Origin: Bacteroidaceae bacterium
GTDB lineage: Bacteria; Bacteroidota; Bacteroidia; Bacteroidales; Bacteroidaceae
NCBI GenBank assembly: GCA_017507105.1
Contig: JAFWBM010000027.1
Span: 1 to 64,000, forward strand
DNA length: 64,000 nucleotides
Reading direction: 5' to 3'
The notes under the pieces are model-generated. The model ran no database searches and had not been told where the DNA came from. It was given only the letters and a program-made list of their open reading frames with translations. This document shows, piece by piece, positions 1 through 64,000 of this stretch (position 1 is the first letter of the stretch; every line of letters starts with the position of its first letter). Position numbers and translations under genes: made by a program.

Positions 1-84
1 ACTATCGTGTGTAAGCAGTAAGGCGTAGCGGAGAAGTGAGGAGTGGGCGCGCATCACTTCTTTGGTAAATTCTTCATTATCCAT
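1..84 (-). CDS. ECF-type RNA polymerase sigma factor, N-terminus only (cut by window edge)
   Basis: Only the first 28 codons lie inside the window. The reading frame begins at an ATG preceded by an AGGAG ribosome-binding site at 87-91, unusually good for this genome. The peptide contains RAHSSLLRYALLLTHDS, which fits the start of sigma-70 region 2 in extracytoplasmic-function sigma factors, where a helix ending in a leucine/alanine-rich 'ALxLT' segment precedes the acidic region 2.2. Family assignment is inference from this short segment; the rest of the gene is needed to confirm it and to see whether an anti-sigma factor follows. Confidence 0.5.
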   Translation of the reverse strand, partial: MDNEEFTKEVMRAHSSLLRYALLLTHDS

Positions 85-306
85 TATCTCCTATTTATAG
101 GGCTGATAACAGATATAAAAGAACAAAGGTCTATACCAATGGCCTTGTTTAACAGTTGTTAACAGTAGCACCTATATAACAAACCATGCAAATCCCTCAA
201 TGGATACAAGAGAGGAGAGCCACATTAAAGATGTTAAATAAATTCCAAATAGAAAAAGTTATACAGCACTCTTACCGACCATTATAAAACCTATGAGAAA
301 AAGTTA

Positions 307-753
307 CTATTTTACAAGCAAAGAGTTAGCATCCGTAATATCCTTTACAATCTCATCGCGCACACACTCTGATGTTTCATAATAGTAACATAGGCAGTTG
401 GCACCTGCTGCTATGGAGTCCTTTATAACTGCACTATCCGGCTCAAGTGTAGAAATATCAGTAGTCTTGCCACAATACACAAACTTATGTTTACTGCTGC
501 CTAAAGGATGGTTATGTGTAAAAAGAAAAACTGCTGCATAACCCTTAGGAAAGTTATCCATGAATCTGTTATCCGAGACGTCCAGATGCATAACATTGAA
601 TTCATAAGGTTCACCACTCGCTCCAAGAATTCGGAGACATTCCTCTGTCTCCATGTCAATAGCTGTTTTCATTGCTGTATTATTTAAATCATTATACAAG
701 TCATCGAAGAAAAGAGACCCATTACATGTAGGGAATATATATATATGTAACAT
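307..753 (-). CDS. Hypothetical protein with a HNHP motif, possibly JAB/MPN-like
   Basis: A 148-residue protein when started at the ATG at 753, which has an AGAGGTG ribosome-binding site just upstream; a GTG start at 807 would add 18 residues but has no such site. I do not recognise the family with certainty. The hydrophobic strand plus HNHP segment (VFLFTHNHPLGSS, about residues 75-87) followed by an acidic stretch with ST..EPD resembles the metal-binding core of JAB/MPN peptidase-like domains such as RadC, but the usual S-x-x-D spacing is not clear. No signal peptide. It lies between a sigma-factor gene (same strand) and a divergent epimerase gene. Confidence 0.5.
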   Translation of the reverse strand: MLHIYIFPTCNGSLFFDDLYNDLNNTAMKTAIDMETEECLRILGASGEPYEFNVMHLDVSDNRFMDNFPKGYAAVFLFTHNHPLGSSKHKFVYCGKTTDISTLEPDSAVIKDSIAAGANCLCYYYETSECVRDEIVKDITDANSLLVK

Positions 754-838
754 ACACCTCTGCAGTCGGTTCTCTATAAATAGAGATAAAGTGTGACCAA
801 ATCTCACATATCAAAGGAGAAAAATGAAAAAAAATCTT

Positions 839-847
839 TAACTTCGC
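839..847 (+). promoter_or_regulatory. -7 promoter box (TAACTTCGC) of the epimerase gene
   Basis: The sequence fits the Bacteroidetes TAnnTTTG consensus with one change (TTCG). It lies 16 bases before the ATG at 863, so the predicted 5' leader is only about ten bases. Confidence 0.5.
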
Positions 848-862
848 ATCATAATTAACAAG

Positions 863-1873
863 ATGATGAAGATTTTAGTTACAGGAGCAAGCGGTTTTAT
901 TGGTAGTTTCATTGTCGAGAAAGGTCTTGATCTTGGATACGAGGTCTGGGCCGGCATACGCGCCAGCAGCAGCCGCGAATACCTGAAAGATCATAGAATA
1001 AATTTCATTGAACTCTCCTTTGGCGATAGAAAGACTTTGGAACTGCAACTCTCTGCATTTGCAAAGGAGCATGGCAAATGGGACTACATCATACATGCAG
1101 CAGGTGTAACCAAATGCATAAATAAAGAGGATTTTACAAAGATAAACTTCCAAGGCACAAAGAACTTTATAGATGTACTCCTGCAGCTACAGCTCTCTCC
1201 CCGTCAATTCATCTATCTAAGTTCACTCAGCGTATATGGTCCTGTACGCGAAGAACAACCATACACCCCCATAAAAGAGAGAGACATTCCCATGCCAAAC
1301 ACAGCATACGGAAATAGCAAATTATTGGCCGAACACTATATACAAGGATTGACAAACTTCCCCTATGTTATACTTCGACCCACCGGAGTGTATGGTCCAC
1401 GCGAAAAGGATTACTTTCAGATGGCTGTAAGCATAAAAAAACATATCGACTTCTCGGTAGGTTACAAGCCACAGATCATCACTTTCATCTATGTTAAAGA
1501 CCTTGTGAAAGCAATATATCTAGCCATCGACAAAGGCGTGACAAGACGTTGCTATTTTGTGAGCGAACCACGTGGCTACAACAGCCGCGCTTTCAGCAAC
1601 TACATACAAGAGGTGTTGGGCATAAAAGGAGTTCTTCACATAAAAGCCCCACTATGGGTGCTTAAGACTATATCTATGTGCGCCGAGCTTCTCTCAAGAA
1701 TAACAAAGAGAGCAAGTACTCTGAACAGTGACAAATACAATATAATGAAACAGAGAAACTGGCTATGCGACACTACAAGCCTTGAGAATGATTTGGGATT
1801 TACGGCCGACTACGATCTTAAAAGAGGTACAGCCGAGACAATTAAATGGTATAAAGAGAATAAATGGCTATAA
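863..1873 (+). CDS. NAD-dependent epimerase/dehydratase family protein
   Basis: Extended short-chain dehydrogenase of 336 residues. The N-terminal Rossmann motif GASGFIG is at residues 8-14, a catalytic serine region (SSLSVYG) at about 120-126, and the catalytic pair Y149-x3-K153 in YGNSK. The family acts on nucleotide sugars or steroid-like/hydroxy substrates; the substrate cannot be told from sequence. The gene overlaps the following PAP2 gene by ten bases, so the two are co-transcribed and may act on the same lipid or glycan pathway. Two adjacent ATGs are possible starts; either gives the same protein core. Confidence 0.85.
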   Translation: MMKILVTGASGFIGSFIVEKGLDLGYEVWAGIRASSSREYLKDHRINFIELSFGDRKTLELQLSAFAKEHGKWDYIIHAAGVTKCINKEDFTKINFQGTKNFIDVLLQLQLSPRQFIYLSSLSVYGPVREEQPYTPIKERDIPMPNTAYGNSKLLAEHYIQGLTNFPYVILRPTGVYGPREKDYFQMAVSIKKHIDFSVGYKPQIITFIYVKDLVKAIYLAIDKGVTRRCYFVSEPRGYNSRAFSNYIQEVLGIKGVLHIKAPLWVLKTISMCAELLSRITKRASTLNSDKYNIMKQRNWLCDTTSLENDLGFTADYDLKRGTAETIKWYKENKWL

Positions 1874-2832
1874 CATTATTTAAACCCGAAAAAGAGGAGC
1901 GCCGTTTTTTGGCAGTGGAGAAACTGAACCTACTCTATAACCTTCTCACAACAATTCTTGTAATAATATTTTACGAACGTCTGCAAGACCCACAAGCAAT
2001 GCTGATGGGACGTTTTGCCATTCTTGCCGGCACACTTGTCATTGTATACGTCTATACAAGATGGCCATCCGAGGCAATGCGCCTTGTACGCATTGTTGCT
2101 CAGATGTCGCTACTATCCTATTGGTATCCCGATACATTCGAGTTCAACAGAATATTCCCCAACCTCGACCACCTGTTCGCATCCCTGGAACAGAGCCTCT
2201 TTGCATGCCAGCCATCAATACTTTTCGAGAATATATGCAGCGGTTACTGGTGGCGCGAAGCATTCAACATGGGCTATTGGTCGTATTACCCAATGATAGT
2301 TACTGTAACACTATGGTATTTCTTTAAAAAGAAAAAAGAGATAGAGAGATGCACTTTTATAATTATTGCCTCATTCTATATATACTACCTGATATACATA
2401 TTCGTTCCGGTAGCAGGACCGCAGTTTTACTTCCCGGTAATAGGTGACGAACTTGTCGCAAGCGGAGCCTTCCCCGAAATAGGTAACTACTTTGACCTCC
2501 ATCCACAAATAACAATTCCTCAAGCCGACAAGGATGGGCTGTTTACCTCATTGGTAAACATGGCGCAAGCATCGGGAGAGCGTCCTACAGCAGCTTTCCC
2601 CAGTTCGCATATAGGAATCTCCACAATACTGATGATTCTTGCCATACGTGCAAAAAAAAGTCTTGCCGCTATACTTTTCCCGCTATACATATTATTGTGC
2701 TGCGCAACAGTCTACATAAAGGCTCACTACCTTGTTGATGCCTTTGCCGGGTTATTATCGGGCATCCTTCTATATATTATCACAGCTTTCATTTTCGACA
2801 GATGGCTGAAAGGAGAAGAGAAATACAGGTGA
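1864..2832 (+). CDS. PAP2-superfamily membrane phosphatase/phosphotransferase
   Basis: A 322-residue protein with about six hydrophobic segments. The PAP2 signature is visible: an early motif around residues 185-190, PSSH at 246-249 and a final KAHYLVDAF block with H288 and D292, the catalytic histidine/aspartate dyad. Such enzymes dephosphorylate lipid phosphates at the membrane or, in the Aur1/Ipt1 branch, transfer headgroups to sphingolipids; Bacteroidales make sphingolipids, so either role is possible. The start codon lies inside the upstream epimerase gene, a tight translational coupling that suggests a shared lipid-modification pathway. Confidence 0.8.
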   Translation: MAITLFKPEKEERRFLAVEKLNLLYNLLTTILVIIFYERLQDPQAMLMGRFAILAGTLVIVYVYTRWPSEAMRLVRIVAQMSLLSYWYPDTFEFNRIFPNLDHLFASLEQSLFACQPSILFENICSGYWWREAFNMGYWSYYPMIVTVTLWYFFKKKKEIERCTFIIIASFYIYYLIYIFVPVAGPQFYFPVIGDELVASGAFPEIGNYFDLHPQITIPQADKDGLFTSLVNMAQASGERPTAAFPSSHIGISTILMILAIRAKKSLAAILFPLYILLCCATVYIKAHYLVDAFAGLLSGILLYIITAFIFDRWLKGEEKYR

Positions 2833-2972
2833 TACTTATATGACGAAAATATGATTAAAATCGCATAAAAACGACAAAACATCTTTTCAACATTTGTTTT
2901 TTTCATTTTTTTCCTTTAGTTTTATAGCCGTGAGATATAAAACCAAGTTATTAACCTTCTAACAACAGCACT

Positions 2973-3155
2973 ATGACTGCATGGATTCTAATAGTCAGCA
3001 TACTCGTCATAGCCTTTATGTATAAGGTAATAAGAGGTATAATGAAAATCCGTCGAAAAGGAAGTAAGAGCTACTACATCCCGGAAATGAAATCGAGGAA
3101 CAAGAGAACTAAATTCTTCAGACGGTTCAAGTATCTTGAGGGGTTGGGTGATTGA
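2973..3155 (+). CDS. Small single-span membrane protein of unknown function
   Basis: A 60-residue protein with one N-terminal membrane helix (about residues 3-20) followed by a strongly basic tail rich in lysine and arginine (RRKGSKSYYIPEMKSRNKR), so an N-out/C-in topology is likely. I do not recognise the family. The gene stands alone 140 bases after the PAP2 gene and is followed by a terminator-like hairpin. Coding status is supported by the coherent hydrophobic-then-basic pattern and an ATG start after a non-coding gap, but remains moderate. Confidence 0.55.
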   Translation: MTAWILIVSILVIAFMYKVIRGIMKIRRKGSKSYYIPEMKSRNKRTKFFRRFKYLEGLGD

Positions 3156-3171
3156 ATCCGCCCCTTTTTGT
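3138..3171 (+). terminator. Likely intrinsic terminator after the small membrane protein
   Basis: AGGGG and CCCCT arms flank about 20 bases and are followed by a run of five T. The left arm overlaps the end of the coding region. Confidence 0.45.
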
Positions 3172-3173
3172 AT

Positions 3174-3272
3174 CTATAGAAGATGGATAACAAAGAACAG
3201 AGCCAATAATATAAGAAGCAGGACAAAAGCTCCTCGACGTCCATTTTTAGAAAAATAAAGAAATTTTTTCAT
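3174..3272 (-). CDS. Possible 32-residue membrane peptide
   Basis: A short open frame reading from an ATG at 3272 to a TAG. The product starts MKKFLYFSKNGRRG and then has a single hydrophobic helix of about 18 residues ending at the C-terminus. The charged, aromatic start followed by a helix resembles the N-terminus of Bacteroidetes membrane-anchored helix-hairpin-helix proteins, so it may be a relic of one, or a genuine small membrane protein. It fills an otherwise gene-free gap and lies opposite to its neighbours. No ribosome-binding site is seen. Confidence 0.35.
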   Translation of the reverse strand: MKKFLYFSKNGRRGAFVLLLILLALFFVIHLL

Positions 3273-3313
3273 TATATATTAATCAACATAGTGATACTCT
3301 GTATTCTTATCCC

Positions 3314-3322
3314 TACCTTTGC
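3314..3322 (+). promoter_or_regulatory. -7 promoter box (TACCTTTGC) of the VanZ-like gene
   Basis: Matches TAnnTTTGC exactly, 61 bases before the start codon at 3384. No clear -33 TTTG element is seen. Confidence 0.5.
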
Positions 3323-3383
3323 ATAGTAAAAGATACATACACAAGGCAAATATACATTGCTCACATAAAAAAAACAATCCTAT

Positions 3384-3806
3384 ATGACATTTTTAATCAA
3401 CAGGATAGGACGAGTCATACATAGATACCCGGTATCGCTGATTATAATAGCAGTAATAATCTATCTTTCGTTATTCAATGTTTCGGGACCTGAAATGCCG
3501 AAGATAAAGAACCTTGACAAGGTTGCACATTTCTGCATGTATGCCGGATTCTGCTCTGTACTATGGTTGGAGTACCTTAGGGGACACAGACTATTGAACA
3601 AGACAAAAATAATAGTTGGTGCAATTATTGCCCCTATACTCTTTAGTGGGACAATGGAAATTGCGCAAATGGCTCTTACCGAGAACAGAAGTGCTGATTG
3701 GTACGATCTCCTCTTCAATATACTTGGAGTATTTAGCGCAATCTTTATAGGATTATACATAATGAAACCTATAGTTAAAAAGCTAAAAGAGAAGAAAAAG
3801 CTATAA
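3384..3806 (+). CDS. VanZ-like family membrane protein
   Basis: A 140-residue protein with four hydrophobic segments. The layout matches VanZ-like proteins: helix 1 at about residues 17-32, then the polar block KIKNLDKVAHFCMYAGF containing the characteristic D-K-x-x-H near the second helix, and a later E-x-x-Q region (MEIAQMALTENRSADWYD). The family includes a teicoplanin-resistance accessory protein, but most members are of unknown function, so no resistance role should be assumed. It is a single-gene unit. Confidence 0.7.
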   Translation: MTFLINRIGRVIHRYPVSLIIIAVIIYLSLFNVSGPEMPKIKNLDKVAHFCMYAGFCSVLWLEYLRGHRLLNKTKIIVGAIIAPILFSGTMEIAQMALTENRSADWYDLLFNILGVFSAIFIGLYIMKPIVKKLKEKKKL

Positions 3807-3916
3807 TATCAAAGAAACAAATTGCGTGGCAACATGATATGTGCTACGCAAATACTATATATCATCCGACTGTACTATCAGCATGTATATTCAAGCCCTA
3901 TAACAGTTTCCCAATT

Positions 3917-4384
3917 CTACCACTCCTTATAAGGAAAACGTGTAAGGTGCGAGTTATAATAGCGCACTTGACCTGTTACCTCCTCACCAATAAAAGAGGG
4001 TTTAAGAAACTCCTCATTGTCACTTCCAAGTTCAATCTCGGCAACTACAAGCCCCTCGTTATCACCATAGAACTCATCAACCTCATATGTGTGATTACCA
4101 CACTTAACAAGATATCGGCACTTCTCTATTTTGGGACCACATAGCTGTAGTAACTCTGTGGCCTCTTCCAGTGTAATCTCTTTTTCCCACTCATAGCGAC
4201 TTATACCACCGTCATGTGAGGGACCTTTTACAGTAAGATAAGCCTTATCGTCGCTTATGCGAATTCTAACCGAGTTTCCATTCTCGCGACAAAGATAACC
4301 TTGTACCATCTTGTTGCAATGATACGCCATATCACGATAACTATTATCGGTTACAAGAAACTTACGTTCTATCTCTATTGCCAT
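3917..4384 (-). CDS. CYTH-domain protein (triphosphate tunnel metalloenzyme family)
   Basis: A 155-residue protein beginning with the family hallmark EIERKFLV at residues 3-10, followed by alternating strands carrying acidic and basic residues (for example VRIRIS and YLTVKGP). This is a complete single-domain CYTH/tunnel protein; characterised members hydrolyse inorganic triphosphate or thiamine triphosphate using divalent metals. The substrate here is not known. It lies four bases after prfB on the same strand and is almost certainly co-transcribed with it. Confidence 0.8.
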   Translation of the reverse strand: MAIEIERKFLVTDNSYRDMAYHCNKMVQGYLCRENGNSVRIRISDDKAYLTVKGPSHDGGISRYEWEKEITLEEATELLQLCGPKIEKCRYLVKCGNHTYEVDEFYGDNEGLVVAEIELGSDNEEFLKPSFIGEEVTGQVRYYNSHLTRFPYKEW

Positions 4385-4388
4385 AATG

Positions 4389-5501
4389 TTATTCCTGTGC
4401 TCCGAACTCCATAAGATAGGCCTTTATAAAACCATCTATCTTACCGTCCATCACTCCACCAACATCGGAAGTCTGGAATCCTGTACGATGATCCTTTACA
4501 CGACGGTCATCGAATACATAACTGCGTATCTGCGAACCCCACTCAATCTTCTTCTTTCCGGCTTCCACCTTCGACTGTTCCTCCATACGATGCTGCATCT
4601 CCTTGTTATAGAGTATAGAACGTAACTGACGCATGGCATTCTCCTTATTCTTGGGTTGGTCACGAGTCTCGGTATTTTCGATGAGAATCTCCTCTTCAGC
4701 ACCTGTATATGGGTCCTTATATTGATAACGCAGACGAACACCCGACTCCACCTTATTCACATTCTGACCACCTGCACCACCGCTTCGGAAGGTATCCCAT
4801 GACACACGGGCAGGCTCAATTACCACCTCTATGCTATCATCAACCAAAGGAGTCACAAATACCGAGCTGAAGGATGTCATACGCTTTCCCTGGGCATTGT
4901 ACGGACTTACACGTACAAGACGATGTACTCCATTCTCGCCCTTAAGATAGCCATAGGCATAGGGACCCTGCAATTCGAGTGTAACAGTCTTAATACCTGC
5001 GTCTTCGGCTTCCTGCAAGTTGGCAACAGCCACCTTGTAACCATTAGCTTCGGCCCAACGCATATACATACGCATGAGCATGCTTGCCCAATCCTGCGCC
5101 TCTGTACCTCCGGCTCCCGAATTTATCTTTAGCACACAATCCATCTCATCGGCCTCCTGACGCAACATATTCTTAAGTTCCAGCTCCTCAATAGCAGCAA
5201 TAGCACGTGCATAGGCATCGTCGACCTCGCTCTCTTCAACCATCTCTTCACGGAACAGTTCCATTGCAAGCTCAACCTCCTCGGTTCTGTTATTCACCTC
5301 TTTATACCCCTCAATCCAGCCTTGCAGAGCCTTTACTTTCTTCATTTGGGCCTCAGCAGCTTTAGCATCATCCCAAAAACCGGGAGCCTGCGTACGCAGC
5401 TGCTCCTCCTCTACCTGCATAATCTTTTCGTCAATAGAAAGATACTGCTTTAACGCAGCAGTTCTCTCTTTAATATCCTTCAGTTGGTCGGATGTTATCA
5501 T
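4389..5501 (-). CDS. prfB: Peptide chain release factor 2
   Basis: A 370-residue class I release factor. GGQ, which triggers peptidyl-tRNA hydrolysis, is at 244-246. The stop-codon recognition tripeptide reads SPY at 199-201 where Escherichia coli RF2 has SPF. The codons where the autoregulatory +1 frameshift usually sits (codons 21-25, Tyr-Leu-Ser-Ile-Asp) run straight through with no in-frame UGA, so this gene seems not to use the programmed frameshift. The promoter box lies in a repeat element at 5531-5625. CYTH follows four bases downstream. Confidence 0.95.
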   Translation of the reverse strand: MITSDQLKDIKERTAALKQYLSIDEKIMQVEEEQLRTQAPGFWDDAKAAEAQMKKVKALQGWIEGYKEVNNRTEEVELAMELFREEMVEESEVDDAYARAIAAIEELELKNMLRQEADEMDCVLKINSGAGGTEAQDWASMLMRMYMRWAEANGYKVAVANLQEAEDAGIKTVTLELQGPYAYGYLKGENGVHRLVRVSPYNAQGKRMTSFSSVFVTPLVDDSIEVVIEPARVSWDTFRSGGAGGQNVNKVESGVRLRYQYKDPYTGAEEEILIENTETRDQPKNKENAMRQLRSILYNKEMQHRMEEQSKVEAGKKKIEWGSQIRSYVFDDRRVKDHRTGFQTSDVGGVMDGKIDGFIKAYLMEFGAQE

Positions 5502-5530
5502 AATAAAATTCCTATCAATTATTTTGTTAC

Positions 5531-5625
5531 TGCAAAGATAGTTACAAACGAGCGAAAAATATAAAGCTTGCTTTGATATTTTTTACAGCGAGTGCAGTTT
5601 ATGTTAGAGGTTTACCTCAAAGATA
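5531..5625 (-). repeat. Promoter-bearing intergenic repeat, copy A
   Basis: A 95-base element matching 36341-36435 at 84 of 95 positions by hand alignment with no gaps. Both ends carry CAAAGATA in direct orientation; the left one, read on the minus strand as TATCTTTGC (5532-5540), is placed as the -7 box of prfB. A conserved CGCTCGTTTG block lies just upstream of that box, and the middle holds an imperfect inverted repeat around AAAGCTTGCTTT. Diverged inverted copies occur at 15622-15684 and 15706-15768. Confidence 0.75.
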
Positions 5626-5796
5626 CAACAAAGAAGCAAAAATGGGTGATAAACAATGAGAGACTGCACGAAACAGATGTAATTATCCACCGTTATCCAT
5701 TCATTAACGAAGATATAACAATGATTTACACAAAATCAAGCACAACCATTCTGGTATATTTATAAGCATTTTGTCGCGTATATAAAAAATGTTTAG

Positions 5797-5804
5797 TAAC
5801 TTCG
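5797..5804 (+). promoter_or_regulatory. -7 promoter box (TAACTTCG) of the ArgE-type gene
   Basis: Lies 22 bases before the start at 5826, with TTTG at 5770-5773 as a possible -33 element, a slightly long spacing. Confidence 0.45.
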
Positions 5805-5825
5805 TATCGGACAGGAACAACTCAC

Positions 5826-6902
5826 ATGCAAATACCACATAAATACATCCAACAGGCCATAGAACTATTGCATTTGCTTATAAGCACTCCATCATTCAGT
5901 CGCGAAGAGAGTGAAGCTGCCGATAAGTTGCATATGTTTATACATCGAGGGGCGCCATTCAAGGTAGACATACACCGGCATTTAAACAATATATGGTGTA
6001 TATCTCCCGACTTCGATCCACAACGTCCCACACTGCTGCTAGATGCACACATCGACACAGTGAAACCTGTAGCCGACTGGAAAAGCCAACCATTCACCCC
6101 CATAACAGATGGAGACAAGATTATAGGTCTCGGCAGTAATGACGACGGAGGCTCGCTTGTAACAATGCTGCAGCTCTTCTATATATTGTGCCAAGAGAGA
6201 CAGAGCTACAATATAATATTCCTTGCATCGGCCGAAGAGGAGGTATCTGGAAAAAATGGAATTGAGGCAGTCATTCCACTCTTACCACCTATTTCATGTG
6301 CTATAATAGGCGAGCCTACAGGCCTGCAACCAGCCATTGCCGAAAAGGGACTGATGGTTCTCGACTGCACTGTTCACGGTATAGCAGGACATGCAGCACG
6401 TAACAACGGCAAAAATGCCATATATGAAGCCATGAACGACATTGAGTGGCTACGCAATCACCGTTTCGAGAAGATTTCTCCAATATTGGGAAGTGTAAAC
6501 ATCAACGTCACACAAATAAATGCCGGTACACAACACAATGTAATACCGGACATATGCACCTTTGTTACTGACGTAAGAAGTAATGAGTGCTATAGCAATG
6601 CCGAACTGCTGGATATAATAAGCCAAGGAGTCAAAGGAGAGGTAGTGCCACGTTCCCTACGTCTCAATTCCTCGTCTATAAGCACAGAGCACCCACTTGT
6701 CAAGAGAGCACTTGAACTAAATCTTAAGCCATTCGGTTCTCCTACACTATCCAACCAGGCACTGCTTGCTTTCCCCACACTGAAGATGGGCCCCGGCGAC
6801 TCTACACGCTCACATACAGCAAATGAATATATTTGTATAAGCGAAATTACAGAAGGCATTTCGACCTTTGTCGCTATGCTTAACGGACTTAAACTAAATT
6901 AA
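5826..6902 (+). CDS. argE: M20-family metallopeptidase, ArgE-type acyl-ornithine deacylase
   Basis: A 358-residue M20 zinc enzyme. Metal and catalytic residues are visible: H75-x-D77 in LDAHIDTVK, D106/D107 in GSNDDGG, the E-E pair in SAEEEVSG near 137, and a later C-terminal histidine in STRSHTA. This matches the acetylornithine deacetylase branch. Bacteroidetes make arginine through succinylated ornithine intermediates, so the true substrate may be N-succinyl-ornithine; that is knowledge of the group, not visible here. No other arg genes lie in the window. The next gene starts five bases later. Confidence 0.8.
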   Translation: MQIPHKYIQQAIELLHLLISTPSFSREESEAADKLHMFIHRGAPFKVDIHRHLNNIWCISPDFDPQRPTLLLDAHIDTVKPVADWKSQPFTPITDGDKIIGLGSNDDGGSLVTMLQLFYILCQERQSYNIIFLASAEEEVSGKNGIEAVIPLLPPISCAIIGEPTGLQPAIAEKGLMVLDCTVHGIAGHAARNNGKNAIYEAMNDIEWLRNHRFEKISPILGSVNINVTQINAGTQHNVIPDICTFVTDVRSNECYSNAELLDIISQGVKGEVVPRSLRLNSSSISTEHPLVKRALELNLKPFGSPTLSNQALLAFPTLKMGPGDSTRSHTANEYICISEITEGISTFVAMLNGLKLN

Positions 6903-6907
6903 ATACT

Positions 6908-7678
6908 ATGAGAAAAAAAATTATCACAACAACTCTATTATGCATAGGCATAATATTAACAGGATGTAACACAAACTCCAATAGCAGTGTAAAGAAATAT
7001 ACTGTAAATGGTGTAGAGTTTAACATGATTTCAGTTGAAGGAGGTACATTTACGATGGGTTCGACAGAATCTACTAAAGATGCCGAGGCAGATGAGTATC
7101 CGGCACACAGCGTCACCATCAGTGATTTTCAAATTGGAGAGACAGAGGTAACACAAGAGTTGTGGGCAGCTGTAATGGGTAAAAACCCCTCCGGATATAA
7201 CAACGATCCTCAGTTACCGGTAGAATCCATGAACTGGTTTGAAGCACAATCTTTCATAGAGAAACTGAATCAACTGACAGGAGAACAGTTCCGTATGCCA
7301 ACAGAAGCAGAGTGGGAATATGCAGCACGCGGAGGAAATAAATCTAAAGGATATCTATACAGCGGTAGCGACACACTATCCAATGTCGGGTGGTATAAGG
7401 ATAACGCAGGAGAATGTCCAAAGCCGGTAAAGACAAAACAACCAAACGAACTTGGTTTGTACGATATGAGCGGTAATTTATGGGAATGGTGTAGTGACTG
7501 GTATGGCAAGTATACTCCGGAGGAATCTATTGATCCTCAGGGCCCGACCGAAGGACATAGTCGTGTCTTAAGAGGAGGAAGTTGGCTGATAGACGCTCCC
7601 TTATGCCGTCCTGAAGACCGCAGTTTTGGAGCACCTAAAGGAGGTGGTTGCATCGTTGGAATGAGATTGGCCATCTAA
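6908..7678 (+). CDS. SUMF1/formylglycine-generating-enzyme-like lipoprotein, probably not a sulfatase activator
   Basis: A 256-residue lipoprotein with a type II signal (LTGC, cysteine near residue 20). The SUMF1 fold is clear: GGTFTMGS, EVTQELWAAVMG, NWFEAQSF, MPTEAEWEYAARGG, GLYDMSGNLWEWCSDWY and VLRGGSW. True formylglycine-generating enzymes need two cysteines near the C-terminus; only one (in PLCRPEDRS) is at the expected place, so conversion of sulfatases is doubtful. It may be a binding or non-sulfatase member. It is co-transcribed with the upstream deacylase gene (five-base gap) and ends at a strong terminator. Confidence 0.8.
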   Translation: MRKKIITTTLLCIGIILTGCNTNSNSSVKKYTVNGVEFNMISVEGGTFTMGSTESTKDAEADEYPAHSVTISDFQIGETEVTQELWAAVMGKNPSGYNNDPQLPVESMNWFEAQSFIEKLNQLTGEQFRMPTEAEWEYAARGGNKSKGYLYSGSDTLSNVGWYKDNAGECPKPVKTKQPNELGLYDMSGNLWEWCSDWYGKYTPEESIDPQGPTEGHSRVLRGGSWLIDAPLCRPEDRSFGAPKGGGCIVGMRLAI

Positions 7679-7680
7679 TA

Positions 7681-7710
7681 AAAAAAGACCTCTCACGAGG
7701 TCTTTTTTTT
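7681..7710 (+). terminator. Intrinsic terminator
   Basis: GACCTC/GAGGTC stem with TCAC loop flanked by A- and T-runs, directly after the SUMF1-like gene; works in both directions and also faces the M23 gene. Confidence 0.85.
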
Positions 7711-7760
7711 TGTGTATTAAAGAATGTAATCAAAAGTCGATTCCCATAGATACTCTTAAT

Positions 7761-8633
7761 TTATCTATATCTGATTCTTTGTCCGGGCCTTATAACCGAA
7801 CGTGAATTCATCTTATTTAACTTGTATAGAGTATTAACCGACACTCCACACTTACGAGCAATAACCGAGAGACTCTCGCCCTTGCGCACCTTGTGATACA
7901 AAGGTTCGGCACTCTCTATAATCTTACCGGTCTTCTTATCAATCTCTTGGTACACTCCCTTACGATAGGTATAGAAATCGCCCGTAACATCCTGACGCTC
8001 GAAATCGAAAATAAGTGCAGGATTTATGTTTTTTCCGGCCAGCAAGGTCTCGAAATGCAGGTGAGCTCCCGTACTTCGTCCTGTATTTCCTCCAAGCCCG
8101 ATAGGAGTTCCGGCCTTCACATTCTGGTCTTCTACAACAAATTTCTTCGAAAGATGTGCATATACAGTTTCTAGACCATTGTTATGACGTATCACAATAT
8201 AATGGCCATAACCTCTACGTTGATATGCGGTTATACGCACCTTACCATCAAAAGCAGAATATATGGTGTCGCCTTTTTGAACCTTTACATCTATACCATT
8301 ATGTACACGACCGCGACGACGACGATAGCCAAAGACATCGGTAATCTTTGTATTTGTCGTGGGCATAACAAAACCACGTAAATCTACTCTGAAAGAGTCG
8401 GGTAGCTCTGCATTGAAACGTACCTTATCATTCTTCCAACTCTCGTAAAGTCCGTCAGCCGGAAACATATTCTCCTCGTTCAGCAGCATATCCCTCAATG
8501 CTATGGAATCGACCAATTCCATCTGCCTATCCAAAGGAGACTGCGCAGCCAACAGATCCTGCGCAAACACAATAGGGGTTGCAAATATTTGCAACCCTAT
8601 TGTAAATAAAAATGACTTAAAAAGTTTTTTCAA
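7761..8633 (-). CDS. M23-family peptidoglycan endopeptidase with C-terminal LysM
   Basis: A 290-residue secreted protein with a signal peptide ending near residue 24 (VFAQ). The M23 domain occupies about 100-205, with the zinc ligands in HNGIDVKV and the HLHFE block. A LysM peptidoglycan-binding repeat is at about 245-290 (YHKVRKGESLSVIARKCGVS). It probably cleaves peptide cross-links in the periplasm during growth or division. It is 13 bases after ndk on the same strand, so likely co-transcribed with it. Confidence 0.85.
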   Translation of the reverse strand: MKKLFKSFLFTIGLQIFATPIVFAQDLLAAQSPLDRQMELVDSIALRDMLLNEENMFPADGLYESWKNDKVRFNAELPDSFRVDLRGFVMPTTNTKITDVFGYRRRRGRVHNGIDVKVQKGDTIYSAFDGKVRITAYQRRGYGHYIVIRHNNGLETVYAHLSKKFVVEDQNVKAGTPIGLGGNTGRSTGAHLHFETLLAGKNINPALIFDFERQDVTGDFYTYRKGVYQEIDKKTGKIIESAEPLYHKVRKGESLSVIARKCGVSVNTLYKLNKMNSRSVIRPGQRIRYR

Positions 8634-8646
8634 TTCTTTAAAATAA

Positions 8647-9123
8647 TTACTTCATAAATTTAAGAGTCTCCTCGCCACCGTACTCAAAGCGTGTAACAGC
8701 CGACTCATAATCAAAGAGCTCCTCCTCTTTAAAGAATCTCTTTATCTCAATAAGAGCATTCTCTACCGAGTCTGAAGCATGAACAACATTCTGTTCACCA
8801 CTCATTGAGAAATCTCCACGAATTGTACCGGGAAGAGCCTTGCGAGAATTTGTCACACCAACCATAAGACGTACTGTCTCTACAGCCTCGGCACCCTCAA
8901 GACAACATGCCATCACGGGACCTGCCTGCATAGAAGCCTTAAGATAAGGATAAAAAGGACGTTCAACAAGATGAGCATAGTGCTCGGCTAAAATCTCGTC
9001 AGTAAGATACATCATCTTAAGACCAACAATACGCAAAGCTTTGCGTTCAAAACGTGTAATAATGTCGCCCATTATGCCTCTCTGAATTGCATTAGGCTTG
9101 ATAAGGATAAGTGTTCTTTCCAT
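8647..9123 (-). CDS. ndk: Nucleoside-diphosphate kinase
   Basis: A 158-residue protein with the family pattern: N-terminal ERTLILIKPNAIQRG, the GTIRGDFS block and the active-site histidine in NVVHASDS. It transfers the terminal phosphate between nucleoside triphosphates and diphosphates in the cytoplasm. The length is a few residues above the usual. Minus-strand -7 boxes lie upstream at 9188-9196 and 9232-9240, the second inside a nearly symmetrical inverted repeat. Confidence 0.93.
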   Translation of the reverse strand: MERTLILIKPNAIQRGIMGDIITRFERKALRIVGLKMMYLTDEILAEHYAHLVERPFYPYLKASMQAGPVMACCLEGAEAVETVRLMVGVTNSRKALPGTIRGDFSMSGEQNVVHASDSVENALIEIKRFFKEEELFDYESAVTRFEYGGEETLKFMK

Positions 9124-9187
9124 AATTGTTAGGTTAGTTTATAGAGTAATAAGTTTCAAAATCATGCATATGATTATTCTTCCGTAC

Positions 9188-9196
9188 GCAAAGATA
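9188..9196 (-). promoter_or_regulatory. -7 promoter box (TATCTTTGC) of ndk
   Basis: Exact TAnnTTTGC on the minus strand, about 65 bases upstream of the ndk start. Confidence 0.55.
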
Positions 9197-9214
9197 ACCG
9201 ATTGTCAATCACTC

Positions 9215-9240
9215 TATCTTCGCGATTTATCGCAAAGATA
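9215..9240. promoter_or_regulatory. 12-2-12 inverted repeat built from two facing -7 boxes
   Basis: TATCTTCGCGAT and ATCGCAAAGATA are inverted copies with one mismatch around two T. Each arm is a -7-like box continued by GCGAT. The same architecture, perfect, lies at 15676-15701. Confidence 0.5.
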
Positions 9241-9331
9241 GAAAAAAAATCTCTACAATGGCATATTATACCTAAAATTATTGATTGGTCACAAAAGAAG
9301 TTTCACACTTATACACAATGAATTACACCCA

Positions 9332-11434
9332 TCAAGATATTGCACCCCAACGCCAATTGTTCCTATACTTAATGAGTCTGAGATGCTCCCATATAATCCT
9401 ATATTGTGGAGAAGAGCAAGCTGGGTCACTTTCCACAACTTCTCGAGCTACGTTCCTTACATACTGCAACAATTGCTCGTCTCGCGCAAGATTGGCAATC
9501 TTAAGGTCAAAAGCAATTCCACTCTGTTGTGTCCCTTCAATATCACCAGGACCACGCAGTTTCAAATCGGCCTCGGCAATTACAAAGCCATCATTGCTAC
9601 TTGTCATAATCTCCATGCGTTTACGTGTATCTTCCGAGAGTTTATAGTCTGTAACAAGAAGACAATAGGACTGGCCACCACCTCGTCCAACCCTTCCGCG
9701 CAACTGATGCAACTGTGAGAGGCCAAAACGTTCGGCATTCTCAATGACCATTACCGTAGCATTAGGAACATCCACGCCCACCTCAATAACTGTTGTTGAG
9801 ACAAGAATCTGGGTCTCACCACTTGCAAAGCGCTGCATCTCAGCATCCTTATCGGCCGGTTTCATCTTGCCATGCAACTTACTTATGCTATAATCGCAAA
9901 ATACATTACAGAGATGTTTATATCCATCCTCAAGATTCTTCAGATCGAGTTTCTCGTTCTCCTTTATCAATGGATATACTACATATACCTGACGACCCAA
10001 AGCAATCTGTTTATGAAGGAAGGAATATACCTCCTCCATTCGATTATGGAACAGATGCTGTGTAAGTATTGGTTTACGTCCGGGAGGTAGTTCATCTATT
10101 ACAGAGACCTCCAAATCGCCGTAAAGTGTCATTGCAAGAGTACGTGGAATAGGTGTCGCTGTCATTACCAGAATATGTGGAGGAATATTATTTTTGGTCC
10201 ACATCTTAGCCCTCTGTGCCACACCAAAACGATGCTGTTCATCAATTATAACAATTCCCAAATTTAAGAACTGTACATTCTCTTCGAGAACAGCATGTGT
10301 ACTTACAAGAATATCTATAGCGCCATTGGAGAGGCCTTCCAGTATCTCCCGTCGCTCTTTCTGTCGAGAACTTCCGGTGAGCAGCTCCACACGTACAGGC
10401 AGGAGGCCAAGCATACGTCGCAATGTAGCACAATGCTGTTCGGCCAGAATTTCTGTTGGAACCATGAGGCACGCCTGATAACCGTTATCCTTGGCAAGCA
10501 ACATGGAGAGCAGTGCCACCAGTGTCTTACCACTACCCACATCACCTTGCAGTAGACGATTCATCTGATGATTGCTGTTTACATCGCGCCTTATCTCTTT
10601 TACAACACGCTTCTGTGCATTTGTAAGTTCAAAAGGCAGACACTCGCTATAGAAACGATTAAAGACCTCACCTACCTTTGAAAAACGGTGCCCTACATAT
10701 TTCTTGGTACGTTCATTGGCATACTGCAATATGCTCAGTTGAATATAGAATAATTCATCGAATTTCAAGCGGTGGCGGGCGCACTGCAACTCGTCTGTAT
10801 TTTTAGGGAAATGAATTATACGCAGTGCGTCGTTCAAAGATATAAGGCGATGCTTTATTATTAAATCCGGCGTAAGCGTCTCGGGTAGAAGTTGTCCCGA
10901 CAGAAGATTAAAAAGCGTTGTTACCAGCTTTGCCATCGCTTGCGAGTTAAGTCCCGAGCGTTTCATCTTTTCGGTAGTATTGTAATATGGTTGCAAACCC
11001 ATACTACCTAGTTGCAATGTCTCTGCCGCATCTATATCGGGGTGAGCTATATTTACACGCCCGTTGAAAGATGATGGCTTGCCAAATACTATATACCTCT
11101 CACCAAGTTTAATCTTGTTCTTAAGATATTTAATCCCTCTGAACCACACCAGGTCCACAAAGCCTGTACCATCGGTAAAATGTCCGACAAGACGTCGTGT
11201 GGCGCCCTCGCCCATCTCCTCAAAACTTCTTATCTCGCCACACAACTGTACATGAGGCATATTTCCCGTAAGTTCGCTCACATGGAACAGACGGCTTCTG
11301 TCTACATATTTGTATGGGAAATAATATAATAAGTCTTGCAGGGAGTATATCTTCAACTCTCTGTTAAGCAATGCAGCACGCTGTTCACCTACACCGGGCA
11401 GGAATTTTATATCTCGGGATGCAAGGTCGAGCAT
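9332..11434 (-). CDS. recG: ATP-dependent DNA helicase RecG
   Basis: A 700-residue helicase. The N-terminal wedge/OB region spans about 1-270, Walker A is in GDVGSGKT, the DEQH box in IIDEQHRFG, TATPIPRT follows, and the C-terminal helicase half carries ISKLHGKM, VGVDVPNA and QLHQLRGRVGRG. RecG reverses stalled replication forks and processes branched recombination intermediates. The ATG start sits 28 bases inside the end of ispD; the start is supported by the conserved N-terminal DLASRDIKFLPGVG, so the overlap appears real. Confidence 0.95.
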   Translation of the reverse strand: MLDLASRDIKFLPGVGEQRAALLNRELKIYSLQDLLYYFPYKYVDRSRLFHVSELTGNMPHVQLCGEIRSFEEMGEGATRRLVGHFTDGTGFVDLVWFRGIKYLKNKIKLGERYIVFGKPSSFNGRVNIAHPDIDAAETLQLGSMGLQPYYNTTEKMKRSGLNSQAMAKLVTTLFNLLSGQLLPETLTPDLIIKHRLISLNDALRIIHFPKNTDELQCARHRLKFDELFYIQLSILQYANERTKKYVGHRFSKVGEVFNRFYSECLPFELTNAQKRVVKEIRRDVNSNHQMNRLLQGDVGSGKTLVALLSMLLAKDNGYQACLMVPTEILAEQHCATLRRMLGLLPVRVELLTGSSRQKERREILEGLSNGAIDILVSTHAVLEENVQFLNLGIVIIDEQHRFGVAQRAKMWTKNNIPPHILVMTATPIPRTLAMTLYGDLEVSVIDELPPGRKPILTQHLFHNRMEEVYSFLHKQIALGRQVYVVYPLIKENEKLDLKNLEDGYKHLCNVFCDYSISKLHGKMKPADKDAEMQRFASGETQILVSTTVIEVGVDVPNATVMVIENAERFGLSQLHQLRGRVGRGGGQSYCLLVTDYKLSEDTRKRMEIMTSSNDGFVIAEADLKLRGPGDIEGTQQSGIAFDLKIANLARDEQLLQYVRNVAREVVESDPACSSPQYRIIWEHLRLIKYRNNWRWGAIS

Positions 11435-12114
11435 TCGAAAATAGCATTCGCAATCATCATGTCAAAAGGAGTGGTGAGCTTTATATTTTCACGATTACCC
11501 TCGACCGTAGCCACTTGCTCACCCATAGCCTCTACAACAGATGCATCATCGGTAAAGTTCTCGACGAAACGCTGTTCGTAGGCACGACGCAGCAAAGAGA
11601 GACGGAATACTTGAGGAGTCTGCACAAGACGATATCGGTCACGTGGTACAGCCTCGCTAGCTCCCTCACCACCAATTATACGACGAAGACTGTCATTAAG
11701 TTCAATCACAGGAATAGCCGCGCCATTGTTCCATGCTGCAATATATGCATCATCAACGACCTTTTGTGACACAAAGGGACGTACACCGTCATGTACACCA
11801 ACCAGAGCATCCTCCGTTCCATCACCATCTACAATTGCATCAAGACCATTCTTAACAGAATGGAAGCGGGTATTACCACCCTCGACAACAACAATAGGAA
11901 CAGTAAAATCATATTTCAGGCATAGCTCATCCCACAAACCCAGATGATCGTGTGGCAACACCAACACAATGTTTAGAGTCTTATCAAGACTATATAATCT
12001 CTCAAGTGTCACCATGAGGATAGGACGACCAGCAAGCAGTTGAAACTGTTTAGGTAACAACCCACCCATACGTTGCCCTTTACCACCGGCAACAACAATC
12101 ATATATCTTTTCAT
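11407..12114 (-). CDS. ispD: 2-C-methyl-D-erythritol 4-phosphate cytidylyltransferase
   Basis: A 235-residue nucleotidyltransferase. The N-terminal CTP-binding loop AGGKGQRMGG (about residues 9-18) with the following LPKQF, the VHDGVRPF block and the later QTPQVF segment are diagnostic of IspD, which joins CTP to methylerythritol phosphate in the non-mevalonate isoprenoid pathway. It overlaps the DJ-1 gene upstream by four bases (ATGA) and recG downstream by 28 bases, so the group is one operon. Confidence 0.93.
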   Translation of the reverse strand: MKRYMIVVAGGKGQRMGGLLPKQFQLLAGRPILMVTLERLYSLDKTLNIVLVLPHDHLGLWDELCLKYDFTVPIVVVEGGNTRFHSVKNGLDAIVDGDGTEDALVGVHDGVRPFVSQKVVDDAYIAAWNNGAAIPVIELNDSLRRIIGGEGASEAVPRDRYRLVQTPQVFRLSLLRRAYEQRFVENFTDDASVVEAMGEQVATVEGNRENIKLTTPFDMMIANAIFECSTLHPEI

Positions 12115-12662
12115 CTGTCAAACTGCATTTGTGAACGTAAGGTTGCTACAGCCTCATTACCGCAAAAATGTGCAACAATGGCAAAACCGAAATCGAAAGA
12201 GACACCGGGACCACAAGCTGTAATTATATTACCATCCTTCTCGACAGCTGCAGCAGTATAGCATGCACCGGCAAGATCGGTCTCACAACCGGGATAACAG
12301 GTTGCGTTACGTCCTTTAAGCAATCCCATACGACCAAGAACCATTGGTGCGGCACAAATGGCAGCAATAAGTTTTCCCTCGTTGTTCATACGTTCAATCT
12401 CCTCACGTACAGAGGCACATGCCGAAAGATTTTCAGTACCCTCGCTGCCACCGGGCAGCACAATTGCATCTGCATCTGAGAGGCTGAAGTCGCCCATCAA
12501 CGCATCAGCGACAACCGGTACACCTTGTGCTGAAAGCACCTCATGTCGCCCCATAATAGAGACTGTAGTAACTTTCAAACCTGCACGGCGCATTACATCT
12601 ATCGGAGCCAGAGCCTCAACAGTCTCGAAGCCATCGGCCAAAAAAACATATATCTTATTCAT
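12111..12662 (-). CDS. DJ-1/PfpI family protein
   Basis: With the start at the ATG at 12662 the protein has 183 residues and begins with the family's first strand (KIYVFLADGFETVEALAPIDV). The glutamate in DGFE and the nucleophile cysteine in IAAICAAPMVLG are present, as is PGGSEG. Members include glyoxalase III/deglycase-like enzymes and redox sensors; the activity is unknown. An ATG at 12746 is also in frame and only 15 bases after the tonB stop, adding 28 residues not typical of the family; I prefer the inner start but the longer one is possible. Confidence 0.8.
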   Translation of the reverse strand: MNKIYVFLADGFETVEALAPIDVMRRAGLKVTTVSIMGRHEVLSAQGVPVVADALMGDFSLSDADAIVLPGGSEGTENLSACASVREEIERMNNEGKLIAAICAAPMVLGRMGLLKGRNATCYPGCETDLAGACYTAAAVEKDGNIITACGPGVSFDFGFAIVAHFCGNEAVATLRSQMQFDR

Positions 12663-12761
12663 CTTTAACATTAAAATTTTAAAAGCAGGGTCTTCACTAT
12701 CGACATTCAGAATGGTAGATTTTGGCACACGGTCTATAACAAACATATTATTATATATAAC

Positions 12762-13568
12762 TTATTTGAGCTTAAAATAATAGGTAATGGTACCCATTTG
12801 ATTGTTCACACCATCAACCTCATTGAAAACAGCTTCCGCCGCAGCCTTTAAAGCAGCGCTGCGCAATGCCGCATTTACAGTATTTGTACGTCCGTTTATA
12901 GAGGTTTGTATAACGCGCCCCTGGGAGTTCACCGTTATATTAACCACAACGCGTCCTTCATCCTGGACATTATAGACAGGACGCGGCAGCCCACCCTTAC
13001 CAAGCGAACGCCCATTCAGGTCGAAAGTTCCATATCCGCCCACACCTGTCTTTATACCCTTCGCGTCATTACCTTCCAATGACCCCTCGACACCTCGGCC
13101 TTGTTTCGATTCGCCTTGTCCCACCATTGTAGATCCCTTACCAAAGGCACCTGCAATCTTATCATTAGCTTCACGAGCAAGGCGCTCGGTCTCTTGCTTG
13201 CGTCTCAACTCTTCCTGGGCCCTTTTCTCGGCCTCCAATTCCTCTTTAGTCTTATCTTTCTCAGGAGTGTTCTTTTTTGTATCGGGCAGTTCTATTGACG
13301 GTTCATCATCCTGAGTAATAAAAGGTTCATCAGAACTCGCTTTAGGCTCTATCTTTGGTGTAGAAGGTGGTGTATAGGGCTTTACTTCGGTATACTCATA
13401 GGCATCGCCCGAAGCCTCTGCCACAGTACCCATGACAACAGCCACACCAGCCTCTTGCTGTTGTTGTGGTTTTGACATCACAACCAGCAACAGTATCAGT
13501 AGCACAATGAGATGGAATATCAATGTACCCACAATACCATGTATCTGTTCCTTATTCGGTAAGTTCAT
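12762..13568 (-). CDS. tonB: TonB-family energy transducer
   Basis: A 268-residue protein with one N-terminal membrane helix (about 13-32), a long proline/lysine/glutamate-rich periplasmic linker with a charged coiled stretch (about 100-145), and a C-terminal TonB domain (about 185-268) with the pattern GRVVVNITVNSQGRV and a final YYFKLK strand. It transmits proton-motive energy from ExbB/ExbD to outer-membrane receptors or acts TolA-like. The start codon shares its A with the stop of exbD (TAATG). Confidence 0.85.
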   Translation of the reverse strand: MNLPNKEQIHGIVGTLIFHLIVLLILLLVVMSKPQQQQEAGVAVVMGTVAEASGDAYEYTEVKPYTPPSTPKIEPKASSDEPFITQDDEPSIELPDTKKNTPEKDKTKEELEAEKRAQEELRRKQETERLAREANDKIAGAFGKGSTMVGQGESKQGRGVEGSLEGNDAKGIKTGVGGYGTFDLNGRSLGKGGLPRPVYNVQDEGRVVVNITVNSQGRVIQTSINGRTNTVNAALRSAALKAAAEAVFNEVDGVNNQMGTITYYFKLK

Positions 13569-13981
13569 TATCTTTTATCGGGACGGCGTGTTGCCAACAC
13601 CATCTTGAATTTATTTTCGTTTGCTATATTAAGCACCTTCACAATTTCGCGATAAGGTACACTCTCGTCGGCATAAAGTGCAACATACATTTCGGGTTCC
13701 TTTGCTGCACAATCTATAAGAAAAGCGGCTATATCATCGGGAAGAATAGGCATCTCATCCTCATTTCCAAAAGCCGAATAACAGTTGAGATTGCTATCTA
13801 TTATGATACGTGCCATTGGCTTAGCCGATGTCTGCTGACTACCCTGCGGCAATAGTACCTTTATGGCATTGGGTGTAACCATTGTTGATGTTATCATGAA
13901 GAAAATCAACAATAGAAATATAATATCAGTCATCGACGACATCGAAAAAGCATCTATTGTCCTTGTCTTTCTCTTTAACAT
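13568..13981 (-). CDS. exbD: ExbD/TolR-family biopolymer transport protein
   Basis: A 137-residue protein with a basic N-terminus, one membrane helix at about 18-36 with the conserved aspartate (MTDIIFLLLIFFMITSTMV) that carries protons, and a small periplasmic domain. It forms the ExbB/ExbD motor that energises TonB. It lies between exbB (27 bases upstream) and tonB (overlapping by one base). Confidence 0.9.
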   Translation of the reverse strand: MLKRKTRTIDAFSMSSMTDIIFLLLIFFMITSTMVTPNAIKVLLPQGSQQTSAKPMARIIIDSNLNCYSAFGNEDEMPILPDDIAAFLIDCAAKEPEMYVALYADESVPYREIVKVLNIANENKFKMVLATRRPDKR

Positions 13982-14008
13982 AATCTATCCGTTGAAATGG
14001 ACCTTTAT

Positions 14009-14716
14009 TCACTTATTCTCCTTATTGTCGTGCACAATTTCCATGAAGGATATAATCTGTGCCTCCATATCGTTCTGCACTTTGTCTACCAGCGTAACGA
14101 GATAGTTATATGCAAATATTGCAATGATACCAACAATAAGACCTCCTACAGTTGTTATCATAGCCTCATAAATACCTCCCGACAGCAACGACACATCAAT
14201 ATTGTTTCCTGCATTAGCCATCTCCCAAAAGGCCTGCACCATTCCGGTAACAGTACCTAAGAAACCTATCATAGGACCTACAGCCGCTATTGTAGATAGG
14301 ATAGGAAGACCTTTCTCCAACAGAGCTATCTCAAGATTAGCACTATTATCGACAGTCTCGCGGATTGCAGCAGCCGAGAGCTTGAAGTTCTTTAATCCCT
14401 TCTCAACAACCCTTGATACAGGAGTATTCTCGTTACGGCAATAGTTTGTAGCCGACTTAACATCGCCATCCTTTATATTATCGTATATGCGCTCCATAAA
14501 TAATGGATTACGTTTAAGAGCCTTACGCAACACCGAGAAACGCTCAAAGAAGATATACACACCCACCACCGACAATAGGGCAAGCACCAACATAATCCAT
14601 CCACCTTTAAGAGCAAGCTCCCAAACATTAATTCCCTCGACAACAGGCTCGGTAAGCGCCATAACAGAATCCTGAGCTACGGCCACAGCCTGTGCAAACT
14701 GCATTTTTAAAACCAT
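14009..14716 (-). CDS. exbB: MotA/TolQ/ExbB proton channel family protein
   Basis: A 235-residue membrane protein with three helices (about 36-58, 140-162 and 180-203). The MotA/TolQ/ExbB domain is recognised by AAVGPMIGFLGTVTGMVQAF and the final GLIVGIIAIFAYN helix. With exbD and tonB downstream it makes a complete motor set; pdxJ is immediately upstream on the same strand. Confidence 0.9.
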   Translation of the reverse strand: MVLKMQFAQAVAVAQDSVMALTEPVVEGINVWELALKGGWIMLVLALLSVVGVYIFFERFSVLRKALKRNPLFMERIYDNIKDGDVKSATNYCRNENTPVSRVVEKGLKNFKLSAAAIRETVDNSANLEIALLEKGLPILSTIAAVGPMIGFLGTVTGMVQAFWEMANAGNNIDVSLLSGGIYEAMITTVGGLIVGIIAIFAYNYLVTLVDKVQNDMEAQIISFMEIVHDNKENK

Positions 14717-14731
14717 ATTACTGAATATTAA

Positions 14732-15454
14732 TTACTTTTTCACATTCAAACAATTCTTATAAGCCGCAATAGTATCCTTGAGTCCCATATACAATGCATC
14801 GCATATAAGAGCATGGCCTATTGAGACCTCATCTACCCAAGGAATATTCTCTATGAAATAGGCCAGATTTTCGAGGCTGAGATCGTGACCGGCGTTAAGT
14901 CCAATTCCTAGACTGCGAACACGCTTTGCTGTAGCCACGAATGGCGCTATGGCAAGAGATGGGTTTTTAGCATAAGCCTCGGCATAAGGACCCGTATACA
15001 GTTCAACACGGTCGGCACCGGCTTTTGCTGCAAACTCGGCCATACGCTCATCGGCATCTATGAATATAGAACTACGGATACCGGCTGCACGAACATCATT
15101 CAGGACATCACGAAGAAAATCCTGCTCGGCAACAGTATCCCAACCATGATTGGATGTCAACTGATCGGGCTTGTCGGGAACCAAGGTTACCTGATGAGGT
15201 TTTACTCGCAGTACCAAATCTATAAACTCTTTCGATGGATAACCCTCTATATTGAACTCTGTTCCCAATACAGCACGCAGGGAAGGTACATCGGCACGAC
15301 GTATATGTCTCTCATCGGGACGCGGATGAACTGTTATACCATCTGCCCCGAAAGCCTCACAATCCTTTGCCACCTGTAACAGATTAGGAGTGTTACCACC
15401 ACGAGCATTTCTTATTGTTGCAACCTTATTTATGTTTACACTTAATTTTGTCAT
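14732..15454 (-). CDS. pdxJ: Pyridoxine 5'-phosphate synthase
   Basis: A 240-residue TIM-barrel protein with the PdxJ hallmarks: LSVNINKVATIRNARGG at the N-terminus, ITVHPRPDERHI with active-site histidine and arginines, and the late GLNAGHDL segment. It condenses aminoacetone phosphate with deoxyxylulose phosphate to make pyridoxine phosphate. It is the first gene of a unit continuing into exbB, exbD and tonB, 15 bases ahead of exbB. A minus-strand -7 box is at 15521-15529. Confidence 0.93.
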   Translation of the reverse strand: MTKLSVNINKVATIRNARGGNTPNLLQVAKDCEAFGADGITVHPRPDERHIRRADVPSLRAVLGTEFNIEGYPSKEFIDLVLRVKPHQVTLVPDKPDQLTSNHGWDTVAEQDFLRDVLNDVRAAGIRSSIFIDADERMAEFAAKAGADRVELYTGPYAEAYAKNPSLAIAPFVATAKRVRSLGIGLNAGHDLSLENLAYFIENIPWVDEVSIGHALICDALYMGLKDTIAAYKNCLNVKK

Positions 15455-15520
15455 TATAATTTATCTTCAGCTTCCTTATATAATATATCAACACACAGAG
15501 CAATACTCCACGCAATTTGT

Positions 15521-15529
15521 GCAAAATTA
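15521..15529 (-). promoter_or_regulatory. -7 promoter box (TAATTTTGC) of pdxJ
   Basis: Exact TAnnTTTGC on the minus strand, about 67 bases before the pdxJ start. Confidence 0.5.
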
Positions 15530-15621
15530 CTACAAAATAAAGGAATAGCGGCAAAAAAAACCTAAATTTTAATAATCTAGCAACTTTTAAACATATATTT
15601 TGCAGCATTTAAGGTAAAGCA

Positions 15622-15684
15622 CACTCGCTTTGAAAAATATCCGGGCAAGCTTTATATTTCTCGCTCGTTTCTTAGTATATTTGC
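15622..15684 (+). repeat. Promoter-bearing repeat, diverged copy C (inverted relative to A and B)
   Basis: Shares CACTCGCT, AAAAATATC, GCAAGCTTTATATTTCTCGC and GCTCGTTT with the reverse complement of copy A and ends in TATATTTGC at 15676-15684. It points toward NAD kinase. Confidence 0.6.
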
Positions 15685-15701
15685 GATAAATCGCAAATAT
15701 A
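15676..15701. promoter_or_regulatory. Perfect 12-2-12 inverted repeat of two facing -7 boxes
   Basis: TATATTTGCGAT and ATCGCAAATATA are exact inverted copies around AA. Each arm holds a full TATATTTGC box, one directed to NAD kinase and one to pdxJ, so the two start sites would fall within the repeat or just beyond it. Confidence 0.55.
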
Positions 15702-15705
15702 GTCT

Positions 15706-15768
15706 GCATTCGCTGCGAAATGCCAATATAAACTTTGCCAATCTCGCTCGTTTGTTTATTATATTTGC
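15706..15768 (+). repeat. Promoter-bearing repeat, degenerate copy D, with NAD kinase -7 box
   Basis: A weaker tandem copy sharing GCATTCGCTG and ATCTCGCTCGTTTG with copies A-C. It ends in TATATTTGC (15760-15768), which with TTTG at 15734-15737 is the best promoter for NAD kinase at 15815. Confidence 0.5.
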
Positions 15769-15814
15769 ACACAAATAACGGAGAAATAGTGCCACTATAT
15801 ATAAACAAATAAAA

Positions 15815-16687
15815 ATGAAATTTGCCATCTTCGGAAATACACATCAAACAAAAAAATGTGAAAACATTTCCAATTTGTTTGCGACAATAAAACGTCTGGG
15901 ACATAGCTATGCCATAGACCGTCCATTTATGGAGTTACTTTCCGATATTTGTCCCGAACACACCAAGAACATCCCCATCATAGAAGACAACAATTTCGAG
16001 GCCGACATTGTAATAAGCTACGGTGGCGACGGCACTCTACTGCGTACAGCCAGTCGTGTCGGTAGCAAAGGTTACCCTATTCTTGGAATAAACGCAGGTC
16101 GCCTGGGGTTTCTCACCACTATATCTAACAACAGATGCGAAGAGACTATAGAGAACATACACAACAACTGCTACTCTATAGAGGAACGTAGTCTTATAGA
16201 GGTGACAAGCGAAGGCAACAGACTCAAGAACTATCCATTTGCACTTAACGAAGTGGCAGTGATGAAACACGATAGTTCATCAATGATGACACTCAGAGCC
16301 ACGCTGAATGATAAGGACTGTATTACCTATCAGGCCGATGGTCTTATTGTAGCAACGCCTTCGGGCTCAACAGGATATTCACTGAGCGTTGGAGGCCCCA
16401 TCATATCACCCGACTCAAATGTAATAGTGCTTACACCCATCGCATCTCACAGCCTTGGAGCGCGACCTATAGTACTCGACAACAACACCCGGGTAAAGAT
16501 AGAGGTCAGTAGCCGCAGCCACAATTTTCTCATTGCTATAGACGGACGTAACGAAAGCTGCAGTGAAAACACCGTATTGAATATAAAGAAAGCATCACAC
16601 ACGTTGCGTCTTATACGATGCAACGGCAGTTCATTCATCAAGAATCTGCACGAAAAAATGATGTGGGGTGCCGATACAAGAGAATAA
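15815..16687 (+). CDS. nadK: NAD kinase
   Basis: A 290-residue protein with the diagnostic GGDGTLLRTA (about residues 69-78), NAGRLGFLT, a central NEVAV segment and the GSTGYSLSVGGP loop. It phosphorylates NAD to NADP. It is divergent from pdxJ, and the shared intergenic region carries two promoter-bearing repeat copies. The ATG start is 47 bases after the -7 box at 15760. Confidence 0.95.
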   Translation: MKFAIFGNTHQTKKCENISNLFATIKRLGHSYAIDRPFMELLSDICPEHTKNIPIIEDNNFEADIVISYGGDGTLLRTASRVGSKGYPILGINAGRLGFLTTISNNRCEETIENIHNNCYSIEERSLIEVTSEGNRLKNYPFALNEVAVMKHDSSSMMTLRATLNDKDCITYQADGLIVATPSGSTGYSLSVGGPIISPDSNVIVLTPIASHSLGARPIVLDNNTRVKIEVSSRSHNFLIAIDGRNESCSENTVLNIKKASHTLRLIRCNGSSFIKNLHEKMMWGADTRE

Positions 16688-16691
16688 TATC

Positions 16692-17002
16692 TTAATCCCT
16701 ATATATAGATACCATTCTCTTCTCTACCTGCGCATCGGCATCTACATATGTCGACCTAGCTAACATATTTATAATATTGGCAAGCTTTGCCAAATTATCG
16801 TGGTAGAGTTCACTCCCCTGCTCCAATATATATTTGGCATGGGACATATCTTTAAGGTATAACACTTAGCAATAAAATTCTATGCACGTGATGTAGCCAA
16901 CCACGCGAAGGTTGCATGATCATTTCCTGTTTCAAGACCCTCTGATTGCATATCCTCACACAAGGTTATACTTATATATACCTCTGCAAAGTCTGTTGTG
17001 TT
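16692..17002 (-). pseudogene. Decayed gene remnant, function unknown
   Basis: Two coding-like segments on the minus strand belong together but are broken. The upstream part (16883-17002, 40 codons, including FAEVYISITLCEDMQ and DHATFAWLATSRA) ends at a TAG; the downstream part (16692-16847, 51 codons starting MSHAKYILEQGSELYHDNLA) is in a shifted frame and is preceded by another in-frame stop. Amino-acid composition and codon use look like a real helical protein. Its N-terminus is missing, since DUF4250 begins just upstream. I do not recognise the family. Confidence 0.55.
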
Positions 17003-17077
17003 TTATGTATCACCACTCTGAGTAAAAAAATATTATATATTGCAAATTATGCAAAACATATCAAAAATAAAATTTTT

Positions 17078-17263
17078 TTACCAAAATTTATTGTTTTCGG
17101 GACTATATTCAAACCCCACTGATGCAAGTTTATCAACAAGATAGCTACGATCGATATCCATACTTGCACATAACTCGTCAAGCGACTCATACTCGTCCCT
17201 CAGTTTCATGTTTATGAAACTGAACAACATCATGGGGTCTTGAGGAATATTCTGCATACTCAT
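17078..17263 (-). CDS. DUF4250 domain-containing protein
   Basis: A 61-residue protein starting at the ATG at 17263, nine bases after the czcA stop. The whole length matches the small DUF4250 family: IPQDPMMLFSFINMKLRDEY, then SLDELCASMDIDRSYL and the terminal GFEYSPENNKFW. Function is unknown; the second half looks like a helix-turn-helix-sized bundle. A longer start at 17293 would overlap czcA and adds unconserved residues. It is probably co-transcribed with czcBA by position only. Confidence 0.8.
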   Translation of the reverse strand: MSMQNIPQDPMMLFSFINMKLRDEYESLDELCASMDIDRSYLVDKLASVGFEYSPENNKFW

Positions 17264-17271
17264 CTGCTCTT

Positions 17272-20200
17272 TTACTTTTCTCTTTGCAACCAACGGTAGA
17301 CAATAGGAATCACATACACATTCAGGATTGTAGATGTAATCAAGCCTCCCAACACCACAATGGCCATAGGGCTTTGAATCTCGTTACCCGACTTATCGCC
17401 CGCAAGAATCATAGGAACAAGCGCCAATGCAGATGTAAAGGCTGTCATAAGGATGGGAGTAAGTCTGTCACACGAGCCGATACGCACAGCCTGTTCAAGG
17501 CCGACACCACTCTCGCGCAGATGCAAGTACCTTGAGACCAACAAGATTCCGTTACGTGTAGCTATACCGAATAGTGTTATAAGTCCTATTATTGCAGGTA
17601 TACTTACCACACCCGAACATATATATGTAGCAATTACTCCACCTATCAGCGCAAGAGGCAGATTCAGGAGAACCACCAGAGAGAGTTGCGCGCTCTTAAA
17701 CTCACTGTACAATAGCACAAAGACAATACCGATAGCAATAAGGGAGGTAAGCCATAGAGTACGGGCTGCACTTGCTGCACTCTCGAACTGTCCGCCATAC
17801 TCCAATCTGTATCCCTCGTCCAGGCTCAGCTCCTTATCGAGATAATCGGATATACGTTCTACCGTACCGGCAACATCACCCCCTGTTATATTGGCAGACA
17901 CAACAACCTTACGCTGTACATTCTCGCGGCTTATGCTACCCGGTCCGCCGGCCGAGACAATGGTTGCAACCTCCTCGAGTGGCACCTTTCCCTTTTCGGT
18001 ATCGATGAGAGCACGACGCACACCGTCAATACTATTCGTGTAATCGCTGTTCAAACGCAATATAAGGTCGAAACTACGCTCCTGCTCATATACTTCACCA
18101 AGCTTCTTGCCGGGGAAAGCAGCCTCAACAAAATCATTAAATTCACTCATTGTTATTCCATGCAGAGCCAGACGCTCCCTGTCGGCACGTATCTGCAACT
18201 GAGGTGTCTCGACCTGTTGCTCCACATTTATATCCACCACATTGGTAAACTCGGCAAGCAATGCTTTTATCTTATTACCTGTCACAAACAGAGTATTAAG
18301 ATCGGGACCAAAAATCTTTATAGCAAGATCGGCCTGTGTACCCGAGACCATATGATCGATACGATGTTCAAGCGGTTGTCCCACCGATGTCACAACACCG
18401 GGAACTGCAGCTAATCGGGCGCGGACATCTTTTAGGAACTCCTCTTTACTTCGTTTCCCCAATCGGAAGTTGACATCAATCTCGGCGCCATTTGATGTTT
18501 GCGAATGTTCATCAAGTTCGCCACGTCCGGTACGTCGTGCAGTGCTTGTAACCTCGGGTATAGCGAGTAACTCACGTTCAATAATATTACCTATGCGATG
18601 TGACTCTTCCAGCGACACGCCCGGACGGGATACTGCTGCAATGGTTAGAGCCTTTTCATTGAACTCCGGCAAGAAACTGCGTCCCATATTCACAAACAGT
18701 AATATAGAGAGAATCAATAACAGCACCAATGCACCTATAACATACCCGGAATTCTTTATAGCCTTATTAAGTGATCTCTCGTAATATACCAGCAACTTGC
18801 TGTCTACCCAGTTCTTCTTCTCTTTACGCGATAGATAATCATCGCCCGTCAGCATCATCCTGCACATAAGAGGCGTAACAGTCATTGCAACCAATAACGA
18901 CATTACAAGTGCAATTATATATGCTATTCCAAGAGGTTTCAGCATACGTCCCTCCAAGCCGCTAAGGAAGAAAAGCGGCATAAAGGTCACAATGATTATA
19001 AGTGTCGCATGAATAATGGAGGCACGTATCTCGGACGAAGCATCAAACACAACAACATAAACCGAGCGACGCACCTCCCTTGGTAATTGATAATTCTGCC
19101 TCAAACGCTTGTACACATTCTCGACATCAATGATAGCGTCATCCACCAACGAACCGATGGCAATACACATACCACCAAGTGTCATTGTATTTATATCCAT
19201 ATCCAGCAAATAGAGGACAATCATGGTACCAAGCAGCGACAATGGTATCGCCACTATAGATATCACTGTTGTGCGGAAACTTGTAAGGAAGAGGAATAGC
19301 ACCAGAATCACACACACAGCACCTTCGACAAGTGAACTGCCCACATTATTTACCGATGACTGTATATAGTCGGCCTGACGGAAAATCTCGGTATCGAGTG
19401 TAACATCGGCAGGAAGCGATTTTGCAACAGCCTTGAGGTTACGTTCTATATTCTGTGTAACATTCAGAGTATTTATATTGGGCTGTTTAGAGATAGAGAG
19501 GATAACTGCAGGCTTTCCGCTCAGCGATGCATATCCCTGACGCACCGCACCTGCCACAACAACATCGGCTACATCGGCAACACGCACTGCAGCATCGCCA
19601 TTCATCTTTACGACAGTGCGTCCAAGTTCCTCAATATTGTTGGTACGCCCCATGCCTCTTAAGTTATACTCGTTGCCGTAATCGCGCACGATGCCACCGC
19701 CCACATTCACACTCATTGAAGCAACAGCAGCCTCTAGTTCTCCCATTGTAACGCCATAGAGATCCATCTTAACAGCATCGGCAAGCACCTGATACTGTTT
19801 ATAGTCTCCACCTATTATCGTCACCTGTGACACACCGCCTGTTGCTAGTATAACCGGTTTCACAACCCACTCGGCAAGTGTACGCAACTCCATCATGGAT
19901 GTTGTATCGGACAACATTCCAATGAAAAGAATCTCACCCATAACGCTCGATTGGGGAGCCAGCATAGGGACAATCCCATCGGGCAACTCACCTGTTATAG
20001 AGACCAATTTCTCGCTTATGACCTGACGTGCTTTATAGATATCGGTACCCCAATCGAACTCCACCCAAACGAAAGAGAATCCCTGCGATGATGTAGAACG
20101 TACACGACGTACATCTGTCGCACCATTTACTGCTGTCTCTATAGGGAACGTCACAAGACGCTCAATCTCCTCGGGTGCCATGTCGTGTGCATCGGTAAGT

Positions 20201-20346
20201 ACAACAACAGTGGGCATGGTAAGATCCGGAAAGACATCCACCTCTATATTACGCGCCGAGTATATACCTCCTATCGTTACAAGCACTACACCCAAAAGCA
20301 CCAGTAACCTATTGTCGAGAGAAAACTTTATTATTCTGTTAAGCAT
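17272..20346 (-). CDS. czcA: Heavy-metal RND efflux permease, CzcA type
   Basis: A 1024-residue RND pump with the usual two large periplasmic loops and twelve membrane helices. The fourth helix region (about residue 400) reads GMCIAIGSLVDDAIIDVEN, carrying the two adjacent aspartates and D-x-x-E of the Zn/Co/Cd branch; the Cu/Ag branch (CusA) lacks this acidic set. It would drive metal out of the periplasm or cytoplasm using protons. The adaptor gene is 21 bases upstream. No outer-membrane TolC/CzcC partner is encoded next to it. Confidence 0.9.
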   Translation of the reverse strand: MLNRIIKFSLDNRLLVLLGVVLVTIGGIYSARNIEVDVFPDLTMPTVVVLTDAHDMAPEEIERLVTFPIETAVNGATDVRRVRSTSSQGFSFVWVEFDWGTDIYKARQVISEKLVSITGELPDGIVPMLAPQSSVMGEILFIGMLSDTTSMMELRTLAEWVVKPVILATGGVSQVTIIGGDYKQYQVLADAVKMDLYGVTMGELEAAVASMSVNVGGGIVRDYGNEYNLRGMGRTNNIEELGRTVVKMNGDAAVRVADVADVVVAGAVRQGYASLSGKPAVILSISKQPNINTLNVTQNIERNLKAVAKSLPADVTLDTEIFRQADYIQSSVNNVGSSLVEGAVCVILVLFLFLTSFRTTVISIVAIPLSLLGTMIVLYLLDMDINTMTLGGMCIAIGSLVDDAIIDVENVYKRLRQNYQLPREVRRSVYVVVFDASSEIRASIIHATLIIIVTFMPLFFLSGLEGRMLKPLGIAYIIALVMSLLVAMTVTPLMCRMMLTGDDYLSRKEKKNWVDSKLLVYYERSLNKAIKNSGYVIGALVLLLILSILLFVNMGRSFLPEFNEKALTIAAVSRPGVSLEESHRIGNIIERELLAIPEVTSTARRTGRGELDEHSQTSNGAEIDVNFRLGKRSKEEFLKDVRARLAAVPGVVTSVGQPLEHRIDHMVSGTQADLAIKIFGPDLNTLFVTGNKIKALLAEFTNVVDINVEQQVETPQLQIRADRERLALHGITMSEFNDFVEAAFPGKKLGEVYEQERSFDLILRLNSDYTNSIDGVRRALIDTEKGKVPLEEVATIVSAGGPGSISRENVQRKVVVSANITGGDVAGTVERISDYLDKELSLDEGYRLEYGGQFESAASAARTLWLTSLIAIGIVFVLLYSEFKSAQLSLVVLLNLPLALIGGVIATYICSGVVSIPAIIGLITLFGIATRNGILLVSRYLHLRESGVGLEQAVRIGSCDRLTPILMTAFTSALALVPMILAGDKSGNEIQSPMAIVVLGGLITSTILNVYVIPIVYRWLQREK

Positions 20347-20367
20347 GGTCGTAATATTTGAGTAGCA

Positions 20368-21687
20368 TCAATGAACATGTCCTGCATGGGGGTCAATAGC
20401 TGCAGCACCCTGCGAAAGTTTAAGAGAGACTGCACCTTTTGATACAACCATCTCGCCTTCATGTACACCTTTAAGAATTTGAGTATATCGTCCATCGGTT
20501 GAGCCTATCACCACTTCGCGTTTCTCGAAAGAGTCGTCGCACTGTCTGACAAAAACAAAATAGTTTCCCATCTCCTCGACAAGTGCAGTACGAGGCACAG
20601 CAACACACAGTCTGCCTTGCGGCAATGAAGATGCCAGATGCAGTGTCACAATCGCACCGGGAGGTACAGGTAACTCTTTAACGGCAACGGTCACAGGAAT
20701 CATATTACAACTATTGGCTGCATATCCTACAGCCACCACATGTCCGCCTAACTCATCGAGCGCGATAACCTCATTACCGGCAAGTTCTATATTAACCGAA
20801 GAAATATTCCTTAAGTTCTTCGCATAGCGCACCGGCACTTCAGCCTCAATATTGACCTCTCCTTGACGTTGCAATACAGCCAGAGGGGTTCCTGCCGCCA
20901 CATACTCTCCATTGTCAACCATCAGCGTAGCCACATATCCGCTAATGGCCGATTTAAGTACCATGTCACCATTGCTGAATGTACGCTGCATACTTTTGTA
21001 GTGAGCCTCGCTCTGTCTTAGAGCAGCCTCGGCAGCCTGCAGCTCTTTTTGCGACACAATATCATTATCATACAAAGAGCTCTTGCGCTCATAATCGGCT
21101 TTAGCAAACATATACTCGCTCTCGGCAGCAGCAAACTTTACAGCAGCATCGTTCTCTGTCACATCACCGCCATCTATACGAAAAAGAGCATCATCGACCC
21201 TTACACCTTTGCCCTCAACCAGATTACCCACATAATGCACACGTCCTGCAGCTGTAGCAACCACAGTTGTAACATTATCGGGTGTTGCAGAGACTCGTCC
21301 TGCAACCTTTACAGCACCATCAAAATTGCTTGCAATAGCCTTCTCGACAGCAAAGTCAATCTTCTTCTGCAGTTCAAGTGGGAAAGAGACCACATTTGCA
21401 CCCTCGTGCGAGTGAGCATGTTCATCGTGAGAATGGGAGTGCTCTTTGTGCTCGTGAGAATGAGCCTCCATATTTGTGTCGTGGGAATGAGAGTGCCCAT
21501 CATGCGAATGTGAGCCATCACACTCTTCCCCATCGGCATGCACATGAGAATGTGTATGGTGAGCGCTTTCGCTTACGTGCTCGTCGTTAGCATGAGTATG
21601 TTCGTGCTCATGATTGTGCGAATGATTGCAACCCGCAATAGATAGTGCTGCGACAGCAGCCAATGCATAGTAAAATATTCTTTTCAT
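20368..21687 (-). CDS. czcB: RND efflux periplasmic adaptor (CzcB type) with large histidine-rich N-terminus
   Basis: A 439-residue lipoprotein (cysteine 20 in SIAGC). Residues 21 to about 97 are dominated by histidine with serine, glutamate and aspartate (repeats such as HSHEHKEHSHSH), a likely periplasmic zinc/nickel/cobalt-binding tail. From about 100 onward it is a membrane-fusion protein: barrel-sandwich halves around VVATAAGRVHYVG and KSAISGYVATLMVDNGEYV, separated by a coiled-coil hairpin (about 185-235). It links CzcA to an outer-membrane channel. A long leader of about 200 bases separates it from its promoter box. Confidence 0.88.
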   Translation of the reverse strand: MKRIFYYALAAVAALSIAGCNHSHNHEHEHTHANDEHVSESAHHTHSHVHADGEECDGSHSHDGHSHSHDTNMEAHSHEHKEHSHSHDEHAHSHEGANVVSFPLELQKKIDFAVEKAIASNFDGAVKVAGRVSATPDNVTTVVATAAGRVHYVGNLVEGKGVRVDDALFRIDGGDVTENDAAVKFAAAESEYMFAKADYERKSSLYDNDIVSQKELQAAEAALRQSEAHYKSMQRTFSNGDMVLKSAISGYVATLMVDNGEYVAAGTPLAVLQRQGEVNIEAEVPVRYAKNLRNISSVNIELAGNEVIALDELGGHVVAVGYAANSCNMIPVTVAVKELPVPPGAIVTLHLASSLPQGRLCVAVPRTALVEEMGNYFVFVRQCDDSFEKREVVIGSTDGRYTQILKGVHEGEMVVSKGAVSLKLSQGAAAIDPHAGHVH

Positions 21688-21900
21688 TTTTGTCTGTTTT
21701 ACAGAGAAGCTGTTTACAATTTCCCCAAAAACGCGATTCTTATAGAAGCTGCCATTTCGCAGTTATTTATATTCAGGAGTCTCTTTCTCTTATTCGATTA
21801 CATAGCTATACACCCTGCAAAAACAAAAAAAGAGATAACAAAATAAAATAGAACAGCCTCTGACCGAAAAACGCCGTATATGGGATTATTCCAATCAGGC

Positions 21901-21909
21901 ACAAAAGTA
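21901..21909 (-). promoter_or_regulatory. -7 promoter box (TACTTTTGT) for czcBA
   Basis: Minus-strand TAnnTTTG match more than 200 bases before czcB. The leader between has no recognised riboswitch. Confidence 0.4.
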
Positions 21910-21944
21910 CCATATAGTTTTTGAAATCAAGTTGCAAAATAGCA

Positions 21945-22874
21945 TTACCTTGATTTTTTATACTCCATAGCCCACTCCTTGCTCACATAGTTGTCGAGTG
22001 ACGTGCAGGCATGCGAACTGAAATCGAGTCCGCAACGCATTACCTTATCCCACGACTCCTGCGACATTGAGTATAGTTCATCACGTGTTATACCACTCGA
22101 CAATATACCATACACCACCCCGGCATTGAAATTATCTCCTGCGCCTACTGTGCTCACCACATCGACCTTGTTCGGGGTATACTCTTTCTCTCCCCCCTTA
22201 GTAAAGAGCTTTACCGAGCCGGCACCTCCGGTACATATAAAATTAGGTGAGTAGAATTTGATTTTCTCTTTATATACAGCAGTCGCATCATTCAGCCTAT
22301 AGAGATTCTCAAAATCCTCGGACGAGCCACGTACAATGTCGGCAAACTCAAGATTCTCGATAAGAGCTTCGGCCAGTTTCACACGCTCGTCTATATGATT
22401 TTTTCGGAAATTTATATCGTAATAGAGAATGGCACCACGTTCACGTGCATACTCAAGAAAAGACTTGGTCTTGCTGCGAAGAACCGGATTCAAGACAAAA
22501 TAGGAACCATATACCACGACATCATCGGCATTTATGATAGGGAAGTCCACCTCGAGACGGTTATTGGGGTAGTCCTTATAGAAAAGATATTCAGCATCAT
22601 TCTTCTCGTTAAGGAAAGCAAGTGAAAGGGGCGATTTTCCGTCACTGAAGCAGCATACCGAAGAGGTCTCCACACCACTATCGTGCAACATATCAAGAAT
22701 CATCTTGCCCACCTTGTCATTGCCCACTTCGCTGATGAACGAGACATTCATCCCCATACGGCCCAACGAAATCATGCTATTAAATGTAGAGCCACCGGGA
22801 ACAGCCTTTACCGGCTTGCCGTCCTTGAACAATATATCCAGAATTGTCTCACCAATACCTATAACCTTTTTCAT
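21945..22874 (-). CDS. PfkB-family carbohydrate kinase
   Basis: A 309-residue ribokinase-fold protein, started at the ATG at 22874 because the family begins KVIGIGETILDILF; a TTG at 22910 overlaps the upstream gene. Signatures: PGGSTFNSMISLGRMG near the N-terminus and the catalytic STVGAGDNFNAG near residue 240. It phosphorylates a sugar, likely fructose or a similar hexose; the substrate is not determinable. It follows the LOG-family gene and the ABC exporter on the same strand. Confidence 0.87.
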   Translation of the reverse strand: MKKVIGIGETILDILFKDGKPVKAVPGGSTFNSMISLGRMGMNVSFISEVGNDKVGKMILDMLHDSGVETSSVCCFSDGKSPLSLAFLNEKNDAEYLFYKDYPNNRLEVDFPIINADDVVVYGSYFVLNPVLRSKTKSFLEYARERGAILYYDINFRKNHIDERVKLAEALIENLEFADIVRGSSEDFENLYRLNDATAVYKEKIKFYSPNFICTGGAGSVKLFTKGGEKEYTPNKVDVVSTVGAGDNFNAGVVYGILSSGITRDELYSMSQESWDKVMRCGLDFSSHACTSLDNYVSKEWAMEYKKSR

Positions 22875-22903
22875 CGCACAATTGTTTTTGCAAATAACAT
22901 TTT

Positions 22904-23446
22904 TTAACAATTTAAAAGTTTTTTAAGTTCCGGGAGAGTGCTAACAACCACAAAGTAGTTGTCACAATCACCTCGCAGAAACCCCTGTTGCTTGTAACTG
23001 TGCAGAAGAGCTATCATACCGTCCCAGAAACCATTTACATTATAGAACACCACACGTTTGGTGTGATAACCGATGGTGGCAGCTGCCATAACATGGAACA
23101 CCTCATCGAGTGTACCCACCCCACCGGGCAATGCCAGCAATATATCACTACGCTCAAGGATATTGTCTTTTCTATCACTGAGGTTACGAGTCACCACCCT
23201 CTCATCAAGCAGAGCACTCACCCTGTTTCTCTCTATAAGCAGCTGAGGCACCACACCTGTTATGTGCCCGCCGGCAGCCTTTGCTGCTGCCGCCGTAGCC
23301 TCCATTAACCCGGCAGCGGCACCTCCATAGACCAATCCCAGCCCCATCTCGCCAATAAGATTGCCGACAGCCCGGGCATGCTCAACATATAGCGGGTCGA
23401 TACTCTCCGATGCCGCACAAAAAAGGCCAACGCTCTTTACACCCAT
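22904..23446 (-). CDS. LOG-family (TIGR00730) nucleotide phosphoribohydrolase-like protein
   Basis: A 180-residue Rossmann-like protein with the family motif PGGVGTLDE (about residues 107-115) and an early LVYGGAAAGLM segment. Characterised members hydrolyse nucleoside 5'-monophosphates to base and ribose phosphate (cytokinin activation in plants, nucleotide salvage in bacteria). It sits three bases after the ABC exporter gene and 29 bases before the PfkB gene, so the three form one unit. Confidence 0.87.
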   Translation of the reverse strand: MGVKSVGLFCAASESIDPLYVEHARAVGNLIGEMGLGLVYGGAAAGLMEATAAAAKAAGGHITGVVPQLLIERNRVSALLDERVVTRNLSDRKDNILERSDILLALPGGVGTLDEVFHVMAAATIGYHTKRVVFYNVNGFWDGMIALLHSYKQQGFLRGDCDNYFVVVSTLPELKKLLNC

Positions 23447-23449
23447 ATA

Positions 23450-25291
23450 CTAAAGACTTTGCATGTCGTTCAGGCGTTTATATACACCGTCGAGTTCGAT
23501 AAGCTGGTCGTGTGTTCCACGCTCCACAATACGTCCATCCATAAGCACACATATCTCATCGGCATTCTTTATGGTAGAGAGACGATGGGCAATAGCTATT
23601 GTGGTGCGAGTCTTCATAAGGCGTTCCAGAGCCTCTTGTACAAGACGCTCACTCTCTGTATCTAGTGCCGATGTAGCCTCGTCAAGAATAAGAATAGGAG
23701 GATTCTTCAATATGGCACGTGCAATACTGATACGCTGGCGCTGTCCACCCGACAGCAAACATCCACGATCGCCCACAACCGTATCGTAACCATTCTCGCT
23801 TGCCATAATGAAGTCGTGTGCATTAGCAATCTTGGCAGCCTCTATAACCTGCTCCATAGTTGCATTCTCAACACCGAATGTAATATTGTTGTAGAAAGTA
23901 TCGTTGAACAAGATAGCCTCCTGATTCACATTACCAATGAGCGAACGCAACGATTTCACCGACATATCCCTTACATCCACACCATCAATAAGCACCTGTC
24001 CCTCTGTTGCATCGTAATAACGTGGTATAAGGTCGACCATTGTCGATTTTCCCGAGCCCGACTGACCCACCAGAGCAACAGTCTTTCCCTTTGCAATTTG
24101 CAGGTTGATATCAGAAAGTACATTTCTCTCGCCATCGTAAGAGAAAGAGAGATTCTTGAACTCTATTCCCTTTTTCATATCATCGATAACTGTAGCACCT
24201 TGCTTGTCTGTTATAGAGTTGGTGGTGCGCAAAATCTTATCGATACGTTCAACCGATGCAAGTCCGCGCGGAATACTGTACGATGCCTTAGAAAACTCTT
24301 TAAGCGGATTTATTATACTGTAAAGAATTGTCATATAGTATATGAAGGCCGGCGCCGAGATTGGCGAACTGTTGCCCAGTATAAGCGTACCTCCAAACCA
24401 AAGCACTATTACAATAACGCATGTGCCGAGAAACTCGCTCACCGGATGCGCCATTGCCTGTCGCATTGTAACACGCATTGTGGCATTTCGAAGTTCATTG
24501 CTAACTTTCAAGAAACGTTGCGACATCTTATACTCGGCAAGAAAAGCCTTTATGATTCGTAATCCACCAAGAGTCTCCTCCATCTGGGACATTGTCTCAC
24601 TGAGCTTAGACTGCGCCAATAACGATTTCTGTTTCAGTTTGCGACCAACAAGTCCCATTATCCATCCCAGGCAAGGGATAACCAATATAGTAAACAAGGT
24701 TAGTTCCCAGCTTATGTATAGCAATGTTCCAAAATAGATAACAATGAGAATCGGGTTCTTTATAAGCATATCGAGCGAACTTGCAATAGAGTTCTCCACC
24801 TCTATTACATCGCCGCTCATTCGGGCAATTATATCTCCCTTTTTCTCTTTAGAGAAGAATCCCAACGGCAGAGATACCACCTTATCGTATAGCTGTGTGC
24901 GTATATCTCGCACGACACCTGTACGCAAAGGTATTATGGATGCAGAAGAGGCGAAATAGGCAGCGGTCTTGAGCAGTGTCATGAGAATAAGAAAAACACC
25001 CATCAACAACAGCGTTGTGGAAGCGCCACTCGATGCAATCAGCGTATTAAGATAGTAATTGCAGTTATTCAGCAACACATCCTGAATGTTATCCATATTG
25101 GCCTCGCTCCAAGGAATGAAATCGACAGTAACAGCCTCTCTCATCTTGAAAAGAATCTCAAGAATAGGGATAATGATTGCAAACGAAAAGACATTCAGAA
25201 TAGCCGAAATAAACGTAAAGATAAAAGACATTACAAGATATTTCTTGTATGGAGGAATATACCTTCGCAGAACCTTTATAAACTCTTTCAT
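23450..25291 (-). CDS. ABC transporter, fused permease and ATPase (MsbA-like exporter)
   Basis: A 613-residue half-transporter with six membrane helices in about residues 20-330 and an ATPase domain from about 370. Walker A is GQSGSGKST, the signature LLSGGQRQRISIARA, Walker B ILILDEATSALD and the switch histidine AHRLSTI. It functions as a homodimer exporting a lipid, lipid-linked glycan or drug; MsbA-type lipid A flipping is plausible but not shown. It leads a three-gene unit. A minus-strand -7 box (TATCTTCGC) lies at 25351-25359. Confidence 0.88.
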   Translation of the reverse strand: MKEFIKVLRRYIPPYKKYLVMSFIFTFISAILNVFSFAIIIPILEILFKMREAVTVDFIPWSEANMDNIQDVLLNNCNYYLNTLIASSGASTTLLLMGVFLILMTLLKTAAYFASSASIIPLRTGVVRDIRTQLYDKVVSLPLGFFSKEKKGDIIARMSGDVIEVENSIASSLDMLIKNPILIVIYFGTLLYISWELTLFTILVIPCLGWIMGLVGRKLKQKSLLAQSKLSETMSQMEETLGGLRIIKAFLAEYKMSQRFLKVSNELRNATMRVTMRQAMAHPVSEFLGTCVIVIVLWFGGTLILGNSSPISAPAFIYYMTILYSIINPLKEFSKASYSIPRGLASVERIDKILRTTNSITDKQGATVIDDMKKGIEFKNLSFSYDGERNVLSDINLQIAKGKTVALVGQSGSGKSTMVDLIPRYYDATEGQVLIDGVDVRDMSVKSLRSLIGNVNQEAILFNDTFYNNITFGVENATMEQVIEAAKIANAHDFIMASENGYDTVVGDRGCLLSGGQRQRISIARAILKNPPILILDEATSALDTESERLVQEALERLMKTRTTIAIAHRLSTIKNADEICVLMDGRIVERGTHDQLIELDGVYKRLNDMQSL

Positions 25292-25350
25292 AATATATTG
25301 TTTTTCACAATTACAGAAAAATGTAGAACCGCAGCCCTATTATATTTTCT

Positions 25351-25359
25351 GCGAAGATA
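25351..25359 (-). promoter_or_regulatory. -7 promoter box (TATCTTCGC) for the ABC exporter unit
   Basis: TAnnTTTGC with one change, 60 bases before the start at 25291. The remainder of the 331-base gap 25292-25622 holds no gene that I can see. Confidence 0.5.
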
Positions 25360-25610
25360 GTGCTTTTTATCGGTTTAAGCACCGAATGTTTCTTATTTTT
25401 AAGAAGATAGTTTAATTTTTATTACCAAGTTTCTATATAGCATGAATAGGATATTTGTTAATCTTTCGAAAAGCACATAGCTGTTACATAACCCACTAAG
25501 AGAGAGAAACAAAGATAAAAAGCGCAGCAAACTGCAATTGTAATAAATTATATTTTAGAAAATTAAACAGTTTCTAACTACATAAGTTGTATAAAACCCA
25601 ACATTTCCCC

Positions 25611-25619
25611 TAATTTTGC
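25611..25619 (+). promoter_or_regulatory. -7 promoter box (TAATTTTGC) abutting the DUF4294-like gene
   Basis: Exact TAnnTTTGC ending three bases before the GTG at 25623, so transcription would begin at about the start codon. Confidence 0.5.
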
Positions 25620-25622
25620 AAC

Positions 25623-26243
25623 GTGAAAAACAGACTTATCTACATAATGGCAGCAATAGCGTTGTCCCTTTGCACAAACGGAATGGCACAGCACAAGAGA
25701 CAAGACAGCATACCCGCGAAAAACGGTATTATGTATATTGTGGGTTACAGCGTCCACTTGGGGGAGACAATACCACATATTAAGCTCCCCACATACTACG
25801 CATATGCCCCTATAAGATTCAAGAGCAAAAGACAAGAGAGACAATACAACCGACTGGTACGCGACGTAAAGAAGGTACTGCCATTGGCAATAGAGATACG
25901 CACCATCATTATTGAGACCTACGAACTGCTACAAAAAATGCCCGATGAAAAAGCGCGTAAAAGACATCTCGATGCACTCGAAAAGGGACTGCAGAAGCAG
26001 TACACCCCACGTATGAAGAGACTCACGCTGCGGCAAGGCAAGCTGCTAATAAAGCTTGTAGATCGTGAGTGTAGCCAAAGTGCATATCAACTCATAAAAC
26101 TCTTCATGGGCAGTTTCAAGGCTGCGTTCTATAATACATTTGCATCACTGTTCGGTGCCAGCCTAAAAAAGAGTTACGATCCACAAGGCGAGGATTGGAT
26201 GATAGAGCAAGTGGTGGTAAAGGTCATCACAGGCCAGCTATAA
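25623..26243 (+). CDS. DUF4294-like secreted protein
   Basis: A 206-residue protein of a Bacteroidetes-specific family, probably DUF4294. The GTG start gives a proper signal peptide (basic KNR, hydrophobic core, NGMAQ cleavage near 23); the next ATG at 25647 would remove the basic part. Conserved-looking features are the GETIPHIKLPTYYAYAP block and a long, highly charged helical region (about 75-150) with many lysines and arginines. Function unknown; probably periplasmic. It is a single-gene unit whose promoter box abuts the start codon. Confidence 0.7.
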   Translation: MKNRLIYIMAAIALSLCTNGMAQHKRQDSIPAKNGIMYIVGYSVHLGETIPHIKLPTYYAYAPIRFKSKRQERQYNRLVRDVKKVLPLAIEIRTIIIETYELLQKMPDEKARKRHLDALEKGLQKQYTPRMKRLTLRQGKLLIKLVDRECSQSAYQLIKLFMGSFKAAFYNTFASLFGASLKKSYDPQGEDWMIEQVVVKVITGQL

Positions 26244-26284
26244 AGCGGCAATCCTCGTTTATATAATGTCTAATTGAACAGGGC

Positions 26285-26821
26285 CTAGCCGACCCACCCC
26301 ATTTTTCGTGCAAATTCCCAAATCACAATACCCCCCGTAACAGATACATTGAGTGAGTGTTTTGTTCCAAATTGTGGAATCTCGATTGAGCCGTCACAAG
26401 CATCTACAACCTGCTGCTGTACACCTTTCACCTCGTTGCCAAGAATAAGAGCATAGTGTAGGCTGTCATCGGTTTCGAATCCTTGCAGGGGGATACTCTC
26501 CTGCACCTGCTCAATGGCATATATGGCATACCCCTCGTTGCGCAGCGCCTCAACAGCTTGCATTGTATCGGCATAGTAGTGCCACTCTACAACATCCTCG
26601 GCTCCCAATGCCGTTTTATGAATCTCGGCACTCGGAGGCGTCGCCGTTATCCCACATAACAAAATACGTTCCACACGAAAAGCATCGCTTGTACGGAACA
26701 CCGAACCCACATTATGCAGACTGCGTATATTATCTAGGACTATGGTCAACGGGAGCTTACGCGCCTGCACAAACTCCTCGCGTCCCATACGCCCCATCTC
26801 TGTCACTAGTTTCTTCTTCAT
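26285..26821 (-). CDS. TrmH/SpoU-family RNA 2'-O-methyltransferase
   Basis: A 178-residue protein when started at the ATG at 26821, two bases after the upstream stop. SPOUT-family motifs are present: DNIRSLHNVGSVFRTSDA (motif 1), ALILGNEVKGV (motif 2) and IEIPQFGTKHSLNVSVTGG (motif 3) forming the knotted SAM-binding site. It methylates a ribose in tRNA or rRNA; the target is not known. It ends an operon with the CoA-transferase gene. Confidence 0.88.
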   Translation of the reverse strand: MKKKLVTEMGRMGREEFVQARKLPLTIVLDNIRSLHNVGSVFRTSDAFRVERILLCGITATPPSAEIHKTALGAEDVVEWHYYADTMQAVEALRNEGYAIYAIEQVQESIPLQGFETDDSLHYALILGNEVKGVQQQVVDACDGSIEIPQFGTKHSLNVSVTGGIVIWEFARKMGWVG

Positions 26822-26823
26822 TA

Positions 26824-28311
26824 CTACACGAAACGACCCCATTGTGTAAGACGCATATCACCCTCGCGCTCAAAAGTAGCGTGCATACCCAATGCTGCCG
26901 CCACGTTATGGCTCACATGACCACTCTTGGCTATTGTAAGGTAGTCCCATAGCAACTGTTTATAATCGGGATGTGCGCACTTCTCAATCAAAAGCTTAGC
27001 TCTTTCATCGGGACCCTTGCCACGCAAATCGGCAACACCATACTCGGTTGCAACAATATTTACATCATGTTCGGTGTGGTCGGCGTGTGTCACCATAGGA
27101 ACAATGGAGCTTATCATACCTCCCTTCTGTGTCGAGGGACATGTGAATATAGATATATAGGCATTACGTGCAAAATCGCCCGAACCGCCTATTCCGTTCA
27201 TGAGCCTTGTACCGCATATATGCGATGAGTTGACACATCCATACAGGTCGACCTCTATAGCAGTGTTCATTGCAATAATACCAAGCCTGCGAATAATCTC
27301 GGGATGGTTGGAAATCTCACTTGGACGAAGCACTAGCTTATCGCGGAAAAAGTCGAGATTGTCGTATACATGGTCGAGACACTCGCGACTCAACGATAAT
27401 GAGCAGGTACTGCCCGCCTTTACACGACCCAACTCCATTAGTTTTATAACAGAGTCCTGCAAAACTTCGGAATAGAGATATAGTGAAGGCAATCCATCAC
27501 ACTCCTCAAGTCCCTTAAGCACAGCATTCGCAACATTACCAATGCCACTCTGTATGGGTAGTCCCTCGGGAGGAATAATACCACGTTTCATATCGGAAAG
27601 AATGAAATTCACAACATTCTCGCCAATCTTGCGTGTAACATCATCGAGTTCCTTGAACACCACAACCTCATTGGGCATATTCACCTCTACTATTCCCACG
27701 ACCTTCTTGGGATCCACCTGCACATAAGGTTTACCCACACGGTCATCGGCTTTATAGATAGGTATCTCCTTGCGATAGGGAGGATCAATTGGTTCATACA
27801 CATCGTGCAAGCCTATTGTCTTGTGATAGGTATTGCGCTCTATTATAATCTTGTCGGCAAGGTTGGCTACAGTCTGTCCAATGCCACCTGCTGTTGTAAG
27901 ATATACCTTTCCGTCATCGGTTATATCAACAGCCTCGAGTATGGCAACATTTACCTTACCCATAAAGCCATATCGCAAATCCTGGGCCATCAACGAGAGA
28001 TGAAGATCGGTATAGGTAATCTCTTTACCGTTTATAGCGGTGCGCACTGTGGGATTGGAGATAAACGGAGCGCGGAAACGAATTGCTTGAGCACGTGTCA
28101 AAGCGCCATCTATCGCATCTCCTGTCGACGCACCCGAATATAGGTCAATCTTAAAGGGCTTGCCTGCAGCATGGGCCTCTTCAGCACGCTTGGCTACCTC
28201 GGGAAGCACCGTCTTGGGAGTTCCGGAAAGGGTAAAACCACTTATACCAACACCATCGCCGTTGTTTATATACTCGGCGGCCTCTTGCGCTGTTATTATA
28301 CGATATGCCAT
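26824..28311 (-). CDS. Acetyl-CoA hydrolase/transferase family protein (succinyl-CoA:acetate CoA-transferase-like)
   Basis: A 495-residue CoA-transferase. Features include the N-terminal GDGVGISGFTLSG, the glycine-rich IGNVANAVLKGL loop, the GIGGSGDFARNAYIS block and the ATEYGVADLRGKGPDERA segment of this family. In fermenting Bacteroidales such an enzyme exchanges CoA between succinyl-CoA, acetate or propionate, linking succinate/propionate formation to acetyl-CoA. The acyl pair used is inferred. It lies 23 bases after a small membrane-protein gene and just before the TrmH gene. Confidence 0.87.
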   Translation of the reverse strand: MAYRIITAQEAAEYINNGDGVGISGFTLSGTPKTVLPEVAKRAEEAHAAGKPFKIDLYSGASTGDAIDGALTRAQAIRFRAPFISNPTVRTAINGKEITYTDLHLSLMAQDLRYGFMGKVNVAILEAVDITDDGKVYLTTAGGIGQTVANLADKIIIERNTYHKTIGLHDVYEPIDPPYRKEIPIYKADDRVGKPYVQVDPKKVVGIVEVNMPNEVVVFKELDDVTRKIGENVVNFILSDMKRGIIPPEGLPIQSGIGNVANAVLKGLEECDGLPSLYLYSEVLQDSVIKLMELGRVKAGSTCSLSLSRECLDHVYDNLDFFRDKLVLRPSEISNHPEIIRRLGIIAMNTAIEVDLYGCVNSSHICGTRLMNGIGGSGDFARNAYISIFTCPSTQKGGMISSIVPMVTHADHTEHDVNIVATEYGVADLRGKGPDERAKLLIEKCAHPDYKQLLWDYLTIAKSGHVSHNVAAALGMHATFEREGDMRLTQWGRFV

Positions 28312-28334
28312 GTCTTATTATTTTTGTTCGGTTA

Positions 28335-28733
28335 TCAATATTTTCTATTAAAAATCTCGGAGCTAAGAAAAGCCCGTCGAGCATCACTGCGTGTAGATAA
28401 CGACACTTTACTTTTATGAGTAATAGGTCTCTCTACATGCATTGTATAACTCTCCTTTGTTTCTGCTGTGTTTTTATCCGGAATACAGTGCCCTTTATCG
28501 GCAACAGATTTCTTTATACTGTTTCTGTAATCGTTCTGTTGCTCCCCGACATAATAATCGGAAGCAACCTCGGGAGTTGCAGGAAGCTCGATTTGCGGAA
28601 ACACCTCTTCCATTGTACGAAAATCCTTCGCCTTGTTTTTTGCAACAGGCTTATCCTTGACATCACCCGAGCGCGATGCCATGATTCTGGTAATGCCGTA
28701 TACAACAAAAAGGATTAGAAAAAACAGTTTCAT
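28335..28733 (-). CDS. Hypothetical protein with N-terminal membrane anchor
   Basis: A 132-residue protein with an N-terminal hydrophobic helix (MKLFFLILFVVYGITRIM) that may be an uncleaved anchor, then a low-complexity, charged tail with no recognised domain (EEVFPQIELPATPEV near residue 43-57; terminal ARRAFLSSEIFNRKY). It sits 12 bases after a thioesterase gene and before the CoA-transferase gene. I do not recognise the family. Confidence 0.6.
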   Translation of the reverse strand: MKLFFLILFVVYGITRIMASRSGDVKDKPVAKNKAKDFRTMEEVFPQIELPATPEVASDYYVGEQQNDYRNSIKKSVADKGHCIPDKNTAETKESYTMHVERPITHKSKVSLSTRSDARRAFLSSEIFNRKY

Positions 28734-28745
28734 AACAAATGGCTC

Positions 28746-29150
28746 TTATTTAAGGTATTGGGCAAACAGTTCCTCAAACTTCTCGCCGCGTGTAAGACGC
28801 CCATTCTCTACCGATATAATCTCTACACGCCCCTTGGCACACAGCTTGTTATCGGGGAGCCTATAGATATCCTGCAGACAAATCAGTTTTGCCCCCTCAC
28901 GCTTAAGGTCTATATTTACAACAAAGCAGTCGTCACCACGCAAAGAGTTCTTATACTCTATAACCACTTTCGAGACCATGAAATCAACCCCCTCGTTGTG
29001 CAGTTTAGAAAAGCTGACACCCTCACTTAAAAGAAATTCATGACGTGCATGCTCTAAATAATGCTGATAGTTGGCGTTATTCACCACACCTTGCACATCG
29101 CACTCATAATCGCGCACCTTCATCTCGTGTCTAAACAAAACTCTCTCCAT
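28746..29150 (-). CDS. Acyl-CoA thioesterase, hot-dog fold (4HBT family)
   Basis: A 134-residue single hot-dog domain. The active-site region DVQGVVNNANYQHYLEHARHEFL carries the aspartate and N-N-x-x-Y-x-x-x-x-E layout of the 4-hydroxybenzoyl-CoA thioesterase/YbgC branch. It hydrolyses an acyl-CoA thioester in the cytoplasm; the substrate is unknown. It heads the unit containing the CoA-transferase, a sensible pairing for acyl-CoA turnover. A minus-strand -7 box lies at 29175-29183. Confidence 0.85.
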   Translation of the reverse strand: MERVLFRHEMKVRDYECDVQGVVNNANYQHYLEHARHEFLLSEGVSFSKLHNEGVDFMVSKVVIEYKNSLRGDDCFVVNIDLKREGAKLICLQDIYRLPDNKLCAKGRVEIISVENGRLTRGEKFEELFAQYLK

Positions 29151-29174
29151 AGTGGGAACACATTGGTTTATGTT

Positions 29175-29183
29175 GCGAAGATA
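29175..29183 (-). promoter_or_regulatory. -7 promoter box (TATCTTCGC) for the thioesterase unit
   Basis: TAnnTTTGC with one change, 25 bases before the thioesterase start. Confidence 0.5.
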
Positions 29184-29399
29184 GTTTTTTTTTCATAATA
29201 AATTCAAATATCAGATATTTTATTAGAAAGTTGTTATAAAATCTTCATAACGACAGCATGTCAGGAATTATATAAAGAGACACCGAACATAGACAGATTT
29301 ACCACGAACAGATATCATCAATATGACATTCCATAACCATCTGAGACTGCAATAATCACAAAAAGCCATTCAACCACATAACCTTTCGAAACTTTGTTG

Positions 29400-29408
29400 T
29401 ATCTTCGC
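29400..29408 (+). promoter_or_regulatory. -7 promoter box (TATCTTCGC) for miaB
   Basis: Lies 25 bases before the GTG start of miaB; divergent from the thioesterase promoter. Confidence 0.5.
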
Positions 29409-29432
29409 ACCACATTTAAAACAGTATAATAA

Positions 29433-30761
29433 GTGGAGAATAAAAGACTTTTTATAGAGACCTATGGCTGCCAGATGAACGTAGCAGACAGCGAGGTTAT
29501 CGGCTCTATCCTGGGCATTGCAGGATATGAGACATGCGACAATATAGACGATGCACATCTTATATTGTTGAATACTTGTTCCATACGTGACAATGCCGAA
29601 CAGAAGATATATGGCAGGCTCGACCAACTGAATGCCATGCGCAAAGGAAAGAGAACCCTTGTGGGTGTAGTCGGATGCATGGCCGAGCGTGTAAAAGAGG
29701 AACTTATAAAAAAATATAATGTAAATATAGTGGCAGGCCCCGACAGTTACCTATCACTTCCCGAGCTCATTGCACAAGCCGAGCAGGGAGTGCCGGCAAT
29801 GAATGTAGAACTATCCACAACCGAGACATACCGCGATGTCATCCCATTGCGCATATGCAGCAAGAACGTCTCGGGATATATATCTATCATGCGCGGATGC
29901 AATAACTTCTGCCACTACTGTGTTGTACCCTATACTCGCGGACGCGAACGCAGCCGCGATATACAAAGCATTTTGAACGAGGTCGACGACCTTGTGGCAA
30001 AAGGGTATAAAGAGATTATACTATTGGGACAAAATGTAAACTCATACCGATTTATACAAGAAGATGGTACCGAGATAGATTTTCCGCAGTTGTTGCGTTC
30101 CGTTGCACGACGTGCACCAAAGACAAGGATAAGGTTCACCACATCTCACCCCAAGGACATGAGCGACGACACACTGCATGTAATAGCCGAAGAGCCCAAT
30201 GTATGTCGTCACATACACTTACCCGTACAAAGCGGCAGCAGTAACATGCTGAAAGCAATGAACCGCAAATACACACGCGAATGGTATATAGACCGCATCA
30301 ATGCCATACGTCGTATAGTACCCGACTGCGGACTTTCAACAGACATTATAGCCGGATTCTGCGGCGAGACACTCGAAGACCATCTTCAGACACTCTCTCT
30401 GATGGAGTATTGCGCCTACGATGCTGCCTTCATGTTCAAATATTCCGAGCGTCCCGGTACATTCGCAAGCCGCCACTTCAAGGACGATATAGAAGAGAGC
30501 GAGAAGATACGCCGCCTTAATGAGATAATAGCCTTGCAACAGGAGTTATCGGCCAAACAGAACCGCAGCTGCATAGGCAAGGAATACGAGGTGCTTATCG
30601 AGGGTATATCTAAGCGTTCCACAGCACAATTCTATGGCCGCACCGAGCAGAACCGCACTGCTGTATTCGACAGAGGCAACCATAAGATAGGCGATTTTGT
30701 AAAGATAAAGGTTGTAGATGCCACCGCAGCTACACTCCTTGCCGAACTTGTCGAGGAGTAA
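29433..30761 (+). CDS. miaB: tRNA-2-methylthio-N6-dimethylallyladenosine synthase
   Basis: A 442-residue radical-SAM methylthiotransferase. N-terminal UPF0004 cysteines are in ETYGCQMN, LNTCSIRDNAE and GVVGCMAE; the radical-SAM cluster cysteines are in RGCNNFCHYCVVPYTRGRE; a TRAM RNA-binding domain ends the protein (about 375-440). It adds a methylthio group to i6A37 in tRNAs reading UNN codons. The GTG start is supported because the family begins KRLFIETYGCQMNVADSE. A strong hairpin follows the gene. Confidence 0.95.
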   Translation: MENKRLFIETYGCQMNVADSEVIGSILGIAGYETCDNIDDAHLILLNTCSIRDNAEQKIYGRLDQLNAMRKGKRTLVGVVGCMAERVKEELIKKYNVNIVAGPDSYLSLPELIAQAEQGVPAMNVELSTTETYRDVIPLRICSKNVSGYISIMRGCNNFCHYCVVPYTRGRERSRDIQSILNEVDDLVAKGYKEIILLGQNVNSYRFIQEDGTEIDFPQLLRSVARRAPKTRIRFTTSHPKDMSDDTLHVIAEEPNVCRHIHLPVQSGSSNMLKAMNRKYTREWYIDRINAIRRIVPDCGLSTDIIAGFCGETLEDHLQTLSLMEYCAYDAAFMFKYSERPGTFASRHFKDDIEESEKIRRLNEIIALQQELSAKQNRSCIGKEYEVLIEGISKRSTAQFYGRTEQNRTAVFDRGNHKIGDFVKIKVVDATAATLLAELVEE

Positions 30762-30820
30762 CCTACTTGCAAAGAATCAGCTATAAATAGCAAACACAAC
30801 AGGTAACATAAAAGTAAAAC

Positions 30821-30864
30821 TATACAACCCCCTAAAGTTTGAAAAAACTTTAGGGGGTTGTATA
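30821..30864. terminator. Terminator hairpin between convergent miaB and xusC
   Basis: A perfect 20-base stem (TATACAACCCCCTAAAGTTT and its complement) with a GAAA loop, in the gap between two converging genes. Confidence 0.75.
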
Positions 30865-30879
30865 ATCACACTATAATTA

Positions 30880-32022
30880 TTAACCCGTCCTATTACCCTT
30901 AATCAACAATCTCTTAATCCATAGGTAATAACCGGTTAGAGGTAATGTTGCACCAAACAGTGCTGCAAAGAACGCAAGTATACGGGTAAGCAATCCGCCC
31001 CAGCTACCCACATGTACCGAATATATCCATCCACGCATTTTGGTTGCAGAAGCACTCTCGCTATAAGGATGGAAGGCCGTAATCTTGCCCGAGCGTTTAT
31101 CGAATGTATATTTATCGCTCGCACGTTGATTGCCAAAGCCGTTTACCGAAACAACAACACTGCCATCCGATACTGTAATCTGTTTAAAATCGGGATTCAG
31201 CGCAACAGTTGCATCATACGCCTCTTGCCAAAATTCATAAGAGTCCCCGACACGCTCCTTCTCTTTTTCCTTTACATGCCCTTTGGATGCACTCACGTCA
31301 TTGCCAGCCAACCTTGACTGCAGCACAACCTCGGCACCAAACAGTTTATAGAAACCGTTGCGATACCACTGAAAAGACCAGGTAAGGCCGGTAAGCGACA
31401 TTGCAAGAAGTAAAAGAAGTGCATAGAAACCACCTGCAACATGAAGATCATACCAGAAACGGCGACTACCCTTCGAAGCAACAATCTTCAAACGGTTCTT
31501 TAAAGATTTACGGTTACGTGGCAACCATACGACAAAACCGGTAAGAAGTATCGCAACAAAAGCCAATGTGCTTGCTCCAACAATAATCTTGCCCCAGAAG
31601 ATACCGCCATCTTTTGGTTGGGAGTCCATTAACCAACGATGCATGCGGAACATAACATTAAAGAAAGGTAACCTCTCGGAACGTCCCTTAACCTCGCCTG
31701 TATATTGGTCGACATATACAGCTGCACGGCGTGGCTTGGATATACCAACCTTATAAGCCTCACCAGGAGCCGAGGATATGGTTATTCCTGTAACTTTAAC
31801 TCCGTCGGGCAGCGCGACTGCCACCTTTCGAGCAAGAGTATCAAGCGGCAACGGAGTACCTTTTGGCTCTACAATGGTTAACTCTTTGGTACAAAGTTCC
31901 GTAATCTCCTTCTCAAACACAAGCATCGCACCTGTAAAACAGATGATTGTTATTGTCAATCCGAAAGGCACCGACAACCATAGGTGCAACTGCTTGAATA
32001 TATTTCTGAAATAAGTTTTCAC
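30880..32022 (-). CDS. xusC: PepSY-domain inner-membrane protein, XusC-like
   Basis: A 380-residue protein with four membrane helices (about 15-38, 147-168, 195-215 and 340-362) and two PepSY-like periplasmic regions, including KVTGITISSAPGEAYKV near 75-90. This is the PepSY_TM family, found with TonB receptors in iron uptake and thought to reduce or process siderophore iron. Membrane histidines (HLW near 13, HRW near 128, HVG near 326) could bind haem. It follows a DUF4374 lipoprotein and a TonB receptor, the order of the xusABC locus of Bacteroides thetaiotaomicron. Confidence 0.85.
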   Translation of the reverse strand: MKTYFRNIFKQLHLWLSVPFGLTITIICFTGAMLVFEKEITELCTKELTIVEPKGTPLPLDTLARKVAVALPDGVKVTGITISSAPGEAYKVGISKPRRAAVYVDQYTGEVKGRSERLPFFNVMFRMHRWLMDSQPKDGGIFWGKIIVGASTLAFVAILLTGFVVWLPRNRKSLKNRLKIVASKGSRRFWYDLHVAGGFYALLLLLAMSLTGLTWSFQWYRNGFYKLFGAEVVLQSRLAGNDVSASKGHVKEKEKERVGDSYEFWQEAYDATVALNPDFKQITVSDGSVVVSVNGFGNQRASDKYTFDKRSGKITAFHPYSESASATKMRGWIYSVHVGSWGGLLTRILAFFAALFGATLPLTGYYLWIKRLLIKGNRTG

Positions 32023-32035
32023 AACACTACAGTTT

Positions 32036-33430
32036 TCAAGGTATCAATTTTCCTACACCGTCGAGTGTAGAGACCTCTACAACCACACCCTTTACAGCAA
32101 CTCCATTAGCAGCGTCAATCTTATATATAGCAGGGTAACCGTCAGTTGTAGTTACGGGCATATATGCAAATCCATTCTCCATGTAAGGAGCCTTACCCAA
32201 TGCCGACAAAGTATCGGGTAGTCCTGTAACCTCAACAAGTGTACCGTTAGTAACATTTAATACGGCAAGGCTTAATGCAGTAGGAGCACTTTTGCCTAAA
32301 GTGAAAGGTTCGTCATACATCTGTAACAAGAAGTTACCATCCCCTATATACCACGAACGCATGAATGAACGTCCACCGGAAATATTCTCAACATTGAGAT
32401 AATAGTTCTCATCGAACTGCTCCTCGCCACTCTTTATGCGCACCACGCCAGCCGGCTTAGATGTCTGCTGCAATGGACTTGCCATAGTCTTTGCATAAGA
32501 TGGAGAGAACACATAAATATCTCCATTCTCGGTAGCCCATATCATCTGGTAATACTGACTCTTGAAACGCCCACTTGCATAGCTTATCTTATCACTCTTT
32601 ATAAGTGTAGGATTGGTAAGCGATGCATTGTCGTATATAGCCACCCAGCACTCATCGGGATATTGCGTCCATTGAAGCTCGCCTTTCTTGTAGGAACTGC
32701 TATTGCTACCGCCATTCTCTGTTTTTACAAGCCCTTCGTAGCCCTCACGTATCCATTTTCCACCATCTATCGCTGCACCATATTGACTAAGTCCCATAGG
32801 AACTGCTGCAGCAAAGAGCTTGCCGTTACGCTCTTGGAATCCGGCCAGAGTGACAAACTCGCCATTACCAAGAAAGTTCTCCGAGAGATAATCCCTCTTA
32901 GACTCGTTTGACGTATAAGTCTCGGCCTCGGTATCTAGATAAGAGAAGAGGAAAGTTTTAGGCAGATAGCCATTCTCGTCGACCCAATCAGCAGAGCCAT
33001 TTCCTGTCGATACTGTAATAATATATTTGTCATATATTCCGTAGGTTGTAAAACGGTTTACAGCATACTCCTTGCTGCGTTGTACTAGGGTATAGTCGTT
33101 GCCCATGTAATATGAACGGGTAAGACCGGCATTACCTTGATTGTACGAAAGAGCATAAAGATATTCGTTACCTTTAAACACCCATTGTGTTGCAGCATCT
33201 GTAACCAATCCGTTACCTTGTGCCGAGACCGTACCCTCGTCAAGTGACGATGTATTCAAAAGAATTGGTGTAGTACTGTTGCTGCTTGTCACTGTTGCCG
33301 CAATGACATATGGTCTCGTATCTATATCACCGGCACCACCCTGCACTTCATTGTCACTATCGCTACATGCTGCAAAAGATAGTGCAGCTGCAGCAAATAA
33401 AACTCCTTTTAAAAAACAAATCTTTCTCAT
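32036..33430 (-). CDS. xusB: DUF4374 surface lipoprotein, XusB-like
   Basis: A 464-residue lipoprotein with cysteine 22 in [12 protein letters not shown]; the acidic residues right after it fit the Bacteroidetes surface-export signal. The rest shows repeated strand-turn blocks consistent with a beta-propeller (for example [50 protein letters not shown]). In the characterised system XusB captures siderophores such as enterobactin at the cell surface and hands them to XusA. Assignment rests on the family and the neighbours, 13 bases before xusC and 60 after xusA. Confidence 0.85.
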
Positions 33431-33490
33431 TTTAAGTTATTCTCAGTTCTTTATATTTATAACTCTATAACATTTATTACTCTACTCTAT

Positions 33491-35866
33491 TCAACAACCA
33501 AGATTAATCCTCATCTTGCCATATATACCCATACCGGCCTTCTGCAGGCTGAAGTTGTCGTACAGACGCTCATTTGTAAAATTCAGGCACTCGAGAGAAA
33601 AATTGTAACGTCCATTATCCATGCTGTACGTAAGCGACATATTGTGTGACAGCTGGTTTGGTACCATAAAATCGTTACTATTGGTTCCTATCACCATAGA
33701 GTAGTAACAGAATTTCTCAACAAAACGGGTCTCATATGTAAAGCTCATCCTGTTACCTTTTCCAAAACAATCGTACCAATAGAAAGTTGCATCACCATCA
33801 GCAAAGAGACATGGAATATTTGGGATACGCTCTTTGTACGAAATATTAGGAACAGAACTATTCATGGCATATTTCATATTGTCTAAGACCTCCATCCTCG
33901 TAAAATTACCACCCACTGTCAACAGTTTTCCAAAAGAGTAACGGGCCGAGAGGCTTATACCCGATGTCAACACCTTGCCATAGTTAAGATAAGTTGCCGC
34001 CGACTTGCCGCCGCTTATATCAATAATATTACGCTGTATATAATCTCGAGTATCACGATAAACAATTCCGGCCTCGGCATAGAACATATGCTGCCCGAAG
34101 CGTTCATTATAGCTGAGGTTTAAATTTATATTATGGCTATGCTCGGGTTTTATTCCCATGTTTCCCGTTTCCAAATCCTCGTCACCGAACATCTCTTCGA
34201 TAGTTGGCAGACGGAAAGCCTTTTCGTATGATATTTTCGACTGCAGACCTCCGATTATAAAATATGTACCGGCGACACCGTATCCGTAAGAGTCCATTGA
34301 ACGTCTCTCTCTTACAAAAGAATCCTGATTGCTTGTTGTAGCAACCGGACCTCCCACCTGTTGCGAATAATACTTACCAAACAGCGTCACATTCCATTTT
34401 TCCCCGGGCATAAAACGATAGGAGAGACCTGTAACATTTTTTACAGTACGCTTATCTATAGGGTCATTTGCCGACTCTTTTGCAAGAAAGGAAGTATTGC
34501 TACGTTTAAAAACATTTAGCAGATGATGCAGCGTAAAGAGATGCATATGGGAACTGCCTATTCTATACTTGGCAGTAAAGGCTACATTATAATTATCATT
34601 ATCGGCACGCGAGTTTTGGTAAGACTGCTCTCCGGGAGAGTTCAACTTCATCGTTTCCTGCAACCAATTATATTTGCAGTCGGCTGTATCCACATTTGTT
34701 GTAGCATTGCGATTGTAATTAGCAGTCAATGAAACATCCAACCCCTTCAGTAGAAGGTTACGTTTCCTATATTCGAGCGAAGGCATAACAGAATAACCCT
34801 CACGAAATTTCTCGCCATAAACAATTTCTTGGCGCACACCAGTCTGTATCTCTTTATACATATTGGAGAGTGTCAGTGCAAACATAAGTCTATCGACCCA
34901 CCTTTTGCCCATAATACCGGCCCTAATTGTAACCGCCTCGTTGTGGTAGGTATCGTTAAAACGCTCCACCTTACGCAGTTTCTTCTTCTCTATTGCTCCT
35001 GTTGCAAAGTCCTCTACAGGTGCATGTACCTTGTAGTTATTATCGGAGTAATTCTGAAACATACTTATCTCATAAACAAATCCATTTGCAAGGCTATGGC
35101 TGAAGTTCACAAAAGAGCGATGTGTATTATATGAACCATAAGAGTATGATGCATCAATATTCCAACCGGCTCTACGTTTGTCGGTTACAATATTTATAAC
35201 ACCACCCATAGCATCCGTCCCCAACTCCACAGGCACGACACCTCTATAGACCTCTACACTACGAGCATAATTTACCGGTATATTATTGAGCCCAAATGAT
35301 TTTCCCACGCCCTCCTGGGGAACACCATCAATAAAGACCTTTATATGCTTGCCGGTAAAGCCATCGAGAGTAACTTGCATATCCGAGCCGACGCCCCCGG
35401 ACTCTCGTAACTTTAGGCCCGGACTCTTGGCAAGCACATCGGCAATATTTTTTGTAGTGTTCAACATCTCCTTTGTATCTAAAGCCACCACATTATAGGC
35501 ACTTCGTTTCACCCTTGACACATTCATGATATCGGCACTTACAACAACCTCTTCTAATTCTGCCACTTCGGAATGTAAAAGAATGTCAAGAATATTCCTT
35601 TGGCCACAGGGCACCATTATCTCTTTTTTGTAGGGTTTATAACCAACAGCAGAAACAGTAATCACATGTGTACCCTCATCCAGCAACAATGTATACAGGC
35701 CTTTATCATTGGCTACAGTAGCGAGGTCTGTACCTGCCACCCCGACAGTAGCATATGACACCCCTACACCTTTTTCATCTGTAACACAACCACTTATATT
35801 AATCTTTTTTGCAGATATTGCAGCGGATATAAGCAATATGTATATAAACAGTATTGTTTTTTTCAT
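33491..35866 (-). CDS. xusA: TonB-dependent outer-membrane receptor, XusA-like
   Basis: A 791-residue receptor: signal peptide to about 19, carboxypeptidase-like regulatory domain at about 22-105 (INISGCVTDEKGVGVSYATV), plug at about 115-235 (NIADVLAKSPGLKLRESG, VEVYRGVVPVELGTDAMGG) and a long beta-barrel to the C-terminus. It would import ferric siderophore complexes using TonB/ExbBD energy. Its two partners follow directly. The shorter length is typical of siderophore receptors and unlike the roughly 1000-residue SusC type. A -7 box lies at 35894-35902; I see no clear Fur box. Confidence 0.88.
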   Translation of the reverse strand: MKKTILFIYILLISAAISAKKINISGCVTDEKGVGVSYATVGVAGTDLATVANDKGLYTLLLDEGTHVITVSAVGYKPYKKEIMVPCGQRNILDILLHSEVAELEEVVVSADIMNVSRVKRSAYNVVALDTKEMLNTTKNIADVLAKSPGLKLRESGGVGSDMQVTLDGFTGKHIKVFIDGVPQEGVGKSFGLNNIPVNYARSVEVYRGVVPVELGTDAMGGVINIVTDKRRAGWNIDASYSYGSYNTHRSFVNFSHSLANGFVYEISMFQNYSDNNYKVHAPVEDFATGAIEKKKLRKVERFNDTYHNEAVTIRAGIMGKRWVDRLMFALTLSNMYKEIQTGVRQEIVYGEKFREGYSVMPSLEYRKRNLLLKGLDVSLTANYNRNATTNVDTADCKYNWLQETMKLNSPGEQSYQNSRADNDNYNVAFTAKYRIGSSHMHLFTLHHLLNVFKRSNTSFLAKESANDPIDKRTVKNVTGLSYRFMPGEKWNVTLFGKYYSQQVGGPVATTSNQDSFVRERRSMDSYGYGVAGTYFIIGGLQSKISYEKAFRLPTIEEMFGDEDLETGNMGIKPEHSHNINLNLSYNERFGQHMFYAEAGIVYRDTRDYIQRNIIDISGGKSAATYLNYGKVLTSGISLSARYSFGKLLTVGGNFTRMEVLDNMKYAMNSSVPNISYKERIPNIPCLFADGDATFYWYDCFGKGNRMSFTYETRFVEKFCYYSMVIGTNSNDFMVPNQLSHNMSLTYSMDNGRYNFSLECLNFTNERLYDNFSLQKAGMGIYGKMRINLGC

Positions 35867-35893
35867 CTTTTAAAGAGACTATTTTTTATCGCT

Positions 35894-35902
35894 GCAAAGA
35901 TA
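35894..35902 (-). promoter_or_regulatory. -7 promoter box (TATCTTTGC) of xusABC
   Basis: Exact TAnnTTTGC on the minus strand, 28 bases before the xusA start. Confidence 0.6.
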
Positions 35903-36060
35903 TTTTCAACTCAAGATGTGCACAATCACAAAAAATGACTAATGTTAAAAATTTTTATAACTATTTATAATGAAAGAAGGCAGCAGGCATATATAATAAA
36001 AACTGAGCAAGCCGCAAAAACGACCCGCCCAGCCCAATATTTACAAAAGAAAATCAACTG

Positions 36061-36291
36061 CTATTTCTTGTTGTCGAGTTTCTCTCGCATGCGCTCGGCA
36101 TAACTCTTGCCTGCATTATTCTGAGGCATAAGAATCCAAAGAACAATGTACGCAACAAGACCAAATCCACCAAAAACAAGGCAGATTAATGCAATCAAGC
36201 GCAAAAGTCCGGTATTCCAACCAAAGTTCTCAGCAATACCGGCGCATACACCAGCAATCATCTTATTGCTGGAACGATATAATCTTCCCAT
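36061..36291 (-). CDS. PspC-domain membrane protein
   Basis: A 76-residue protein matching the stand-alone PspC domain: RLYRSSNKMIAGVCAGIAE with the conserved G-V-C-x-G-I-A, then one long membrane helix (LLRLIALICLVFGGFGLVAYIVLWILM) and a charged tail. PspC-type proteins act in envelope stress responses; this small form's role is unknown. Its promoter box is inside repeat copy B, 51 bases upstream. Confidence 0.85.
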   Translation of the reverse strand: MGRLYRSSNKMIAGVCAGIAENFGWNTGLLRLIALICLVFGGFGLVAYIVLWILMPQNNAGKSYAERMREKLDNKK

Positions 36292-36340
36292 AGTAAAATA
36301 AAATTTAAATATAAAATAAAAAACTATTCCTTAATCCTAT

Positions 36341-36435
36341 TGCAAAGATAGGCACAAACGAGCAAGAAATATAAAGCTTGCTTTAATATTTTTTACAGCG
36401 AGTGCAGTATATGTTCAAAGTTTATTTCAAAGATA
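36341..36435 (-). repeat. Promoter-bearing intergenic repeat, copy B
   Basis: Same length and layout as 5531-5625, differing at 11 of 95 positions. GCAAAGATA at 36342-36350, read on the minus strand as TATCTTTGC, is the -7 box of the PspC gene. The rest of this 333-base gap (36292-36624) holds the Nif3 promoter and no gene. Confidence 0.75.
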
Positions 36436-36551
36436 TTCATAATCATTGGAATATGATATTATCAATCCTGTTTAACATTATTACTCTATCATTAAAGAAA
36501 AAAGAGTATGGAATGTTTTTGACATGCTATTGGATGTTTTTTATGCTATAT

Positions 36552-36583
36552 TTTGTTGAATCGGAACTTTTTACTAACTTTGC
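36552..36583 (+). promoter_or_regulatory. Promoter of the Nif3 gene (-33 TTTG, -7 TAACTTTGC)
   Basis: TTTG at 36552-36555 and TAACTTTGC at 36575-36583 are 19 bases apart, the classic Bacteroidetes sigma-ABfr layout. Confidence 0.65.
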
Positions 36584-36624
36584 AACAATTAAACATATAA
36601 TTCACAATACGAAAGTAAGCGAAT

Positions 36625-37725
36625 TTGGCTACTACAGTTAAAGAGATAGCAAACGCCCTTGAAAAGTTCGCGCCTCTGCCGTTGCAGGATGGGTTTGATA
36701 ATGCCGGATTGCAAATTGGATTAACAGATGCGGAAGTTACAGGGGTTTTATTGTGTCTTGACGTGACAGAGCAGATTATTGATGAAGCTACGGCGTTAGG
36801 ATACAACCTTATTATATCGCATCACCCCCTGCTGTTCCGTCCTCTAAAGAAGATAACAGGCAGCAATTATGTGGAAAGATGTGTAATCAAAGCACTTGCG
36901 AATGGCATATCCATCTATTCGGCACACACTAATCTTGACAATGCCCAGGGTGGAGTAAACTACCATATAGCCTATAAACTTGGACTTAAGAATGTACGTA
37001 TACTCGTCCCAAAAGAGAATACTCTTTTAAAATTAGCTGTTTATGTACCCATATCTCATGAAGAAAAAGTACGTAAGGTACTGTTTGATGCCGGATGCGG
37101 AAATATAGGAAATTACGATTGTTGCAGCTACAATATCAATGGGAAAGGAACATTCCGTGCCGGGGAAAATTGTAATCCATACTGTGGAACAATAGGTGAT
37201 ATACACAGCGAAGAGGAGACACGCATAGAGACAGTTTTACCTGCACACATAAAAAACAGGGTAGTGCGAGCGCTGCTTGAAGCACACCCATACGAAGAAC
37301 CGGCATATGACCTATATCCTTTGATGAATGAGTGGAACAATGCAGGCTCGGGAGTGATAGGTGAACTAAATGATGAATGTGACGAAAAAGAGTTTCTATT
37401 AAGAATAAAAGAGATTTTTGCTGTAGGTTGTGTAAAACACACATCACTTCGTGGTGTACCAATAAAAAAAGTAGCCTTATGTGGTGGTGCCGGTGCATCA
37501 TTTTCCAATGCAGCGCTAGCCTCTGGAGCAGATATATACATTACAGGTGAGGCACGATATCACGAACTGTTCGACAATACCCAAAAGATGATATATGCCA
37601 TAATAGGACATTACGAAAGTGAACAATACACAACGGAAATACTACACACTATAGTATCGTCAGCCTTCCCTAATGTTCCTATAAGAACTACAGAAATATC
37701 TACCAATCCTATTAACTATTTATAA
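36625..37725 (+). CDS. Nif3-like dinuclear metal-centre protein
   Basis: A 366-residue Nif3/DUF34 protein. Metal ligands are visible in ISHHPLLF (double histidine), YSAHTNLDN and the late GHYESEQYT block. A central PII-like insert (about 125-230, containing AHPYEEPAYD) is the usual long form. It starts with TTG, supported by the conserved opening KEIANALEKFAPLPLQDGFDNAG. Function is uncertain; related proteins bind two metal ions and are linked to cofactor repair. It is 31 bases ahead of a zinc-ribbon gene and shares its promoter. Confidence 0.87.
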   Translation: MATTVKEIANALEKFAPLPLQDGFDNAGLQIGLTDAEVTGVLLCLDVTEQIIDEATALGYNLIISHHPLLFRPLKKITGSNYVERCVIKALANGISIYSAHTNLDNAQGGVNYHIAYKLGLKNVRILVPKENTLLKLAVYVPISHEEKVRKVLFDAGCGNIGNYDCCSYNINGKGTFRAGENCNPYCGTIGDIHSEEETRIETVLPAHIKNRVVRALLEAHPYEEPAYDLYPLMNEWNNAGSGVIGELNDECDEKEFLLRIKEIFAVGCVKHTSLRGVPIKKVALCGGAGASFSNAALASGADIYITGEARYHELFDNTQKMIYAIIGHYESEQYTTEILHTIVSSAFPNVPIRTTEISTNPINYL

Positions 37726-37756
37726 GAGTATTAACCTTTAACAAAATATAATAAAG

Positions 37757-38572
37757 ATGGCAAAGAAAGATCCTTCTGAATTTACTGTAGAAGAGAAACT
37801 AAAAAGTTTGTACCAGTTACAGACAATCCTTACAGAGATTGACAAAATAAAAATTCTTCGTGGTGAGCTTCCTTTGGAGGTTAAAGACCTGGAAGACGAA
37901 ATTGTAGGCCTTGGTACACGTATCGAGAACATCACAAATGACATCAAGAAAGTACGTGAGAACATGATTGCCTATAAAGAGGAGATGGAGCAGGCAGAGA
38001 GAAACATCGCAAAATATACAGCAGACCAGAACAATGTACGTAACAATAGAGAGTTCGATGTGTTGAACAAAGAGATTGAGTACAACAAACTGGTTATCGA
38101 GCACGATGAAAAGAAAATGGGCGAGGCGCGTCGTGAAGAGAAAGCTAAGAACGAAGAGCTTGAGAAGACAAACAACCAACTTGCAGAGCGTCAGAAAGAT
38201 CTTGACCTGAAACGCTCTGAACTCGAGGAGATTGTAACAGAGACAAAAGCCGAGGAGGAAAAATTGCGCGAGCAGGCACGTAACCTCGAACTTAATATCG
38301 ACCCACGTTTGTTGGCATCATTCAAACGTATACGCAAAAACTCACGTAACGGTCTGGGTATAGTATATGTAGAGCGTGATGCATGTGCAGGATGCTTCAG
38401 CAAAATACCACCACAGCGTCAGATGGATATACGTATGCGCAAGAAAATCATTGTATGTGAGAACTGTGGACGTATTATGATTGACCCCGAACTTGCAGGA
38501 GTTAAACAAGAGCAGCCTGCAGAGGCACCAACACCAAAACGCCGCAGCATACGCCGTAAGAGTGCAGAATAA
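37757..38572 (+). CDS. Coiled-coil protein with C4 zinc ribbon (CT398-like)
   Basis: A 271-residue protein with a long antiparallel coiled coil (about 15-190, dense in glutamate, lysine and leucine heptads) followed by a four-cysteine zinc ribbon: CAGC near 210 and CENC near 232. The tail (PTPKRRSIRRKS) is basic. The family pairs with Nif3 genes across Bacteroidetes, as here, and related proteins bind transcription or secretion components; the precise role is unknown. A strong terminator follows. Confidence 0.87.
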   Translation: MAKKDPSEFTVEEKLKSLYQLQTILTEIDKIKILRGELPLEVKDLEDEIVGLGTRIENITNDIKKVRENMIAYKEEMEQAERNIAKYTADQNNVRNNREFDVLNKEIEYNKLVIEHDEKKMGEARREEKAKNEELEKTNNQLAERQKDLDLKRSELEEIVTETKAEEEKLREQARNLELNIDPRLLASFKRIRKNSRNGLGIVYVERDACAGCFSKIPPQRQMDIRMRKKIIVCENCGRIMIDPELAGVKQEQPAEAPTPKRRSIRRKSAE

Positions 38573-38583
38573 ATAAAGTACAT

Positions 38584-38619
38584 AAAAAAGAGAGAAATTG
38601 ATTGATTTCTCTCTTTTTT
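38584..38619. terminator. Bidirectional intrinsic terminator
   Basis: AAAAAAGAGAGAAAT and its exact complement flank a six-base loop; lies between converging zinc-ribbon and TlpA genes. Confidence 0.88.
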
Positions 38620-38624
38620 ATTGT

Positions 38625-39188
38625 TTAATCAAGCAAAGAATCTATCTTCTCGACAAGCTGTTTGAACTCAGGTTCAACATATCTTCTCGTAAGCATCAAT
38701 ATGCGTCCATCCTTGTCAATAAGAACATTACGTGTTATTCCCGATTGGCGTAATGCATAAGAAGCAAATACATCTCCCTTATCATCGAGTAGCATAGGGT
38801 AGGTGGTTCCCAATTTGGAAGTATACTCCTCTACAACCTCTTTTGTCTCCTCCCTATCTACACCTACAAGAACAAAATCGGGATTATCCTTATGTTTCTG
38901 CCAGATTTCACTTTCGATGTGTGGCATCTCCTTGCGGCAGATTCCACACCAGCTGGCTGTAAACTGCAACATTACGACCTTTCCACGAAACTGCGAAAGA
39001 GTAAACACACGGCCATCTGTATAATGAAGTGTAAAATCGGGAGCAATATCTCCAACTTTTACAAGATAATCATGTTCATAGACAACTACCGAGTCGGATT
39101 GTATCGCAGCATCTATTGCATGTTTTGCTTTTCCATCAACACAAGATGTAACAAAAATTGTAAAAACAATAAATAATAACTTTTTCAT
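38625..39188 (-). CDS. TlpA-family thiol:disulfide oxidoreductase lipoprotein
   Basis: A 187-residue protein from the ATG at 39188; cysteine 16 in FVTSCVDG makes it a lipoprotein. The thioredoxin fold carries the active site SWCGICRKEMPHIE (C-x-x-C) after GDIAPDFTLHYTDGRVFTLS, and a cis-proline region in YALRQSGITRNVLIDKDG. It probably reduces or isomerises disulfides in the periplasm. It stands alone between a convergent neighbour and the divergent Dus gene. Confidence 0.87.
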   Translation of the reverse strand: MKKLLFIVFTIFVTSCVDGKAKHAIDAAIQSDSVVVYEHDYLVKVGDIAPDFTLHYTDGRVFTLSQFRGKVVMLQFTASWCGICRKEMPHIESEIWQKHKDNPDFVLVGVDREETKEVVEEYTSKLGTTYPMLLDDKGDVFASYALRQSGITRNVLIDKDGRILMLTRRYVEPEFKQLVEKIDSLLD

Positions 39189-39277
39189 ATCAATCAACTT
39201 TACATAATCGAGAGACAAACATAAACAAAATAATCAAATAGATAAAATAGAAGATAGTAAAAATAGAATAGTTTTAC

Positions 39278-39286
39278 TATCTTTAC
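39278..39286 (+). promoter_or_regulatory. -7 promoter box (TATCTTTAC) abutting the Dus gene
   Basis: One base from TAnnTTTGC and only three bases ahead of the ATG at 39290, implying a leaderless or nearly leaderless mRNA. Confidence 0.45.
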
Positions 39287-39289
39287 AAT

Positions 39290-40219
39290 ATGTTACCAAT
39301 ATATTTTGCTCCAATACAAGGATACACCGATGATGTCTATCGCCGTATACACCATAGAATGATAGGCGGTATAGAAGAGTACTACACACCCTTTGTACGT
39401 GTAGAGGTTGGTAGTATACGTTCAAAGGATATAAGAGACATACTACCTGCAAACAACAAGAATGTACCCGTTGTTCCACAAATTATTTTCAATAGCCGTA
39501 AGGAGTTCGAGTATCTCACAAATAGGCTCATAGAGTATGGATACAATAGAATAGACTTAAATATGGGATGTCCATTCCCTTTACAAGCAAGACATAAACG
39601 AGGTTCTGGTATCCTGCCGCATATTGATATAGTCTCTGATATAATAGAAGGGATGAAGACCTACAACAATATTACATTCTCTGTAAAAATGCGCTTGGGA
39701 TGGGATAATAACAATGAGGCAACAAGTATTATAGAGATATTAAACAACATTGATTTACAACATATTACAATACATCCACGTACAGGAGTAGAACAATACA
39801 AGGGTAGTGTGGACATTGAAAAATTCAGAACTCTGTACAGCTATAGCTATAATCCTATCGTATATAATGGAGATATAACCACACTCGATGATATCCATAT
39901 TATTGAAGATAAATTCCCCGGACTAAAAGGCATAATGGTAGGACGAGGTCTATTGTGTAATCCACTATTAGCATCTGAATATTCAGAAAGTAAAGAGTTT
40001 GGCAATACTCAACGTATCATAAAAATGTTGGAAATGCATAATGCACTGATGGTAGAATACTCCAGAATTCTTAAAGGAGATACGCAGATGTTAAACAAGA
40101 TGCGTACATTCTGGGAATATAGCGAGCCTGTTCTTGGGCGTAAGCCATATAAGAAAGTAATGAAAAGTGGAAATCTAAAAAACTATCTTGCAGCTGTCAA
40201 TGAGTTGAAATTCTTATAG
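39290..40219 (+). CDS. tRNA-dihydrouridine synthase family protein
   Basis: A 309-residue FMN-dependent TIM-barrel enzyme. It starts YFAPIQGYTD, the FMN site of Dus proteins, and has the catalytic cysteine in NMGCPFPLQARHKRGSGIL, the VKMRLGWD block, ITIHPRTGVEQYKG and GIMVGRGLLCNP. It reduces uridine in the tRNA D-loop. The length is on the short side but complete. The ATG lies three bases after the promoter box. A 400-base AT-rich gap follows. Confidence 0.88.
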   Translation: MLPIYFAPIQGYTDDVYRRIHHRMIGGIEEYYTPFVRVEVGSIRSKDIRDILPANNKNVPVVPQIIFNSRKEFEYLTNRLIEYGYNRIDLNMGCPFPLQARHKRGSGILPHIDIVSDIIEGMKTYNNITFSVKMRLGWDNNNEATSIIEILNNIDLQHITIHPRTGVEQYKGSVDIEKFRTLYSYSYNPIVYNGDITTLDDIHIIEDKFPGLKGIMVGRGLLCNPLLASEYSESKEFGNTQRIIKMLEMHNALMVEYSRILKGDTQMLNKMRTFWEYSEPVLGRKPYKKVMKSGNLKNYLAAVNELKFL

Positions 40220-40619
40220 ATAAATTTATTATGGTACACCAATTATTTAAATCCATAGATAAATTAATCATAGTAGAATTTTCAAACACCATATTATGTT
40301 TAGATGTGTAGATGTAAACTGAAAATAACAAAACATAAATCAGAACATGCTTAACTATCGTTATTTATACAAGAGAGTGGGATTTCCCTAGGAGGAATAT
40401 AATCCTATTATAAATTTCGAAATCCTATTAAACATAATATTCATTATCATTCAATCGAAGGGAAGAAAATAAATAATCTGGAACCAACAAAAATAATAGA
40501 TATAAAATTCATATAGTTATGAGAGAATTAATTGGAAAAAGAAAAAAACAGCGAGTATAAAATATAAAAATGAAAGTAATTTCATAAATTTGCAAACAAT
40601 TAAATAAATCAAAAAAAAC
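40220..40619. other. AT-rich gap with aminotransferase promoter
   Basis: Holds a -7 box TAAATTTGC at 40585-40593, 27 bases before the aminotransferase start. A pair of ATCCTATT copies near 40402-40437 is the only other pattern; no gene is supported. Confidence 0.5.
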
Positions 40620-41822
40620 ATGCCACAACTATCGGAACGTGCAATATTAATGCCATCGTCACCCATACGAAAATTGGCACCTCTTGCAAACGAAGCAAAA
40701 AAACGCGGAATACATGTATATCATCTTAACATTGGACAGCCCGACCTTGAGTCACCAGCAGTCGCATTGGATGCTATAAGAAATATTGACAGGAAAATAT
40801 TGGAATATTCTCCTAGTGACGGTTTTTTATCACTACGTGAAAAGCTCGTCGGATATTACGACCAGTATCAGATAAAGTTGAAAGCTGATGATATTATAGT
40901 TACAACCGGTGGCTCAGAAGCTGTACTATTTGCATTCATGTCATGTCTTAATCCTGGTGATGAGATAATTGTGCCTGAACCTGCATATGCCAACTATATG
41001 GCATTCGCAATATCCGCCGGTGCAGTTATACGTCCTATACGTTCAAATATTGAAGACTCTTTTGCATTACCTCCAATGGAACAGTTTGAAGAGTTAATAA
41101 ATGAACGTACAAGAGGAATACTTATATGCAATCCAAATAATCCAACGGGATATCTATATACAAGAAAAGAGATGAACAGAATACGTGATTTGGTAAAGAA
41201 ACACGACCTGTTCTTGTTTTCTGATGAGGTATATCGTGAATTTATTTATACAGGCTCACCTTATATATCGGCTTGCCACCTTGAAGGAATAGAAGAAAAT
41301 GTGGTTCTTATAGACTCTGTATCAAAGAGATACTCGGAGTGTGGTATCAGAATTGGTGCACTCATAACAAAGAACAAAACATTGCGTCAGGCTGTAATGA
41401 AATTCTGTCAGGCACGTCTCAGCCCCCCACTTCTTGGACAGATTGCAGCTGAAGCATCATTGGATGCTCCACGTTCATATGCCATAAATACGTACGAGAA
41501 ATATATTGAACGTCGCAACTGCCTTATAGATGAACTGAATAAACTGCCGGGAGTATATTCCCCCATTCCTATGGGAGCTTTCTATACAGTAGCTCGCCTG
41601 CCTATTGATGATAGTGATAAATTCTGTGCTTGGTGTCTATCTGATTTCAATTATGAAGGTGAGACTATTATGATGGCACCGGCATCCGGTTTCTACTCCG
41701 AAGAGGGATATGGCAAGGATGAAGTGAGAATTGCATATGCACTCGACAAGTCTGACCTTAAACGTGCTGTATTTATATTGGGTAAAGCTCTTGAGAAATA
41801 TCCCGGACGTATAGACAAGTAA
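40620..41822 (+). CDS. PLP-dependent class I/II aminotransferase (aspartate aminotransferase-like)
   Basis: A 400-residue fold-type I enzyme. Visible: the NIGQPDLESP start, TTGGSEAVLFAF (cofactor phosphate loop), NPNNPTGYLYT, FSDEVYREF with the aspartate that binds the pyridine nitrogen, SVSKRYSECGIRIG with the Schiff-base lysine near 238, and the C-terminal EVRIAYAL carrying the carboxylate-binding arginine. It probably moves amino groups between an amino acid and 2-oxoglutarate; the preferred amino acid is not known. Single-gene unit. Confidence 0.88.
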   Translation: MPQLSERAILMPSSPIRKLAPLANEAKKRGIHVYHLNIGQPDLESPAVALDAIRNIDRKILEYSPSDGFLSLREKLVGYYDQYQIKLKADDIIVTTGGSEAVLFAFMSCLNPGDEIIVPEPAYANYMAFAISAGAVIRPIRSNIEDSFALPPMEQFEELINERTRGILICNPNNPTGYLYTRKEMNRIRDLVKKHDLFLFSDEVYREFIYTGSPYISACHLEGIEENVVLIDSVSKRYSECGIRIGALITKNKTLRQAVMKFCQARLSPPLLGQIAAEASLDAPRSYAINTYEKYIERRNCLIDELNKLPGVYSPIPMGAFYTVARLPIDDSDKFCAWCLSDFNYEGETIMMAPASGFYSEEGYGKDEVRIAYALDKSDLKRAVFILGKALEKYPGRIDK

Positions 41823-41867
41823 TAGGATTACATAATAAGAATCTCACTTAAATATTAACTATTATAT

Positions 41868-41904
41868 AAAAAGTCAAGCGTGTAAATTACACGCTTGACT
41901 TTTT
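41868..41904. terminator. Bidirectional intrinsic terminator
   Basis: AAAAAGTCAAGCGTGTAA and its exact complement, with A- and T-runs on the outside, between convergent aminotransferase and TPR genes. Confidence 0.9.
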
Positions 41905-41922
41905 ATCTTAAATGATATTCTA

Positions 41923-43197
41923 TTATTCCTGAGGCAAAAGTTTCTCCATCTCCTTAACCTTATCCTCCATGTTAAGGTTATAGTAGCACTGGAACAAACC
42001 GTTCAACCACAAATTTGTCTTATCGGGAGCTATAGAACGAAGTTTCTCGTACAAAGGAAGAGCTTGCTTGAAGTAACCATCAAGAATCTCTTTGTCTTTC
42101 TTCATCTGCTCACGGTCAACTTTCTTTGTAGACTGACTGTTGCTGTATGCCTGTGCCTGCTGTACGTAGCAGAGAGCCAGGTTACCAAGTGCATTCTCGT
42201 AGTTGGGGTCAATCTCCAAAGTCTTCTTGTACCATACTATAGCCTCTTCGAGTTGCTCACCCTGCTGTGCTATGTAACCCTTAACATATACAAACAAAGG
42301 ATTGTTGGGGTCTGAAGCAATCATCTCATCAGCATATGCAATGAGCTCATCGCGCTTGTTGTTGTTATCGTAATACTGAATAAGTGACTGATAGAAGTAT
42401 ACATTTGCAGGATACATTACAGAGCACTGTTTTAATGTATTCAACCATGCAACAGTATCACCTACATGCAATTGTGCATCTGCTTTGAACTGGTATGCAG
42501 ACTCAGCATTTGCTGAATCTTTAACTGCAATATCAATATTGCTGAGAACCATCTTATAATCCTCAAGACGCATACCACAAAGTGCTGAATAGTATGCAGC
42601 TATGTTGTTAAACTCGTTCTCTGCAAGACCAAACTCTGCAAGACTGGGATATGATGCAGACTTGATGAATGTGTCAAACTGGTTGTAAGCCATTGTAAAA
42701 TCCTCTTCATTATAGAAATATGCACCACCATTGAAAAGGTTATTACGGTTCTCATAAAGAACTTTCTTTATCTGTTCGCTATACTTGGGCTTTACACGAC
42801 CCTTAGCATCGGGAGTCTTGTCAAGCTCATCGCAACGTGAAAGATCCTGAAAAATCTCGTAGCAATACTTATACATAAGAGTCTCGTTGCAGGGCTGACC
42901 CTCCTGCATCTTCAACTGCTCCTGCTGCATAACACCAAGCTTTGCCGATGCAAGAACATACCACAAATAGGGCTCATTGGCAACGAGTGCGCTATGTTCT
43001 CCTGTAAGAGCTGGTTGCAATGCGTTCAAAGCACCTGCAGGATCGTCCAATATTGCCTTCTCTGCATCTGAAATAAGACCCATAAGAGCTTTCTTGTTTT
43101 TTTTCTGTGCTTTAAGCTCCTCCTTTGATAACTGCTGACCGAATGCAACTGAAACAGCCAGAATCAAAGTAACTGATAATAATAATTTTTTAATCAT
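41923..43197 (-). CDS. Secreted tetratricopeptide-repeat protein
   Basis: A 424-residue protein with a signal peptide ending near residue 20 (SVAFGQ) and helical repeats; the clearest TPRs are at about 150-300 and a canonical one near 325-358 (EAIVWYKKTLEIDPNYENALGNLALCYVQ). TPRs mediate protein contacts, here in the periplasm or at the outer membrane. No catalytic domain is seen. It follows gyrA by 34 bases on the same strand and may be co-transcribed. Function unknown. Confidence 0.82.
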   Translation of the reverse strand: MIKKLLLSVTLILAVSVAFGQQLSKEELKAQKKNKKALMGLISDAEKAILDDPAGALNALQPALTGEHSALVANEPYLWYVLASAKLGVMQQEQLKMQEGQPCNETLMYKYCYEIFQDLSRCDELDKTPDAKGRVKPKYSEQIKKVLYENRNNLFNGGAYFYNEEDFTMAYNQFDTFIKSASYPSLAEFGLAENEFNNIAAYYSALCGMRLEDYKMVLSNIDIAVKDSANAESAYQFKADAQLHVGDTVAWLNTLKQCSVMYPANVYFYQSLIQYYDNNNKRDELIAYADEMIASDPNNPLFVYVKGYIAQQGEQLEEAIVWYKKTLEIDPNYENALGNLALCYVQQAQAYSNSQSTKKVDREQMKKDKEILDGYFKQALPLYEKLRSIAPDKTNLWLNGLFQCYYNLNMEDKVKEMEKLLPQE

Positions 43198-43231
43198 AAA
43201 TTTAAATTTTAATGATATTATTAATCGTTAG

Positions 43232-45724
43232 TTAATTATTTTGTTCGCTATTGTTTATGTCATTATTCTCTTCTGTATCATCACGTGTAACCTTGCAGAC
43301 AGAACCGATACAATCGTTCTTCTTTCCAAGATTTATGATACGAACACCTTGTGTTGTACGTCCTTGTACCGGTATCTGGTTAACTGCTGTGCGAATTGTG
43401 ATACCCGACTTGTTGATTATCATAAGATCGTTACTATCGTTTACGTCCATCATGGCAACCAATGAGCCCGTCTTTTCGGATATACTCAATGTCTTGACTC
43501 CTTTACAGCCACGACCTACAGTGGGATAATCTTCAACGCGTGAACGTTTACCTATTCCCTGCTCCGAAAGTACGAGTAAGCTGTGTTCTGCATCATCCTT
43601 AGGCAATACAACCATACCTACAATCTCGTCATTCTCATCCAAAGCCATACCTTTGACTCCGGTAGCAGTACGTCCCATTGCACGCACCGAGGACTCGTTG
43701 AAACGAACCGCCTTTCCTCCTCGGTTAGCCAATATGATATCACTGTTACCATCTGTCAGTGCAACAGATATCACTCTGTCATCCTCGCGGATGGAGATTG
43801 CAATTATACCATTTGTACGTGGACGTGAATACTGCTCGAGACTGGTTTTCTTTATTATACCCTGTTTTGTACAGAATACAATGTTATGACTCTCTATGAA
43901 ATTCTTATCGGCCAATGTCTTGACACGTACAAATGCATTGACTGCATCATCGGGCTCTATATTGAGCATATTCTGTATTGCACGACCTTTTGAGTTCTTG
44001 TTACCCTCGGGTATTTCGTACACCTTCAACCAATAACATTTACCTCTTTGTGTAAAGAAGAGCATTGTATTGTGCATGGTCGCTGTATAAATATACTCTA
44101 TAAAATCGCTATCACGAGTATCACTTCCCTTAGAGCCAACACCACCACGATTCTGACTACGGTATTCATTCAATGGGGTACGCTTAATATATCCCAAATG
44201 CGATATTGTGATGACCATCTCATCGTCGGCATAGAAATCCTCGGGATTAAAGTCTTCAGAAGCACTATAGTCTATGCGACATTTACGTTCATCGCCATAC
44301 TTCTCCTTAACCTCAATGAGCTCGTCCTTCATTACTTGTTTACAAAGCTCCTCGTTTGTAAGTATCTCATTATAGTATGCAATCTTCTGTTGCAATTCTT
44401 CAAATTCGGCATGCAACTTCTCCTGATTGATACCGGTGAGCTGAGCAAGACGCATCTCAACAATGGCGTTTGCCTGAACCATAGAGAGCGAGAAACGCTC
44501 CATAAGGGCATTCTTTGCATCTGATGGCGATTTTGCAGCTTTTATAATATGTACAACCTCGTCTATATTGTCTGATGCAATAATCAATCCTTCAATTATG
44601 TGTGCACGCTCTTGTGCCTTGCGCAATTCGTACTTGGTACGACGTATCACAACCTCATGACGATGATCTACAAAGTTGGAGATACAATCTTTTAACGAGA
44701 GTAGACGTGGACGTCCATGAACCAATGCTATGCAGTTTACACTGAATGATGTCTGCAAAGCACTCATCTTATAGAGTTTGTTAAGTATTACATTGGCGTT
44801 AGCATCGCGTTTTACATCAATGACAATGCGCATACCCGACTGGTCCGACTCATCATTAATATTGGATATACCCTCAATTCTCTTCTCGTTTACCATTGAG
44901 GCAATATCCTTTATAAGTTCCTCTTTATTGACGTTATAAGGAATTGCTGTAACAATTATCTTGTCATGTAATGCACCCGATTCAATTTCGGCAACAGCAC
45001 GCATGACAACGCGACCACGACCTGTTTCATATGCATCACGTACACCATTCAAGCCGAAAATATCACATCCAGTGGGAAAATCGGGAGCTTTAACATACTC
45101 CATCAATCCATCAGTGTCTATGTCCGGATTATCAATATATGCAACACTTGCATCTATAACCTCACCTAGGTTGTGTGTAGGTATATTTGTAGCCATACCC
45201 ACCGCAATACCGGTTGAACCGTTTACCAAGAGGTTCGGGATTCTTGTAGGCAATACTGTTGGCTCTTCAAACTCATCGTTGTAGTTGGGTTTGAAGTCTA
45301 CAGTCTCTTTATATAGGTCTTCGGCCATTCCTTCACCTATCTTCTTGAGACGAGCCTCGGTATAACGCATGGCAGCAGGAGAGTCGCCATCAATAGAACC
45401 GAAGTTTCCTTGACCATCAATAAGCGGATAACGCATTACCCAATCCTGAGCCATACGCACTAAAGCGCCATATACAGACGAGTCACCATGTGGGTGATAC
45501 TTACCAAGTACATCACCGACTGTACGAGCCGATTTCTTATAGGGTTTGTCCGATGTATTTCCCAATTCCATCATACCGTATAGGATACGACGTTGTACTG
45601 GTTTTAATCCATCACGCACATCGGGCAAAGCACGAGCCACAATAACCGACATAGAGTAGTCGATATATGCGGTACGCATCTCTTCTTCAACATTGACCTT
45701 TATAATTCTGTCGTTGTCAATCAT
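43232..45724 (-). CDS. gyrA: DNA gyrase subunit A
   Basis: An 830-residue type II topoisomerase subunit. The catalytic tyrosine is Y121 in AAMRYTE. The quinolone-determining stretch reads HGDSSVYG, with serine at 82 (equivalent to S83 of Escherichia coli) and glycine at 86, consistent with an unmutated site at position 82. The C-terminal wrapping domain begins with a GyrA box ([10 protein letters not shown], variant of QRRGGKG), which distinguishes it from ParC. The C-terminus is a short acidic/asparagine tail. Confidence 0.95.
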
Positions 45725-46110
45725 CTAAAATAAAATATTTTTATTATTAATTCCTTAATGTTATATATGTTCCAAAACTTCCTTAAAACAATGTAAAATT
45801 ACACAAAAAGGGTGACCCACACAAATTTTTTAAGATTTATTATATTGTTGAATAAACAAAATGGCTTTAAAAGGCCATAAAAGAGCCGTAGAGACGAGAT
45901 AGCCTAAAAATAGCTAAGAATAGAACCTTAATGCTATCCTAAAAGAAATTACAGTTTATTGACATTGGATAGTCGAACAACCAAATAAAAAAGCTATCTT
46001 CGCAGCATAAATGGAGAGTATTATAGTGTGCAGTTATTAATTGTACAAAATTAAATATATAGAGTAACCTCCAATATAACATTAAATAATTTACATTTAT
46101 ATATTACACC
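45725..46110. other. Divergent gyrA/trmD intergenic region
   Basis: A 386-base gap without a gene. TATCTTCGC at 45995-46003 is the likely -7 box for trmD, giving a leader of about 100 bases. A small ATGGC/GCCAT hairpin lies near 45862-45879. Nothing else is recognised. Confidence 0.5.
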
Positions 46111-46785
46111 ATGCGAATTGACATAATTACAACGTTTCCGGAGATGATGGAAGGGTTTTTCAATACCTCAATTCTTGGCCGTTCGCAAAGACACGGATAC
46201 ACTGAAATTCATTTACACAATTTACGAGATTATACAACTGATAAACATCATCGTACTGATGACTATCCCTTTGGAGGATGCGCAGGTTTGGTGATGAAAA
46301 TAGAACCTATTGACAATTGTATCTCGTCGTTGAAGTCTCAACGCCACTATGACGAAGTAATATACACCTCTCCGGATGGTGAAGTATTTGATCAACCTAT
46401 GGCAAACAGCCTATCAATGACACAAAACTTAATTTTCCTATGCGGTCACTACAAAGGTATTGATTATAGAATAAGAGAACACTTGATAACCAAGGAGATA
46501 AGTATAGGAGATTATGTTTTAACAGGTGGCGAATTGGCAGTATCTGTAATATGTGATGCCATTATTCGCCTTATTCCCGGGGTAATATCAGACGAAACAT
46601 CTGCACTTTCCGACTCTTTTCAGGATAATTTGCTGGCACCACCTGTTTATACACGTCCTGCAGAGTATAACGGATGGAAAGTACCCGATATTCTGCTATC
46701 AGGACACGAGGCAAAGATACGTCAATGGGAGTTTGAACAGTCTCTCGAACGCACAAAACGCCTACGTCCCGATTTATTGAAATAA
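46111..46785 (+). CDS. trmD: tRNA (guanine37-N1)-methyltransferase
   Basis: A 224-residue SPOUT methyltransferase. Diagnostic segments are [63 protein letters not shown] and the C-terminal [22 protein letters not shown]. It methylates G37 next to the anticodon and prevents frameshifting. The usual rpsP-rimM-trmD-rplS context is absent; trmD stands alone, as often in Bacteroidetes. Confidence 0.94.
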
Positions 46786-46850
46786 ATAATTCATAATAAA
46801 GAATTTTATTTACAAAAAACAATTGTAAATTATCAATCATACAATTGTAT

Positions 46851-46898
46851 ATACAAAATAATAGGCGGTATTTATGAATACCGCCTATTATTTTGTAT
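46851..46898. terminator. Bidirectional terminator hairpin
   Basis: A perfect 22-base stem (ATACAAAATAATAGGCGGTA plus TT and complement) with a four-base loop, between convergent trmD and pyrD. Confidence 0.88.
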
Positions 46899-46908
46899 CA
46901 TTACTATA

Positions 46909-47820
46909 TTACACCTGCAAAGCGCCAATCAATTCATCAACAGATTCCATATTATGACGTTCCAGATAGTTCTCAATATAATCGACTATCTCTCCCGTAA
47001 CTGCGGGATTCATGAAATTGGCAGTTCCCACCTCTATTGCACTTGCACCGGCCAAGAGGAACTCTACAGCATCGGCACCGGTCGTAATCCCACCAATACC
47101 TACTACGGGAATCTTGACAGCTTTGGCAACCTGCCATACCATTCTCAATGCAATGGGTTTTACTGCAGGTCCGCTCATACCACCAGTAATAGTAGAAAGC
47201 AATGGACGACGTCTCTCTGAGTCTATTGCCATACCTAGCAATGTATTTATGAGCGAGACACTATCGGCACCTGCACCCTCTACTGCACGTGCAATCTCTG
47301 TTATATCAGTCACATTAGGAGAAAGCTTAACTATCAATGTCTTAGGATAAGCCTTGCGAACAGCTGCAACAACCTCGGCTGCAGATTGTGGTTGTACACC
47401 AAAGGCCATTCCACCCTGCTTGACATTGGGACACGATATATTCAGCTCTATAGCAGGGATCTTGTCAAGTGCTGCCACCTTCTCGGCACATGCTACATAA
47501 TCATCTATACATGCACCTGAAACATTAACTATAACATTAGTATCAAGGTCTTTTAACATAGGATAAATATTGGATGCAAAATAGTCTACACCCTTATTTT
47601 GCAGTCCCACAGCATTGAGCATACCCAAAGGAGTCTCGGCACTGCGAGGATAAGGATTTCCCTCACGTGCATTCAATGTAGTACCCTTAACTATAAAACC
47701 ACCTAACTTGTTCAAATCAACAAAGTCGGCAAATTCGAGTCCATAACCAAATGTCCCCGATGCGGTAAGAACCGGATTCTTCAGATTCAATCCGCCAATT
47801 TTTACATCTGTCTTTACCAT
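46909..47820 (-). CDS. pyrD: Dihydroorotate dehydrogenase, catalytic subunit (class 1B)
   Basis: A 303-residue FMN barrel started at the ATG at 47820. Class 1 features: [19 protein letters not shown], the catalytic cysteine in [13 protein letters not shown], and [15 protein letters not shown] near the FMN phosphate. It oxidises dihydroorotate in pyrimidine synthesis and needs the PyrK subunit to pass electrons to NAD. Its start overlaps the end of pyrK, so translation is coupled. Confidence 0.93.
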
Positions 47821-48581
47821 TTCAATTCGTCTATTGAGAAAACCGGACCATCTGTACACACACACTTATGTCCCTCTGTAGTATTCTCCACACAGCAGAG
47901 ACAAGCACCAAGACCGCATGCCATTTTATTCTCAAGTGATGCCTCACAGGGTATCGAATTACGGCGTGCATAGTCGGCTACAGCCATCATCATTGGTTTT
48001 GGACCACATGTATATATGTAGTCAAATTTTTCATTTAGCATAGAGTGATTGGTTACATAGCCCTTTTCACCCAAAGAACCATCCTCGGTAGTATATTCAA
48101 CGCGTCCAAGCGCCTCAAACTCCTGACGACGATACAAATCTTTTGCCGAACGCGCACCAATGAGGATTGCAAAATCATTTCCTCTGTGTTTTAGTTCCTG
48201 TGCCAACCCATACAGTGGTGCCGAACCTACACCTCCACCTACAAGCAACAAACGTTTATCAACATTGGCAGGCATAGTAAAACCATTACCAAGAGGCAAT
48301 AAGACATTTACCTTATCTCCGACAACCAATGATGCCAACCAGCGCGTACCATCACCAACAACCTGTACTAGAAAACCAATCTCATTTTTCTCTGCATCAA
48401 AACAGTGTATTGAGATAGGACGACGCAACATAACTGTCGGTGTCTTATCCACACGTAGTTCGGCAAATTGGCCGGGCAGACAATGGGGCAACGGCTTTTC
48501 ATCGGTCATCATAAGCAGAACGCACACATCGTTCAGTTTCTGAACCTCTGTTATTGTCAAATCTGCAAGAAATTTCTTCAT
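47814..48581 (-). CDS. pyrK: Dihydroorotate dehydrogenase electron-transfer subunit
   Basis: A 255-residue flavin/iron-sulfur protein. The FAD-binding segment LRRPISIH is near 53-60, the NAD-binding [13 protein letters not shown] near 117, and the [2Fe-2S] cysteines near the C-terminus in [20 protein letters not shown]. With PyrD it forms the class 1B heterotetramer that couples dihydroorotate oxidation to NAD. A TATCTTAGC box on the minus strand at 48613-48621 may be its promoter. Confidence 0.93.
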
Positions 48582-48627
48582 AGTATTTATAGATAAACAT
48601 TATATTATATGGTGCTAAGATAAAAAT

Positions 48628-48663
48628 AAAAATAGAGACAGCCCTGTATTTGTCTCTATTTTT
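48628..48663 (-). terminator. Intrinsic terminator after the XRE regulator
   Basis: AAAAATAGAGACA / TGTCTCTATTTTT stem with a ten-base loop; precedes pyrK on the minus strand. Confidence 0.75.
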
Positions 48664-48785
48664 GCAAAATTTGGTGGAACAAATCTACAAGTAGGTTTGA
48701 TTCCTATATAAAATGACCATCAGCATTAATACGGCTATAAGCTGTAGCTGATTTTGGCTCCATATAACTTATATATTATATAGCA

Positions 48786-49298
48786 TCACTTCTCAGGGAA
48801 AAGAATTTCAAATGTACCATCATTATAGAACACCCTTATCTCTTTTATACGACGCAAACTCTCTTCTTGTTGCGGCTGACGCAACCGACGCACCTGTCGA
48901 TCGGTCTGTGCATTTCTAGCTGAAATCTTAGGCTTAACAACATCAATAGGAGTGTTCCTGACTACCTGTTTCACAGCCACCTCATTTTGAGCAGAAATAG
49001 TATTATCATCAATTATATCGACAGAGAAAAGTGTAGCATTATTGCTTGAAACTGTATCAAGATGTTCTTTAGCATCTTGTTTCAAAATCGGTTTTTCACC
49101 AACGCCAAGCATAAGCCACTGCAAATCTACATCAGGAAAAGCTGTAGCAACCTTCTGCAAAACCTCTAGACTTGGTTTATTTCTACCACCCAATATATGA
49201 GAAACAGATGCACGCGGTATCCCGGTCTTATCGGCAAACTGAGAAGATGATAATCCACTGCAATTCATTATATATTCTATACGTTCACGCTCATTCAT
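48786..49298 (-). CDS. XRE-family helix-turn-helix regulator
   Basis: A 170-residue protein with an N-terminal HTH (about 5-60): SSSQFADKTGIPRASVSHIL holds the two DNA-reading helices, followed by GRNKPSLEVLQKVATAFP. The C-terminal half is a flexible, basic linker (about 95-150) ending in a short strand segment VFYNDGTFEILFPEK. The target is unknown. An inverted repeat ACGCT-N5-AGCGT at 49330-49344 just beside its -7 box could be an autoregulatory operator. Confidence 0.85.
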   Translation of the reverse strand: MNERERIEYIMNCSGLSSSQFADKTGIPRASVSHILGGRNKPSLEVLQKVATAFPDVDLQWLMLGVGEKPILKQDAKEHLDTVSSNNATLFSVDIIDDNTISAQNEVAVKQVVRNTPIDVVKPKISARNAQTDRQVRRLRQPQQEESLRRIKEIRVFYNDGTFEILFPEK

Positions 49299-49329
49299 AA
49301 TTTATACAGTTTTGGTTTTACAAATGTCA

Positions 49330-49353
49330 ACGCTAAAACAGCGTACAAATATA
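49330..49353 (-). promoter_or_regulatory. Promoter and possible operator of the XRE regulator
   Basis: Minus-strand -7 box TATATTTGT at 49345-49353; directly downstream lies ACGCTGTTTTAGCGT (49330-49344), a five-base inverted repeat with a five-base spacer, flanked by ACAAAT copies. Confidence 0.5.
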
Positions 49354-50138
49354 GCAACAATTTTTCAATTACACAACATCTAAAAATCAACGTGTATCTG
49401 AAAATTTAAACAAGCTCGTAAATACATTTGTAAATAAATCAATTGTAAACAATACAGATACAACAAGAAGAATATACAGAGAGATTTGATGCACAAGCAT
49501 AGAAAGCCGAGTGACACCACACACATATAACAAACTTTAATTAGTCTAATTTAAAATATTGATATTCAGATAATTACATAATATAAAAGTTTCAAAATAT
49601 ACAATTTTTACAACAACAAATAGAATATATTACAAACATTTATATAAATCACTTCATCATATATAATATAACTAGCTGATAATACATAGTTTATAGCCAA
49701 TCACAGCCTATTGCATACTTTTTGCATATACAAAACAGGCAATACCTTCACAAGAAAACACTTTTTAACATTAAAGAAAAGTTATTCAATTCATTACACG
49801 CAAATACAAATGTATAATCACAACAAACGCTACATAAGAAAATTTAAATCATTGTCATTTGTTACACTTTTAGATGCAAAATAAAATAACGACATCCCAC
49901 ATATTTACAATTGACAACACAACAAAAAGTGCATATTTTGTAGAATCCATAATAGAGGTACTCGTTAAATAGAAGCGCTCTACAAAAATTAATAACAAAA
50001 AGGAAATCTGTTAAATTATTCGGACTATTATAGAGGTTTATAGATTATATTAAAATCTCAGAGGCTCAAAAAGGAATTAAATTATTAACACACAACATTT
50101 TAAACAAGATAATTATAACTCATATTACTTGCAATTGG
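49354..50138. other. Long gene-free AT-rich region
   Basis: Nearly 0.8 kb of strongly AT-rich sequence with frequent stops in all frames. No open frame looks coding, and no exact DnaA boxes, tRNA or repeat array were found. Holds only scattered ATTTGTA/TACAAAT words. Function, if any, is unknown. Confidence 0.5.
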
Positions 50139-50149
50139 TATAAATACAA

Positions 50150-50186
50150 AAAAAGCATATAAGTTTTTACTTACATGCTTTATGAT
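50150..50186 (-). terminator. Intrinsic terminator of holA
   Basis: On the minus strand AAGCATGTAAGT / ACTTATATGCTT (one mismatch) is followed by a T-run, about 30 bases after the holA stop. Confidence 0.7.
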
Positions 50187-50214
50187 ACAGAATTTATTAA
50201 TGCAATATATTTGT

Positions 50215-51222
50215 TTAATGCATAATCTTGTATATTAGTTCTCTCATTATTTCACCATCAGGTATTGCAGCCCCCTCTACCCCTTTGGACTGTGCATCTG
50301 CCAGACGTATTAGATGCAGAATCTCCATTACGTGCATGGCCTTATAATTACGCATAGCTTTTATATAATCACTTATACCCCACTTTACACCTAAGAACTC
50401 GGAAACCGCACGTTCTGTTCTTTCGGGAGCATAATATGCCATCATAAGATTAGAGAAGAAACTAAACAGAAGAGCCAATGTCATTTGTATCGGATTCTTC
50501 TTAGGATTCTGTGCAAAATAATTGATTATACGATTTGCTTTGTAAATATCTTTATTTACTATTGCGTTCTGTAACTCGAAATTATTAAATTCCTTACTTA
50601 TACCAATATGTTCCTCTATCATCTCAGGAGTTATCTCCACCACCCCCGAAGGCAATGAGATTGACAATTTATCTATTTCTCCTGCAATTCGAGTAAGGTC
50701 TGCACCCACAGACTCTGCAATCATCTGTACAGCTTTGTCACTTGCCGAAAGCGCTTTACCTCTAATATAACTTTTGATGAACGACGGTAATTGGTCGTCA
50801 CGCATTTTTTTACTATCAAGCAATACCGCATTACGTTCAAGTTCCGATGCAACCTTTTTACGCTTATCAAGCGACCCGTTTTTATGGGCAAAAACCAGTA
50901 TAGTGGATGGCTGCGGCAGACGTAAATAGTTTATGAGTGCATCTATATTTTTAAGCATCTGAGCCTCTTTCACTATTATCACCTGATGCTCGGCCATCAT
51001 TGGATAACGACGTGCTGCTGAAATTACAGTATCTATATCCGTATCTAGTCCATAAAAAACTGTCAAGTTAAACTCTTGTTCAATCTCACTTAAAACATTG
51101 CGAGATATATAATCGGTTAACTTATCAGTAAAGTATGACTCTTCACCCATAAAATAGTAAACCGGATGATATACACCCTTTTTAAGCTCTGAAAGTATCG
51201 ATTCGTATGTATATTTTGCCAT
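50215..51222 (-). CDS. holA: DNA polymerase III subunit delta
   Basis: A 335-residue clamp-loader subunit. The N-terminal AAA-like fold begins PVYYFMGEESYFTDKLTDYI and includes VIIVKEAQMLKN; the C-terminal helical domain begins near 215. It opens the sliding clamp during replication. A minus-strand TATCTTTGC box at 51326-51334 is about 100 bases upstream. The gene is divergent from an HsdR_N-like gene. Confidence 0.9.
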   Translation of the reverse strand: MAKYTYESILSELKKGVYHPVYYFMGEESYFTDKLTDYISRNVLSEIEQEFNLTVFYGLDTDIDTVISAARRYPMMAEHQVIIVKEAQMLKNIDALINYLRLPQPSTILVFAHKNGSLDKRKKVASELERNAVLLDSKKMRDDQLPSFIKSYIRGKALSASDKAVQMIAESVGADLTRIAGEIDKLSISLPSGVVEITPEMIEEHIGISKEFNNFELQNAIVNKDIYKANRIINYFAQNPKKNPIQMTLALLFSFFSNLMMAYYAPERTERAVSEFLGVKWGISDYIKAMRNYKAMHVMEILHLIRLADAQSKGVEGAAIPDGEIMRELIYKIMH

Positions 51223-51325
51223 CTTAAAAAAAACATGCTATTTTTGCAGAGAAGAGTCAACCACAAAAACAAGACTTACTATTGTTATAAAAAATATTGC
51301 TCTATTAGAGCAAAACTATTATACA

Positions 51326-51334
51326 GCAAAGATA
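51326..51334 (-). promoter_or_regulatory. -7 promoter box (TATCTTTGC) of holA
   Basis: Exact TAnnTTTGC on the minus strand in the divergent holA/HsdR_N gap. Confidence 0.55.
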
Positions 51335-51338
51335 TAAA

Positions 51339-51788
51339 ATGTTCTCATTAAACCTACCCGACTATAATACAAAAATTTCCACCAAAGATAACAAACCTGT
51401 AATCTTTGATGATTTACGTAGGTGCTATGTAGCATTGACACCTGAAGAGTGGGTACGCCAACACTTTGTACATTATCTGATAGAGCAACATAACTATCCG
51501 GCATCACTAATGGCCAATGAGGTAAGCCTGATACTTAATAATACAAAAAGAAGATGCGATACTGTTGTATACGACCGCACACTTAATCCACGAATAATTA
51601 TAGAATACAAAGCCCCAAGTGTAAAAATAGACCAAAAAGTATTCTCACAGATATCGAGATATAACATAGTCCTACGTGTGGACTACCTGATAATAAGCAA
51701 TGGGATAAACCACTATTGCTGCCGCATGGACTATATTAATAATACATATTCCTTCATCAAGGAGATACCGGCTTATAGCTCTCTATAG
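51339..51788 (+). CDS. Stand-alone HsdR N-terminal-like nuclease domain protein
   Basis: A 149-residue protein equal to the N-terminal domain of type I restriction HsdR subunits (HSDR_N_2). The PD-(D/E)xK nuclease core is intact: E61, D74 in RRCDTVVYD and E89-Y-K91 in IIIEYKAPS. There is no helicase part and no HsdM/HsdS nearby, so it is not a restriction system. The family is widespread as a single-domain protein beside holA in Bacteroidetes; its role is unknown. The coding start is only four bases after the holA promoter box. Confidence 0.83.
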   Translation: MFSLNLPDYNTKISTKDNKPVIFDDLRRCYVALTPEEWVRQHFVHYLIEQHNYPASLMANEVSLILNNTKRRCDTVVYDRTLNPRIIIEYKAPSVKIDQKVFSQISRYNIVLRVDYLIISNGINHYCCRMDYINNTYSFIKEIPAYSSL

Positions 51789-51792
51789 TTTA

Positions 51793-52545
51793 TCACCACA
51801 CATGCTTTTCTTGCATCAATGGAAAAGCCTTTCTCATCTTCTCAACCATCTCTTGATCAATATCACCCGTAGCACTACCCTGACTCTTCGAACGACAACC
51901 TCCTAATTTCTCTCCATACGGACTGAGAACCACACTGTGTCCTACATAATTGCCATATTCATCTACTCCCACACGGTTTGATGCTGCAACATAACACTGA
52001 TTCTCTATAGCACGAGCCCTTACCAAAGTATCCCAAGCAAGTATACGGCTCTCGGGAAAGTTTGCAGATATTAACAACAGATCGTATCCTTGATCATTAT
52101 GCAGAAACAAAGGAAAACGTAGATCATAACAGATTGCAGGACGTATCCTTATTCCCCTCCACTCCCAGATGACACGTTTTTCACCAGGGGTATATACTAG
52201 GTTTTCACCACTATACTCGAACAGATGAACCTTGTCATAATAGCCCAACACCCCATCGGGAGTAACAAAATACATACGGTTATAATATTTACCACCATCA
52301 ACTGTCATAACTGTTCCTGCAATGGCTGCATCATATTTAACAGCCCACTGGCACATACGTTGTACCGTAGCTCCTTCAGGCTCCTCAGCTATACCTTGCG
52401 GCTGCATACAGAATCCTGTTGAACACATTTCGGGAAACAAGTATATATCAGACTTAGGAGCCTTTTCAAGAAGTTCACCCATATGTCTTAAATTTGCCGG
52501 AATATTCTTCCACACAATGTCTTGTTGCAGTACAGTAATCTTCAT
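51793..52545 (-). CDS. Nitrilase-superfamily amidohydrolase (omega-amidase, YafV-like)
   Basis: A 250-residue carbon-nitrogen hydrolase started at the ATG at 52545. The catalytic triad is visible: glutamate in LFPEMCSTGF, lysine in YYDKVHLF and cysteine in AICYDLRFP. The YafV/omega-amidase branch hydrolyses alpha-ketoglutaramate or ketosuccinamate to repair transamination by-products; this assignment is by motif and length. It converges with the HsdR_N gene (stops four bases apart) and diverges from tRNA-Ser. Confidence 0.85.
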   Translation of the reverse strand: MKITVLQQDIVWKNIPANLRHMGELLEKAPKSDIYLFPEMCSTGFCMQPQGIAEEPEGATVQRMCQWAVKYDAAIAGTVMTVDGGKYYNRMYFVTPDGVLGYYDKVHLFEYSGENLVYTPGEKRVIWEWRGIRIRPAICYDLRFPLFLHNDQGYDLLLISANFPESRILAWDTLVRARAIENQCYVAASNRVGVDEYGNYVGHSVVLSPYGEKLGGCRSKSQGSATGDIDQEMVEKMRKAFPLMQEKHVW

Positions 52546-52622
52546 ATAGTAATATTGAATAATTATCGGTTGCAAAAATATAAAACTTTATTATCCTGCT
52601 CAAAAAAAATAGATTAAACTAT

Positions 52623-52653
52623 TTTGTCAGATATATTTTTTCACTACCTTCGC
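52623..52653 (+). promoter_or_regulatory. Promoter of tRNA-Ser (-33 TTTG, -7 TACCTTCGC)
   Basis: TTTG at 52623-52626 and TACCTTCGC at 52645-52653, 18 bases apart, 14 bases before the tRNA. Confidence 0.65.
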
Positions 52654-52667
52654 ACCCGATTTAGCGA

Positions 52668-52755
52668 GGAAAGATGCCAGAGTGATCGAATGGACCGGAC
52701 TCGAAATCCGGCGTACGGCTATGCCGTACCGTGGGTTTGAATCCCACTCTTTCCG
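52668..52755 (+). tRNA. tRNA-Ser (anticodon CGA)
   Basis: An 88-base cloverleaf. The acceptor stem GGAAAGA/TCTTTCC, anticodon stem CCGGA/TCCGG with loop CTCGAAA (anticodon CGA, reads UCG), a long class II variable arm (GTACGGC/GCCGTAC) and T-arm GGGTTTGAATCCC are all visible. Discriminator base is G; CCA is not encoded. Confidence 0.95.
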
Positions 52756-52807
52756 CAATAATTAAAAGACAAGTACAAACCCACAGTACTTGTCATTTAA
52801 TTATTGC
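52755..52807. terminator. Long inverted repeat between tRNA-Ser and the U32 gene
   Basis: A 22-base stem with one mismatch and a nine-base loop, starting at the tRNA discriminator base. It sits where the tRNA and the U32 transcript converge and probably ends one or both, although neither side has a clean T-run. Confidence 0.6.
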
Positions 52808-52814
52808 AAAGACG

Positions 52815-52869
52815 CTCGCAGCAGCGTTGGGGATGGGCGAAAGCCAATCCACAATGATGCATTTGCGAG
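52815..52869 (+). ncRNA. Candidate structured RNA element
   Basis: A locally GC-rich stretch that can fold on the plus strand into an outer CTCGCA/TGCGAG stem (52815-52820, 52864-52869) and an inner 12-base stem with two G-A mismatches (52827-52838, 52843-52854) closed by a GAAA tetraloop. It could equally be part of the 3' untranslated region of the U32 mRNA read from the other strand. No known RNA family is recognised. Confidence 0.25.
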
Positions 52870-52893
52870 AGGAGGTAACAAGCAAGGAGGCGA

Positions 52894-54720
52894 CTACTCA
52901 GACAAGACCTTCATTATGCAATTCTTGCAATCGAATTGTAAACGAAAACGCCTGCCATCTCCTGAAACCAAAAATAGCGGTTCTTTAACCGGAACCCCTT
53001 GCCCTCTTTTTGTACACCATCCAAAGCTATATCTTATACAATGTTTACAAAACATAATAGGCACATTGTCAGTAGGTTGCTCAAGCTCATATGCAGGAGA
53101 TATCTCTTTAACTCCATGCTCTTTATAGAATTCTACTGCCAAAGAATTAGAAACATTACCGGTATAATATAGCTTATCTGTTACATAGCTAAACTTTTCA
53201 TCAGCAACATCTGCTCTCTTTTCACACACATATTGTTTCTTATGATTAATCAAGAGAGTATCATGAAGACGGCGGCGCATATCAGACAACAACGATGAGG
53301 GCACAAACCAATCTGCTGACATTGCAATTTCTACAGATGAGACTTCAAAAGATGTATTTCCCCATTTACTCAACTGCTTGACTATATTTTCGTACCCGGG
53401 TGTACGTGCTATATCTTTATTTATTTCAGCTTTTACTTCGGCACAAACACCACATTCATCACTACCCTTTAATATAAATCCTTTCTCACTATCAGAGAAC
53501 TCAAGAGACAAGGATAGGGTGCGTTGCACTTGTGGACGGGATAGTTCTCTTTCAAATTCAATGTCGTAATTACGGAACAACTCAACACCTTGAAACAGTG
53601 GCGGCATAGATTGAGGAAATATTCTGTTACCTTCGACCTTATTTATCCTGAATCCATGCAATTTCCCATCTTTACCAATAAAGCAGGCTCCATCTCCATT
53701 ATTAAAATCTTTACCATTTATTGTAAAGAAGTTACGTGCTATTATCCTAACATATCCCATTGACTCACCTATAGACTTTGGTGTATCGAAAGAGGTTATA
53801 CCGTCTTTATCACCAACAAGAAGATAGTCGGTAAATCCACGATTGAAGCTCTTTTCGGGTGCTGGCACAAATTGTGGGAAACTCTTTCCGAAAGAAGAAC
53901 GCACATATTCTTTCCTACGTACTAACACGTTATCTATCTTATTGCGATAATACGCTGTTACATTCTTCACATAAGACTCATCTTTTAAGCGTCCCTCTAT
54001 TTTAAACGAAGTGACACCTGCATCCAGCATCTGCTCTATATAGTCACTTCTATTCATATCCTTAAGTGACAAAAGATGCTTATCCCTACATATCACATTT
54101 CCTTCTGCATCGGTAAGGTTAAACGACAAACGACAAAACTGCGCACATGCACCCTTATTGGCACTGCGACCAAAACAATGTTGCGATGCATAACATTGTC
54201 CGCTATAGCTTACACACAAAGCACCATGTACAAACACCTCAAGTTCTGTTTCCGGAATGTTATTGTGAATACCGGCAATCTGTTCCAAGGATAATTCTCT
54301 GGCAAGTACCACTCTCGAAAATCCACTCTTTGAAAGGAAAGCAACCTTTGCTACATCCCTATTATCAGTCTGCGTACTTGCATGCAAACATATTGGAGGT
54401 ATATTCATTTTGGTCACACCTAAGTCCTGAACAATCAAAGCATCAACACCGATTTCATAAAGTTCTGTTATAAGTTCTTCTACCTCCTTAATATCATTCT
54501 CTTCTATAATGGTATTGAGCGTTACATACACCTTTACATTGTACAGATGTGCATACTCAACCAATCGAGCGATATCCTCTACGCTGTTACCGGCAGCCTG
54601 TCTGGCACCAAACTGCATTGCACCAATATATACAGCATCTGCACCACTATTGATAGCAGCAATACCTGTCTGCAGATTACGTGCCGGCGAGAGCAACTCT
54701 ATTTTTCGTTCTTTAACCAT
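52894..54720 (-). CDS. Peptidase U32-family protein (tRNA/rRNA hydroxylation type)
   Basis: A 608-residue U32 protein with a C-terminal extension. The N-terminal barrel starts IELLSPARNLQTGIAAINSG and carries FVHGALCVSYSGQCYASQH and NKGACAQFCRLSF, cysteines typical of the iron-sulfur site in this family. Related TrhP/RlhA enzymes hydroxylate tRNA wobble uridine or 23S rRNA using prephenate, so an RNA-modifying role is more likely than collagenase activity. Four further cysteines at the extreme C-terminus (CKHC, CTK, CKNC) suggest a small zinc or cluster site. Confidence 0.86.
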   Translation of the reverse strand: MVKERKIELLSPARNLQTGIAAINSGADAVYIGAMQFGARQAAGNSVEDIARLVEYAHLYNVKVYVTLNTIIEENDIKEVEELITELYEIGVDALIVQDLGVTKMNIPPICLHASTQTDNRDVAKVAFLSKSGFSRVVLARELSLEQIAGIHNNIPETELEVFVHGALCVSYSGQCYASQHCFGRSANKGACAQFCRLSFNLTDAEGNVICRDKHLLSLKDMNRSDYIEQMLDAGVTSFKIEGRLKDESYVKNVTAYYRNKIDNVLVRRKEYVRSSFGKSFPQFVPAPEKSFNRGFTDYLLVGDKDGITSFDTPKSIGESMGYVRIIARNFFTINGKDFNNGDGACFIGKDGKLHGFRINKVEGNRIFPQSMPPLFQGVELFRNYDIEFERELSRPQVQRTLSLSLEFSDSEKGFILKGSDECGVCAEVKAEINKDIARTPGYENIVKQLSKWGNTSFEVSSVEIAMSADWFVPSSLLSDMRRRLHDTLLINHKKQYVCEKRADVADEKFSYVTDKLYYTGNVSNSLAVEFYKEHGVKEISPAYELEQPTDNVPIMFCKHCIRYSFGWCTKRGQGVPVKEPLFLVSGDGRRFRLQFDCKNCIMKVLSE

Positions 54721-54843
54721 TGTATAAAATTATCTAACGCGAAGATACTCAAAATAGAATTACCGATGATAGGGAAGAAAAGAAAAACAACATATCGTAT
54801 AAAAAATCTCCATATATAGTAATTCCAAATTGAGTTTTTTTGC

Positions 54844-54852
54844 TAATTTTGC
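54844..54852 (+). promoter_or_regulatory. -7 promoter box (TAATTTTGC) of the HU-SPOR/FHA pair
   Basis: Exact TAnnTTTGC, 37 bases before the start at 54889. Confidence 0.55.
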
Positions 54853-54888
54853 ATAGAAACATCATTGTAGAAGCAACATTGCAATCAT

Positions 54889-55911
54889 ATGAACAATTTT
54901 GAACAGCGCATATTACGTCTTTTATCATATAATGATTGTGTGATAGTACCCGGTTTCGGAGCTTTTTTAGCTCATAACGTACCGGCACGCTACTTGTTTG
55001 ATGAACAGATATTCATGCCGCCACATCGTACATTAGGTTTCAACCCTATGGTAAATGCCGATGATGCCCTTTTGGTATCAGACTACATAAATGAAGGAAA
55101 GCTATCATATAACGAGGCACAAAGTACCATGCAAGAGGATATAAAAATGTTGCGAGACAATCTGTCCAATAGTGGTACTTTACGTTTCGGTACACTCGGA
55201 ACTTTATATATGGATATCAACAACAATATCGTGTTTGAGCCAGATGCCAACGGTATTGACGATCCATATAATTACGGATTAGAGACTCTATCGATAAGCC
55301 GTTTGCAGGACAAGCAAGAAAAGACAATAACAATAAAGCGTAAGGATCTGAGCAGATATATTGCAGCTGCAGCTGCAATAGTATTGACATTCCTTTTTGT
55401 CACTCCGATAAGCGACAGAGCATATGAAAACAACCTGAAAGCATCATTAAGCAATTTTGCATCTTCTGAACATATATCAATGATGCAACAATTATCTACA
55501 TCATTACCCGAACAGATTGTTGCACCCGAGGATTGCAATATATGTCCTATTACTTCTCCAAATGCAACTACTGCAAACACCGTTTCCACTACAATCAAGG
55601 AAGAACCCATAATAGTATCGGTGAAAAAAGAGAGCATAGCATCTGTTGAAGAGATAGAAAGTTCTTCAGATGCAACAACATCTGAGAGACAGCATAAACA
55701 CTATATAATAGTTGCAAGTTCACCAAATGCCAATAACGCTCAACTTGCAATAAGCGAACTTTCTGTAAAGATGAAGGCCGACTACATAGTTGTAAAATGC
55801 GGGAAACGTCATAGGGTTGCTGTTGATACTTTCGAGAGCGAACAAGATGCACTGAATACCCTACCGTCAATACAAAAGATATTCCCCGATGCCTGGGTAC
55901 TTACATATTAA
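54889..55911 (+). CDS. HU-like (CCDC81-type) and SPOR-domain membrane protein
   Basis: A 340-residue protein: N-terminal HU-related domains (about 1-125, with VIVPGFGAFLAHNVPARY and TLRFGTLGTLYMD), one membrane helix at about 157-173, a low-complexity Ser/Thr/Glu-rich periplasmic linker (about 180-265), and a SPOR domain (about 267-340) that binds denuded peptidoglycan at division sites. The design suggests a link between the cytoplasm, perhaps nucleoid, and the septal wall. The FHA gene follows ten bases later. Confidence 0.82.
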   Translation: MNNFEQRILRLLSYNDCVIVPGFGAFLAHNVPARYLFDEQIFMPPHRTLGFNPMVNADDALLVSDYINEGKLSYNEAQSTMQEDIKMLRDNLSNSGTLRFGTLGTLYMDINNNIVFEPDANGIDDPYNYGLETLSISRLQDKQEKTITIKRKDLSRYIAAAAAIVLTFLFVTPISDRAYENNLKASLSNFASSEHISMMQQLSTSLPEQIVAPEDCNICPITSPNATTANTVSTTIKEEPIIVSVKKESIASVEEIESSSDATTSERQHKHYIIVASSPNANNAQLAISELSVKMKADYIVVKCGKRHRVAVDTFESEQDALNTLPSIQKIFPDAWVLTY

Positions 55912-55921
55912 TTGAATTGAA

Positions 55922-56419
55922 ATGAAAAAGATAACCTGCCCAAAATGTGATCATCCTATACTATTCGATGACAGCAGCTATCCTAAAGGTATGGCTGTTG
56001 TGTTCGAATGTGAACATTGCCGCAAGAGTTTCAGTATAAGAATAGGTGAAGAGTGCTGCGAATACCAAGAGGAGGACTTTGGGCATATCGTTGTCGTAGA
56101 AAATAAATTCTGTTATAAACAGACCCTACAACTTACTGAGGGTGACAATGTAATTGGACGATACAACAAAGGAACTGAGATTTCACATCCAATAGAGACA
56201 CGCGACCCCAGCATGGACCGTCGTCACTGCATAATAAACGTAAAGCGTAACGGAGTCGGAGAACTTATATACACCATACGTGATAACCCCAGTGTCACAG
56301 GTACATTTGTTATGAATCGTATATTGGGCGACAGAGAACGTCTGCGCATTGAAGACGGAGCCATAATAACATTAGGTGCCACCACCTTGATTCTTCACAC
56401 TCCATACGGTGAAGAGTAA
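55922..56419 (+). CDS. FHA-domain protein with N-terminal zinc ribbon
   Basis: A 165-residue protein. Cysteines 6, 9, 30 and 33 (CPKC ... CEHC) form a zinc ribbon; residues about 70-160 form a forkhead-associated domain with the phosphothreonine-binding pattern NVIGRYNKG, DPSMDRRHC and NGVGELIYTIRD. FHA domains read phosphothreonine marks; no kinase gene is close. It is co-transcribed with the HU-SPOR gene, so a signalling role at the envelope or division site is possible but inferred. Confidence 0.85.
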   Translation: MKKITCPKCDHPILFDDSSYPKGMAVVFECEHCRKSFSIRIGEECCEYQEEDFGHIVVVENKFCYKQTLQLTEGDNVIGRYNKGTEISHPIETRDPSMDRRHCIINVKRNGVGELIYTIRDNPSVTGTFVMNRILGDRERLRIEDGAIITLGATTLILHTPYGEE

Positions 56420-56431
56420 TATAACATACAC

Positions 56432-57193
56432 TCAAGGTATAATACTATCTGTATAAATCATACGTACATTATCCTTTAATGCGACAGGAACAAGTGTTGT
56501 ATCGTTTATTGTAAATAGTGCGGCATTATAATCACATAATGCATCCACCACTTCGAACATTCTGTATTCACACACACTGGTATGCAAAGCAAGCCACTCT
56601 ATCTTGGGACCAGTGAAAAAGTCATGCAACAACAGATGTTTTATAAGCGACATATACAAATCACTTGCCATGCAGGAATATAGAACCATGTTATAATCAC
56701 TTTCAACAAGTTCCATATAGTCTTCGTAACAGAAGGCCTCTACCAACATACGCTCTTTCAGCACAGAAAAATGAGTATCCAATAGCTTTGGATTTGAGAT
56801 TTTATCTGTAACCAGATACAGACTATCGTTTTCAATAAAAAAATCCCTTACCTCATCTGCAGTAATAGGTGTATACCTACCATAAATACGTCGGGAAAGG
56901 AATTCGTCAAGCGAAGGTACACTGTCTCCATAATGACCATAGCCGGTAATCTCATTAAACATACCCCAAGAGTGCGCTGCCACAAGTACACTATCTGATG
57001 TCATCTGCAAGTCGACCTCAATATATCGGTAACCTAAACCTGCAGCATTCTCCAATGCCTCCCTACTATTTGTATAGAGAAAGCCATCAATTGCACCTCC
57101 TGCATGCGCAATATAAACATACTTTCCATCACAACCTTTATTATCGGAGCATGCAACAACAAACAACAACAGTATTATATATATCTTGCGCAT
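56432..57193 (-). CDS. Glycerophosphodiester phosphodiesterase-like lipoprotein
   Basis: A 253-residue protein started at the ATG at 57193; FVVACSDN gives a lipoprotein cysteine near residue 14. The GDPD TIM-barrel motifs are present: catalytic histidine in IAHAGGA, metal-binding E-x-D in YIEVDLQM and second histidine in AAHSWGMF. It is shorter and more divergent than GlpQ, so substrate is uncertain. It lies five bases after the aminopeptidase gene. Confidence 0.75.
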   Translation of the reverse strand: MRKIYIILLLFVVACSDNKGCDGKYVYIAHAGGAIDGFLYTNSREALENAAGLGYRYIEVDLQMTSDSVLVAAHSWGMFNEITGYGHYGDSVPSLDEFLSRRIYGRYTPITADEVRDFFIENDSLYLVTDKISNPKLLDTHFSVLKERMLVEAFCYEDYMELVESDYNMVLYSCMASDLYMSLIKHLLLHDFFTGPKIEWLALHTSVCEYRMFEVVDALCDYNAALFTINDTTLVPVALKDNVRMIYTDSIIP

Positions 57194-57198
57194 TATTC

Positions 57199-58974
57199 TT
57201 ACAACGGAGCACACAACTCTCTCAAATAATCCAACAACTCACCTTCAAAGTATGGCGAAAGTTTGTTAAACACCCATGAATGATAACTGTCAAGATACTC
57301 AATAGAGTCTTTGTCAAGTAATTCGGGAATAACAGCACTCTTATCAATTGGAACCATTGTAAGTGGCTCAAGAGCATAAAAATCTCCAAACTCAGTTGTA
57401 ATATAATCGGTTACCAACATGGTATTCTCTATACGTATACCATACCTCCCTGACTTGTAAAGTCCCGGCTCATTTGTAACAGTCATTCCCGGCAACAGAT
57501 GTGTGGGAACGTTATTCATGCGTATCTGATGTGGACCCTCGTGTACATTAAGAAAATGACCTACACCATGTCCTGTTCCATGCAGATAGTTCTCTCCTGC
57601 CCTCCAAAGCCATTGACGTGCAAGAACATCGAGTTGTGTTCCACATGTTCCTTTAGGGAATTTAGCCATAGCCAATGAGATATGTCCACGCAACACTCGT
57701 GTATAATCCTCTTTCTCCTCTTGTGTAAGCTCTCCCAACGGAATTGTTCTTGTAACATCAGTTGTACCAAAATTATATTGGCCGCCACAATCAAGCAATA
57801 GAAAACCCTTAGGTTCAAGCATCGAAAACTCTTTTATAGTTGGTTCATAGTGTACAATAGCACCATTCTTGCCATATGCAGATATCGTAGCAAAGCTTAG
57901 ACCACAAAATCCGGCACATTCTTTACGATACTCAGTGAGTTTCTTATCTACATCCAGTTCACTCACACCACCCTCTTTCACAGTCGACCTGAGCCAATGT
58001 AAAAGTTTCACCATTGCCACACCCTCGGCCTGCATTGCATGTCTAAATCCCTCTATCTCTATTTCATTCTTAACCGATTTCATTCCGGCTACAGGAGAGT
58101 CTCTATATAGAAGTTTATCTTCACCTACAACCTCTCTTACAGCTGCATTGCACTTGTTTGGCTGTACTAATATTGTTTTATTGGAGTACTTCTTAAGCGC
58201 CGACCATACATCATCATACTCAGCTATTGATACCCCTTGAGATTGTAAATACTCACCAATATCGGAGGTTACCTTTCTTCTATCTACAAACAGAACCGCA
58301 TCACGTGCCGTAACAATCATATAAGATACAACAACCGGATTGTATTCGACATCGCAACCACGTATATTTGTAAGCCATGCAATCTCATCAAGCATCGTTA
58401 TCAACATTCCATCTGCACCCTCTTTATACAAAGCCTTACGCAAACGCATAATCTTATCAGCCGCACTCTCACCTGCAATATCTACCGGCATTACTTCTAC
58501 CATTCCAAGAGGTATAGATGGCCTATTACTCCACAATGTATCGAATGGTGCAACAGATGAATCGAGAATAATACCCTTTACCGATAGCCCATTACGCCAC
58601 GCATCAATCTCTGTTATGGAGCATACCGTTCCGTCTGTACCAACCCTGCCTCCCTCATCTATATTGTCACATAACCACTCTATTATTGTCGGAGTTTCAG
58701 ATAAACCATCACGCATCAACTCGTAACCATTTGCTTCAACAATCTTTTCAGCAGCAAGCCAATATCTAGAATCGGTCCACAATAGAGCCTTGTCAGGTGT
58801 AATGACAACACTCCCAGCCGATCCATCAAAACCAGAAATCCACTCCCTAACCTTCCACCTATCGGCAACATATTCACTACTATGCGAATCGCTGCTCACT
58901 ATTATAAAGGCCTGCAACCCTTCGGTTGACATATATTTTCTAAGGGATGTCACCCTTTGTGCTATATCATTCAT
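57199..58974 (-). CDS. pepP: Xaa-Pro aminopeptidase (aminopeptidase P, long form)
   Basis: A 591-residue M24 metallopeptidase. Two creatinase-like N-terminal domains precede the catalytic pita-bread domain, where the dinuclear metal ligands are seen in LLDCGGQYNFGTTDVTRTI (two aspartates), HGTGHGVGHFLNVHEGP (histidine), VTNEPGLY and RIENTMLV (glutamates). The length matches the three-domain APP1-like form. It removes N-terminal residues ahead of proline. The gene heads a unit with the GDPD lipoprotein. Confidence 0.92.
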   Translation of the reverse strand: MNDIAQRVTSLRKYMSTEGLQAFIIVSSDSHSSEYVADRWKVREWISGFDGSAGSVVITPDKALLWTDSRYWLAAEKIVEANGYELMRDGLSETPTIIEWLCDNIDEGGRVGTDGTVCSITEIDAWRNGLSVKGIILDSSVAPFDTLWSNRPSIPLGMVEVMPVDIAGESAADKIMRLRKALYKEGADGMLITMLDEIAWLTNIRGCDVEYNPVVVSYMIVTARDAVLFVDRRKVTSDIGEYLQSQGVSIAEYDDVWSALKKYSNKTILVQPNKCNAAVREVVGEDKLLYRDSPVAGMKSVKNEIEIEGFRHAMQAEGVAMVKLLHWLRSTVKEGGVSELDVDKKLTEYRKECAGFCGLSFATISAYGKNGAIVHYEPTIKEFSMLEPKGFLLLDCGGQYNFGTTDVTRTIPLGELTQEEKEDYTRVLRGHISLAMAKFPKGTCGTQLDVLARQWLWRAGENYLHGTGHGVGHFLNVHEGPHQIRMNNVPTHLLPGMTVTNEPGLYKSGRYGIRIENTMLVTDYITTEFGDFYALEPLTMVPIDKSAVIPELLDKDSIEYLDSYHSWVFNKLSPYFEGELLDYLRELCAPL

Positions 58975-59095
58975 AATACTTATTTATATATTTAGGTTCC
59001 TACTGACTACATTACAACACAACAGAAAGAACAATTTACTATATGCGAAAATAATAATAATGATAATTAACGCCAAACAGTATATAACAAAAAAT

Positions 59096-59123
59096 GAAGA
59101 GAATAGATAAGCTATTCTCTTCA
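59096..59123 (-). terminator. Intrinsic terminator of tRNA-His
   Basis: GAAGAGAATAG and its complement with a five-base loop, followed on the minus strand by ATTTTTT; immediately after the tRNA. Confidence 0.85.
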
Positions 59124-59127
59124 TCCG

Positions 59128-59202
59128 GGTGACTAGTGGGATTCGAACCCACGACATTCAGAACCACAATCTGACGCTCTAACCGACTGAACTATAGTCA
59201 CC
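59128..59202 (-). tRNA. tRNA-His (anticodon GTG)
   Basis: A 75-base cloverleaf including the extra 5' G (position -1) opposite C73. Acceptor stem GTGACTA/TAGTCAC, anticodon stem TCAGA/TCTGA with loop TTGTGGT (anticodon GTG), and T-arm GTGGGTTCGAATCCCAC. CCA is not encoded. Confidence 0.96.
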
Positions 59203-59234
59203 ATTCAAACGTCCGCTTTCCTTAGAAAAGCGAT

Positions 59235-59243
59235 GCAAAGGTA
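59235..59243 (-). promoter_or_regulatory. -7 promoter box (TACCTTTGC) of tRNA-His
   Basis: Exact TAnnTTTGC on the minus strand, 32 bases before the tRNA. Confidence 0.6.
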
Positions 59244-59351
59244 AGAAGTTTTTTTTAATAAAACAAGATATTACACTTTTTTCTCTATCTTTTTTAGAAA
59301 ATATTTATTATTTCTACTGTTACAGAGCACTTTTATATTTATTATAAAAAC

Positions 59352-59392
59352 AATATATGCCGACACTTTTTATAAAAGTGTCGGCATATATT
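59352..59392 (-). terminator. Intrinsic terminator of the SusD-like gene
   Basis: AATATATGCCGACACTTTT and its perfect complement with a three-base loop, followed on the minus strand by TTTTTATA. Confidence 0.85.
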
Positions 59393-59414
59393 ACACATCA
59401 GAAACCTAATGATA

Positions 59415-62294
59415 TCAAAATTGTTTTAACTCATTTGCATTGAGCATAAAACTCTTATTAACCTTCATTATGTTATCCTTGACATCAATAACATTAGAAG
59501 TATCAATCTTCTTCAAGCCACCCTTGAAACCACGTAGCTCAAGTGTCTTGGCTGGCGCCTCGCTTACCTCTGTTGCCGGAGCAAGCTCAAGTCCGATAAA
59601 ATCGGAGATTACAGAGAAATCCAGTGCATAGAACATCCAAGAATCATATTCTGTTTTATTATCAGGATGGTTTGTAAATACAATCTTACCGTCTTTATTA
59701 AAACCACCTATTAAAGCACCTGATAAATAAATCTGACCTGCTTGAGAGTCACATAGGCCCAAAATAGTATTATATGTATTGCCATCATATTCGAGATCGG
59801 CACAATTCTGTGCAGGCATAGTGATGAGACCGGTCTCTGCATCGTACAACATAAGGAATGAGTCATCATACCCTATATCGGCTCCGAGAGGACCGGAGAA
59901 TCCTGTTCCAAGAAGATAAACATCTCCATCTATTTCAACCTGCTGAATATTACCTACATAGGATGAAACTTTTCCCTCCCATGTTGCCGTAACACTCCAC
60001 TCACCCACGTAATCCTCGATAGGAGCACCTGTAATCCTTGTATCAGGTACATAGAAACCATCACGTTGGATAGTCTCAACACCTATTGTGAAATAACCAT
60101 CTGCAGTTGAACCCAGTTCCGTACTTATAAAGTATATAAGGTTTAGAGAAAATGTACCTGTCTCTGCATTATATGTACATGGGTATTTTTCATATGTAAG
60201 ACCGGACTGCAAAGGATAGTGAGGTATGTCGGAAACATACACAGGGCCAAAAGTTTGATCCTCCGTAACAAAATGAACAGGAACTTGACATTCACCGGTC
60301 TGTCTGTTATAGTTTATTGTAAGATTCATTTCATTTGCTACACCCTCAAGATGGAACTGAGCATCGATATCATTAAGAAGGCACTCACGATAGTACAAGG
60401 GAAGGTCAGAATGAGTACCACTCCAATAACCTGCAAGGTTATATGTACATGTACCTACCTTTTCCCACTCACTCCATTCGTCATTGTTGTTATTATCGTT
60501 GTATTTTTCATATATCGACATATCAATCTCTGAAGGATATTCAACTGTATTGGTTGGGTCGGGATTGTTAATAAGCGCAACATTCTTTTCCATTGCCGCA
60601 TTGGGAATTACCATATTCCAAGTAGGTTTTATTCCCTCACAGTTTATCTTGTAACTTTCATCTGGAGCATTGGTTCCACTGTAGTTTTGCACTACACCAA
60701 ACTGCAAACGCTTAGCCAATGGAAATGCGTTACCTTCACCCCAGAACTCGATACGCATCTGAGTAAGAACATTGAACTGAAAAGTCCTTAATGTTGTGGC
60801 ATTACAGCTATAGCTGACGTCTCGATAAGAGCGAACGAAGTTATTTAACAACTCTTTTCCTTCTTCCAAACCACGCGACATACCAACAGCCTCGGCCTCG
60901 ATAAGATACATCTCCTCGACACGCATAATGGGCACATCCGACACAGCACCAATTCTATAGTCTTCTACTGCATGATATTTACAACGGAACTTCAAAGCAA
61001 GATAATCGGGTTTATCGGTAAGCCAATCACTACCTCTTGCAACTTCGTAGTTATACTTGTTTCTGTCGGGGTCGACAAAAGATTGCTTACGAAAATCGGT
61101 ATCAGAAATAACATCGTACAACGACCTATCAATAACGGGCATTGTTAAAGAAGAGTATCCCCACTCTGCTTCAGGAGACATCCATCCAACAAAATTACAA
61201 AGGTTTCCCATTTTGTTGACATCGTACGATGTATACCACATCCACCCTTGAGTAGCCTCGGTAAATCCCCAATTGAGCCATTGATTATCACCCTCCGGAG
61301 CTGCGCCGGATGTGTCAATTGCAAGACGCGCATATTTTGCCGCATTCTCATAGTCCTCGTCCCACAAGTGAACCTTGGCACGTATACCATATACTACTGC
61401 AAGATTAGGAATTTTTAAATTATTAAAATCATAAGCCTTAAGTGCCTCTTCTGCTGCATCAAGGTCTTCCAATATAAACTCTATCATCTCATCGTGTGTG
61501 GCACGGGGATTATTGGCAGCCTGCTCGGTAGTTGTATTCTCGGTTACAATAGGAACTGTAAGTCCAAGCACATTTGAGCAATCGGTATATATATTCTCTT
61601 TTGGCTCATATAATACAGTAAGCATATAGTAGCTAAATGCACGATATACACGTGCTACAGCAGCAACAGCATTGGTATAAGAGTTTACATCATCGGCACT
61701 TACTTCTTTTGTTATCGCCAATATTTGGTTAGCCTTATCTATATATTTATAGAATGTATACCATGTAAGATATGCCGGATAGCTATTACTGGACATATTC
61801 TTATCTACTACATTATAAGTCTTATACCAATCATAAACTACATTATCAGCACTACCGGGATACATATCACCCAAAAGTTGTGTCTGCGCTATCATATATG
61901 CAGGATAAGACATATCGGTCTCGTGTTCTTGTTTGCCGAAAATAAAATATCCTTGTGATAACTGACTGGGAATATCATTAAGATTCCCCATCAAATCTAG
62001 ATCTAAAATGTTAAGTTTATTACCCTCTCCATCATATTTCGCATCAGAGACATACATACTATCTATTCTACCTAATGCTCCGGCATTAAACTTAATATTA
62101 TCTTTGTAAAGAGAAATTTGAGTTTCACTGCCATTCTCCTCGAATTTCAAGCTGTCAATGCTTGATGTAAGATAGCCTTTTTGATGCTTACTACCCTTGT
62201 ACATATGCAAAGTCTGGCCATTCACATGTGATATTGCCGAGTTAGCAAGCAACACAAGCACCAACAATGTTATATATCTGTTCAGTGTCTTCAT
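59415..62294 (-). CDS. SusD/RagB-like protein with extra N- and C-terminal modules, no SusC partner
   Basis: A 959-residue secreted protein from the ATG at 62294. A signal peptide ends near residue 26 (HVNGQT) and has no lipobox cysteine, unlike normal SusD proteins. A short module (about 27-80, SSIDSLKFEENGSE) precedes a SusD-like helical domain (about 85-600: YTFYKYIDKANQIL, VARVYRAFSYYML, MRVEEMYLIEAEAVG, QMRIEFWGEGNAFPLAKRL). Beyond about 610 come beta-rich domains (EWEKVGTCTYNLAGYWSG; EDYVGEWSVTATW). It follows a small T9SS-CTD protein by 26 bases. Binding of a nutrient or glycan is inferred. Confidence 0.78.
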   Translation of the reverse strand: MKTLNRYITLLVLVLLANSAISHVNGQTLHMYKGSKHQKGYLTSSIDSLKFEENGSETQISLYKDNIKFNAGALGRIDSMYVSDAKYDGEGNKLNILDLDLMGNLNDIPSQLSQGYFIFGKQEHETDMSYPAYMIAQTQLLGDMYPGSADNVVYDWYKTYNVVDKNMSSNSYPAYLTWYTFYKYIDKANQILAITKEVSADDVNSYTNAVAAVARVYRAFSYYMLTVLYEPKENIYTDCSNVLGLTVPIVTENTTTEQAANNPRATHDEMIEFILEDLDAAEEALKAYDFNNLKIPNLAVVYGIRAKVHLWDEDYENAAKYARLAIDTSGAAPEGDNQWLNWGFTEATQGWMWYTSYDVNKMGNLCNFVGWMSPEAEWGYSSLTMPVIDRSLYDVISDTDFRKQSFVDPDRNKYNYEVARGSDWLTDKPDYLALKFRCKYHAVEDYRIGAVSDVPIMRVEEMYLIEAEAVGMSRGLEEGKELLNNFVRSYRDVSYSCNATTLRTFQFNVLTQMRIEFWGEGNAFPLAKRLQFGVVQNYSGTNAPDESYKINCEGIKPTWNMVIPNAAMEKNVALINNPDPTNTVEYPSEIDMSIYEKYNDNNNNDEWSEWEKVGTCTYNLAGYWSGTHSDLPLYYRECLLNDIDAQFHLEGVANEMNLTINYNRQTGECQVPVHFVTEDQTFGPVYVSDIPHYPLQSGLTYEKYPCTYNAETGTFSLNLIYFISTELGSTADGYFTIGVETIQRDGFYVPDTRITGAPIEDYVGEWSVTATWEGKVSSYVGNIQQVEIDGDVYLLGTGFSGPLGADIGYDDSFLMLYDAETGLITMPAQNCADLEYDGNTYNTILGLCDSQAGQIYLSGALIGGFNKDGKIVFTNHPDNKTEYDSWMFYALDFSVISDFIGLELAPATEVSEAPAKTLELRGFKGGLKKIDTSNVIDVKDNIMKVNKSFMLNANELKQF

Positions 62295-62320
62295 ATACAT
62301 AATATAAATAATTAATAGAA

Positions 62321-62812
62321 TCAACGTTTTATAATCTTATGAGTAGTAACAACACCGGCCGATATTGCTTTCACAAGATATACACCATTAACAAGCCCTT
62401 CGATTGACAGCACTGCAGTGTTTGATAAAACAGACTTATCGAGCACTAAATTACCACTAGCACTATACAGAGAAACCGATGTAATCTCTGTCACACTGCT
62501 CAAACTGATTTCGTTTGCCACATTATTGTATTTGATGGTCACATCCGATTCTTCGGCCCAATTATCTTCAATACCTGTATACCCGTCAAAAGATATACCC
62601 ATACAATAAGAGGGATAAGAAACCACCTCTTCGCTGTTGTTGAAAAATAGATTCACGACAGAGAGTGTGTCTTCTACACCAAAGGTTATTTTACTTATAT
62701 TATCCACCGCAAATGTATAGACCTGCCCGGAAGTGTGAAATTTAATATTCTTATCGGTAGACGCCAAGGCACACACCGACAAAAACAATAAAGGAATTAA
62801 CAATTTTCTCAT
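62321..62812 (-). CDS. Small secreted protein with type IX secretion C-terminal sorting domain
   Basis: A 163-residue protein: signal peptide to about 18 (CALAS), a short module (about 20-75) with VDNISKITFG that resembles the module in the downstream SusD-like protein, and a type A T9SS sorting domain (about 92-163) with SVSLYSASGNLVLDKSV, LSIEGLVNGVYLVKAI and the terminal HKIIKR. Almost nothing lies between signal, module and sorting domain, so the passenger is minimal. It is first in a two-gene unit with the SusD-like gene. Confidence 0.8.
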   Translation of the reverse strand: MRKLLIPLLFLSVCALASTDKNIKFHTSGQVYTFAVDNISKITFGVEDTLSVVNLFFNNSEEVVSYPSYCMGISFDGYTGIEDNWAEESDVTIKYNNVANEISLSSVTEITSVSLYSASGNLVLDKSVLSNTAVLSIEGLVNGVYLVKAISAGVVTTHKIIKR

Positions 62813-62924
62813 AATACACAGTTAATTTTTAAGGATTTTTTTGCAAAAATATTGATTCAGCAACAATTACACCCTCCTATTTAGTTAAACAATGTTAAAT
62901 AAATAGCCGAATTAATATTAAAAA

Positions 62925-62978
62925 AGTGACCCATACCGTTATATACGATTTCCATCATATATAACGGTATGGGTCACT
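62925..62978 (-). terminator. Strong terminator of the DUF6057-like gene
   Basis: A perfect 21-base stem (AGTGACCCATACCGTTATAT plus A and complement) with a 12-base loop; on the minus strand a run of six T follows the stem. Confidence 0.88.
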
Positions 62979-63012
62979 CACTTAAAAGAGAGTTACTTAA
63001 ATATTTACAATA

Positions 63013-64000
63013 TCAATCGTCGTAAGCGAAATACCACCAATAGGTGTGACCGAAATGTTTTCTTATAAAGTTAGAACGTATATGCAACTGAGGATATTTT
63101 CGTTCAAGCTCGAGCATGCTTACATACATCTTACCTAATGAATCAACATCAAGCATATTACCGAACTCCTGTGAGCTCAGTGTATACTCTTTGATTGCAT
63201 CCTTATAGTGTTCAGGAATTCTCTCCCCATAATCCCAATCAAGTAACCCCATTATAAGAAGTTCAGAACGCATACTATCAGCATCAAAAGTTATCTCATA
63301 GTCACCTATTGTAGTAACATAGTAGATAATAGCCTCCTTATAATGCTGCGGCAAGCGTTTGCCACTCTTTATATCATAGAAACGAGGTAGTTCCTTTACA
63401 AACTCATTAATGCGTTTATCCAGCAATAGCGAACACAAATAGTAGTCGGCAATCATACGTGACGGTATGCTATCCTTATCTATTACTCGACGTAGATAAT
63501 CTACTGCTGTCTCATCTTCATTTCTTGCAAGCCCCAGAGTGGAATATACCGTATCAGGTGGAAATGGAGAACTCCTATCCAGAGACGGTAAAAGACCTTC
63601 TGCTCCGTAGTATTGGGGATAAAAGAAGAGTCGTTCGGCCATACTTCCCTTATTGGCGAGATAGAATGCACGTGCAGCTGTAAGGTCATGCGAAGCATTC
63701 AGTGAACGACTAGCTACATTCAATGCAGCATCAAGGTCACCACGCTTAAAATAACTATATGCCAATGCTTCGTGCTTGAAATTATCATTACCATTTGACA
63801 ATCCACCTATCGTACAAAAGAAAATAGCAAAGAGGAGAAGATTACGCCACACTATCCTATGACCTTCCATCTGCAGATTCTTGATTTTTGCAAACAAAAA
63901 ATTATGCATAATGAATGCCATAAATGTGTATATAGAGAGTCCTATAACAAGAATCCACACCCATGTCACTACAGATGTACCGACACCGGTATATATTGCC
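63013..64000 (-). CDS. DUF6057-like membrane protein, C-terminal part (cut by window edge)
   Basis: The reading frame stays open to the right edge, so the GTG at 63969 is probably not the start. The visible part has two membrane helices near its N-terminal end (ILVIGLSIYTFMAFIMHNFL and NLLLFAIFFCTIGGL), then a long soluble helical region with TPR-like pairs (YSYFKRGDLDAALNVASRSLN, MIADYYLCSLLLDKRIN, HYKEAIIYYV) ending HTYWWYFAYDD. This matches the Bacteroidetes DUF6057 family, whose full members begin with several more membrane helices. Function unknown. Confidence 0.7.
   Translation of the reverse strand, partial: AIYTGVGTSVVTWVWILVIGLSIYTFMAFIMHNFLFAKIKNLQMEGHRIVWRNLLLFAIFFCTIGGLSNGNDNFKHEALAYSYFKRGDLDAALNVASRSLNASHDLTAARAFYLANKGSMAERLFFYPQYYGAEGLLPSLDRSSPFPPDTVYSTLGLARNEDETAVDYLRRVIDKDSIPSRMIADYYLCSLLLDKRINEFVKELPRFYDIKSGKRLPQHYKEAIIYYVTTIGDYEITFDADSMRSELLIMGLLDWDYGERIPEHYKDAIKEYTLSSQEFGNMLDVDSLGKMYVSMLELERKYPQLHIRSNFIRKHFGHTYWWYFAYDD

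Follow-up and report, generated by a model that had tools for sequence, protein, structure and literature searches.

This study found that a 95-bp repeat before prfB and pspC in a draft genome of the Bacteroidaceae is a new mobile-promoter-type repeat. Our preferred reading, to which we give a probability of roughly 0.7, is that its copies are mobile, non-autonomous repeats whose insertion sites are the -7 boxes of sigma-ABfr-type promoters, and that the gene-side end of the inserted unit takes over as promoter. In Bacteroidetes, the described promoter consensus consists of TAnnTTTG at -7 and TTTG at about -33 (PMC7366714).

The window, that is, the whole stretch of 64,000 nucleotides analysed here, contains a single long direct repeat. 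An earlier note on this DNA had reported an ungapped alignment of 5531-5625 with 36341-36435, identical at 84 of 95 positions, and realignment gave the same result. A 38-base core pattern matched the window twice, against 0.00 matches expected from shuffled sequence. The CAAAGATA ends lie at 5533-5540 and 5618-5625 in the prfB copy and at 36343-36350 and 36428-36435 in the pspC copy. Read on the minus strand, the gene-side end is TATCTTTGC at both loci, about 31 bp from the start of prfB (ATG at 5501) and about 51 bp from that of pspC (36291). The upstream CGCTCGTTTG block, the central imperfect inverted repeat and the terminal direct repeats described in the note are all present. A covariance model (CM) of the repeat family also found an array ahead of nadK and, ahead of ndk, a shrunken copy in which hairpin 2 is deleted and both TATCTTTG boxes are kept. 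Another CM match, at 45119-45189, was weak (E=0.14), lay within apparent coding sequence and was taken as chance. An Rfam scan of the window at the gathering threshold returned two tRNAs only. The features are as follows.

4389..5501, minus strand: prfB (PCRF and RF-1 domains, Pfam), behind the proximal box
5533..5625, minus strand: complete unit before prfB (CM match of 106 bits), with its gene side at 5533 and its distal side at 5625
5533..5540, minus strand: gene-side (proximal) box TATCTTTG, the -7 box of prfB, as read from the sequence and from the single box in empty relatives
5555..5583, minus strand: hairpin 2, which is the central imperfect inverted repeat (covariation, fold)
5607..5618, minus strand: hairpin 1 (GAGGTTTACCTC on the plus strand), adjoining the distal box (covariation)
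5618..5625, minus strand: distal box TATCTTTG, with GTTG just before it as in the native prfB promoter of the relatives
8647..9123, minus strand: ndk (nucleoside diphosphate kinase, Pfam), behind the shrunken copy
9189..9240, minus strand: shrunken copy before ndk, consisting of box, hairpin 1, arm and box (CM, E=0.0004)
15610..15768, plus strand: two-unit array before nadK with TATATTTG boxes, the distal unit truncated (CM match at 15676-15767)
15815..16687, plus strand: nadK (NAD kinase, Pfam), behind the array
36061..36291, minus strand: pspC (Pfam), behind the proximal box
36343..36435, minus strand: complete unit before pspC, its distal junction probably an assembly mis-join

The repeat is not confined to the window. 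The note had suggested a search of the genome and its relatives for further copies, and this search revealed about 48 units, distributed over about 24 places of the same genome (a 2.1-Mb draft in 52 contigs), with up to 96% identity to the prfB unit; copies are under-counted, since several contigs end within arrays. The element consists of about 75 bp plus a box, and its copies, about 75-93 bp long, are non-coding and dispersed. Units occur singly or in head-to-tail arrays of up to 6 units with a unit length or period of 83-86 bp, and neighbouring units have a common 8-bp TAnnTTTG box at each joint. A CRISPR array was considered and rejected; here the long segment is the conserved part and the joints are the 8-bp boxes. 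All 44 genomes examined from the genus carry the repeat, with 2-43 scored matches each. In a family-wide sample, the model matched in 74 of 201 genomes and 16 of 30 genera, of which g1 and g30 were densely filled. Named records with the right-end motif come nearly all from uncultured Bacteroidaceae or Bacteroidales, the hosts being sheep, goat, deer, buffalo, yak and cattle (gut). The only match in viral contigs lay in coding-like sequence (L210) and was taken as chance.

Several variant forms were observed. At one promoter, the array has 5 units in G001 (L280) and 2 units in its sister species G033 (L346), the flanks being about 98% identical. Before dnaG, a palindromic remnant consists of half a unit followed by its inverted copy (L050, 375-431). 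Longer variant units occur on the minus strand of L128 (about 4920-5130) and L077 (about 400-610), where a hairpin module TTTGGGGCCGCAAACGGCACTCC...CGCGTTG stands in place of the GCACTCGCTG region. The recurrent 'CGCGTTG' distal ends were considered as the end of an autonomous element and rejected, being the second hairpin module of these longer units. In L105 (4072-4361), the core hairpin is repeated three times, boxless, between AACTTTCATCTTTCAACTTT-like stretches.

The units hold a fixed position and orientation relative to genes. In the genome of the window, a gene start lies close to the box end at every place with enough flank, with two exceptions: L035, on a contig without a clear frame, and the palindromic remnant in L050. 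The genes behind these units include prfB, pspC, nadK, cas9, xerD, rsmI, folP, dnaG and dtd; genes behind units were named by sequence, save prfB, nadK, ndk and pspC, which were confirmed by Pfam. About 28 bp separate one unit (L031, 1515-1603) from the cas9-like gene behind it, a type II gene identified by its sequence. Of 87 arrays from this and related genomes, 77 have a longest gene-side reading frame that points away from the box, and an ATG was found within 200 bp of the box in 67 of those 77, mostly 15-110 bp downstream of the proximal box. The remaining 10 arrays are mostly near ties or close to contig ends.

Comparison with empty sites indicates how the units reached these positions. 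The prfB promoter lacks the unit in all 29 relatives compared, each of which has a single -7-like box before the leader, reading GTTG[TATCTTCG]C in most relatives and having TATCTTTG or TAACTTTG as box in a few. The filled site in the window reads GTTG[TATCTTTG]-unit-[TATCTTTG]C, and its flanking gene pair is the same as in 26 relatives. The xerD promoter is filled in the same genome and in G001 and empty in nearly all other genomes; the G001 site reads AAATCGC[TATCTTTG]-unit-TTTC[TATCTTTG]CATCATT, and that of G033, with a downstream flank 98.8% identical to G001, reads AAATCGC[TATTTTTG]CATCATT. A second filled and empty sister pair, G042 and G039, is more divergent and shows a like pattern with both flanks aligned. 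The pspC promoter is filled in 3 of 30 genomes (that of the window, G025 and G010), and nadK is filled by this repeat family in the genome of the window and by a cousin family in G008. Because the target promoters already have one box in empty relatives, the unit appears to insert into the -7 box and to leave a box on each side, and the patchy filling across genomes indicates gain at pre-existing -7 boxes. The earlier note had held that one end of the repeat supplies the -7 box of the adjacent gene. The gene-side box is indeed there, but the target gene had a box before, which the unit splits or duplicates.

Conversely, the units could be ancestral to these promoters and have been lost in most relatives through recombination between the two boxes, since direct-repeat boxes would permit precise loss. 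However, the filled genes differ by species, most orthologous promoters are empty genus-wide, and units at different sites within a genome are up to 96% identical. Ancestral loss is thus very improbable, and the patchy distribution largely refutes it.

The locus at prfB is sound, given that the M20-peptidase gene adjoining prfB is kept there in 26 of 29 relatives. The pspC copy (36341-36435), in contrast, probably sits on an assembly mis-join. The divergent neighbour of pspC is a methyltransferase gene in 24 of 29 relatives; Nif3, its neighbour in the window, adjoins pspC in none of the 29. The first 16 bp of contig C28 are pspC leader, and a 4-unit array and then the methyltransferase gene follow (L039, 1-365). 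The halves of the window that flank 36341-36435 may therefore not be neighbours on the chromosome. Both copies are real, but the spacing of 31 kb given for them earlier is doubtful because of the probable mis-join.

The junctions carry further information on insertion. Of 101 single insertions, 84 have the same variable dinucleotide in both boxes, where 39 would be expected, and uncommon boxes, for instance TACATTTG and TAACTTTG, are among those that agree. Within a strict set, 17 of 85 sites also have the same three bases ahead of the box on either side, against about 2.4 expected; columns -3, -2 and -1 of this set gave p values of 0.007, 0.0002 and 0.0002, and no signal was found at -4 and -5. 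For a subset of sites, the pattern resembles a target-site duplication of roughly 10 bp. A simple target-site duplication cannot cover every case, since the three best filled/empty comparisons (prfB, G001/G033 at xerD, and G042/G039) show mismatches: the empty box is one base off the filled gene-side box, and the three pre-box bases are unmatched between the two sides. At prfB and L278, where these three bases differ, the empty box is one base off both filled boxes; at sites of this type, a box-unit-box segment may have replaced the box, or the copies may later have been converted by one another.

The interior of the unit is structured. Across 29 diverse units, hairpins 1 and 2 keep 90.9% of their pairs, with 68 doubly changed (compensatory) cells against 21.4 +/- 3.8 in shuffled versions, and slid versions came nowhere near this number. 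Single units fold no more stably than shuffled sequence; the evidence for structure is thus covariation, not energy. The stem of hairpin 1 includes the distal box, and this hairpin keeps its pairing, not its sequence. The unit also has an internal arm that is complementary to the free base of the box. Among single or distal-edge copies, a C-type arm goes with a C-type gene-side box in 35 of 37 cases and an A-type arm with an A-type box in 24 of 24. Since the gene-side box lies outside the stem formed by the arm and the distal box, selection on the stem alone cannot explain this agreement. When the arm-box pairing was followed into the three bases beyond the box, no consistent signal appeared at array edges.

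The arm could also serve as a guide in promoter invasion. The internal arm (CGAAGATA, CGAATATA or CGAAAATA) would then base-pair with its target: C-type arms would lead units to TATCTTTG promoters, A-type arms to TATATTTG promoters and T-type arms to the boxes of TATTTTTG promoters. The unit might do so as single-stranded DNA that enters an open complex at its melted -7 region. We regard such guided targeting as rather unlikely, and the agreement between arm and box would also fit box, arm and box travelling as one unit.

At the gene-side end, an almost invariant CTCGTTTGT stands upstream of the box. A TT at a spacing of N21 upstream of this box is nearly invariant (28/29 and 23/29); T/C/G/A, mostly T/C, and A/G come next. 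This TT(T/C)(G/A), about 21 bp upstream, could serve as the -33 element with an approximate match; because the TT lies inside hairpin 2, something else may account for its conservation. Among 88 arrays, the exact box is found at the proximal end in 75 and at the distal end in 52; only the proximal box is kept in 29 arrays and only the distal box in 6. Such a bias would be expected if the gene-side end were used as a promoter, and judged from these sequence patterns this end probably acts as one. The following course may be proposed. A short non-coding unit would insert into a TAnnTTTG -7 box and leave a copy of the box on each side; re-insertion at the box or unequal recombination would add further units, giving arrays with the 83-86 bp period; and the proximal box, together with the upstream end of the element (CTCGTTTGT, TT(T/C)(G/A)), would take over as promoter of the downstream gene. 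The distal box would keep the upstream half of the old promoter and be free to decay. Such a take-over would allow the element to persist in promoters, as the gene would not be silenced.

Hairpins with compensatory changes, fixed orientation close to gene starts and preservation of the gene side would also suit a structured regulatory element (an operator, attenuator or leader RNA) that selection keeps for the coordination of genes, its mobility being incidental. However, the genes behind the units are unrelated and vary by species, with prfB, pspC, nadK and xerD filled in few genomes. Moreover, since the expected start is downstream of the box, an mRNA from the proximal box would not contain the unit, and a protein operator, unlike hairpin 1, would be expected to keep its sequence. 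We therefore consider this explanation decidedly unlikely.

How the units move may be asked of their ends and their neighbours. No terminal inverted repeats were found: neither inner end (G-AGGTAAACC... or ...CTCGTTTGT) is an inverted copy of the other, and the box is a direct repeat at both ends in most copies. No recurrent transposase family appeared in the top clusters of 2043 reading frames within 2.5 kb of copies, and no autonomous relative with matching ends was found among reading frames at that distance. Two candidate enzymes, the RAYT/IS200 Y1 transposase (PF01797; 5 of 44 genomes) and the IS110 recombinase (PF01548; 7 of 44), are absent from the genome of the window and too rare to account for the spread.

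The absence of both enzymes from most genomes speaks for a spread by homologous or short-homology recombination (gene conversion, DNA uptake), in which box-unit-box replaces a single box and no transposase is involved. At L278/L336, both filled boxes differ from the empty target at the same base, as if they had arrived with the unit; the arm and the two boxes, distal and proximal, agree with one another as a single unit; and the array size of 5 versus 2 units between sister species would also be accounted for. Eight bases of homology are very short, however, and the excess of matches in the outer three bases is explained by duplication and not by replacement. Recombination as the route is possible but somewhat unlikely, and spread by transposition into the -7 box, suggested by the empty sites and the junctions, is the reading that we retain.

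With their many short, non-coding, dispersed copies, the units resemble MITEs, and with two covarying hairpins each is a palindromic unit as in REP/BIME. Like REP/BIME elements, they are small palindromic intergenic repeats in high copy number and in clusters (PMC3733652). Repeats of the REP/BIME type, moved by a REP-associated Y1 tyrosine transposase, would be short, intergenic, hairpin-forming and tandem, as these units are. In contrast to REPs, each unit has two hairpins, promoter boxes at both ends, a fixed promoter position and a fixed orientation to the gene, and the Y1 family is missing from 39 of the 44 genomes, all of which contain the repeat. CGTC-type REPs likewise have no dedicated transposase (PMC3733652). 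Movement of the present units by a Y1 enzyme is highly improbable.

The units share features with two further kinds of mobile DNA. IS200/IS605 elements have subterminal hairpins, lack inverted ends and use an internal guide that pairs with the target, which is not duplicated. Hairpins and the lack of inverted ends are found here too, and the arm complementing the box is an analogue of the guide; however, a box stands on both sides of the unit, and the enzyme family is missing from most genomes. Resistance genes in Bacteroides can receive a -7/-33 promoter from insertion sequences, which carry transposase genes and sit at varied upstream positions. As in that case, mobile DNA would give a TAnnTTTG promoter to the gene behind it; here, by contrast, the unit is tiny and splits an existing box.

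A search of the openly accessible literature on REP, MITE, mobile promoters and Bacteroidales intergenic repeats gave no like element, just BrickBuilt and general REP work. BrickBuilt of Porphyromonas gingivalis has a 23-bp repeat between a leader and a tail, with IS5-like terminal inverted repeats; it showed outward promoter activity in a reporter, and its authors suggest a role as 'putative mobile promoter' (PMC4596501). The present units are like BrickBuilt and MITE-like elements in being short, non-coding and intergenic, in occurring in Bacteroidales and in their tandem repetition (PMC4596501). They differ in lacking such ends, in their period of 83-86 bp and in inserting into the -7 box, whereas BrickBuilt has no fixed target.

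Cousin units of different sequence were found with the same CM in other genera of the Bacteroidaceae (G101, G105, G115, G218 and G060). Their period is mostly 73-91 bp, and their plan is box, small hairpin, complementary arm, larger hairpin, CTCG-type tail and box. The arm tracks the box, as in TACCTTTG with GAAGGTA, and a start codon is often 20-100 bp from the array. In G008, the nadK promoter (L253) holds a cousin family, GGCGGCTCGG...CACTCGCCTT, with the box-hairpin-arm plan; since nadK of the window is filled by its own family, one promoter has been hit by different families.

In sum, the earlier suggestion of a mobile or amplified promoter cassette is well supported by the copies and arrays, the empty sites with insertion at the -7 box, the fixed orientation and the better preserved gene-side end. 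Common control of the genes, also raised in the note, would be a further possibility. In ruminant-gut Bacteroidaceae, many unrelated genes now appear, from their sequences, to start behind one type of mobile unit. Promoter evolution is usually portrayed as a matter of single-base changes. In these genomes, a mobile unit appears to swap the upstream half of the core promoter in many housekeeping genes, repeatedly and genus-wide, with cousins elsewhere. This would be a natural large-scale promoter-swap experiment and a source of promoter copy-number variation between sister species, and it would cause breaks and mis-joins when genomes of a major gut group are assembled from metagenomes. Should the match between arm and box reflect guided targeting, these units would be an unrecognised kind of small mobile element.
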